Part shown: one piece after another, positions 1-28,897 of the stretch
Layout: the number at the start of each line of letters is the position of its first letter
Position numbering within the stretch: the first letter of the stretch is position 1
Made by a program: the position numbers and the translations under genes
DNA from: a virus
Reading direction: 5' to 3' (one strand)
DNA: 28,897 bases
IMG/VR virus record: IMGVR_UViG_3300028559_002697
Coordinates: 1 to 28,897 of that record
The notes under the pieces: generated by a model
The model's input: only the letters and a program-made list of their open reading frames with translations
What the model was told of the DNA's origin: nothing
Databases searched by the model: none

Positions 1-285
1 CTACAACCGCCCCAGGAACTTCAGCACTGCAACCACGCCAACCACAACGCCTGGAAGCGAAGTTCCAACGGCGATCCAGCGAATGGCTTTTTTCTCGAAA
101 GCGTCGAAACGCTCGCAGAGCCCCGTGAGTTGGGCCTTCATACCGTTGCGACCGTCCTCGCCACGGACGATGATTTCCAGGGCAAGCAGACGGCGGTCGA
201 ACGTTGCCAAGCGGTCTCGGACAGATTCGCGACACATGTCGCAGCGATCAGCGAGATCATGGAGTGGATCGTTGTGAGAATCCAT
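1..285 (-). CDS. Small holin-like protein (XhlA-like layout)
   Basis: A 94-residue protein with a charged, probably coiled-coil N-terminal two thirds (residues 1-65) and one hydrophobic segment near the C-terminus (about 67-90), ending in a short basic tail. This is the layout of XhlA/haemolysin-type phage holin accessory proteins: cytoplasmic coil plus a single membrane anchor. The ATG overlaps the TAA of the upstream gene, so translation is probably coupled, and CTGGAG lies just upstream as a weak ribosome site. It is the last gene in the window after the fibre and its chaperone, where lysis genes often sit. No sequence-specific motif proves the function; a spanin or unrelated membrane protein is possible. 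Confidence 0.55.
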   Translation of the reverse strand: MDSHNDPLHDLADRCDMCRESVRDRLATFDRRLLALEIIVRGEDGRNGMKAQLTGLCERFDAFEKKAIRWIAVGTSLPGVVVGVVAVLKFLGRL

Positions 286-806
286 TATTTTGGCTCCAGG
301 TCAGCAAGCGTTGCCGCTGCCGAGATTGCAGCTTGTTTGGTTGCGAGGACGACTTCCTTCGTTTGGATTTTCAACCCGTAGCTGCTCAGTAGACTCAGCA
401 GATCCTGATTCGTGATCGGGTGGATCGCTCCCGTTTTGTCCGGAATGACGGATGGTGCCGCAAGGATGGCGTCCCGGCCTGCTTTGTTTGATGCAGCCAG
501 AAGCGCCGTCTGCAGGAGCGTCACCATTCCCGTGAATTTGTTCTGCCACTCGATTTCGGCCGGCAGGACAAATGCGACCCCGTCCGGGGTGATCCCATCT
601 CGGAGAGATTTCTCATGGGCCTGTTGGAGCGCGGCGATGGCGGATTGCTTGGCGACAAAAAGCGCGAGCGGCTGGATTCCCATGGCCGAGAGAAATGCCG
701 CTTGAGATTCGTAGTCCTTGCCGTTTTCGGCAGTGACAATGTTCACGCGCCGACCGTTCTTGGCGACGTGCGTTCCGGTGGGAGATGGGGTGATGGAGAA
801 TTTCAT
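285..806 (-). CDS. Probable tail-fibre assembly/chaperone protein (DUF4376-like)
   Basis: A 173-residue protein directly downstream of the long tail fibre, 5 nt from its stop. The C-terminal half (about residues 90-173) is alanine-rich and helical, with an IHPITNQDLLSLL segment followed by an alanine-rich helix. This resembles the helical DUF4376-type domain found C-terminally in many fibre-assembly proteins; I recognise it by pattern only. The N-terminal 50 residues look like a small beta domain. Position after the fibre gene supports a role in fibre folding or trimerisation. A CGACACAG...TTCC stretch upstream loosely resembles the TTGACAC start-site motif seen at other genes here. Confidence 0.5.
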   Translation of the reverse strand: MKFSITPSPTGTHVAKNGRRVNIVTAENGKDYESQAAFLSAMGIQPLALFVAKQSAIAALQQAHEKSLRDGITPDGVAFVLPAEIEWQNKFTGMVTLLQTALLAASNKAGRDAILAAPSVIPDKTGAIHPITNQDLLSLLSSYGLKIQTKEVVLATKQAAISAAATLADLEPK

Positions 807-811
807 GACGA

Positions 812-3289
812 TTACGGGAAGACTGTGTCGATTTTTGCCAAGGCTGAGGGCTGCCCCGCCCAGATGTAGAATCCATCGGAGAGCAGCCAGGAGACGGACC
901 CGGGGAGCGTGTAGGTGTTCTGCAATTCCAGGGTGAGCTTGTCGTAACTCTTGACCGTATTGTTATTGGCGATGAACAACCTGGAATCCGTAAGAGCCAC
1001 GACGTATGGCCAGGTGAGCGAGTTTGCAGGCAATTCTCCCATGAGAGCTCCGGTGGTTGGATTGACCTTGTAAACCGTGTTTACTGAACTGGATCCGCCA
1101 GCCTGCCACAAATAGGAACCGTCAAATACGTTGACGCTGAGATTGAAGTTGTTTGGCATCGGATACGTCGCCACCCGCACTCCGTCGCTGATTCTCACCC
1201 GGCAAATGCCCGGGGCCGCAGTTATCCAATCGCAGGGAACAAACAGATCGGTGCCGTCCGTTCCAAACCTGGAGATATACTTGGCGTCAGGCACGTTGTA
1301 GGTCGCCAGAACGGCACCCGTAGCGATGTTGATTTTGGACAGGCTCAGTGGCGATGCACCGTAATGTCCAAGCCATAGATTTGCCCCATCGAAGCACATG
1401 CCATTCGCCGCCCCGCCCACAGTGTAGGAGCCGATTGCCGCCCCGGTGCTGCCATTGACCTTGAAAATGGTGGTGGTGCCATTGATCAGCCAGATATTTG
1501 TCCCGTCGAAGCAGACATCCTGGCAACTGGTCCCCACCGCCACGGCATACGTCCCAACCACAGATGGGACTGACGAGCGAACGTCAATTTTCGCCAGACT
1601 CGTGCCGGATGTCACCCAGAGGAAGGAACCATCGAAGCAACCTCGAATGGGAGTGAATGAGAGAGCGAGGTTTTGAGGGGGCAGATGAAAAGCCCTGTGC
1701 ATCCCCATTCGAGGAAGCTTTGCGCTTGAAGCACCAGTGCCACCCGCAGCTCCCGCAGGGCCGACGGCGCCAGGAGCGCCCTGCTGCCCCTGTGGACCCT
1801 GCGGTCCCTTGATGTTGAGGACAAAGAACCAGCCGCTGTCGGAGCGGTGGTAGAAGTTGCCGTTATTCAGATCGACGTATCCGTTGCCAAGGGAGCCGAC
1901 ACTGTTGGAGGGCGCGCCGTATCCCGAGAGGAAGTCCACGGTGTCGCCGATCCCCTTGTATCCACCGGCGTTTCCCAATGCAGAGATGTCGCTGACAAGA
2001 AAGGTGCCCGGCGGCATGCCTGAAATTCCATCGGTGAATGACGTCTGCCAGAGCTGGCCGTTCCCGCTCGGATCGTAGAAATTGGGCGGTGACGGGAGTT
2101 GACCCGAAAAATTGTAGGTGGCGGAAACAACCGTTCCATTCACCGCGACATTCAGGAACGGGATGTTGTTCGTGAGCGAATTGGCGATTTCCTGGGCGAA
2201 TCCCTCGGTAGGCATCGGGCCGTAAACCTGGGCATACGCGGAATAGTAATTCCCGCTCTGGTCGTAGACGTTCCCGCCGAAGGTGAAAGCCAGTTGATCC
2301 GCTCCCGGTGTGACAACATTCAGAGCTGCGAATCCTTCTGAAAGCGAGGCCCCCGTGCTTCCTGGGGAATTGAATGTGAAGGTCAATGCGTCGGCGTTAT
2401 CACCGTGCGGAGTGCTGCATGATCCAAAGTTTACCAGCGCGTAATAAATTGCCGTTGCATGCTCTCCGGCGGTCAGGGGGCCGGGAGTGCTCACCTGTAC
2501 GCTGGATCCAAAATATGAGGAAAGCTGAAAGCCGCTTATTGATCCTTCCGGGACAGCAAAAGCCGTAATTTCGACAACCTCCTGCACTCCACCGGGAACG
2601 GCACTCGTCACATCGACACTGAAAGAAGCCGAAGTGGAATCGCCCAGTTGGCGGATGATATCCCCAACCTTCCAGCCCGAGTGATCGGCAGCGAAGCGGT
2701 TTGGAGTTTCACGCAGGACAGGGCCTGTCTGTGGCAGTTGTGCGACCGGCACTTTGCCGGAATCATCCAGACCTGCGTAGCCGCTGTTTTGACCTTTCCG
2801 GGCGAGGAGTTCGATTGCGCCGGGCAGCGGGTAAACCGGCCCGCCCTCTTCGGCCACACCTTCGTCGCCACGCACGATGTCGTTTTCGAGCGTGACGGCC
2901 AGCGTGTTGGAGCTGGTGCGCAGTTCACCTTCGGCCCATTCGATTTCGAGCATGAGTGCCACCGATGCCGGCGTGGGTACACCGGCAAAAAGGGCGTTGA
3001 TCTGAACGGTGTTCAGGTTGAGGTCGAACCGGTAGGTCGTGGCGTCGCCCGCGCCGAATTTCGTCCATTCGAGGTCGGAGGCGGCAAACGATCCGTTGAA
3101 ATCCTTGTCAGCTTTCAGCCCAAGTTTTCCGGTGGATCCGGTGGCGAGTTCGACAACCACCCCGGTGCGGAGAAATTGCACATCCACGGGCAGGTGGTCG
3201 CGGCGCTTGAGCACAAGCGAGGAAACCGTCCGCTGGAACTGCGCGGATTCGATGAAGGAGCGGGTGTCGAGATCGAGGAAAAGCCTCAT
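812..3289 (-). CDS. Tail fibre with collagen-like stalk and C-terminal beta-propeller
   Basis: An 825-residue protein. Residues 1-150 form a beta-rich base-attachment region. The middle is rich in Gly, Ser and Asn. A short Gly-X-Y collagen-like stretch lies around residues 495-520 (GPQGPQGQQGAPGAVGPAG). After it come about seven copies of a 40-45 residue unit with the signature (F/T)DG-x-x-(L/I)-(W/F) plus a K-(I/V)-(D/N) strand, expected to close as a seven-bladed propeller. Collagen stalks are common in phage fibres; the propeller is likely the receptor-binding head. The ATG lies 14 nt after a TTGAC motif at 3304-3308 that also contains the stop of the previous gene. Receptor specificity cannot be inferred. 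Confidence 0.75.
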   Translation of the reverse strand: MRLFLDLDTRSFIESAQFQRTVSSLVLKRRDHLPVDVQFLRTGVVVELATGSTGKLGLKADKDFNGSFAASDLEWTKFGAGDATTYRFDLNLNTVQINALFAGVPTPASVALMLEIEWAEGELRTSSNTLAVTLENDIVRGDEGVAEEGGPVYPLPGAIELLARKGQNSGYAGLDDSGKVPVAQLPQTGPVLRETPNRFAADHSGWKVGDIIRQLGDSTSASFSVDVTSAVPGGVQEVVEITAFAVPEGSISGFQLSSYFGSSVQVSTPGPLTAGEHATAIYYALVNFGSCSTPHGDNADALTFTFNSPGSTGASLSEGFAALNVVTPGADQLAFTFGGNVYDQSGNYYSAYAQVYGPMPTEGFAQEIANSLTNNIPFLNVAVNGTVVSATYNFSGQLPSPPNFYDPSGNGQLWQTSFTDGISGMPPGTFLVSDISALGNAGGYKGIGDTVDFLSGYGAPSNSVGSLGNGYVDLNNGNFYHRSDSGWFFVLNIKGPQGPQGQQGAPGAVGPAGAAGGTGASSAKLPRMGMHRAFHLPPQNLALSFTPIRGCFDGSFLWVTSGTSLAKIDVRSSVPSVVGTYAVAVGTSCQDVCFDGTNIWLINGTTTIFKVNGSTGAAIGSYTVGGAANGMCFDGANLWLGHYGASPLSLSKINIATGAVLATYNVPDAKYISRFGTDGTDLFVPCDWITAAPGICRVRISDGVRVATYPMPNNFNLSVNVFDGSYLWQAGGSSSVNTVYKVNPTTGALMGELPANSLTWPYVVALTDSRLFIANNNTVKSYDKLTLELQNTYTLPGSVSWLLSDGFYIWAGQPSALAKIDTVFP

Positions 3290-3304
3290 GACTGCCGAGC
3301 CGTG

Positions 3305-3601
3305 TCAACGCGACGGGAATGGTAGCTTCTTGTTGAGCCATTCCCGCCGATCCTTGCAGCCTGAGCAGTTGGCCAAATCGGTGCCGAACGCCCCGTCAAT
3401 CGCACGGGCGACCGGCTGGGCCACGGCGGCGACCACATCGCCCACCCCTTCAAGACGACTCGGCCAGAGCGAGAGCGGGCAGACGATGTCGGCAAACGCA
3501 GGTTTGGCGGCCGAGTCGCAGCCGGAGCGGTTGGCACATGTCCCGCAGATGCGTGCCCGTTCCTGCCGCTCAGACGCGCTCGATTTTTGGATCTCTTTCA
3601 T
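3305..3601 (-). CDS. Small cysteine-rich protein, possible metal-binding
   Basis: A 98-residue protein starting MKEIQKSS. The ATG lies inside the end of the upstream gene, 32 nt overlap in another frame. It has CGTCANRSGC near residues 20-30, VCPL near 40 and CSGC near 80, that is six cysteines arranged as CxxC pairs. This spacing suggests a zinc or iron-sulphur site. The middle (about 50-70) is an amphipathic VVAAVAQPVARAIDGAF helix. It sits between a large tail-tip-like protein and the fibre, the place where lambda-type phages encode tail-tip proteins that bind an iron-sulphur cluster (gpL). Homology to gpL is not evident; the shared property is only cysteine-rich content and position. Confidence 0.6.
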   Translation of the reverse strand: MKEIQKSSASERQERARICGTCANRSGCDSAAKPAFADIVCPLSLWPSRLEGVGDVVAAVAQPVARAIDGAFGTDLANCSGCKDRREWLNKKLPFPSR

Positions 3602-5462
3602 AGAATAGCGGGTGCTCCGGGCCTTCGAATCCACCGATCCAGACGCGGGAAGGCGTGGAAGGCGCGGGGATCTCCCGCCAATCCTCATCGGCGACAACCG
3701 TGTTTCCATCCTCGAAGGTGATGGTTTCGGACATCGCTTCCTCGCTCGTTGCGCCCGTGTCAAAGCGGTGTGTGTATATCTTCCATTTGAAAGTGAAGCT
3801 CATTGTCGTGGCGAATGACCACGGGATGGAAAAGGTCAGTTTGTAGCGCATTTGCTGCTTGGCGTAGGTCGCCTCATCCGTGCTCTGGAGGAGCAACGCC
3901 GCCTGGAGCGGAGCCGGCCAATAGATTTCAGGATTCCATTCTTCAATGGACTTTTTGCTCTGGTCATCCCAAGCCTTCGAGCATTCAGCCTCCACGGCTG
4001 CGACAATTTCTGCCGTGGTGTATTCCTCGGAAAGATCGAAAATCAGTGTTTTTTTGACGGGATTGCCATCGCATGTGATTTCCTCTTCGAACGTGCGACG
4101 GGTGGGTGTGACCTGCTTCACGGGCATCGTGAACTTGAATTGTCCTCCTGCCGGGAACGGGCGTGAGGAAAGCCCGCTTTTCACCACGTCCTCGCTCAAA
4201 GTTGTCTCGGTATTACCCGTGGGATCATCGCTTGCCGGGATCGTGTAACTGCCCCATGGGTATTGCATCGTAACCGCCTCGTCCGTGAACCTCTGGAACC
4301 CCGAGTAGGTTTTAGGATCAATGTTTTGTGCAGGGCATCCTGGAGAGGAACCGGCGGCTGTCTCGCGCTTGAAGACGCGAGGTTTATCCCCCGTCGGCTT
4401 GTATTCGAGGAACCCCCTCTTGGTGAGTATCCAGCCCTTGACCTCGATCTGCGCGCTGATGGTTCCCTTTGCAGCAAGCCCCACGACCAGCACGCTCCCG
4501 TTTGTCTCCGGAGGCTCGATGGTGAATTCCCCCGCGTCGATTGTGGTTTCGCCGTCGGCTGGTGCGCCCGTGTATTCGCGGTCGGTGAAGGTGGGAGTCG
4601 GGTCTTCATCCTCGCCCACCTCGGGGAGAAACATCTCCCGCCACCGGATGCTGAAGCTGCCGCCTTTCGTGGCAGGGAATGCCTGACCGCTCACCTTGTA
4701 GCGAAGCCGACGTTTCGTGAGCATCGACTCGTCATCGCGCAGCTTTCGGTAGGCGCTGCTGCCCCAGCCGGAGCCGTCGTTGGCGGATCCTCCTTGGCAA
4801 ATCATCTCCTCGCCACTGAACGTCCCGACTTTGCTCTGCCCCCACTGCATCTCATCCCACGAGCAGACCGAGAGCAGTTCGCCCACGATCCCTTCGAGCA
4901 TGTCGGTGTCGAATTCCTCGGACAATTCCAGCGAGTAGGTCGAGCTGCCGAGGACTTTGCAGTAGCCGGGGGGCGGCTCCCCCTCCGAACGGTTGACCGT
5001 GTAGGAGGTTTCGCTCCAGTTGAAGCTCCAGTTCACGTAGAACCAAATGCCGCAGTCATCGTGCAACTCTCCCTCCACGTTCACGACGCACGGTGCCCAA
5101 TACGGTCCGCTGCTTCTGGGGTTGGTGCTACTCGTCTTCGTACCGGAACTCGTTCCGTGTTGGCTTTCTCCTTCCGGATCATACCCGTAGCATCCCTGTC
5201 CCGCCTGGCACGTCCCGCTCGCGGTTTCCGTCACGACGAGGAAAAACTTCTTCGGCCCCTCAGCGGGCTGCCTGTATATCGGGTATCCCGTATCGCCCCC
5301 GGATAGTCCCACGATCGGGGCCGTGCCGCATTTCGCCTTCTGCGCGCCGATGCTCATGTATTGGATGTTTGTCCCGAGATATTCGGAAGCCGTGCAGCAG
5401 TCGGGAGGCTCGCCGCCGGGCGGCCATGCCAGCGGCTCCATACCGTAGGAGGAGCTCGCCAT
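3570..5462 (-). CDS. Large structural protein of the tail tip/baseplate region
   Basis: A 630-residue protein with no signal peptide or membrane segment. It is rich in aromatic residues, Glu, Ser, Thr and Gly. Repeated beta patterns of the type Y-K-(V/L)-(S/T)-(G/F)-x-(A/I)-(F/W) occur near residues 250-270 and 540-560, suggesting two related beta domains. Cysteines cluster in the first 110 residues (CCTAS, CQAGQGCYGY). Genomic position, between the tape-measure block and the fibre, implies a baseplate or tail-tip component. The ATG follows GGGGGATCTGAACG and lies 3 nt after the upstream stop. I do not recognise the family; the structural role is inferred from synteny. Confidence 0.6.
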   Translation of the reverse strand: MASSSYGMEPLAWPPGGEPPDCCTASEYLGTNIQYMSIGAQKAKCGTAPIVGLSGGDTGYPIYRQPAEGPKKFFLVVTETASGTCQAGQGCYGYDPEGESQHGTSSGTKTSSTNPRSSGPYWAPCVVNVEGELHDDCGIWFYVNWSFNWSETSYTVNRSEGEPPPGYCKVLGSSTYSLELSEEFDTDMLEGIVGELLSVCSWDEMQWGQSKVGTFSGEEMICQGGSANDGSGWGSSAYRKLRDDESMLTKRRLRYKVSGQAFPATKGGSFSIRWREMFLPEVGEDEDPTPTFTDREYTGAPADGETTIDAGEFTIEPPETNGSVLVVGLAAKGTISAQIEVKGWILTKRGFLEYKPTGDKPRVFKRETAAGSSPGCPAQNIDPKTYSGFQRFTDEAVTMQYPWGSYTIPASDDPTGNTETTLSEDVVKSGLSSRPFPAGGQFKFTMPVKQVTPTRRTFEEEITCDGNPVKKTLIFDLSEEYTTAEIVAAVEAECSKAWDDQSKKSIEEWNPEIYWPAPLQAALLLQSTDEATYAKQQMRYKLTFSIPWSFATTMSFTFKWKIYTHRFDTGATSEEAMSETITFEDGNTVVADEDWREIPAPSTPSRVWIGGFEGPEHPLFYERDPKIERV

Positions 5463-5465
5463 CGT

Positions 5466-6068
5466 TCAGATCCCCCACCAGATGTGCTGGTATTTGAGCG
5501 TGTCGGTTGCGCCCTCATACCAGTCCGGGTTTTTGCAGGTCCGGAACCCGAGCGAACTCGCCACGTTCTGAGCGATTGTGACACTGCGATTGCCGCCTTC
5601 TTCCGCGATGCTGATCCGGGCCAGGAGGATATGGGAAAGGGTCTCGGAATTCTGCGGCAACTCCGAGGCCGCTGCGACTTCCGCGCTCGCCACATTGCGC
5701 GAAGCATCGAGGTTGGCTTTGAGGAAGACCTGGCTGCCATCGTTCGCCGGGAGTGTGGGCGGAGTGGGTCGCACGTTGTGGAGCCACTGGCCGCCAATCG
5801 TCGGCTCGATTCCGTTGACAGTGCCGAAAAGGACCTGCACGCGGACCCCCTGAGCGTCATTCTTTGCCACGATCACCTTGAATGGATGTGCAGTTGTCCC
5901 CGGTGCACCAGCCCCGCCACTCACGACCGCCACCGTGGTTCCGTTCGGGCTGCCGGTGATCCTGATGCCAGCGCCGGGGAGCACGCGATTTGCGCGCACC
6001 GCATCCGCGAGGGTCTGGAGATCCGCCGCCTTGAGCTTCTCGCCTTTTCTGAAAGACGGGATTGTCAC
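5466..6068 (-). CDS. Tail-associated structural protein, GTG start
   Basis: A 200-residue protein beginning VTIPSFRKGEKL. I chose the GTG at 6068 because AAGGAGGT, the best Shine-Dalgarno site in the window, sits 6 nt upstream; the longer reading frame has no ribosome site. GTG overlaps the TGA of the upstream gene by 4 nt, so the pair is coupled. The N-terminal 40 residues (KGEKLKAADLQTLADAVRANRV, then a GIRITGSPNGTTV hairpin) look like a short helix plus beta repeat often seen in phage virion proteins that attach to the baseplate. The rest is beta-rich with no recognisable motif. Function inferred only from location. Confidence 0.6.
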   Translation of the reverse strand: MTIPSFRKGEKLKAADLQTLADAVRANRVLPGAGIRITGSPNGTTVAVVSGGAGAPGTTAHPFKVIVAKNDAQGVRVQVLFGTVNGIEPTIGGQWLHNVRPTPPTLPANDGSQVFLKANLDASRNVASAEVAAASELPQNSETLSHILLARISIAEEGGNRSVTIAQNVASSLGFRTCKNPDWYEGATDTLKYQHIWWGI

Positions 6069-6685
6069 GAATAGACCTCCTTGTTCCAGCCGGCGGGTCC
6101 GCTGGACATGTATTCGTAGGTGTTGCTCCACTTCCCGCCTTGCTGCTTCGCCCCGCTCGCGCCGGTGAGCATCCAGTTCGCCCCGCTCGGGAGCGTGGGA
6201 GCACCGGAGGGAGTGTCAATTTTGCCGAGCTTGGAGAGCCTGGGCGATGATCCCTCGCTCCTGGTGATACGCACGACCGCCCGGGGAACCAGATAATCGG
6301 TCACCCCTTTGTCGTAGAGGGCGGCGAGCTCGGCCATTGGACCTGTCTGGCTTCCTGGTTTCCATCCTCCGAGACCTTCGTCGTTCGGGTTGTTTTTCCA
6401 GAGGTTCCACTTTTTCCAATCTGCAGCACTGATGGTTTTGAACTTTTCGTGCGTCTCGATCGGTTCCTGCGACATGCTGCCCTCCACGCTGTATTCCTCG
6501 CCTGTGCTGTCGGGCGGGGTGTTGTCGTAAACCAGCGTGTGCTTGCCGTCGGTGTGTGTGCGGCGAATGTTCGATGCGCCTGATGGAGCCGGAGGCGGGC
6601 CGTCGAATGCCTCCCAAGTTTCCGTGGTGATGGCTCGCCCTTTGGAATCGGTCGAAGATTCGGATTTTGTGAGAACGGCTGCCAT
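6065..6685 (-). CDS. Tail-region structural protein, unknown family
   Basis: A 206-residue protein starting MAAVLTKSES. This ATG is preferred over a longer frame that would overlap the tape-measure gene: TTGAC lies 18 nt upstream, as at many starts here. The protein is polar, rich in Ser, Thr, Gly, Lys and Glu, and has no membrane segment. Residues 90-130 (AADWKKWNLWKNNPNDEGLGGWKPG) are tryptophan-rich. It is immediately downstream of the tape measure and translationally coupled to the next gene (GTGA). Genes here in siphophages usually encode distal tail or tail-tip proteins; no similarity that I can name supports a specific one. Confidence 0.55.
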   Translation of the reverse strand: MAAVLTKSESSTDSKGRAITTETWEAFDGPPPAPSGASNIRRTHTDGKHTLVYDNTPPDSTGEEYSVEGSMSQEPIETHEKFKTISAADWKKWNLWKNNPNDEGLGGWKPGSQTGPMAELAALYDKGVTDYLVPRAVVRITRSEGSSPRLSKLGKIDTPSGAPTLPSGANWMLTGASGAKQQGGKWSNTYEYMSSGPAGWNKEVYS

Positions 6686-6704
6686 CGGTAACGAAGGAAC
6701 CGTG

Positions 6705-9107
6705 TCAAGCGAGCGTGTAGTTGAGTTCCGTGCTCTGGCCGCCTTGGCGCGAGACAGACCGCGCAATCCGCTCGAGGATGGATGTCTGCCGGCGGTTCTC
6801 GGTCAGGATAGGATCCGAACCACCGGAGACGAAGTTCCCGCCCGCGCCGATTTTGGCCATCGAGGAGGAATAGAGGGCGCCGGACCGTTCCTGTGCGGCT
6901 TGGGGATCACCGGCAGATTGTGCGTTGGCCAACCTGGCGGCTGCCGCCTGCGCGTCTGCTTCCGGCATCACGTCCCGCAGCCGGGCGAGCTCGGAGTTGT
7001 ACTTTTGCAGCCATTCGATCCGGGCGGCTTCTTCCTTGTTTCCGGCCGCCTTCGCCTCGGCAAGCCGTGTTTCCAGATCCAGGGCGGTGAGCGTCTTTCG
7101 GTTTTCCTCGTCTTTTTGGGCGGCTGCGGCCGTGTCGAGTGCGCCGACCTTCTCCTGCGCCAGCCGTGCGGCTTCCTTGGGATCAAGTCCCGCAGAGATC
7201 CCCTGCTTGGTTTCCTGAGCAAGCTGAGCCTCATGGTCCAGCCGCTTGACGGTTTCCTTGTCGCCGGATGCCTCGGCCTGAGCGCGGGCGATTTCCCGGT
7301 TCACATCGCGGGTAAACTCAGCACGCTTCGCTGTCGCCTCGGCTTCCTTTTTCGCGTCCTCCTCAGCCTTTTTGCTGGCCTGTTCCTTTTCGCGAGCAAT
7401 CTCTCGTTCGATACCAATCAGCTTTTCTCGCGCATCGATGAGCGACTGCATGCGGACCACTTCGTCGTCGGTAAGCGCGGATGATTCCCGCTTGGCCGCG
7501 AGGAGCGCGATCTGTTGATCCACCTCGGATGTGGTGGAGTACCCGACGCTCGAAAGCGTAGCGGTTTTCTGATCGGCCCCAGAAAGGTCACCGAACGCCG
7601 CATCGGCGATCTTCTTGTCGAGCGCCTCCTTGTTTTTCCCGAGCTCCGCATTGAGCCCTGCCGCCTTCCGCTGGCTTTCCTCCAAGGCCGCCGCACGATC
7701 CTTTTCCGCCTGCCGGTGTGCCAGAACCTCGGGTGGGATCTTTGACATGCCATCGCGCATCTTTTCCAGCAGGCTGATTTGGACCCGGTAGTTCACCGCG
7801 ATGTCATCACGCTGCTCGGGAGTCAGATTTTCGAATTGATCGGCCAGCCCGGCGAGAGATTCCTTGGCGGCCTCGATTTCCTGCTCAACGCGTTTCCCTA
7901 GGGCGACTTTATCCGCCTCGCTCGAAATGTTTTTGAACTCTGTCTGGATCGAGTGGACCGCTTTGGAAGTCTCGGTGCTGGCTGACGAAACTGCCCGGAC
8001 CGCTTCCTTCGCCTGGTTGATCTTTCCGATAACGGCTTCGATCGCCATGGCAATTCCTGCGATCAAGATGCCGATGCCGGTGGAAATGAGCGCCCCTTTG
8101 ATCGCCACCGCTGCCCCGCGGGCCGCAATGCCGATCCCGGCAAAAGCGGTGCGGGCTGCCGCGCCCACGCTCGAAAAGTTCATCGCGGCGAGTGCGACGC
8201 GGACTTGGGCGAACGCTCGGGATGCCGCCGGGCCGATATTGGTCATCGCGCTGACCACTTTTGCGTCGAAGCCCGTTCGGTAGAGGGCCATTGCCGCCAC
8301 CACCCCGACGATTTGCGGGATCATACCCGAAAGTGCCTGGCCGAAACGGATGGCTGCTGCTGCGATTTCCCCCAAAGATTCGCCGAGACCTGTGAGGTCG
8401 GTCGCGTTGAGGGCGTTGCCGATTTCCTCAAGCGCCGGGGCAATGGCGGCGGTGAACCCGGCCGCAAGCTGCTGCCCTTTCAGGTTCGCCGCCCCAAGGG
8501 CGTCCGATATGGAATCAAACTTGGATGCATTCGCCTGCATCGTATCCGCAAGCCCGCCGACCTGCTGCAGGGCGACGTCCATTGCCGACCCGTCCAGAAA
8601 GATCGCCTGCAGCGCGGCCCCCTTGCGACCGAAGATTCCCATGGCGGTTGCCGCCCGTTCGGTTGTGTCCGGAATCGCGGCAATGGCCTCCGACACTCGC
8701 GAGAATTGTTCGGCCGGATTGAGCGACTGGAGTTCAGCCATCGAGATCCCGAGCGCGGCAAGCGCCTTGTTTGTGGGCTCCCCGTCCTCGTTGATACCGC
8801 CGAGCGCCTTTTGGAGGCGGTTGATCGCCGGCCCCACCTGCTCGGCGTCCATTCCCGCGTTGGCAAATGCCTGGCGAAGCACCAAGAGATCGCCTACGGC
8901 AATCCCGGTTTGGGCGCTCATGTCCGTGAGCTGCCCACCCAGGTCGAGTGATTCTTTGATTGCGGAGAACGCGCTTGCGAATGGAGCCAGCGCTGTGTTG
9001 GCAGCTGCGAATGCGCCTTGGACAGCAACGGTTGCGACCGCTACACGGGCGAGCGCGGCATCAATGCCGGAAATATCGAGACGGAATCTGGCGGTGATGT
9101 CGGCCAC
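6705..9107 (-). CDS. Tail tape-measure protein, GTG start
   Basis: An 800-residue protein that sets tail length and is ejected with the DNA. It begins GTG-GCC-GAC (MADITARFRLD), 15 nt after a TTGAC motif. Residues 15-120 are an Ala-rich helical region including LTDMSAQTGIAVGDLL, typical of tape-measure N-termini. Around residues 330-372 a long hydrophobic GAAVAIKGALISTGIGILIA stretch is expected to insert in the membrane. Residues 430-720 are highly charged Ala/Glu/Lys coiled coil. The position after the tail-chaperone pair matches lambda gpH. Length 800 suggests a tail of roughly 120 nm by the usual 0.15 nm per residue rule. Confidence 0.9.
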   Translation of the reverse strand: MADITARFRLDISGIDAALARVAVATVAVQGAFAAANTALAPFASAFSAIKESLDLGGQLTDMSAQTGIAVGDLLVLRQAFANAGMDAEQVGPAINRLQKALGGINEDGEPTNKALAALGISMAELQSLNPAEQFSRVSEAIAAIPDTTERAATAMGIFGRKGAALQAIFLDGSAMDVALQQVGGLADTMQANASKFDSISDALGAANLKGQQLAAGFTAAIAPALEEIGNALNATDLTGLGESLGEIAAAAIRFGQALSGMIPQIVGVVAAMALYRTGFDAKVVSAMTNIGPAASRAFAQVRVALAAMNFSSVGAAARTAFAGIGIAARGAAVAIKGALISTGIGILIAGIAMAIEAVIGKINQAKEAVRAVSSASTETSKAVHSIQTEFKNISSEADKVALGKRVEQEIEAAKESLAGLADQFENLTPEQRDDIAVNYRVQISLLEKMRDGMSKIPPEVLAHRQAEKDRAAALEESQRKAAGLNAELGKNKEALDKKIADAAFGDLSGADQKTATLSSVGYSTTSEVDQQIALLAAKRESSALTDDEVVRMQSLIDAREKLIGIEREIAREKEQASKKAEEDAKKEAEATAKRAEFTRDVNREIARAQAEASGDKETVKRLDHEAQLAQETKQGISAGLDPKEAARLAQEKVGALDTAAAAQKDEENRKTLTALDLETRLAEAKAAGNKEEAARIEWLQKYNSELARLRDVMPEADAQAAAARLANAQSAGDPQAAQERSGALYSSSMAKIGAGGNFVSGGSDPILTENRRQTSILERIARSVSRQGGQSTELNYTLA

Positions 9108-9204
9108 GCCGGAAGCAGGCGTGTCAATTCGGTGAGACTCTGATTATTCAAATTGCCTTTGCCTTGAGTTCGTTTTCGGCTGGGTCAGATAGCGACAGCA
9201 GAGT
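9108..9204. other. Leader of tape-measure gene with a short interrupted frame
   Basis: This stretch lies between the broken gene at 9205-9526 and the tape measure. On the minus strand the frame of the broken gene continues past its TAA (9205-9207) for 18 more codons (TLLSLSDPAENELKAKAI) to a TGA at 9148-9150, so an ancestral protein may have been longer. The TTGAC start motif of the tape measure is at 9123-9127. No terminator is visible. Confidence 0.35.
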
Positions 9205-9526
9205 TTATTCACTTTCTACTCCGCCAATACTGACACGCGCTGCGTTCTGAAGCGATTGGATCAGGGCATTTGCAGAACCAAGCGGAAGAAAAACATCCAT
9301 TTCAGGCTGGAGCCTCGTTCCTGAATTGAACAAAAGCCGCACTCCGCATTTGGATAAATCGCTATCGTCTTGACATGCTCCAACGATCAGAACCCCATTA
9401 TCAGGGAATTTAAAGTATGCCCGTTGCCCGTTGCCCGTTGCCCGTTGCCCGTTGCCCGTTGCCCGTTGCCCGTTGCCCGTTGCCCGTTGCGTTTCTTGTT
9501 TCAGGATTTCTTAGTATCACTTCCAC
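9205..9526 (-). pseudogene. Small gene interrupted by a 7-bp tandem repeat (phase-variable or decayed)
   Basis: Downstream of the repeat one frame reads AYFKFPDNGVLIVGACQDD and continues to ESE-TAA, about 69 residues with a soluble, coding-like composition (a second block is MDVFLPLGSANALIQSL) but no start codon. Upstream of the repeat a different frame opens after the stop of the tail gene at 9545, with a GTG at 9526 (VEVILRNPETRN), and runs through the repeat to TAA three codons beyond it. Losing one 7-bp unit or gaining two would join the two frames. The gene is therefore either phase-variable or a pseudogene. Product unknown. Confidence 0.45.
9419..9490. repeat. Heptanucleotide tandem repeat (GCCCGTT), 10.3 perfect copies
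   Basis: Ten identical 7-bp units plus two bases, flanked by non-repetitive, lower-GC sequence. Because 7 is not a multiple of 3, unit gain or loss changes reading frame. In the minus strand it reads as repeated ATGNGQR codons inside the broken gene. Confidence 0.95.
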
Positions 9527-9544
9527 AATAATTAGCCACTCTAA

Positions 9545-10243
9545 TCACGTCCGAAACCCCGCCTTCCTCGCCGCCTCGCGCACGGCAAAGTTCTCCAGCC
9601 TCCGCACCATGGCCGCCGCCTGGGAATCGATGGCGCTTTGAACCCTCCGCTCGATGTCGAGCGCAGGCGAGCCTTTGACCTTGTTGGTGGCGACAACCTC
9701 AATCGCCACGGCATTTGATTTGATCTTGCCCTCACCGGGAGCTGAATGCCTCGAGACCCATGCCGGGACCGGCACGCCGAGTTTTGTGGCAGCCGCTTTC
9801 CAGCCCGAAGCCAGGAACCCGACCATCTTCTTTTTCGATGAGATGTAGCGTTTCAAGTCGGACGCCTTGATTTTGATTCGCGGGTTGAGCTTCCGGTTCA
9901 CTCGTCCAGTTGGTGAGCGGTTGGCTTTGTGGATGGCAGCGGGAGATGCGTTTGAGGCTTCCTCCACGAACATGCCTGCTGCCCGAAGAATGTTTATTGG
10001 AGCTTTTGGCGGGACGTAAGGCTGCATGAGTTTGAGGATGTCGCGCTCCACCTTCGCCTCCCCCCGCTTCTTGGCCCCCTGACCTGTTGCGTTTTTGCCG
10101 CCGGGCGGTGTCCAGTCGATGATTTTCCGCAGCACGCCCCGTGCCTGTTCCCGTAGGACCACCTCAGCCGCACGTTTGCCGTTGCGCCGGAATTCCTTCA
10201 GGGCGGCATCGAATTTTGTCTTATCGAGTTCAAGGTTCATCAT
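9545..10243 (-). CDS. Minor tail protein (gpZ / HK97 gp10-like)
   Basis: A 232-residue basic protein. Residues 1-45 form an amphipathic helix-rich start, followed by VLREQARGVLRKIIDWTPPGG, which resembles the N-terminal part of phage minor tail proteins of the gpZ/gp10 type (an A-x-x-x-L-x-x-I-x-x-x-TP pattern). The centre is Lys/Arg-rich (KIKASDLKRYISSKKKMVGF). The ATG-ATG start overlaps the end of the frameshifted chaperone frame by 14 nt and has TTGAC 17 nt upstream. In lambda, gpZ precedes the tail tube gene; here the gene sits after the chaperones, so the order is rearranged. Alternatively a tape-measure-associated protein. Confidence 0.6.
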   Translation of the reverse strand: MMNLELDKTKFDAALKEFRRNGKRAAEVVLREQARGVLRKIIDWTPPGGKNATGQGAKKRGEAKVERDILKLMQPYVPPKAPINILRAAGMFVEEASNASPAAIHKANRSPTGRVNRKLNPRIKIKASDLKRYISSKKKMVGFLASGWKAAATKLGVPVPAWVSRHSAPGEGKIKSNAVAIEVVATNKVKGSPALDIERRVQSAIDSQAAAMVRRLENFAVREAARKAGFRT

Positions 10244-10834
10244 CTTCGATCTGGAGCGCGGTCAACTTCGTGATCTGCTCCTCGATCGGAGCGGACGGAG
10301 CGACCGTCCACGCGCCTGATTGCCAGAGCGCACAATGCTGGTAGGCGAGTGCCCGCCAGAGCGGGAGTTCCCAGAGGATGAAGGCTTCCGGCCAGCCGGT
10401 CTTTTCGGCCAGCGTGAATACGCGCGAGGCGATCCAGGCTGGCGCTAGGAGTTTGGGGGCGCGTCCTTGTCCTCGCTGCCGGGGCGCGGGATCACGTCCA
10501 CGGACTGCGAGGCGGCAGCGGTGAGACCGTTCTCGACCTCGCGGATGATCGCCGGGATGTCGGCAACAGGAATCGCCTGAGAAAACCGAAAAACCTCGGC
10601 ATGAAAAACATCCGGCGCGGAATATGCGGCCCGCAGGACCGCTTCCAACGGTGCGCCGTGGATGTAGGCGTATTCGAGGGCTGCCGTGAGATGGTCGGGC
10701 GCAGTATTACCCGGCGGCACGACAAACGCGTTTCCGGTGCGGTGGAGGATCGCATATGAACCACTGGAAAGCGGACGGAGCTTGAGTCCGGCGGGTTCGG
10801 CGGCTGGACGGAGGAAATCGGTGGCGTCGTTCAT
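10230..10834 (-). CDS. Tail assembly chaperone, -1 frameshift product (gpGT-like)
   Basis: Slippage by -1 on CCCAAAC (10451-10457) fuses the 128 N-terminal residues of the short form to 73 further residues, 201 in all. The extension reads LLAPAWIASRVFTLAEK, then TGWPEAFILWELPLWRALAY, and ends IEDDEP before TGA at 10230-10232. The motif E-x-x-L-P-L-x-x-A-L-A-Y-x-H is like the gpT-type domain that recruits tail tube subunits. No other reading of this 200-nt gap gives a gene, and it has no ATG of its own, which supports frameshifting. Efficiency cannot be judged from sequence. Confidence 0.8.
10445..10834 (-). CDS. Tail assembly chaperone, short form (gpG-like)
   Basis: A 129-residue protein, mainly helical with an acidic, Pro-rich tail ending in DKDAPPNS. 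Location between the tail-tube-like genes and the tape measure matches lambda gpG, which coats the tape measure during assembly. Start ATG overlaps the stop of the upstream gene (ATGA), indicating coupling. Its last codons contain a perfect X-XXY-YYZ slippery heptamer (C-CCA-AAC), and an open -1 frame follows. This two-product arrangement is the hallmark of G/GT chaperones in long-tailed phages, and is the main evidence for the call since sequence similarity is weak. Confidence 0.75.
   Translation of the reverse strand: MNDATDFLRPAAEPAGLKLRPLSSGSYAILHRTGNAFVVPPGNTAPDHLTAALEYAYIHGAPLEAVLRAAYSAPDVFHAEVFRFSQAIPVADIPAIIREVENGLTAAASQSVDVIPRPGSEDKDAPPNS
10451..10457 (-). promoter_or_regulatory. Programmed -1 ribosomal frameshift site CCCAAAC
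   Basis: On the coding strand the zero frame is CCC-CCA-AAC-TCC-TAG. The heptamer C-CCA-AAC allows both tRNAs to re-pair in the -1 frame as CCC-AAA. The zero-frame stop follows two codons later. Confidence 0.8.
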
Positions 10835-11325
10835 TTGAGGTAGGAGAGAAGTTTCTGGCGTTTGTCTTCGGGAAGATCTGCCGGGAGCGTGACTTGCCGG
10901 TTACCCCGGCGCACGAGGGCGGCAGGTTTGAGCGTGCGGATCCGGTCGCGGAGATCGCCGTGAGCGCGGAAGGCCCAGCGAAGAAACGAAATCGGATGGT
11001 CGGGATTCGCCAGGCACCAATCTTCGCTCTCGAACCGCCGACGGAATTCGGGAAATTCAATATCCTCGTCCGGGGATTTGAAGATGCCGCGTGTGGCCCC
11101 GTCGATGAACCACTCGACCCGGCGCAGCGGGCCGTTCTCGGTTTGCTCGACCGTGTCGCGGAACCCGCCAGGTTCGACCAGCTTGAACCCGCTCGTCAGC
11201 GCGGCGGCGATGAGTTGGGTGTTGGGACTCGTGAGCGGGTTGTTGGTGAATCGCAGTTTGCCCTCGGGCGTCTGCTGGGCTTTTGCCTCCTCTGCAATCC
11301 AGTGGAATGATTGGCCGTTTGTCAT
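10831..11325 (-). CDS. Tail-region protein upstream of the chaperones
   Basis: A 164-residue protein starting MTNGQSFHWIAEE. I prefer this ATG to longer frames that run back through the end of the previous gene. It contains mixed alpha/beta sequence with a QQTPEGKLRFTNNPLTSPNTQ segment (about 18-37), an EWFIDGATRG motif near 78 and a WCLANPDHPISFLRWAF stretch near 109. Last codons overlap the start of the chaperone (ATGA). I do not recognise the family. Synteny, between the two tail-tube-like paralogues and the chaperone, suggests a structural or assembly role in the tail. Confidence 0.6.
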   Translation of the reverse strand: MTNGQSFHWIAEEAKAQQTPEGKLRFTNNPLTSPNTQLIAAALTSGFKLVEPGGFRDTVEQTENGPLRRVEWFIDGATRGIFKSPDEDIEFPEFRRRFESEDWCLANPDHPISFLRWAFRAHGDLRDRIRTLKPAALVRRGNRQVTLPADLPEDKRQKLLSYLK

Positions 11326-11351
11326 GATGGGATCGGTTGGTGTGAAATTGA

Positions 11352-11666
11352 TCAGGTGGCCGACGGGTAACCCTGGCCGGAATATTCCCATTCCTCCCAG
11401 TCGTCGTTCTTGGTGGATTCCTTCACTGTGGTCACGATGACCTTGCCGCTCACGCCCGTCGGGGCTGTCGCCGCCTTGAGCGCGACCGGGCACGCAGCGC
11501 CTTTGCCGCGCACGCTGAATTCAAACGTGGGATCCTGGACGGCGGCGTTCGAGTAGTTGCCGCTCCTGTCGGTGAGGATTTTGACGTCACCTTTGCTCGA
11601 AACCTCCGCCGATTGGGCGGTGGCCTCGGTGACGAGTGTGATTCCGATGTCAGTGGGTGCGGCCAT
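11352..11666 (-). CDS. Tail tube-like protein, paralogue B
   Basis: A 104-residue protein beginning MAAPTDIGITLVTEA. It resembles its upstream neighbour in length and in its C-terminal half: here ESTKNDDWEEWEYSGQGY, there ASESNDDFPDYEITYQKF, each after a stretch of beta strands with a GKG turn. The two are probably a tandem duplication. Small beta-sandwich proteins in this position form the tail tube (gpV role) in lambda-like phages, or act as decoration proteins. Start is 1 nt after the upstream stop (TGATATG), so translation is coupled. Confidence 0.6.
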   Translation of the reverse strand: MAAPTDIGITLVTEATAQSAEVSSKGDVKILTDRSGNYSNAAVQDPTFEFSVRGKGAACPVALKAATAPTGVSGKVIVTTVKESTKNDDWEEWEYSGQGYPSAT

Positions 11667-11667
11667 A

Positions 11668-11976
11668 TCAGGTGGAAGCGAACTTCTGGTAAGTGATCTC
11701 GTAGTCGGGGAAATCGTCGTTGCTCTCGGACGCCTTCGCGGAGGTAATGACCGCCGTTGAACCAACAGCCGTGTTACGGGAAACCGATGGCGAATACGTG
11801 CCCTTGCCTTTGAGCGTGACCGTGGTGGTGACAACCCCTTTGGGCACGGCCAACTTGGAGACGCCCGTGGCATCCTTGCAGGTCGCGACCTCGACGCTCT
11901 TTTCCTGCGAGGATTCCTGCAGATAGCCGGCGGCAGGGTCGGTTACGCCGAAGAGATTGATTGTCGCGAAGGCCAT
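11668..11976 (-). CDS. Tail tube-like protein, paralogue A
   Basis: A 102-residue, beta-rich protein starting MAFATINLFGVTD. It contains VEVATCKDATGVSK, a TVTLKGKGTYSPS strand-turn near residue 55 and the C-terminal ASESNDDFPDYEITY pattern shared with paralogue B. Both paralogues sit where the major tail tube protein is expected, but they are only half the size of lambda gpV. Either each supplies one domain, or one forms the tube and the other modifies it. Start is 1 nt from the upstream stop (TGACATG). Confidence 0.6.
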   Translation of the reverse strand: MAFATINLFGVTDPAAGYLQESSQEKSVEVATCKDATGVSKLAVPKGVVTTTVTLKGKGTYSPSVSRNTAVGSTAVITSAKASESNDDFPDYEITYQKFAST

Positions 11977-11977
11977 G

Positions 11978-12190
11978 TCAGGGGAGTTCGCATCCGGTCA
12001 GTTTGAGATCGAACTGGATGATGTAGGAACGTTGAACCGTGTCGCCGGAGATCGTCTGGGAACGGGTGATCGAGAATCCTTTCGCGCGTGCCTGGGCGGG
12101 GATCGCCTCAAACTGGGCGAGCGCCTTCTCGCAGAAATCGTAAGCGGAACGGCGAATCTCGGGTTTCGGCTCGGGTGATGTATCAGCCAT
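11978..12190 (-). CDS. Small tail-region protein
   Basis: A 70-residue protein (MADTSPEPKPEIRRSAYDFC start). It has an N-terminal helix-forming part and a C-terminal beta hairpin (SYIIQFDLKLTGCELP). The ATG lies 14 nt after a TTGAC motif (12205-12209), which contains the stop of the upstream gene. It is tightly packed between the tail-terminator-like gene and the tube-like paralogues, so it is probably a virion or assembly protein. No family recognised. Confidence 0.55.
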   Translation of the reverse strand: MADTSPEPKPEIRRSAYDFCEKALAQFEAIPAQARAKGFSITRSQTISGDTVQRSYIIQFDLKLTGCELP

Positions 12191-12205
12191 GCACCGACGG
12201 CCATG

Positions 12206-12607
12206 TCAACCGAGGCAGATCCCGGCAACGAGTTCGATGGTCGAACGCCAGGTGTTCTCGACAATATCCTCCCCCTGCGAGCGGACGTGGAACCCGTGAA
12301 GTGAGATACTGCCGGCAGCGGCATCGAACAGGATCTTCGCCTCCGCTGGATCAATGAGCGAAAGTGCCAGCATTCCTGCCGCCTCACGGTGCCGGGACTC
12401 GCCCATGTCGAAAGCCGGTGTGCCGAGATGCACTTTCACGGTTGCCCGGTAAAGTGGCCCCGCCACATGCTCGCACTCCGGGCACTCGACGATGACCATC
12501 TGGGCGTCCGAGGGATGCGGCTTTGAACTTGTCGCCTCCCGCACATGCACGCCAGGCATGGCCGCCTGGATCACTGCCACGAAGCCGCGTTCGATGTCCG
12601 TGTTCAT
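12206..12607 (-). CDS. Tail completion/terminator-like protein (gpU position)
   Basis: A 133-residue protein starting MNTDIERGFVAVIQAAMPGV. It has the general make-up of small tail-terminator proteins: an N-terminal helix (residues 4-16), a beta core and a helix (AGMLALSLIDPAEAKILFDAA). CPECEH near residue 40 is a single CxxC. Its ATG overlaps the stop of the head-tail joining gene, which supports joint production. The gpU-like call rests on order (after the joining protein, before tube proteins) and size, not on a motif. Confidence 0.55.
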   Translation of the reverse strand: MNTDIERGFVAVIQAAMPGVHVREATSSKPHPSDAQMVIVECPECEHVAGPLYRATVKVHLGTPAFDMGESRHREAAGMLALSLIDPAEAKILFDAAAGSISLHGFHVRSQGEDIVENTWRSTIELVAGICLG

Positions 12608-12909
12608 TCGACCGGCTCCACAGTGAGTGTGACGAGAGGATGCGGCGGGCGGTTTGAGACCCGAACGATCCGAAAGGTTTCCCCGGCGTAGGTGAGCGTC
12701 TGGCCAATCTGCGGAATTGCCGAAAGGTTGTTGCGTAACAACTTTACCGTGAAATTGCCTGAGGCGGTGAACCCTCCTGCCCCGAGTTCGAGGGTTTCCT
12801 GCGGTTCGGAGATCAGGGCCGGTAGGGTGCGACCGCCAAGCACCACTTCTTTCCCGAACTCGGAGAAGATTCCAGCCGCATCGGCGGCCATTTCATCGTG
12901 GATGGACAT
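12604..12909 (-). CDS. Head-tail joining protein (gpFII-like)
   Basis: A 101-residue protein starting MSIHDEMAADAAGIFSEFGK. N-terminal helix, then a small beta barrel (VVLGGRTLPALISEP, GQTLTYAGETFRIVRV, LVTLTVEPVE) typical of gpFII-type proteins that sit at the bottom of the head and bind the tail. Start lies 14 nt after TTGAC (12924-12928). The gene is the first of the tail block after the tRNA/RNA-repair island, which separates it from the head genes. It contains the palindrome GTTGTTNCGTAACAAC at 12727-12742. Confidence 0.65.
   Translation of the reverse strand: MSIHDEMAADAAGIFSEFGKEVVLGGRTLPALISEPQETLELGAGGFTASGNFTVKLLRNNLSAIPQIGQTLTYAGETFRIVRVSNRPPHPLVTLTVEPVE
12727..12742. repeat. Palindrome GTTGTTGCGTAACAAC, copy 1
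   Basis: Perfect 6-bp inverted repeat with a 4-nt centre inside the joining-protein gene, coding LLRNN on the minus strand. A longer copy of the same palindrome lies at 24720-24739. Confidence 0.7.
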
Positions 12910-13216
12910 GCCCCGCCGGGCGTGTCAACGGATACTTCTATGACTGATAAATGAACGAGGCATGGTCTGCCTCATGCCGTAGGCAAAGTGGAAACTAGTA
13001 TTCGACAATTAGGTGTAATCCTCATCACCCGGCAGTCACACACAGAGACCCGGCTTGACAACGGAACCGCGCGGCAATAGCACAAGGGTAAGTTCAATGA
13101 CGCTATCGCTCCATCGCAGTCCCGTTTCATCATGGATAAAGACATCCATGTTGGGGGCTTATTGCGTCGCGGAAGTCCGGCAATTCGGCGGCATCAATAC
13201 TCCAGCAAACCCGCGA
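12910..13216. other. Divergent intergenic region between tail block and RNA-repair operon
   Basis: About 300 nt with no convincing gene. It should hold the promoters of both flanking operons. TTGACA at 13055-13060 could be a -35 box for the plus-strand genes, but no good -10 follows. Other items are an inverted repeat CATGGAT/ATCCATG at 13131-13150 and the TTGAC start motif of the minus-strand gene at 12924-12928. The first part is lower in GC than its surroundings. Confidence 0.4.
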
Positions 13217-13288
13217 GCGAGCAGGTAGAATCCAGAACCTTTTTTCGATTTTCCAACCCTGCTCGCCGAAAGACGAGCAGGGTTTTTT
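13217..13288 (+). promoter_or_regulatory. Attenuator-like leader of the RNA-repair operon
   Basis: Three segments can pair in two exclusive ways. Segment 1 GCGAGCAGG (13217-13225) is fully complementary to segment 2 CCTGCTCGC (13258-13266). Segment 2 also pairs with segment 3 CGAGCAGGG (13274-13282) to form a terminator stem. Pairing 1:2 would prevent termination. The sensed signal is not visible. Confidence 0.6.
13255..13288 (+). terminator. Rho-independent terminator 23 nt before the RlaP gene
   Basis: Eleven-bp stem AACCCTGCTCG / CGAGCAGGGTT with an 8-nt loop, followed by a run of six T. It lies upstream of a gene on the same strand, so it is likely to act conditionally. Confidence 0.8.
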
Positions 13289-13310
13289 CGTTTCCACCAA
13301 AACCACCGAT

Positions 13311-14072
13311 ATGAAAACCATAATCCAATCCGAACTGAGCCGCATCGAGAGCGAATACGGCGTGCAGGTGCTTTATGCCGTCGAATCCGGCAGCCGAGCT
13401 TGGGGGTTCGCGTCGACCGACAGCGACTACGACGTGCGGTTTATCTACCTGCGTGCTCCGGAGTGGTATCTTTCCGTCGAGCAGAAGCGCGATGTGATCG
13501 AGGAGCCGATCAGCGGCGATCTCGACATCAGCGGCTGGGATCTGCGCAAGGCGCTCGGCCTCCTGCGGAAGTCCAACCCTCCCCTGCTCGAATGGCTAAG
13601 ATCGGCCATCGTGTATCGGGAGGACGTGGAATTCTCCACTGGCTTCCGTGCCCTGGCAGAACATTACTACAGTCCGGCGAAATGCTTTCTTCACTACCTG
13701 CACATGGCCGAGGGAAATTTCCGAGATTACCTGCGCGGGGAGGTTGTCTGGCTGAAAAAGTATCTCTACGTGCTCCGGCCTATCTGCGCCTGCCGGTGGA
13801 TCGAGCGCGGGCTCGGTCCAGTGCCGATGGAGTTCTCCAAACTCGTGGACAAGACGATTGACGACGTGATGCTGCGCTTCGCCATCGCCGACCTCGTCGT
13901 GCGCAAACGAAACGGGGAGGAATTGGACCGCGCACCACGCGTGCCGGTAATCAGCGAGTTTGTCGAATCCGAACTCGCCAGACTGGCTGACATCGCGCCT
14001 GAGAAAACCGATCCTCCGCCGTTCGCCGATCTCGACGCATTCTTCCGAAACATCCTTCTCAAAGCCGCATGA
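13311..14072 (+). CDS. rlaP: RNA-repair nucleotidyltransferase, RlaP (DNA polymerase beta superfamily)
   Basis: A 253-residue protein. Residues 20-45 carry the polymerase-beta nucleotidyltransferase signature: a hydrophobic strand, GSRAWGF (27-33) and SDYDVR (38-43), giving the GS and paired acidic residues that bind nucleotide and metal (D39, D41). The rest is helical. This matches the RlaP (YcgL-like) family, predicted from gene neighbourhoods to work with RNA ligases in RNA repair, probably by adding nucleotides to damaged RNA ends. The gene overlaps rtcB by four bases (ATGA), the expected partner, which strengthens the call. An attenuator-like leader lies just upstream. The biochemical activity of the family is mainly predicted; CCA or end repair of tRNA is an inference. 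Confidence 0.85.
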   Translation: MKTIIQSELSRIESEYGVQVLYAVESGSRAWGFASTDSDYDVRFIYLRAPEWYLSVEQKRDVIEEPISGDLDISGWDLRKALGLLRKSNPPLLEWLRSAIVYREDVEFSTGFRALAEHYYSPAKCFLHYLHMAEGNFRDYLRGEVVWLKKYLYVLRPICACRWIERGLGPVPMEFSKLVDKTIDDVMLRFAIADLVVRKRNGEELDRAPRVPVISEFVESELARLADIAPEKTDPPPFADLDAFFRNILLKAA

Positions 14073-15454
14073 AAACCAAAGACATCCTCAAACTTGGCGT
14101 TCCCCTCGGGAAACCGATGGACGAGGCCTTCATTTTTATTTCTGCCTTCTGCACGGGAGGTGGAGATAAGGAGAGCCTCGGAGCGGAAATTTCCGCGATC
14201 GTTGCCGCACCCAGCACCTTCGCTGAGGATCCGCTTCGCGGTCCCCTTGCGACCGCACTACAAGCTCCGGACCTCTACATGCCCGGAAAACCGCCGGCCC
14301 CGTGGAAGCAGTGGGGATCTGATATCGATGACATGGCACTCAAGCAGATCGAAGCGGCAAGCCTGCTGCCGATTTCTGTCGCTGCTGCCCTGATGCCTGA
14401 TGCACACGTCGGATACGGGCTGCCGATCGGGGGCGTGCTGGCCACGGAAAACGCCGTCATCCCGTATGCCGTGGGCGTGGATATCGCGTGTCGCATGAAG
14501 ATGAGCGTCCTCGACCTGCCGACGGGCTGGCTCAGTGACCGAAAAGACCGGCTGGCTGAAGCCATCGAAAAGGAGGCCAAGTTTGGTGTCGGCTCCACTT
14601 TTAAGGACCGCAGGGCACACGCTGTCCTCGACGAGGACTGGTCGGTGAGTCCCATGACGGCAAAAAACAAGGAACGCGCATGGGCGCAACTCGGAACGAG
14701 CGGGAGCGGAAACCACTTCGTGGAATTCGGTCTCCTGACGGTGACCGACAAAACGTGTGGACTTGAACCCGGCGAATACGTGGCGCTCCTCTCTCACAGC
14801 GGAAGCCGTGGAACCGGGGCGGCTGTTTGCGACCACTACAGCAAGATCGCCACGGCCCAGCATAGAGAACTGCCGAAGGAATTGTCGCGCCTCGCGTGGC
14901 TCTCCCTCGACAGCGCGGACGGTCAGGAATACTGGGCGTCCATGAACCTGATGGGCCGGTATGCGGCGGCCAACCATGCCCTCATCCACAAACACATCAC
15001 CGAAAACCTCGGAGTCGAGGTCCTCTTGGATGTTGAAAACCATCACAACTTCGCGTGGAAGGAAGTCCATTTCGGAAAAGAAGTCATCGTCCACCGCAAA
15101 GGGGCAACCCCGGCGGGGGATGGCGTGCTCGGAATCATTCCAGGCTCGATGGCAACTCCCGGCTTCCTCGTCAGCGGAAAAGGCAACGCGGACTCGCTCA
15201 ACTCGGCTTCGCACGGCGCGGGTCGTGCGATGAGTCGCACCCGTGCAAACGAAACGCTTTCCTGGCACGATGCAAACGCATTTCTGCGAGAGCGCGGCGT
15301 CACGTTGATCTCTGCCGGACTCGACGAAGTTCCGTTTGCCTACAAGGACATCGAAACCGTGATGTCGGCCCAAACTGATCTGGTCAAGGTGCTGGCCCGC
15401 TTCGACCCCAGACTGGTCAAAATGTGCCCGAGCGGGGAGCGTCCCGAGGACTAA
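14069..15454 (+). CDS. rtcB: RNA-splicing ligase RtcB
   Basis: A 461-residue RtcB. It joins RNA ends carrying 2',3'-cyclic or 3' phosphate to 5'-OH ends using GTP and Mn2+, the ends left by anticodon nucleases. Visible motifs: PDAHVGYG (110-117), VDIAC (137-141) with metal-binding Asp138 and Cys141, GSGNHFVE (212-219), HSGSRG (243-248), HNFAW (326-330), HRKGATPAGDG (342-352), IPGSMAT (357-363) and HGAGRAMSR (382-390), whose His382 should be the guanylylated residue. All catalytic residues appear intact. It is co-translated with RlaP and lies about 650 nt from a 37-tRNA array, pointing to tRNA as substrate. Confidence 0.95.
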   Translation: MKTKDILKLGVPLGKPMDEAFIFISAFCTGGGDKESLGAEISAIVAAPSTFAEDPLRGPLATALQAPDLYMPGKPPAPWKQWGSDIDDMALKQIEAASLLPISVAAALMPDAHVGYGLPIGGVLATENAVIPYAVGVDIACRMKMSVLDLPTGWLSDRKDRLAEAIEKEAKFGVGSTFKDRRAHAVLDEDWSVSPMTAKNKERAWAQLGTSGSGNHFVEFGLLTVTDKTCGLEPGEYVALLSHSGSRGTGAAVCDHYSKIATAQHRELPKELSRLAWLSLDSADGQEYWASMNLMGRYAAANHALIHKHITENLGVEVLLDVENHHNFAWKEVHFGKEVIVHRKGATPAGDGVLGIIPGSMATPGFLVSGKGNADSLNSASHGAGRAMSRTRANETLSWHDANAFLRERGVTLISAGLDEVPFAYKDIETVMSAQTDLVKVLARFDPRLVKMCPSGERPED

Positions 15455-15514
15455 ACATGCGCTGAGAATAGCCTGCTAATTATCCTAACATTTTCGCTTG
15501 ACTCTATATTTTCT

Positions 15515-15682
15515 ATGTCTAATGTTTCTCGTATCTTCAATGAAAACGAGAGCATATCATCAACCGATAACGAATACCGACTGCCGTCGGAGTCGTGCTC
15601 TCGCATCCGCGTGGTTTTCACTCGGTATGATCGAAGCCACACTTACGACGGAGGCCAGGACCTCGTAGAAGTTTTCACATAA
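15515..15682 (+). CDS. Small hypothetical protein (55 aa), or structured RNA
   Basis: Reads MSNVSRIFNENESISSTDNE and ends with a beta-like VEVFT. The ATG is 12 nt after TTGAC (15498-15502), the start-site motif used elsewhere here, and a terminator follows 10 nt after the stop. Against coding: the same bases fold well, with CGAGAGCA / TGCTCTCG enclosing a CGACT/AGTCG hairpin, and the opposite strand is also open for 63 codons. Function unknown. Confidence 0.45.
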   Translation: MSNVSRIFNENESISSTDNEYRLPSESCSRIRVVFTRYDRSHTYDGGQDLVEVFT

Positions 15683-15692
15683 ACATTCGACG

Positions 15693-15723
15693 AACCCGGC
15701 CTCAAACGAGTCCGGGTTTTTTT
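15693..15723 (+). terminator. Rho-independent terminator after the RNA-repair operon
   Basis: Stem AACCCGG-c-CTC / GAG-t-CCGGGTT with an AAAC loop and a run of seven T. Confidence 0.85.
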
Positions 15724-15777
15724 ATTTCCTATTACCGAACCAAATTTTTCCTAAACAAGACATAGAACGAAAAAGGA

Positions 15778-16108
15778 CCGGAACCAGTTAGAGCTGATTC
15801 CGGCCCGAGGCGGACCTTGCAGGGTCCTAGTGCCGCGGTGAACTTACCGCAACCTGACACCCTGTCAAGCCCGCCTCTCGCTCTCCGAGAGGCTCCAAGG
15901 CGCGCCGGAAGCGCCCCAAACGTCCGCCGTGAAATCCAGCGGGTGCAGTCCCTTATTGGGTTGCGATGGTGTGTGTTCTTTATGCGTTCGCCGGGAGGAT
16001 ACTGTCTTAGGACGGCATCCTCCCGGCACGGTGCGGGCCTATTAGCCCGTTCCAAACGCGCTCAATTCGTGCCGCAGGTCAACTTGTTCCTGCGGCACGC
16101 CCATTTTT
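15778..16108 (+). ncRNA. Structured leader upstream of the tRNA array
   Basis: No gene is apparent in this 390-nt stretch between a terminator and the first tRNA, but it is dense in stems: CCGGAA/TTCCGG (15778-15803); GGACC/GGTCC (15812-15827), GCGGT/ACCGC (15835-15850) and TGACA/TGTCA (15855-15867), all enclosed by GAGGC/GCCTC (15807-15811 with 15873-15877) as a four-way, cloverleaf-like junction; an alternative GCCTCTCG/CGAGAGGC (15873-15893); GGCGC/GCGCC near 15899-15915; an 11-bp stem 15990-16027; CGGGC/GCCCG (16034-16049); and a 10-bp GTGCCGCAGG/CCTGCGGCAC stem (16070-16098) followed by a T run. Strand and function are inferred. Confidence 0.5.
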
Positions 16109-16111
16109 CAT

Positions 16112-16184
16112 TGCGGGAAGGATTGGCATCCTGCCGGGTCTCATAAGCCTGGCTCCCGTGGTTCGATCCCACGTCCCGCGACCA
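16112..16184 (+). tRNA. tRNA-Met or tRNA-Ile2 (CAT)
   Basis: Anticodon CAT at 16142-16144; acceptor TGCGGGA/TCCCGCG, A73, encoded CCA. Normal T-loop TTCGATC and a GG-containing but shortened D-arm; total 73 nt. One of only two tRNAs here with a standard elbow, and similar to the initiator at 16454. Confidence 0.85.
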
Positions 16185-16194
16185 ATTTCAACAA

Positions 16195-16269
16195 TGCGGA
16201 GGGCACCAGCTTGTGCAGCCGGGTCTCCAAAACCCAGCTTGCCCGGGGCAGCACCGGGACTCCGTGCCA
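16195..16269 (+). tRNA. tRNA-Trp (CCA), divergent
   Basis: Anticodon CCA at 16227-16229; D-stem GCAC/GTGC; T-stem CCCGG/CCGGG with loop GGCAGCA; G73 and CCA. The acceptor stem is ambiguous by one base and the 5' end may be 16196. G55 elbow variant. Confidence 0.75.
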
Positions 16270-16282
16270 TTTTACCCAAGAT

Positions 16283-16358
16283 GGAGGCCGTAGTGTATCA
16301 GTTAGCATTGCAGGCTGTGAACCTGCCGGAGCGGGTGCGAACCCCGTCGGTCTCCCCA
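16283..16358 (+). tRNA. tRNA-His (GTG)
   Basis: Anticodon loop CTGTGAA. Acceptor GAGGCCG/CGGTCTC with an extra 5' G opposite C73, the histidine identity pair; encoded CCA. T-loop TGCGAAC, D-loop ATCAGTTA (A18 G19). Confidence 0.9.
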
Positions 16359-16369
16359 TCTCATTCAAC

Positions 16370-16444
16370 GGGCCGCTAGATTAGTCAGTAAATCAGCCGG
16401 TTTGCACCCGGCAGTGCACGGAGCATAGCCGTGGCGGTCCACCA
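16370..16444 (+). tRNA. tRNA-Ala (TGC)
   Basis: Anticodon TGC at 16403-16405; acceptor GGGCCGC/GCGGTCC with G-T at pair 3-70, the alanine identity pair; CCA encoded. D-loop AGTCAGTA; T-loop AGCATAG, so both 54/58 and 55 differ from standard. Confidence 0.9.
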
Positions 16445-16453
16445 TTTCATAAC

Positions 16454-16526
16454 CCCGGAGAGGACAGGTGTCCCGGCGTGTCTCATAAGCATGCCTTGCG
16501 TGGTTCGATTCCACGCTCCGGAACCA
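16454..16526 (+). tRNA. Initiator-like tRNA-fMet (CAT)
   Basis: Anticodon CAT at 16484-16486. Acceptor CCCGGAG/CTCCGGA leaves C1-A72 unpaired, the mark of bacterial initiators. Standard T-loop TTCGATT; D-arm GGAC-AGGT-GTCC with a 4-nt loop, unusually short. The three G-C pairs expected above the anticodon are not complete. CCA encoded. Confidence 0.85.
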
Positions 16527-16531
16527 TTTTC

Positions 16532-16609
16532 CCCTGTGTAGCCCAATCAAGTAGAGGCACCACGTCGAGAACGTGGACAGTGCGGGTGCAAATCCTGCCG
16601 CAGGGACCA
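16532..16609 (+). tRNA. tRNA with Leu anticodon (GAG), class I body
   Basis: Loop TCGAGAA between CCACG and CGTGG places GAG at 16567-16569 with C33 instead of U33. Variable region only 5 nt although bacterial tRNA-Leu has a long arm. T-loop TGCAAAT; A73, CCA. Confidence 0.8.
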
Positions 16610-16616
16610 CTCTTAC

Positions 16617-16694
16617 GAACCCGATGCCACAGCAGACCGGCACCCGACTTTTAATCGGACATTGGTGAGGTTGCAACTACCTCCGGGTTCACCA
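16617..16694 (+). tRNA. tRNA-Lys (TTT)
   Basis: Anticodon TTT at 16650-16652; acceptor GAACCCG/CGGGTTC; T-loop TGCAACT; A73 and CCA encoded. Confidence 0.88.
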
Positions 16695-16695
16695 C

Positions 16696-16769
16696 TGCCC
16701 TGTCGTCCAACAGTAGGACAGCGGACTCTGAATCCGCCGATGATGGTGCGAATCCATCTGGGGCAGCCA
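16696..16769 (+). tRNA. tRNA-Gln (CTG)
   Basis: Anticodon CTG at 16728-16730; acceptor TGCCCTG/TGGGGCA with the T1-A72 pair usual for Gln; G73, CCA. D-loop AACAGTA, T-loop TGCGAAT. Confidence 0.9.
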
Positions 16770-16773
16770 TTTT

Positions 16774-16863
16774 GGAAGATGAACCGGACAAGCGCGCCGG
16801 GACTGTTTCGAAAACAGATCGGGCCGGCAACGGCCTGGGGAGCATGCCCTCCGTCTTCCGCCA
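16774..16863 (+). tRNA. tRNA-Ser (CGA)
   Basis: Class II with long variable arm; loop TTCGAAA between CTGT and ACAG; acceptor GGAAGAT/GTCTTCC, G73, CCA. T-loop AGCATGC. Body almost identical to three other Ser tRNAs in the array. Confidence 0.9.
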
Positions 16864-16868
16864 GTTTC

Positions 16869-16944
16869 GGACGCGAGTAACAACAGCATGTTTGCCTGCC
16901 TGTCGAGCAGGAGCGAGCGGGGGCAGCACCCGTCGCGTCCGCCA
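16869..16944 (+). tRNA. tRNA-Asp (GTC)
   Basis: Anticodon GTC at 16902-16904; acceptor GGACGCG/CGCGTCC; G73 as expected for Asp; CCA. T-loop GGCAGCA. Confidence 0.9.
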
Positions 16945-16952
16945 TTTATCAA

Positions 16953-17029
16953 GCCCGCGAAGACGAAGCAGTCGAGTCGCGTCTCTCTCACAGACGAGCA
17001 AGTCGGTGCGAGTCCGGCCGCGAGCGCAA
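16953..17029 (+). tRNA. tRNA-Glu (CTC), 3' end CAA
   Basis: Anticodon CTC at 16987-16989 in stem CGTCT/AGACG; acceptor GCCCGCG/CGCGAGC with one mismatch; G73. The encoded 3' end reads CAA, not CCA. T-loop TGCGAGT. Confidence 0.82.
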
Positions 17030-17036
17030 GTTTCCT

Positions 17037-17111
17037 CGGGCACGAGGAAGAAAGTAATCCGCCTGCCTTGGGAGCAGGATATACCCGGAGCGTTACCGGG
17101 GTGCCCGACCA
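17037..17111 (+). tRNA. tRNA-Pro (TGG), copy 1
   Basis: Anticodon TGG at 17069-17071; acceptor CGGGCAC/GTGCCCG; A73, CCA. T-loop AGCGTTA. A second Pro(TGG) with a different body lies at 18075. Confidence 0.9.
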
Positions 17112-17121
17112 TTTCAAAAGC

Positions 17122-17199
17122 GCGCCAGTGATGTTCAACAGTCCAGCATGCCGCTCTTCCAAAGCGGTCGTCCGGGTGCAACTCCCGGTTGGCGCACCA
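17122..17199 (+). tRNA. tRNA-Gly (TCC)
   Basis: Anticodon TCC at 17158-17160; acceptor GCGCCAG/TTGGCGC; CCA encoded. D-loop contains AACAG, T-loop TGCAACT. Confidence 0.9.
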
Positions 17200-17205
17200 G
17201 TTTCC

Positions 17206-17283
17206 GCCCCCGTGGCTCGAACAGATCAGGCACCCGTCTTCTAAACGGGATCGATGCCGGTGCAATTCCGGCCGGGGGTTCCG
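17206..17283 (+). tRNA. tRNA-Arg (TCT), 3' end CCG
   Basis: Anticodon TCT at 17240-17242 in stem CCCGT/ACGGG; acceptor GCCCCCG/CGGGGGT. Encoded 3' end CCG, one base from CCA. T-loop TGCAATT. Confidence 0.85.
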
Positions 17284-17291
17284 ATTTTTAT

Positions 17292-17368
17292 GCGCCGCAT
17301 GCCGAAGCCGTCGAGGCGACTGCTTGCAAACCAGTCCTTACCCGGTGCGAGTCCGGGGCGGCGCTCCA
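17292..17368 (+). tRNA. tRNA-Cys (GCA)
   Basis: Anticodon GCA at 17326-17328; acceptor GCGCCGC/GCGGCGC; T73, the cysteine discriminator; CCA. One C-C mismatch closes the anticodon loop. T-loop TGCGAGT. Confidence 0.88.
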
Positions 17369-17373
17369 TTTCT

Positions 17374-17448
17374 CTCCGCGTGATGTAACAGACAGCATGC
17401 GAGGCTTCGAACCTCGTCGTCAGGGTGCAAATCCTTGCGTGGAGACCA
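17374..17448 (+). tRNA. tRNA-Arg (TCG)
   Basis: Anticodon TCG at 17407-17409; acceptor CTCCGCG/CGTGGAG; A73, CCA. D-loop AACAGACA, T-loop TGCAAAT. Confidence 0.9.
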
Positions 17449-17453
17449 AATCT

Positions 17454-17542
17454 GGAAGGCGAACCGGACGAGCGGGCCGGGACTCATTGCTAATGAGATC
17501 GGGCCGGGAAACCGGCCTGGGGAGCATGTCCTCCACCTTCCG
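17454..17542 (+). tRNA. tRNA-Ser (GCT), no encoded CCA
   Basis: Class II; anticodon GCT at 17489-17491 in CTCA/TGAG; acceptor GGAAGGC/ACCTTCC with a mismatch at pair 7; G73 followed by CGT. T-loop AGCATGT. Confidence 0.85.
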
Positions 17543-17549
17543 CGTCTTT

Positions 17550-17625
17550 CCCCATGTAGCCCAACAGAAGAGGCATCCGACTTAAAATCGGACAAGTGCG
17601 GGTGCGAATCCCGCCGTGGGGATCA
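17550..17625 (+). tRNA. tRNA with Leu anticodon (TAA), class I body, 3' TCA
   Basis: Anticodon TAA at 17583-17585; acceptor CCCCATG/CGTGGGG; A73 then TCA. Variable region 5 nt, unlike bacterial tRNA-Leu. Body resembles the GAG and CAG tRNAs. T-loop TGCGAAT. Confidence 0.85.
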
Positions 17626-17631
17626 CCTTTC

Positions 17632-17706
17632 GCCGTGCAAGCATAGACAGCGATGCAGCCGATTCGTAATCGGCAGAGCAGGGCGCAAGTCCCTGGCGTG
17701 GCTCCA
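17632..17706 (+). tRNA. tRNA-Thr (CGT)
   Basis: Anticodon CGT at 17665-17667; acceptor GCCGTGC/GCGTGGC; T73, CCA. T-loop CGCAAGT (C54). Confidence 0.88.
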
Positions 17707-17712
17707 ATTTTT

Positions 17713-17788
17713 CTCCGCATGATGTAACAGACGAGCATCTCCCCGTCCTAAGGGGAGCGTGAAGGTGCAACTCCTTCTGCGGAGAGCA
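17713..17788 (+). tRNA. tRNA-Arg (CCT), 3' end GCA
   Basis: Anticodon CCT at 17747-17749; acceptor CTCCGCA/TGCGGAG; A73 then GCA. T-loop TGCAACT. Confidence 0.86.
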
Positions 17789-17795
17789 AGTATTA

Positions 17796-17871
17796 CCCCG
17801 CGTAGCCCAACAGTAGAGGCATCCGGCTCAGAACCGGACCAGTGCGCGTGCAAATCGTGCCGCGGGGACCA
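17796..17871 (+). tRNA. tRNA with Leu anticodon (CAG), class I body
   Basis: Anticodon CAG at 17829-17831; acceptor CCCCGCG/CGCGGGG; A73, CCA; 76 nt with a 5-nt variable region. D-loop AACAGTA, T-loop TGCAAAT. Confidence 0.88.
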
Positions 17872-17874
17872 TTT

Positions 17875-17966
17875 GGAAGATGAACCGGACTAGCGCGCCG
17901 GGGCCGGCTGGAAACCGGTTCGGACCTCCACTCGGAGCGTCTGGGGAGCATGCCCTCCGTCTTCCG
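17875..17966 (+). tRNA. tRNA-Ser (GGA), no encoded CCA
   Basis: Class II; anticodon GGA at 17910-17912 in CCGG/CCGG; acceptor GGAAGAT/GTCTTCC; G73 followed by CTC. T-loop AGCATGC. Confidence 0.87.
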
Positions 17967-17994
17967 CTCCCCAGCATTTCACTTTCTTACATTT

Positions 17995-18070
17995 TCGTGC
18001 CGGCAACTTCCCGGGCCAGACTGCAATCGTGGCCCGAGGGGGATCGGATGCAGCCGGTGGCCTGGCACGA
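17995..18070 (+). ncRNA. tRNA-sized structured element, no clear cloverleaf
   Basis: Ends pair as TCGTGCCGG with CCTGGCACGA (9 pairs, one G-T) over exactly 76 nt. Inside is a 7-bp stem CGGGCCA/TGGCCCG with an 11-nt loop and a possible ATCGG/CCGGT stem. D-arm not evident. It occupies the only large gap in the tRNA array. Could be a decayed tRNA or a tRNA-like RNA. Confidence 0.45.
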
Positions 18071-18074
18071 ATTT

Positions 18075-18150
18075 CGGGCTGTAGCGTAGTAGCCAACGCA
18101 CCTGCCTTGGGAGCAGGGGATCGCGGGTGCAAGTCCCGCCAGCCCGACCA
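18075..18150 (+). tRNA. tRNA-Pro (TGG), copy 2
   Basis: Anticodon TGG at 18108-18110; acceptor CGGGCTG/CAGCCCG; A73, CCA. D-loop AGTAGCCA (A18 G19), T-loop TGCAAGT. Confidence 0.9.
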
Positions 18151-18158
18151 CTTTTCAT

Positions 18159-18251
18159 GCGTGCGAGGCGACTGCCAGATGTGTCGCCCTGGTCTGTAAA
18201 ACCAGGCCCTTTGGGTAAACAGTGGAGGTGCAACTCCTCCCGCACGCACCA
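18159..18251 (+). tRNA. tRNA-Tyr (GTA)
   Basis: Class II, as usual for Tyr; anticodon GTA at 18196-18198; acceptor GCGTGCG/CGCACGC; A73, CCA; variable arm CCC/GGG. T-loop TGCAACT. Confidence 0.9.
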
Positions 18252-18256
18252 ATTTT

Positions 18257-18331
18257 CGCTGGATGGCATAGAGAGATGTGCGCGGGTCTGAAGAGCCCGA
18301 GAGGTTGGCGCAATTCCAACTCCAGCGGCCA
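18257..18331 (+). tRNA. tRNA-Phe (GAA)
   Basis: Anticodon GAA at 18290-18292; acceptor CGCTGGA/TCCAGCG; G73, CCA. T-loop CGCAATT (C54), D-loop AGAGAGAT. Confidence 0.87.
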
Positions 18332-18341
18332 ATTTCAAAAA

Positions 18342-18415
18342 CCGGCGGTGATGTAACAGTAGCATGGCTGGCCTACACCCAGCTCGCGAGGGGGCAGAAC
18401 CTTCCCGCCGGACCA
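18342..18415 (+). tRNA. tRNA-Val (TAC), C33
   Basis: Anticodon TAC at 18374-18376 preceded by C33; acceptor CCGGCGG/CCGCCGG; A73, CCA. T-loop GGCAGAA (G54, G58). Confidence 0.85.
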
Positions 18416-18421
18416 CTTATC

Positions 18422-18492
18422 GCGGCATTCGTCTATCAGCAGGACACCACGTTGCCAACGTGGATGGGCCGGAGCGTCACCGGCATGCCGCA
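18422..18492 (+). tRNA. tRNA-Gly (GCC), no encoded CCA
   Basis: Anticodon GCC at 18454-18456; acceptor GCGGCAT/ATGCCGC; A73 followed by ATT. T-loop AGCGTCA. Confidence 0.85.
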
Positions 18493-18496
18493 ATTT

Positions 18497-18571
18497 GCCG
18501 CCGAAGCATAGAAAGCGATGCGCGCCCCTGGTATGGGCGGAAGCCGGGTGCAAGTCCTGGCGGTGGCCCCA
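18497..18571 (+). tRNA. tRNA-Thr (GGT)
   Basis: Anticodon GGT at 18530-18532; acceptor GCCGCCG/CGGTGGC; C73, CCA. T-loop TGCAAGT. Confidence 0.87.
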
Positions 18572-18578
18572 CTTTTTC

Positions 18579-18651
18579 GTCCCCGTAGTTCAGCAGACAG
18601 AATGCAAGGTTGCGAACCTTGAGGCCGCAGGTGCAATTCCTGCCGGGGACA
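18579..18651 (+). tRNA. tRNA-Arg (GCG), no encoded CCA
   Basis: Anticodon GCG at 18612-18614; bacteria normally read these codons with ACG, so G34 is unusual. Acceptor GTCCCCG/CGGGGAC; A73 followed by CTT. T-loop TGCAATT. Confidence 0.85.
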
Positions 18652-18659
18652 CTTTTTAT

Positions 18660-18734
18660 TGCCGTGTCGTCCAACAAGCAGGACTCCGGATTTTGGATCC
18701 GGCTATGATGGTGCGAATCCATCTGCGGCAGCCA
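18660..18734 (+). tRNA. tRNA-Gln (TTG)
   Basis: Anticodon TTG at 18693-18695; acceptor TGCCGTG/TGCGGCA with T1-A72; G73, CCA. Close relative of the CTG copy. T-loop TGCGAAT. Confidence 0.9.
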
Positions 18735-18739
18735 GCTTT

Positions 18740-18829
18740 GGAAGATGAACCGGACAAGCGCGCCGGGACCGCCTTGAAAGCGGATCGGGCCAGAAACGGC
18801 CTGGGGAGCATGCCCTCCGTCTTCCGCCA
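18740..18829 (+). tRNA. tRNA-Ser (TGA)
   Basis: Class II; anticodon TGA at 18775-18777; acceptor GGAAGAT/GTCTTCC; G73, CCA. T-loop AGCATGC. Confidence 0.9.
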
Positions 18830-18832
18830 CTT

Positions 18833-18906
18833 GCCCGCATAGCTCAATAGCAGAGCAGCCGACCGATAATCGGCAGACCGGGGTGCAAATCCCCGTGTGG
18901 GCACCA
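18833..18906 (+). tRNA. tRNA-Ile (GAT), C33
   Basis: Anticodon GAT at 18865-18867 preceded by C33; acceptor GCCCGCA/TGTGGGC; A73, CCA. D-loop AATAGCA, T-loop TGCAAAT. Confidence 0.88.
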
Positions 18907-18915
18907 ATTTTTGAT

Positions 18916-18990
18916 ACCAGCGTGGGATAACAGTAGTCCACCCGCCTGTTAAGCGGAACGGTGATGGTGCGAATCCATCCGCTGGTGCCA
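18916..18990 (+). tRNA. tRNA-Asn (GTT)
   Basis: Anticodon GTT at 18948-18950; acceptor ACCAGCG/CGCTGGT; G73 as usual for Asn; CCA. D-loop AACAGTA, T-loop TGCGAAT. Confidence 0.9.
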
Positions 18991-18996
18991 TTTCAT

Positions 18997-19069
18997 GCCG
19001 CGCAAGCATAAACACGAGATGCACCCGCCTTGTAAGCGGGAGATCCGGGTGCAACCCCCGGGCGTGGCT
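18997..19069 (+). tRNA. tRNA-Thr (TGT), 3' end CCC
   Basis: Anticodon TGT at 19031-19033; acceptor GCCGCGC/GCGTGGC; T73 followed by CCC. T-loop TGCAACC; D-loop AAACACGA lacks the A-G pair of the others. Confidence 0.86.
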
Positions 19070-19074
19070 CCCCT

Positions 19075-19165
19075 CCTCCCGTTGTGTAAAGTAGCACGGC
19101 CGACTTATGATCGGTTAGCCCTAGATTTGGGCGCGGTCCGGGTGCGAGTCCTGGCGGGAGGACCA
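19075..19165 (+). tRNA. tRNA with Ile anticodon (TAT), class II body
   Basis: Anticodon TAT at 19106-19108. Long variable arm of about 22 nt with GCCC/GGGC stem, although Ile tRNAs are class I. Acceptor CCTCCCG/CGGGAGG; A73, CCA. T-loop TGCGAGT. Charging identity uncertain. Confidence 0.82.
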
Positions 19166-19170
19166 TTTTT

Positions 19171-19243
19171 CGCTCCGTAGTTCAGAGAGAAGAACGCCGG
19201 TTTCATAAGCCGGATGTCGCAGGTGCGATTCCTGCCGGAGCGA
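19171..19243 (+). tRNA. tRNA-Met elongator (CAT), no encoded CCA
   Basis: Anticodon CAT at 19204-19206; acceptor CGCTCCG/CGGAGCG; A73 followed by TCG. T-loop TGCGATT, so it shares the G55 variant, unlike the other two CAT tRNAs. Confidence 0.85.
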
Positions 19244-19252
19244 TCGTTTCAG

Positions 19253-19328
19253 GCCCACGAATGCAAAGAGACGAGCGCCTCGCCTTTCAAGCGAGTCCTA
19301 GCCGGTGCAAGCCCGGCCGTGGGTGCCA
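19253..19328 (+). tRNA. tRNA-Glu (TTC)
   Basis: Anticodon TTC at 19286-19288; acceptor GCCCACG/CGTGGGT; G73, CCA. T-loop TGCAAGC. Last tRNA of the array, 46 nt before the HNH gene. Confidence 0.9.
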
Positions 19329-19374
19329 ATATTGAGCGCGATGAACGCATGAAGAACACACGAGGAAATTTACC

Positions 19375-19959
19375 ATGAAAGACAAACTCACATCTCCAAA
19401 CGTGCTCGCCCTGAACGCGAACTGGCAGGCCATTGATGTTTACACGCCTCAAAAGGCGTTTTGCATGATGGCCTCCGGTGCCGCTGCGGGCATCGACACC
19501 TCGGGTGGATCCATGGTCCCGCTTCTCTGGGAGAAGTGGATCGTGCTTGATACCGAACCCGGCGAGGATGCTGCCATGACGGCCAAAGGTCCGATCCGCA
19601 TCCCCCGCGTGATCATCGCAGTGAATTACAGATTCCTGAGGATCAAAACCGAGCCGCTGACGCACGAAACCATCGCCCGCCGGCAGGACTTCCGCTGCGC
19701 CTACAGCGGCAGGCCAGTCCGCCGGAAGAACTGGTCGCTCGACCACGTTATCCCGAAGAGCCGGGGTGGATCCTCGTCATGGGACAATCTCGTTATTGCC
19801 GACAAGGAAGTGAACAACCGCAAAGGGGACCGCACCCCCTCCGAGGCTGGGCTCTCGCTGCTGCACAAGCCGCAGGCCCCGCGAAGGTATATGCCAGGGG
19901 ACGACATCAGGCGGAAGTTCGGGGTCCTCTTTCGCGAGTGGGAGCCGTTCATGAAATGA
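19375..19959 (+). CDS. HNH endonuclease
   Basis: A 194-residue protein. The C-terminal half holds the HNH core: CAYSGRPV (108-115), LDHVIPKSRGG (122-132) with the metal/base His, and SWDNLV (135-140) followed by NNRKGDRTP (147-155). Only one cysteine of the usual CxxC pair is present, so the zinc ribbon is degenerate. The N-terminal 95 residues resemble the leader domain of phage and cyanobacterial HNH proteins. Start ATG has GAGGA 8 nt upstream, a normal Shine-Dalgarno site, unlike most genes here. It closes the tRNA array. It may be a homing nuclease that helped assemble or move the array, or one acting in packaging; the former is an inference from position. Confidence 0.85.
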   Translation: MKDKLTSPNVLALNANWQAIDVYTPQKAFCMMASGAAAGIDTSGGSMVPLLWEKWIVLDTEPGEDAAMTAKGPIRIPRVIIAVNYRFLRIKTEPLTHETIARRQDFRCAYSGRPVRRKNWSLDHVIPKSRGGSSSWDNLVIADKEVNNRKGDRTPSEAGLSLLHKPQAPRRYMPGDDIRRKFGVLFREWEPFMK

Positions 19960-19975
19960 TTGAACCCGATACCAT

Positions 19976-20012
19976 GCAAAACCCCCGCACCATTGCTGAT
20001 GCGGGGGCTTGC
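19976..20012 (-). terminator. Terminator of the head operon
   Basis: Eight-bp stem CCCCCGCA/TGCGGGGG with a 10-nt loop; on the minus strand it is followed by TTTTGC. It ends transcription from the capsid gene before the opposite-strand island. On the plus strand no T run follows. Confidence 0.7.
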
Positions 20013-20026
20013 AACCGAACCACAGA

Positions 20027-20920
20027 TCAGGGTTTGACGATGCGTTTGAGCCCGCTCGCGATTGCCACCTTGAAGCCATACAGGCACTCGACGGTGACGA
20101 AGATCCGGTTGGAGCTGGTCTCGGTGTAGCGCAGGTAGCCGAAGGTGAGCCCGGTTTCGGGATCGGTAACCGCGCCCGCCTCGTCGTATTGGGCGACCGG
20201 CTGGAGGTAGCGCATGGCGACCGCGAGGCAGCTCGGGTGACCGGCGAACCCGACCAGCTTCTCGTCGGTGTTGGACAGGATCGTGGTTTCATACACGTCG
20301 AACCCGGCCAGGCGGCGGATGTGGCCATCGACCACGCCCGGAAGCGCAACCGGCGTCATGAAGCTCTTGGCCACGATGTCGTCGCCAAGGAGGTTGCTGA
20401 AGTAGGCGGCATCCAGGACGAGCGCACGGTCCGTGCTCGGCATTCTCGCGGCCCCGCAGGATTCCCGCACGCCGAGCACCTTCTTGTAGTCGAAGGCGGT
20501 CGAGGCCAGGGCCGCGATTCCGGGTGCGCCGTAATTGGCGGCGGTGATCTCCGTGAAGATGTCCTGAAGAACATCCTGGGCGAGCTGCTTCACCGCGCTG
20601 CCAACAAGGGTTTCCAGCACATTGAGGGCCGTCTCGGCCGCCTCGCGGGCGGTGACGTGGACGGTCTTGTATTTGTGCCGGTTCAGCTGCACCGGGGCCA
20701 CGTCGATCGAGGAATCCGCATTCGCCGTGTAGCTTCCGCCGAAATCGCTGGCCGGGCTGGGGGCACCCACGATCGGGACGCGGATCGTGTCGAGCTTGTC
20801 AGCGGGCTCGGGCGAGAAGTTGCTGGAGAATGCCCGCATGGGCAGGAGCGTCGCCATGAACGGCTTGAGGGCCGACTGCGCGACTTTGACGTCTTTTGCG
20901 TTGGTGAGGATGTTGGGCAT
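20027..20920 (-). CDS. Major capsid protein
   Basis: A 297-residue protein following the protease/scaffold gene by 6 nt. It starts MPNILTNAKDVKVAQSAL, has a beta-rich P-loop-like region near 40-60, a long helical middle (EAAETALNVLETLVGSAVKQ) and an A-domain-like C-terminal half (GHIRRLAGFDVYETTILS then LVGFAGHPSCLAVAMRY). Such an order is typical of HK97-fold major capsid proteins, and the gene is the last before a terminator, in line with high expression of a single product. No separate decoration protein gene is seen between it and the protease. Exact subfamily not recognised. Confidence 0.8.
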   Translation of the reverse strand: MPNILTNAKDVKVAQSALKPFMATLLPMRAFSSNFSPEPADKLDTIRVPIVGAPSPASDFGGSYTANADSSIDVAPVQLNRHKYKTVHVTAREAAETALNVLETLVGSAVKQLAQDVLQDIFTEITAANYGAPGIAALASTAFDYKKVLGVRESCGAARMPSTDRALVLDAAYFSNLLGDDIVAKSFMTPVALPGVVDGHIRRLAGFDVYETTILSNTDEKLVGFAGHPSCLAVAMRYLQPVAQYDEAGAVTDPETGLTFGYLRYTETSSNRIFVTVECLYGFKVAIASGLKRIVKP

Positions 20921-20926
20921 GGGATG

Positions 20927-21505
20927 TTACTTGGTTGAGGACAGGATTTGGTTCTTCTGGTCGGCATCGAGGCTCTGCCAGAAGGCGGTTTGCTCGGTGG
21001 GATCGGTAATGGAACGGAACCGCTCCAGGAGATTGGCCGCCTGCGGCTCTCCTTTCGGGGTCACATTTGCGGGAGCCAAAGTGCCGGTTTCGGCGACGAT
21101 CTGGGCGGCCCGAAGCGAGGCCCGCTTTTCGAGATCCTGCTCGGCGGCTTCCAGGGCGGCGTTGCGGGTCTGGATTTCTTTGAGGCTGAGATTGAGGGCA
21201 GCATTGCTCGCCTCGATTTCCTTGAGCTGAGCGGCAAGCGCGTCCTTGTCGCTGGTGAGCGAGGCGTTGGTTGCGCGTGCGGCATCGAGATCGACGCGGA
21301 GCTGGGCGAGAGATTCCGCCTCGATCTGGCGCTCAGATTCGAGAACCTCCAGGCGGGCTTGCAGGCCGGTTGCGCTGGCGGTGGCCTCAGTGAATTTGGT
21401 GTTGGCTTCGGTCAGGAGTGAATCCCGGGCCGCAGCGTCGGCTTCCAGACGGGTGATCTGCTCACGGGCCTGGGCGAGTTCGGTTTCGATTGTTGGTGCG
21501 CTCAT
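20927..21505 (-). CDS. Internal scaffold protein (Nu3-like), nested start
   Basis: A 192-residue in-frame product beginning MSAPTIETELAQAREQ, entirely coiled coil to about residue 150. Evidence for an independent start: the 23 nt before the ATG (TTGACACGGG, TTCC, then 15-nt spacing) almost copy the leader of the full-length gene, although here it codes Val-Asp-Thr-Gly within the protease-scaffold fusion. Lambda makes its scaffold Nu3 from the same kind of internal start in gene C. Confidence 0.75.
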   Translation of the reverse strand: MSAPTIETELAQAREQITRLEADAAARDSLLTEANTKFTEATASATGLQARLEVLESERQIEAESLAQLRVDLDAARATNASLTSDKDALAAQLKEIEASNAALNLSLKEIQTRNAALEAAEQDLEKRASLRAAQIVAETGTLAPANVTPKGEPQAANLLERFRSITDPTEQTAFWQSLDADQKNQILSSTK

Positions 21506-22327
21506 TGCACCGGAACCCGTGTCAACCGAACGAACATGCAGTTTGCACAGACGGGAAAGCGCTTCGGCCCGACTTGCCACCATTCCGGCGAGGTTGAAGC
21601 GCATCGCCTTCCGGGCGGAAAACGTCTGGCCCTCCATCGCCTCGTCCGGGATCTTGCGACCTCGGGCGAGCACGGCGGCGTGAAAGTCAGCCGCAGTTTC
21701 CTCGACTTCAGATTGAAGCCATGCCCGTTGGTCGTCGGTGAGGCTCGTGCCTGGAGTTCCGGCGCTTTTGAATTTCCCTGCCGCAAAGACTTCCACCTTC
21801 AGTCCCGCCTGCTCAAAGGCGGCCGAGGAATCCACGACCGGGAGGATCACGCCGATGGAGCCGATCCGTGCACTCGGGGTGGCGTAGATCGCATCTGCCT
21901 GGCTCGCAACCCAGTAGGCGGCAGAGCACATCTGGCCGGCACTGAACGCATAGACGTATTTTGTCTTTGACGCGTCGGCGACTGCCTGGGCGAGTTCCGG
22001 CGTGCCGTTGACCGATCCGCCAGGGGAATCGATATCGAGGAAGATCGCCTCGATATCGGGACGGGTAGCCGCCTCTGCCACGGCATTGATGAGTTCTCCG
22101 GTGTCGCACGCCCCTAGGATGATCCGGTCGAAGATGTCCGGGTTGCGGAGCATCGGGCCGGTGATGGCAACAACTCCCACGCCGTCTTCCACAGAAAGGC
22201 ATGGCGAGTTCGGGCGCTCAGGAAGATCCGGCGCGTTGTCGAAGAACGATTTTGTGGCGGCGACCATTGCCCCGAGAGCTTCGGGCGCGATGAGCCATGG
22301 CTGTTTTTGAAGGAGTGTGAGGTTCAC
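20927..22327 (-). CDS. S49-family prohead protease fused to scaffold
   Basis: A 466-residue GTG-initiated protein, lambda gpC-like. Residues 50-230 form the ClpP/SppA-fold protease: DIDSPGGSVNG (98-108) supplies the oxyanion glycines and CSAAYW (134-139) the nucleophile Ser135, followed by ARIGSIGVI (153-161). Residues 275-466 are a long Glu/Ala/Leu coiled coil ending QKNQILSSTK, the scaffold region. GTG lies 15 nt after TTGAC (22343-22347). An internal start preceded by nearly the same leader makes the scaffold alone. During assembly the protease should cleave the scaffold and itself inside the prohead. Confidence 0.92.
   Translation of the reverse strand: MNLTLLQKQPWLIAPEALGAMVAATKSFFDNAPDLPERPNSPCLSVEDGVGVVAITGPMLRNPDIFDRIILGACDTGELINAVAEAATRPDIEAIFLDIDSPGGSVNGTPELAQAVADASKTKYVYAFSAGQMCSAAYWVASQADAIYATPSARIGSIGVILPVVDSSAAFEQAGLKVEVFAAGKFKSAGTPGTSLTDDQRAWLQSEVEETAADFHAAVLARGRKIPDEAMEGQTFSARKAMRFNLAGMVASRAEALSRLCKLHVRSVDTGSGAMSAPTIETELAQAREQITRLEADAAARDSLLTEANTKFTEATASATGLQARLEVLESERQIEAESLAQLRVDLDAARATNASLTSDKDALAAQLKEIEASNAALNLSLKEIQTRNAALEAAEQDLEKRASLRAAQIVAETGTLAPANVTPKGEPQAANLLERFRSITDPTEQTAFWQSLDADQKNQILSSTK
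21521..21525 (-). promoter_or_regulatory. TTGAC start-site motif for the internal scaffold
   Basis: TTGACACGGG lies 15 nt before the internal ATG. It is one of 14 such sites at gene starts and the only one inside a coding frame rather than at a gene junction or early in an overlap. Confidence 0.55.
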
Positions 22328-22397
22328 GCCGTGGAACCCCGTGTCAATCAGCCGGATTGCGCAGAGGGGATCAGCCGGTCATATTTTACAAACATCA

Positions 22398-22700
22398 ATG
22401 GATACCGACGATCTGACTGAGATGGCGTACGAGAGCATTGGCCTTGCCGGCGAGGCGAACGATTGCCTGAGGGCCGAACTCGGGGCGGTATGCTCGCGAT
22501 ACCGAAATGAGGATGATTACCTCAAGGGGATTCTTGCCCATGTGAGGAAGATCGAGAGGGCTCCGCAAAACTACATTGACGAGTGGGATCTGTCGGAGGA
22601 CGAAGAGTTGGAATTTACGCCCAAGGTTCGTGCCCTGCGTGAGCATATCGAGAAGACTCTTGCCGTGCCATTGGCTGAACGTGGCAAGCCGGGATTCTGA
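22398..22700 (+). CDS. Small acidic protein on the opposite strand (moron-like)
   Basis: A 100-residue protein starting MDTDDLTEMAYESIGLAGEA, inserted between the protease and portal genes and read against them. It is acidic in the first two thirds and helical, with DEWDLSEDEELEFTPKVRAL in the centre. The ATG is the first in frame after AT-rich TATTTTACAAACATCA, lower in GC than its surroundings; no Shine-Dalgarno is seen. It ends one base before the portal stop. Opposite orientation and own AT-rich leader are typical of morons. Function unknown. Confidence 0.7.
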   Translation: MDTDDLTEMAYESIGLAGEANDCLRAELGAVCSRYRNEDDYLKGILAHVRKIERAPQNYIDEWDLSEDEELEFTPKVRALREHIEKTLAVPLAERGKPGF

Positions 22701-24158
22701 TTACCCTGGTTGCCGCATCCCCGAAATCTGTGGCGGATCTTGGATTTCTCCAACAGCGGTTGTGGTAGCAATGCCTCCGCTTGTTTTCCATAGCATCTCC
22801 AGCGGAATTTGAAATTCGGCCGCCAGATCCACGAGGAATCTCGCGTTGCGGGCACGCACTCGCATCTCCTCTTCAAAATCGAGGCCCAGTTCGCCGTAGC
22901 TTTGAGAAATCGTTTTGAGCCCCATCTCGACATCCGCCCGGTTTTGCTGGGATTCGCGCCCAGCATCTACCGAAACCTTCTTGGGAGTCGTGCAGGAAAT
23001 CCTCCACCACTGCGGTTGTGCCGCGAGTTCGCCCCTGGCAATGGCATCACCGATCACATAAGCCCAGACCGGCTCGATCAGGCGGTTTATCAGGATCAAC
23101 TGACGATACGAGAACCGCCTGTCCGCTTTCGCCACAACCAACCGCACTCCGGCCCCACCGATGCTGCTGGAGTCGGCGGCGAATTCGTATGGGAGCACGC
23201 CGAGGGCGCTATCACGTCTTAAGTGATTTAAAAACCCAGTAAACGTGGGCGAGGGCCGGTTCGACTGGAAGCTGTCCAAAGATTCGTCGGGTTTTAGCGC
23301 GACGAGTTTCCCGCCGATGATTTTCTGGAGCTGAGCGGCGTCGCTTGCCTGCGGTTGATTGGGCTCTGAACCGATGGAAAAGTCTCCGGTATCCTCGACT
23401 TCTCCTCGTGCCGTCTTAAGGATCCGCGCCACGTCGGCGTTGTCCTTCACAGCATGTTTTTCGAGCGCGAGGAGCTCCATCTCGTCGATCATGTGGTTGA
23501 TCGAGTGCTGGATTGTCGGCGCATTGCGCACCGCACTCACTGATTCGGGCTCGAAGACATGGAGCATCGAAGCCGCCGAGATGTCGCGGGGGCCGGAATC
23601 TTCAATGAGTCGGTAGAACGACGGCGAACCGTCGGATGCGAGCCCGACCCCATCGCATGTTTCCTCTGAATCATCGCCGATCCGGTGGGTTTCAATGAGC
23701 TGGATCTTTGCGAATCCGCTGCGGTCGCGAGTTTTCATGACGAAGAACTCGCCGTCCACATCCATGCCCCGGCAGACGAGCGACTGGCATTCCTCGAATG
23801 AAAACCGATTCGTCACCTCGCACTGGGCAGACCACCGGCGGAAGATTTCCTCTGCCCGGCGGTTCCATTCCGGATCTGACGATTGCGCCTGGGGACGGAT
23901 GCCGTCGCCTGTGGAATAGATCGCCATGTTGGAAACCATCTCCCGCACGAACCCGGAATTGCGGTGGAGGTAACGGGAGCGGCGAACGAGTTCCGTCCTG
24001 ACACCGGGAGAGAGATCGAGCTTGGCATCGCGTGGAGCGGAGCCGGGCACACGGCCACGATTCGGGGACCAATTTGCCGCATCGTAGGGCGACGCCCAGG
24101 CTTTCGGCAGGAATGCGGCCGGGACAACGAACCGGGCGAGTTTTGGGATCAGGTTCAT
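22701..24158 (-). CDS. Portal protein (lambda gpB family)
   Basis: A 485-residue protein starting MNLIPKLARFVVP. The N-terminal part (SPNRGRVPGSAPRDAKLDLS, then LVRRSRYLHRNSGFVREMV at about 57-75) and the NMAIYSTGDGIRPQAQ motif near 80 are characteristic of lambda-type portals, as is the SFEECQSLVCRGMDVDGE region near 120 and the C-terminal ETTTAVGE-like tail. It forms the dodecameric DNA channel at a head vertex and docks terminase. Overlaps the gpW-like gene by ATGA; TTGAC 11 nt before its ATG lies within that upstream gene. Confidence 0.92.
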   Translation of the reverse strand: MNLIPKLARFVVPAAFLPKAWASPYDAANWSPNRGRVPGSAPRDAKLDLSPGVRTELVRRSRYLHRNSGFVREMVSNMAIYSTGDGIRPQAQSSDPEWNRRAEEIFRRWSAQCEVTNRFSFEECQSLVCRGMDVDGEFFVMKTRDRSGFAKIQLIETHRIGDDSEETCDGVGLASDGSPSFYRLIEDSGPRDISAASMLHVFEPESVSAVRNAPTIQHSINHMIDEMELLALEKHAVKDNADVARILKTARGEVEDTGDFSIGSEPNQPQASDAAQLQKIIGGKLVALKPDESLDSFQSNRPSPTFTGFLNHLRRDSALGVLPYEFAADSSSIGGAGVRLVVAKADRRFSYRQLILINRLIEPVWAYVIGDAIARGELAAQPQWWRISCTTPKKVSVDAGRESQQNRADVEMGLKTISQSYGELGLDFEEEMRVRARNARFLVDLAAEFQIPLEMLWKTSGGIATTTAVGEIQDPPQISGMRQPG

Positions 24159-24406
24159 CGAGGAATATAGTCAACGGTGGATTGGACGACACGCCGCCCG
24201 CGCCCGTAGTCGTCTGGGGCAAGTTTTCGAAGGGCGTCCTGGCAGGCAGCGATCACGACATGAATTTCGTCCAACCGGCGCTTTGTTACCGCCGACCCGG
24301 AATCCGTCCACGAGGCGAGAGTCTTTTCCAACTCCGCCTTGTGGATCGCGAAGATTTTCTCCACCTCCTTGCGAGTGAACCCAATCGAGTAGTCAATGGC
24401 AGCCAT
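24155..24406 (-). CDS. gpW-like head-tail connector protein
   Basis: An 83-residue helical protein (MAAIDYSIGFTRKEVEKIFA start) with a helix, a turn around SWTDSGSAVTKRRLDE (beta hairpin plus helix start) and a basic GRGRR end. Size, order (terminase - gpW - portal) and the K-R-R motif after the hairpin match lambda gpW, which plugs the portal before tail joining. ATG is 14 nt from TTGAC, which holds the endolysin stop. Confidence 0.75.
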   Translation of the reverse strand: MAAIDYSIGFTRKEVEKIFAIHKAELEKTLASWTDSGSAVTKRRLDEIHVVIAACQDALRKLAPDDYGRGRRVVQSTVDYIPR

Positions 24407-24421
24407 GCCGGACGGAAGGTG

Positions 24422-24937
24422 TCAACGGATGATCCGGATGAATGAACGAACCAGGGAGGCCGACCGCCGCTTGCGCCACACGCCGTCGCCCGCGTTGCTG
24501 TCACGCTGGCCGCTGCCGTTCGTGTTCCCCTCGATGCATTCGATCGACTCCGGCGAAATCTGATCCTTCACGACGATGCCGATGTGGGAGAAGTCGAAAA
24601 CGACAAGATCCCCGGCTTTGGCGAGGGATTTCCTGTTCAGAACCTGGAGCCCCCGTTCTTTGGCCCAGCGCTCGAAGTCGAACGCCCCCGCCGTCTTTGG
24701 TCGCCAGTTTTCGGCCTCTTTGTTGTTTCGTAACAACAATTTCTCCAAAACCGCTGGCTCGCGGAGCCACTCGCGGATGATCCAGCAGATGAAAGCCGCG
24801 CACCACGGCCATGGGGCCGGTTTGAGCCATGTGGCGGATTGGTATTCGACAATGCGGGGGCCGCGGTTGTTGCCGCCATCTTCATGCACGCCTACCTCGT
24901 GGGTGGCGATTTCCAGGAGTCGCTTGATCGGGTCCAT
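24422..24937 (-). CDS. CHAP-type endolysin
   Basis: A 171-residue protein with a CHAP/NlpC amidase-like fold: WPWCAAFICW around Cys46 as nucleophile, SHIGIV with His118, and ECIEGNTNGSG (about 133-143) for the third polar residue. It should cut peptidoglycan peptide bonds for lysis, or act in DNA entry. No signal peptide or binding domain, so it needs a holin. Its placement between terminase and gpW is unusual: lysis genes normally follow the tail genes. Start is 14 nt from TTGAC (24952-24956). It carries the palindrome at 24720-24739. Confidence 0.85.
   Translation of the reverse strand: MDPIKRLLEIATHEVGVHEDGGNNRGPRIVEYQSATWLKPAPWPWCAAFICWIIREWLREPAVLEKLLLRNNKEAENWRPKTAGAFDFERWAKERGLQVLNRKSLAKAGDLVVFDFSHIGIVVKDQISPESIECIEGNTNGSGQRDSNAGDGVWRKRRSASLVRSFIRIIR
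24720..24739. repeat. Palindrome TTGTTGTTTCGTAACAACAA, copy 2
   Basis: Perfect 8-bp inverted repeat with a 4-nt centre, in the endolysin gene, coding LLLRNN on the minus strand. Shares the GTTGTTNCGTAACAAC core with 12727-12742. Confidence 0.7.
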
Positions 24938-24960
24938 GCACCCGATGCGGCGTCAACCTG

Positions 24961-26784
24961 TCACTCTGGCTGAGACCCCGCCTCCTCTGCCTGTTCGCCG
25001 GCTGACGAGAACTCCCGTCCGACCAGCTTAAGCATGACGACGGCCACGACCTGCATGGCCTCACAGTCCCAAAGGTGATTCGGGCGGGATCCGATCTGTT
25101 TCCAGATCCACTTCCCGCCATCCTTGATCCGGTGCTCGCTTTCCATCTGGGCGAGGTAGTCGTCGTCGATGTCATCGGGCACTTCCCAGGTCGCTCCCTT
25201 CTCGGGGCGTTGGTTGCGCCGGAGGCGGGCGAGGATGTCTTTGCAATTGAGGTTCGACCAGTAAAAGACCGAGCAGCTTTTGTTGTGCCCGAGGACGACC
25301 TTCCGGCGGGGCGAGTAAAACCGGTGGACGGATTTTCCATCGCGCCCCCGGTGGACGAATGTCGGGCGGCGGTCGCCGATGAGGGCCGTCCAACCGTACT
25401 CTGCGCATTGGCGATAGACCTCGTAGGCGGCATGGCCGGCATCGAGGAACACGAGGTTCGGGTGGACCGTAAACCGTTCCTGCAACGTGCGGATGTCCTC
25501 GAACGTCAGGATTCGTTCGTTCCAGAGGAGTCGGGAGGAACCGTTCGCGCTCCAGGCCCGGACCACGGCAAAAAGGTGATCCATCTGAACGTCCACGGTA
25601 AGTACGCGAAGCGGAGCGGAAATCGCGGCCGGATCATACGGGCCGGGGACGATGCGGCCGGCTTTGTCGAAGGCCGCCTCCTCATCCCAAAGCTCGCCCT
25701 TCCGGTAGCCGGTGCGCTCGATTTCGAGTTTGTAGTCCTCGCTCGTCTCTCGCCACGGGATCGCGAGCCGCTTCTGGTAAAATTGCTGGAGGAGCGAAAA
25801 ATCACCCTGCCGGGAAACCGCTTTTGCCCGGAGGTAAAGTTCGGCGAGCCGTCCCCAGCTCATCGCGCAGAGGGAATTCCAGTGGAACCCAGCGTTCTCG
25901 GGCGAGGCGTGCGGGTTTTGCGGAACGAATTTGCCGCTGGCATTGAGTTCCCGCCGGACCCGGTCGGTATCCTCGAAGTAGTGGTTGCAGCCGTCGCAGC
26001 GCAAAGAGGCGCTCTGGCGCACTTCACCGTAATCCCATTCGTAGTCGTCCCGGCGGGCGGATTTGCTCCATTCGACATTCTCCCACTTGAACGGTTGGCG
26101 TGTGCCGCACTTCGGGCAGGCGAATGTCCATTCCCGTTGGTCGGTCGTCTCGAACTTCCGGGACGTGTCGTCGCCTTCCTCCCCGGCCTGGCTCATGAAC
26201 AGGCATTTGCCCAACCAGCCGAACGCGGTGACGCGCGCCTCTGCCTCCGCCATGTGACCGGGCGGCCAAGTCCAGCATTCGTCTCCGACGAGCCAACGAA
26301 TCGAACGCCGCTGAAGATTCGTCTTATTGTGAGCCCCCAGAATCCAAAGCGTCATCCCGTTGGCGAAGTGGATTGCGGCCATTTTCTTTTTGTGCCGATC
26401 GCGGGGGTAGAGCGCACGCACAGGGGCGCATTCGTCGAAGAGCTTTTGGAGCCGGGATTCGCTTTGGTCGCGGGCGTCCTCGTCGGTCTGGTCGAGCCAG
26501 AGCGCGGGGCCGGGAAGGTTGGCGATGATGTAGGATATTCCGATCTCGCCCACGCTCGTCTTGCCGCACTGGATGGCGGCGATGATCGAAACGATGCGGA
26601 CGCTTGGATCCACCAATGCCTCCAGCGGCTCGCGCAGCCACGGCGAGTGGTCCGAGCGAAACCGGCCCGGGACCGGCGAATACGGGATCGAGGCAATGTG
26701 TTCCTCCGCCCACGCCCACGGGGGACGGCGGTCCGGCGGCCGCCAGACATCCCGCCAGATATTATCCAGCTTGTTCGCCGTCAT
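24961..26784 (-). CDS. Terminase large subunit (GpA family)
   Basis: A 607-residue packaging ATPase-nuclease. From MTANKLDNIW: a deviant Walker A AAIQCGKTS near residue 70, Walker B WLVGDE near 165, two CxxC pairs (CPKCG near 220, CDGC near 260) typical of GpA terminases, and a RNase H-like nuclease half with LTVDVQMDHLFAVV (about 390) and LVFLDAGHAAYEVYR (about 450). The start at 26784 overlaps the small subunit by 23 nt; an ATG seven codons upstream is equally possible since neither has a ribosome site. It cuts concatemers and pumps DNA through the portal. Confidence 0.95.
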   Translation of the reverse strand: MTANKLDNIWRDVWRPPDRRPPWAWAEEHIASIPYSPVPGRFRSDHSPWLREPLEALVDPSVRIVSIIAAIQCGKTSVGEIGISYIIANLPGPALWLDQTDEDARDQSESRLQKLFDECAPVRALYPRDRHKKKMAAIHFANGMTLWILGAHNKTNLQRRSIRWLVGDECWTWPPGHMAEAEARVTAFGWLGKCLFMSQAGEEGDDTSRKFETTDQREWTFACPKCGTRQPFKWENVEWSKSARRDDYEWDYGEVRQSASLRCDGCNHYFEDTDRVRRELNASGKFVPQNPHASPENAGFHWNSLCAMSWGRLAELYLRAKAVSRQGDFSLLQQFYQKRLAIPWRETSEDYKLEIERTGYRKGELWDEEAAFDKAGRIVPGPYDPAAISAPLRVLTVDVQMDHLFAVVRAWSANGSSRLLWNERILTFEDIRTLQERFTVHPNLVFLDAGHAAYEVYRQCAEYGWTALIGDRRPTFVHRGRDGKSVHRFYSPRRKVVLGHNKSCSVFYWSNLNCKDILARLRRNQRPEKGATWEVPDDIDDDYLAQMESEHRIKDGGKWIWKQIGSRPNHLWDCEAMQVVAVVMLKLVGREFSSAGEQAEEAGSQPE

Positions 26785-27367
26785 GGAGGATTGCCGCGAA
26801 TTCATCCACGGCGATGGAAAGCTCTTTGCGGATCGCAATTGCATCGAGGCCGGAAAGGATCGGCGGGATTTCCTGCTCGAGCCGCTTCCGCAGGAGTGCC
26901 ACAGCCTGCCCTACGTGGTAGGCCCACCGGGTCTTCACGTCATCCAGGAGCACGTATTCGCCCTGCTTCACCTGGAGCCGGAACTCGCGCTCCATCACCT
27001 CGGCCAGCAGCTTCCGGGCTTTGAGGGAGGACTCCACATCCGAAACGTCCTCTTCGTTTTTGAGCCCGCGCTGTTTGACGAACTCCCGCCAGACAGCCAC
27101 TTCGTGCGTGCCGTTCGCATTCGGCTCCGGTGCGCCTTCGAGCTTTCGCCAGGCATGAATGGCCTGCCGTGTCACCCCGAGTGCCTCGGCCAGCTCGTTG
27201 TAATTCGCCGCAAGCGTGATCCCGCTTGCCACGGACCCAGCGGCCATCGCCTGGAGCATGTTGCGCTCAGAGCGCGTGAGCTTTCCTCCCCCTTGAACCC
27301 GTTGGATCAGGTTGGAGAAATCACGGGTGAGAAGTTTGCGCGCTACCTCGGGCGGAATCGGTTCCAT
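26762..27367 (-). CDS. Terminase small subunit (Nu1-like)
   Basis: A 201-residue DNA-recognition subunit. A helix-turn-helix reads YNELAEALGVTRQAIHAWRK (residues 57-76), followed by a KARKLLAEVMEREFRLQVKQ helix (about 117-136), the usual oligomerisation region, and an acidic C-terminus. It lies immediately before the large subunit. Start is 14 nt after TTGAC (27382-27386). A second, N-terminal helix-rich segment (MEPIPPEVARKLLTRDFSN) is typical of this group. Confidence 0.87.
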   Translation of the reverse strand: MEPIPPEVARKLLTRDFSNLIQRVQGGGKLTRSERNMLQAMAAGSVASGITLAANYNELAEALGVTRQAIHAWRKLEGAPEPNANGTHEVAVWREFVKQRGLKNEEDVSDVESSLKARKLLAEVMEREFRLQVKQGEYVLLDDVKTRWAYHVGQAVALLRKRLEQEIPPILSGLDAIAIRKELSIAVDEFAAILHDGEQAG

Positions 27368-27392
27368 CCACGCGGGATGGAGTCAACTCCGA

Positions 27393-27629
27393 TCAAGCCA
27401 GATCCGGCAGCTGATCTCTCGTCAGAAGTAAACGGATTGATCGTCCCTGACCCGGTGTCCTCGCAATAAACTTTTTCTGCTCCAAGGTAAGTATCATTTG
27501 GTGAACAGACGGTGCACTGACTTTGAAAAACTGCCGGAAATCAGCCTCAGAAGGCGGCTTCTCATTCAGCTTTTCGTAGTAGAAAATGAAGGCCAAATAC
27601 TGCCCCTGCTTTGCTGTGTAGTCGTTCAT
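27393..27629 (-). CDS. LexA-type winged-helix DNA-binding protein without protease domain
   Basis: A 78-residue protein that is almost only a LexA N-terminal domain: AKQGQYLAFIFYYEKLNEKP, PSEADFRQFF, then VSAPSVHQMILTLEQKKFIA and RTPGQGRSIRLLL, the helix-turn-helix plus wing. The autoproteolytic half of LexA is absent, so it cannot be cleaved in an SOS response unless through a partner. Its ATG overlaps the stop of the XRE regulator (ATGA). It probably controls the divergent promoters or the late operon. Confidence 0.8.
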   Translation of the reverse strand: MNDYTAKQGQYLAFIFYYEKLNEKPPSEADFRQFFKVSAPSVHQMILTLEQKKFIARTPGQGRSIRLLLTRDQLPDLA

Positions 27630-27823
27630 CTGCGAGCGTCTTTCTTCCCGCCGATTTCGACCAATATGGCCTTGAGCCCATAGCTCTGCGGCATGTTGCG
27701 GGCGATTTCCCAGTTTTGAAGCGTACGGACGGATACCCCAAGGTGAGCGGCCGCGCCCTGCTGGGTGAAACCATTTTTCGCCCGCCAGCGCTGTATTGTC
27801 CGTTGGAATTCCTTCCGCGTCAT
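27626..27823 (-). CDS. XRE-family helix-turn-helix regulator
   Basis: A 65-residue protein starting MTRKEFQRTIQRWRAKNGFT, with the HTH QQGAAAHLGVSVRTLQNWE at about 21-39. I use the ATG at 27823 because AGGATC sits 6-7 nt upstream; a GTG nine codons earlier is possible. It is first in the minus-strand operon, with the perfect palindrome at 27854-27873 between it and the divergent ParB-like gene, so it likely binds there. Confidence 0.85.
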   Translation of the reverse strand: MTRKEFQRTIQRWRAKNGFTQQGAAAHLGVSVRTLQNWEIARNMPQSYGLKAILVEIGGKKDARR

Positions 27824-27853
27824 GGCGGTGATCCTACGCGAGACACGCACACG

Positions 27854-27873
27854 GCTGTCAAGCGGTTGACAGC
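27854..27873. promoter_or_regulatory. Operator-like palindrome between divergent operons
   Basis: GCTGTCAA-gcgg-TTGACAGC: perfect 8-bp arms, 4-bp centre. Each arm carries TTGACAG facing outward, so it may double as two -35 boxes and as binding site for the adjacent regulators. Confidence 0.65.
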
Positions 27874-27885
27874 GTTGGCGAGGCT

Positions 27886-28545
27886 GTGACCGTCCACTGC
27901 GCCCATAACCAACTCGTTGATCCCCGGAAACTCAAACCGAACCCGGTCAACCCGAACCGCCACAGCGCCCACCAGATACAGCTTCTTGCCGCGATCATCC
28001 AGGAACAGGGGTGGCGGTCGCCGATCACGGTGAGTAAACGCAGCGGGCTGATCGTTCGGGGTCACGGCCGGCTTGAGGCCGCCCTGCTGATCGGCTGTGA
28101 AACCGTGCCGGTGGACATCCAGGATTACGAGTCGGAGGCGGCGGAACTGGCCGACCTACTCGCCGACAACCGGCTTTCGGAACTGGCCGAACTCGATGAA
28201 GACGATCTCAAGCGGGTCGTGGATAAACTGCGGGAGAGCGATCCCACGTTCGACATCGAACTGACCGGATTCATGGAGGACGAAATTGCCAAGTTGTTCG
28301 CCGAGGCCGATCCCGCCGAAGACCTCGAAACGATCCCACGTATGGAATGCCAGGCATTCGAGCATCACGACTACCTGGTTTTTATCTTTCACGACTTGAG
28401 AGACTGGATGCTCGCGCTCCAGCTCATCGGCGTGAAGGAAGTCGATTATTCAATCACCCGCAAAACCAAGAAAATCGGCATCGGCCGTGTCCTCCATGGA
28501 AAAAGACTCATCGAACTCGCGCAAAAAGCGGCCAGCGTCTCCTAA
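27886..28545 (+). CDS. ParB/Spo0J-like nuclease-domain protein
   Basis: A 219-residue protein. Residues 8-90 form a ParB N-terminal domain: LVDPRKLKPNPVNPNRHSAH, LAAIIQEQGWRSPITVSKR and IVRGHGRLEAALLIG, the GHxR nucleotide/metal-binding motif. Then a helical linker (DLLADNRLSELAELDEDDL) and a C-terminal part (HDYLVFIFHDLRDW). In phages such ParB proteins occur near terminase and DNA-modification genes rather than in partition. GTG start, 15 nt after TTGAC of the operator palindrome, with GCGAGG as weak ribosome site. Confidence 0.85.
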   Translation: MTVHCAHNQLVDPRKLKPNPVNPNRHSAHQIQLLAAIIQEQGWRSPITVSKRSGLIVRGHGRLEAALLIGCETVPVDIQDYESEAAELADLLADNRLSELAELDEDDLKRVVDKLRESDPTFDIELTGFMEDEIAKLFAEADPAEDLETIPRMECQAFEHHDYLVFIFHDLRDWMLALQLIGVKEVDYSITRKTKKIGIGRVLHGKRLIELAQKAASVS

Positions 28546-28897
28546 ACCTGAATCGCAGGGTACTGAAAGTGGTGTCACGGGCGGCTCATGCCCCGCGAAT
28601 CCTGGGTCCGAGCCGGACGGGCAGATGACTCCCGGCCATGCAACCATTCCCGTAGTGGAATTTCCCGAACTCCGTCCGATTGCGATCCGCGTCGTAATCA
28701 TGAGCCGCAGTCGCCAGCGGTCGATCACGTCGCACCGGCTGTTCCCGGCGGCCACTCTCGTTGTACCGGAATCCGAAATCGCCAGCTACGCCCACATCCC
28801 TCTTGGGAAAGTCGGCATCCCCGACGCGATCAGCGGGGTGAGCGCGGTGCGCAATTGGATTGTCGCCCACTTCCCCGAGGAATGCCTCGTCATGATG
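28496..28897 (+). CDS. Putative DNA-modification glycosyltransferase, partial at window end
   Basis: An open frame of 134 codons to the last base. The first 45 residues are low-complexity (MEKDSSNSRKKRPASPKP). From residue about 60 it reads IAIRVVIMSRSRQRSITSHR, then TLVVPESEIASYAHIP, GVSAVRNWIVAHF and ECLVMM. The pattern, a basic strand, a VPE loop and RNWI-x-x-HF-PEE-x-x-VM expected to run into an acidic DxD site, is that of phage GT-A glycosyltransferases such as the TET-associated group that sugar-modify hydroxymethylated bases. The start is uncertain: ATG at 28496 overlaps the ParB gene; ATG at 28626 is possible. Confidence 0.6.
   Translation, partial: MEKDSSNSRKKRPASPKPESQGTESGVTGGSCPANPGSEPDGQMTPGHATIPVVEFPELRPIAIRVVIMSRSRQRSITSHRLFPAATLVVPESEIASYAHIPLGKVGIPDAISGVSAVRNWIVAHFPEECLVMM

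What the first reader, a model, noticed from the sequence alone, without database searches (positions are those of the whole stretch)
16195..19328. Nearly all phage tRNAs exchange the G18-psi55 elbow for A18-G55
In 35 of 37 tRNAs the T-loop has G at position 55 (T-G-C, A-G-C, G-G-C or C-G-C in place of T-T-C). In the same tRNAs the D-loop G18-G19 reads A-G (AACAGTA, AGTCAGTA, AATAGCA and so on), Thr(TGT) being the clear exception. The two CAT tRNAs that keep TTC (16112, 16454) also keep GG. The linked change of both partners of one tertiary contact, in tRNAs of otherwise very different sequence, implies selection for a redesigned elbow. Position 55 is otherwise nearly invariant and is read by TruB, RNase P, the CCA enzyme and ribosomal elements. 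Possible gains are escape from tRNA-targeting immunity or from host modification checkpoints.
Basis: partly seen in the sequence, partly recalled or inferred. Interest (0 to 1): 0.95.

Follow-up and report, generated by a model that had tools for sequence, protein, structure and literature searches.

The report
tRNAs with a swapped elbow contact
A small phage carries a tRNA set for all 20 amino acids in which both partners of a near-universal contact that holds the tRNA's L-shape have been exchanged together (G18-U55 to A18-G55); the same paired exchange has happened many times in other viruses and in some bacteria, so it looks like a real, working alternative to a textbook rule.

Summary
Of 37 tRNAs, 35 have G55; 33 of those have A18 and two (Cys GCA, Thr TGT) have C18. 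G19-C56 is kept. In 521 distinct tRNAs not chosen by the pattern: A18/G55 163, G18/T55 334, A18/T55 3, G18/G55 2. On a tree with 18, 54, 55 and 58 masked, the two sites switch together repeatedly and never oppositely. It is not phage-only: SAR11 tRNA-Phe (the only one found in the genome checked), Patescibacteria tRNA-Cys and a Mycoplasma tRNA-Ile use it, so it very probably works in translation. Verrucomicrobia MAG contigs carry similar converted arrays beside HNH and RtcB genes, while the scattered core tRNAs of the MAG checked are canonical. Stems are kept by compensatory change. Why whole arrays convert is open. Escape from tRNA-cleaving immunity is possible but untested; loss of TruB tracks the switch in SAR11 but not in Patescibacteria or Verrucomicrobia. 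Best reading: a spare tRNA set with a compensated alternative elbow, in an RNA-repair cassette.

The parts
13311..14072 (+). RlaP, RNA-repair nucleotidyltransferase
   Evidence: PF10127 E 8.9e-93
14069..15454 (+). RtcB RNA ligase, overlapping RlaP by 4 bases
   Evidence: PF01139 E 1.8e-87; 67-70% identical RtcB near arrays in Verrucomicrobia MAG contigs
16112..16184 (+). tRNA CAT, canonical GG/TTC, short D-arm
   Evidence: ARAGORN; sequence
16195..16270 (+). tRNA-Trp CCA, T-loop GGCAGCA (G55), irregular D-arm with A-G
   Evidence: read from sequence
16284..16358 (+). tRNA-His GTG, A18/G55
16370..16444 (+). tRNA-Ala TGC, A18/G55, A54-T58
16454..16526 (+). tRNA CAT, canonical GG/TTC, short D-arm
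16532..16609 (+). tRNA-Leu GAG, A18/G55, C33
16617..16694 (+). tRNA-Lys TTT, A18/G55
16696..16769 (+). tRNA-Gln CTG, A18/G55
16774..16863 (+). tRNA-Ser CGA, A18/G55, A54-T58
16869..16944 (+). tRNA-Asp GTC, A18/G55, G54-G58
16953..17029 (+). tRNA-Glu CTC, A18/G55
17037..17111 (+). tRNA-Pro TGG, A18/G55, A54-T58
17122..17199 (+). tRNA-Gly TCC, A18/G55
17206..17283 (+). tRNA-Arg TCT, A18/G55
17292..17368 (+). tRNA-Cys GCA, C18/G55 (exception)
17374..17448 (+). tRNA-Arg TCG, A18/G55
17453..17545 (+). tRNA-Ser GCT, A18/G55, A54-T58
   Evidence: read from sequence
17550..17625 (+). tRNA-Leu TAA, A18/G55
17632..17706 (+). tRNA-Thr CGT, A18/G55, C54-A58
17713..17788 (+). tRNA-Arg CCT, A18/G55
17796..17871 (+). 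tRNA-Leu CAG, A18/G55
17875..17969 (+). tRNA-Ser GGA, A18/G55, A54-T58
18075..18150 (+). tRNA-Pro TGG, A18/G55
18159..18251 (+). tRNA-Tyr GTA, A18/G55
18257..18331 (+). tRNA-Phe GAA, A18/G55, C54-A58
18342..18415 (+). tRNA-Val TAC, A18/G55, G54-G58, C33
18422..18495 (+). tRNA-Gly GCC, A18/G55, A54-T58
18497..18571 (+). tRNA-Thr GGT, A18/G55
18579..18654 (+). tRNA-Arg GCG, A18/G55
18660..18734 (+). tRNA-Gln TTG, A18/G55
18740..18829 (+). tRNA-Ser TGA, A18/G55, A54-T58
18833..18906 (+). tRNA-Ile GAT, A18/G55, C33
18916..18990 (+). tRNA-Asn GTT, A18/G55
18997..19072 (+). tRNA-Thr TGT, C18/G55 (exception)
19075..19165 (+). tRNA-Ile TAT, A18/G55, 22-base variable region
19171..19246 (+). tRNA CAT (Met or Ile2), A18/G55
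19253..19328 (+). tRNA-Glu TTC, A18/G55
19375..19959 (+). HNH endonuclease directly downstream of the array
   Evidence: PF13395 E 5.2e-10; 42-44% identical HNH next to converted arrays in L319, L321, L353

Best explanation
Shown by sequence: 18 and 55 form a coupled pair of sites with two fit states, G18-U55 and A18-G55 (C18 or U18 with G55 as minor forms), and lineages switch between them by changing both. G19-C56 stays, and 54-58-60 takes one of a few matched sets, so the elbow is re-formed and not lost. Inferred from SAR11: A18-G55 tRNAs work in translation. The window array is a nearly complete second tRNA set (20 amino acids; 54 of 61 sense codons by standard wobble, 60 with U34 superwobble), with the RNA-repair genes RlaP and RtcB upstream and an HNH nuclease gene downstream. 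Similar converted arrays with HNH and RtcB lie in Verrucomicrobia MAG contigs. Inferred: it is a mobile spare-tRNA and RNA-repair cassette that keeps translation going when the cell's ordinary tRNAs are damaged or withdrawn. Whole-array conversion, as opposed to sporadic switching, is best explained by selection against an activity that reads the G18-U55 elbow or needs its modification. Which activity that is, is not known.
For: Coupling: at least 120, 0, and 3 real of 8; 163/334/3/2 without pattern-selected tRNAs; 18 independent pairs, 55 follows in 16.3, opposite in 0, median p 3e-5; 29 pairs, 28.1 same, 0 opposite. Function: the SAR11 genome of L145 has one tRNA-Phe among the 25 tRNAs found, A18/G55, all others G18/T55. 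Constraint: 186 compensatory, 27 one-sided, 30 broken stem pairs between window tRNAs and same-anticodon tRNAs of other arrays. Second set: the Verrucomicrobia genome with L243 has 29 scattered canonical tRNAs and two converted arrays. Cassette: HNH and RtcB near converted arrays in L319, L321, L322, L353; L321 also has RNA ligase, HD-AAA_33 kinase and ADP-ribosylglycohydrolase. Decoding.
Against: No expression, charging or structure data. RtcB and RlaP are not general companions of other viral A18/G55 tRNAs (RtcB in 3, RlaP-like in 4 weak, of 39 records besides L012), so the repair link holds only for the window and Verrucomicrobia cassettes. Fully converted arrays are a minority among virus loci; most are mixed. 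MAG contigs may be misbinned. The role of the HNH is unknown; it could be a homing nuclease.
Confidence: 0.6

Rival explanations
1. Escape from tRNA-cleaving immunity: a host nuclease or toxin reads the G18-U55 elbow, and A18-G55 tRNAs are spared.
For: A nearly complete tRNA set and repair enzymes fit an attack on tRNAs. Phage tRNAs are known to counter tRNA-targeting defences (PMC10264068, PMC11555353). Two Verrucomicrobia arrays have AbiEi-like, MzaA-like and Schlafen-AlbA_2 genes near them.
Against: No nuclease known to me discriminates at 18 or 55; the words T-loop, D-loop and elbow are absent from the two papers checked. The switch also occurs in chromosomal tRNAs that have no evident need of it, and mixed arrays would leave most tRNAs exposed.
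Confidence: 0.25
2. Independence from modification: without Psi55 (and m5U54, Gm18) the G18-U55 contact is weak, so where modification is missing or too slow the A18-G55 form is favoured.
For: In 58 genomes of the SAR11 order the A18/G55 pattern is in 14, all without TruB, and in 0 of 31 with TruB (Fisher p 2e-6). The Mycoplasma haemocanis genome shows no TruB. Phage tRNAs are made fast (general knowledge).
Against: In 240 Patescibacteria, 10 of the 15 genomes with the pattern have TruB, the same share as overall. All five Verrucomicrobia MAGs with arrays have TruB. The SAR11 genomes may represent one or two events, and their completeness is not known.
Confidence: 0.3
3. Common descent: one A18/G55 ancestor was duplicated and its anticodon changed, so the linkage is a founder effect.
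For: 204 of 282 A18/G55 tRNAs have their nearest relative elsewhere in the same state; label changes are fewer than in shuffles.
Against: 64 are nearest to a G18/T55 tRNA, one Cys pair differing at only 4 of 63 masked sites. Independent pairs on supported branches show repeated joint switches. Window Ser tRNAs resemble a canonical Ser tRNA of phage DSS3_MAL1.
Confidence: 0.08
4. Decayed or non-translational tRNA-like genes.
For: ARAGORN misses 16 of 37; several lack encoded CCA, U8 or U33.
Against: Compensatory stem changes outnumber broken pairs 186 to 30; all 20 amino acids are covered; no other tRNA-Phe was found in the SAR11 genome.
Confidence: 0.04

Closest known systems
Canonical bacterial tRNA elbow (G18-Psi55, G19-C56, T54-A58)
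   Same: Cloverleaf, G19-C56 pair, purine at 18 that can intercalate, 54-58 pair
   Different: 18-55 is A-G in place of G-U; 54-58-60 has extra matched sets; no U55 for TruB
Phage tRNAs that counter tRNA-targeting defences (PMC10264068, PMC11555353)
   Same: Phage-borne tRNA sets; resistance by sequence or abundance is a plausible use
   Different: The reported changes are in the anticodon loop or in expression level; here both partners of the elbow contact change
RNA-repair operons with RtcB, RlaP, RNA ligase, kinase
   Same: Same protein families beside the array
   Different: Here joined to a nearly complete second tRNA set and an HNH gene
Large tRNA arrays on plasmids, e.g. Mycolicibacterium alvei pJCM12272
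   Same: Dense array of more than 20 tRNAs with an HNH gene inside
   Different: Its tRNAs are G18/T55

Membership tests
tRNA (RF00005) | Cloverleaf with 7/4/5/5 bp stems, 7-base anticodon and T loops | tested here: met
   33 of 37 parsed with intact stems; 18 Rfam matches in all, 17 over the gathering score
tRNA (RF00005) | Near-invariant G18-G19 and U54-U55-C56 | tested here: not met
   35 of 37 have G55, 33 of these A18; G19 and C56 kept. The feature is near-invariant, not absolute: chromosomal A18/G55 tRNAs exist
tRNA (RF00005) | Charged and used in translation | not testable with these tools
   Only indirect: an A18/G55 tRNA-Phe is the only one found in a SAR11 genome
RtcB RNA ligase | RtcB fold over most of the protein | tested here: met
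   PF01139 E 1.8e-87, phrog_1075 E 1.2e-96
RlaP | Full-length RlaP nucleotidyltransferase | tested here: met
   PF10127 positions 1-248 of 249, E 8.9e-93
Phage tRNAs that escape tRNA nucleases | Resistance to cleavage by a host nuclease | not testable with these tools
   No assay possible
Elbow change by loss of TruB | A18/G55 only in cells without TruB | tested here: not met
   True in the SAR11 sample, false in Patescibacteria and Verrucomicrobia

The most novel reading that the evidence does not exclude
Cells and phages can hold two tRNA sets that differ by an elbow signature. The A18-G55 set is a mobile backup that enzymes reading the G18-U55 elbow ignore, so translation can be moved to a protected set during tRNA-targeting conflict.
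Probability: 0.25. Interest if true: 0.95.

Novelty: new variant of a known kind. Interest (0 to 1): 0.85.

Why it matters
[quoted passage not shown] 2006, known here from its title in the reference list of PMC4810234). A recurrent natural double exchange gives comparative evidence for the contact and a ready-made test of what TruB, the ribosome, RNase P and tRNA nucleases read there. It also means that standard tRNA finders miss many viral tRNAs, and it points to backup tRNA sets next to RNA-repair genes.

Tried and rejected
TruB loss as a general cause: holds in the SAR11 sample, fails in Patescibacteria and Verrucomicrobia. RtcB/RlaP as a general partner of A18/G55 tRNAs: rare outside the window and Verrucomicrobia cassettes. 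My apparent G18/G55 cases: most read A18-G19-G20 and were misassigned by a rule that preferred GG. Cultured phages: ten regions fetched through BLAST hits showed no A18/G55 tRNA; in one more, Rhodococcus phage REQ2, my parser found no tRNA. Literature searches for G55 or A18 with tRNA found no report; the library is open-access only. The promoter scan of the array gave nothing above chance; terminator-like sites (11 against 4.7 expected) are mostly tRNA stems or lie on the other strand.
Full report
Check of the observation. The window is a 28,897-base virus record classed as linear. ARAGORN lists 21 tRNAs and Rfam 15 at its gathering score. A parser that asks only for stems and basic landmarks finds 33, and four more can be read from the sequence: CAT at 16112 and 16454, Trp at 16195, Ser(GCT) at about 17455. 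The total is 37. All but the two early CAT tRNAs have G at position 55. Position 18-19 is A-G in 31 of 33 parsed tRNAs and C-G in Cys(GCA) and Thr(TGT); Trp and Ser(GCT) also read A-G. G19-C56 is kept in all 30 tested.

Not chance and not misalignment. One fixed tRNA pattern (D-loop 7, variable loop 5, CCA) was scanned over all viral contigs with only 18 and 55 changed. G18+G55 gave none. A18+T55 gave eight, of which three are real; three were misaligned GG and two were not tRNAs. Because that scan selects A18+G55, I removed every tRNA matching the patterns and counted the rest in the same loci: A18/G55 163, G18/T55 334, A18/T55 3, G18/G55 2. On a tree built without 18, 54, 55 and 58, 18 phylogenetically independent pairs differ at 18; 55 follows in 16.3 on average and never goes the other way (median p 3e-5). 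With all tRNAs it is 29 pairs and 28.1. The tree is weakly resolved, so the number of switches (102-131 by parsimony on all branches) is not to be trusted; the direction of the coupling is.

More of the T-loop is redesigned. In A18/G55 tRNAs, 54-58-60 is U-A-U in most, but A-U-A, G-G-A and C-A-A sets make up about a fifth; these are rare in G18/U55 tRNAs. G54-G58 is, from memory, one of the combinations found in active suppressor tRNAs selected from randomised loops by the Steinberg group; I could not check this in the library.

It works in cells. A genome scan with the same pattern found chromosomal A18/G55 tRNAs in many SAR11 genomes (Phe, sometimes His), in Patescibacteria (Cys, Gly), in Mycoplasma haemocanis (Ile), and in Verrucomicrobia and cyanobacterial MAG contigs. 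In one SAR11 genome 25 tRNAs were found; the only tRNA-Phe is A18/G55 and the others are G18/T55. That genome appears from its strain name to be a single-cell assembly and may be incomplete, so 'only' means only one found.

The array is a second, nearly complete set. The window tRNAs cover all 20 amino acids; with standard wobble 54 of 61 sense codons, with U34 superwobble 60. Against same-anticodon tRNAs of other arrays, stems show 186 compensatory, 27 one-sided and 30 broken pairs; some of these pairs may be analogous and not orthologous. In mixed virus arrays either state occurs in almost every isotype. The Verrucomicrobia genome that holds L243 has canonical core tRNAs (29 of the 30 best matches; the other one lies in the array) and two separate converted arrays.

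Neighbourhood. RlaP and RtcB lie upstream of the array, an HNH gene downstream. In Verrucomicrobia MAG contigs L319 and L321 the order array, HNH, RtcB recurs, with HNH 44% and RtcB 67-70% identical to the window's; L353 has an HNH 42% identical with a distant RtcB, and L322 distant copies of both, in the same order. L321 adds an RNA ligase, an HD-AAA_33 kinase and an ADP-ribosylglycohydrolase between HNH and RtcB. None of the window's phage structural proteins tested match there, so the cassette travels apart from the phage body. Outside this group, RtcB and RlaP are rare in records with A18/G55 tRNAs. The host of the window phage is not known; among the phages listed its terminase has the lowest E-value with Verrucomicrobia phage P8625, and the cassette points the same way. 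L012 is the same phage from another record (99.96% over 19 kb).

Why the exchange? A18-G55 would leave TruB no U55. In the SAR11 order all 14 genomes with the pattern lack TruB and none of the 31 with TruB have it. In Patescibacteria there is no association, and Verrucomicrobia MAGs with arrays have TruB. Loss of TruB may thus permit or favour the switch but is not required. Escape from tRNA-targeting immunity fits the complete set and the repair genes; published cases concern the anticodon loop or tRNA abundance (PMC10264068, PMC11555353), and no elbow-reading nuclease was found in what I could search. I rate the coupled alternative elbow as well supported, the spare-set reading as likely, and the selective agent as open.

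Novelty. Open-access full-text searches for A18 or G55 with tRNA returned no report, and a T-loop review has no mention of either. Subscription literature, including in vivo selections of D- and T-loop variants, was not searchable, so some precedent is possible. Rating: a new variant of a known kind.

Noticed in passing
16112-16184 and 16454-16526: The two canonical-elbow CAT tRNAs have short D-arms (about 12 bases, 4-base loop) and weak 1-72 pairs, as in initiators.
   Followed up: partly
16532-16609, 18342-18415, 18833-18906: Leu(GAG), Val(TAC) and Ile(GAT) have C33 in place of the near-universal U33.
   Followed up: no
16617-19328: U8 is lost in 13 window tRNAs, often with G21 (A8-A14-G21 in six, G8-G14-G21 in three), so the 8-14-21 contact also changes; this is not general in other A18/G55 tRNAs.
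   Followed up: partly
19075-19165: Ile(TAT) tRNA has a 22-base variable region, as in class II tRNAs.
   Followed up: no
L014-L132: Many viral contigs carry an A18/G55 tRNA with anticodon CAT (53 distinct), often beside no other tRNA.
   Followed up: partly
L284: SAR11 tRNA-Thr(GGT) has a G54-T55-C56 loop with G58 while keeping G18.
   Followed up: no
L353 and L354: One Verrucomicrobia genome has two converted arrays, each with its own HNH and RtcB.
   Followed up: partly
L319:8330-9496 and L321:1167-1976: A Schlafen AlbA_2 gene and an AbiEi-like gene lie near converted arrays, as in defence islands.
   Followed up: partly
19284-19340: Weak twister-sister ribozyme match below the family cut-off, overlapping the last tRNA; probably chance.
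   Followed up: no
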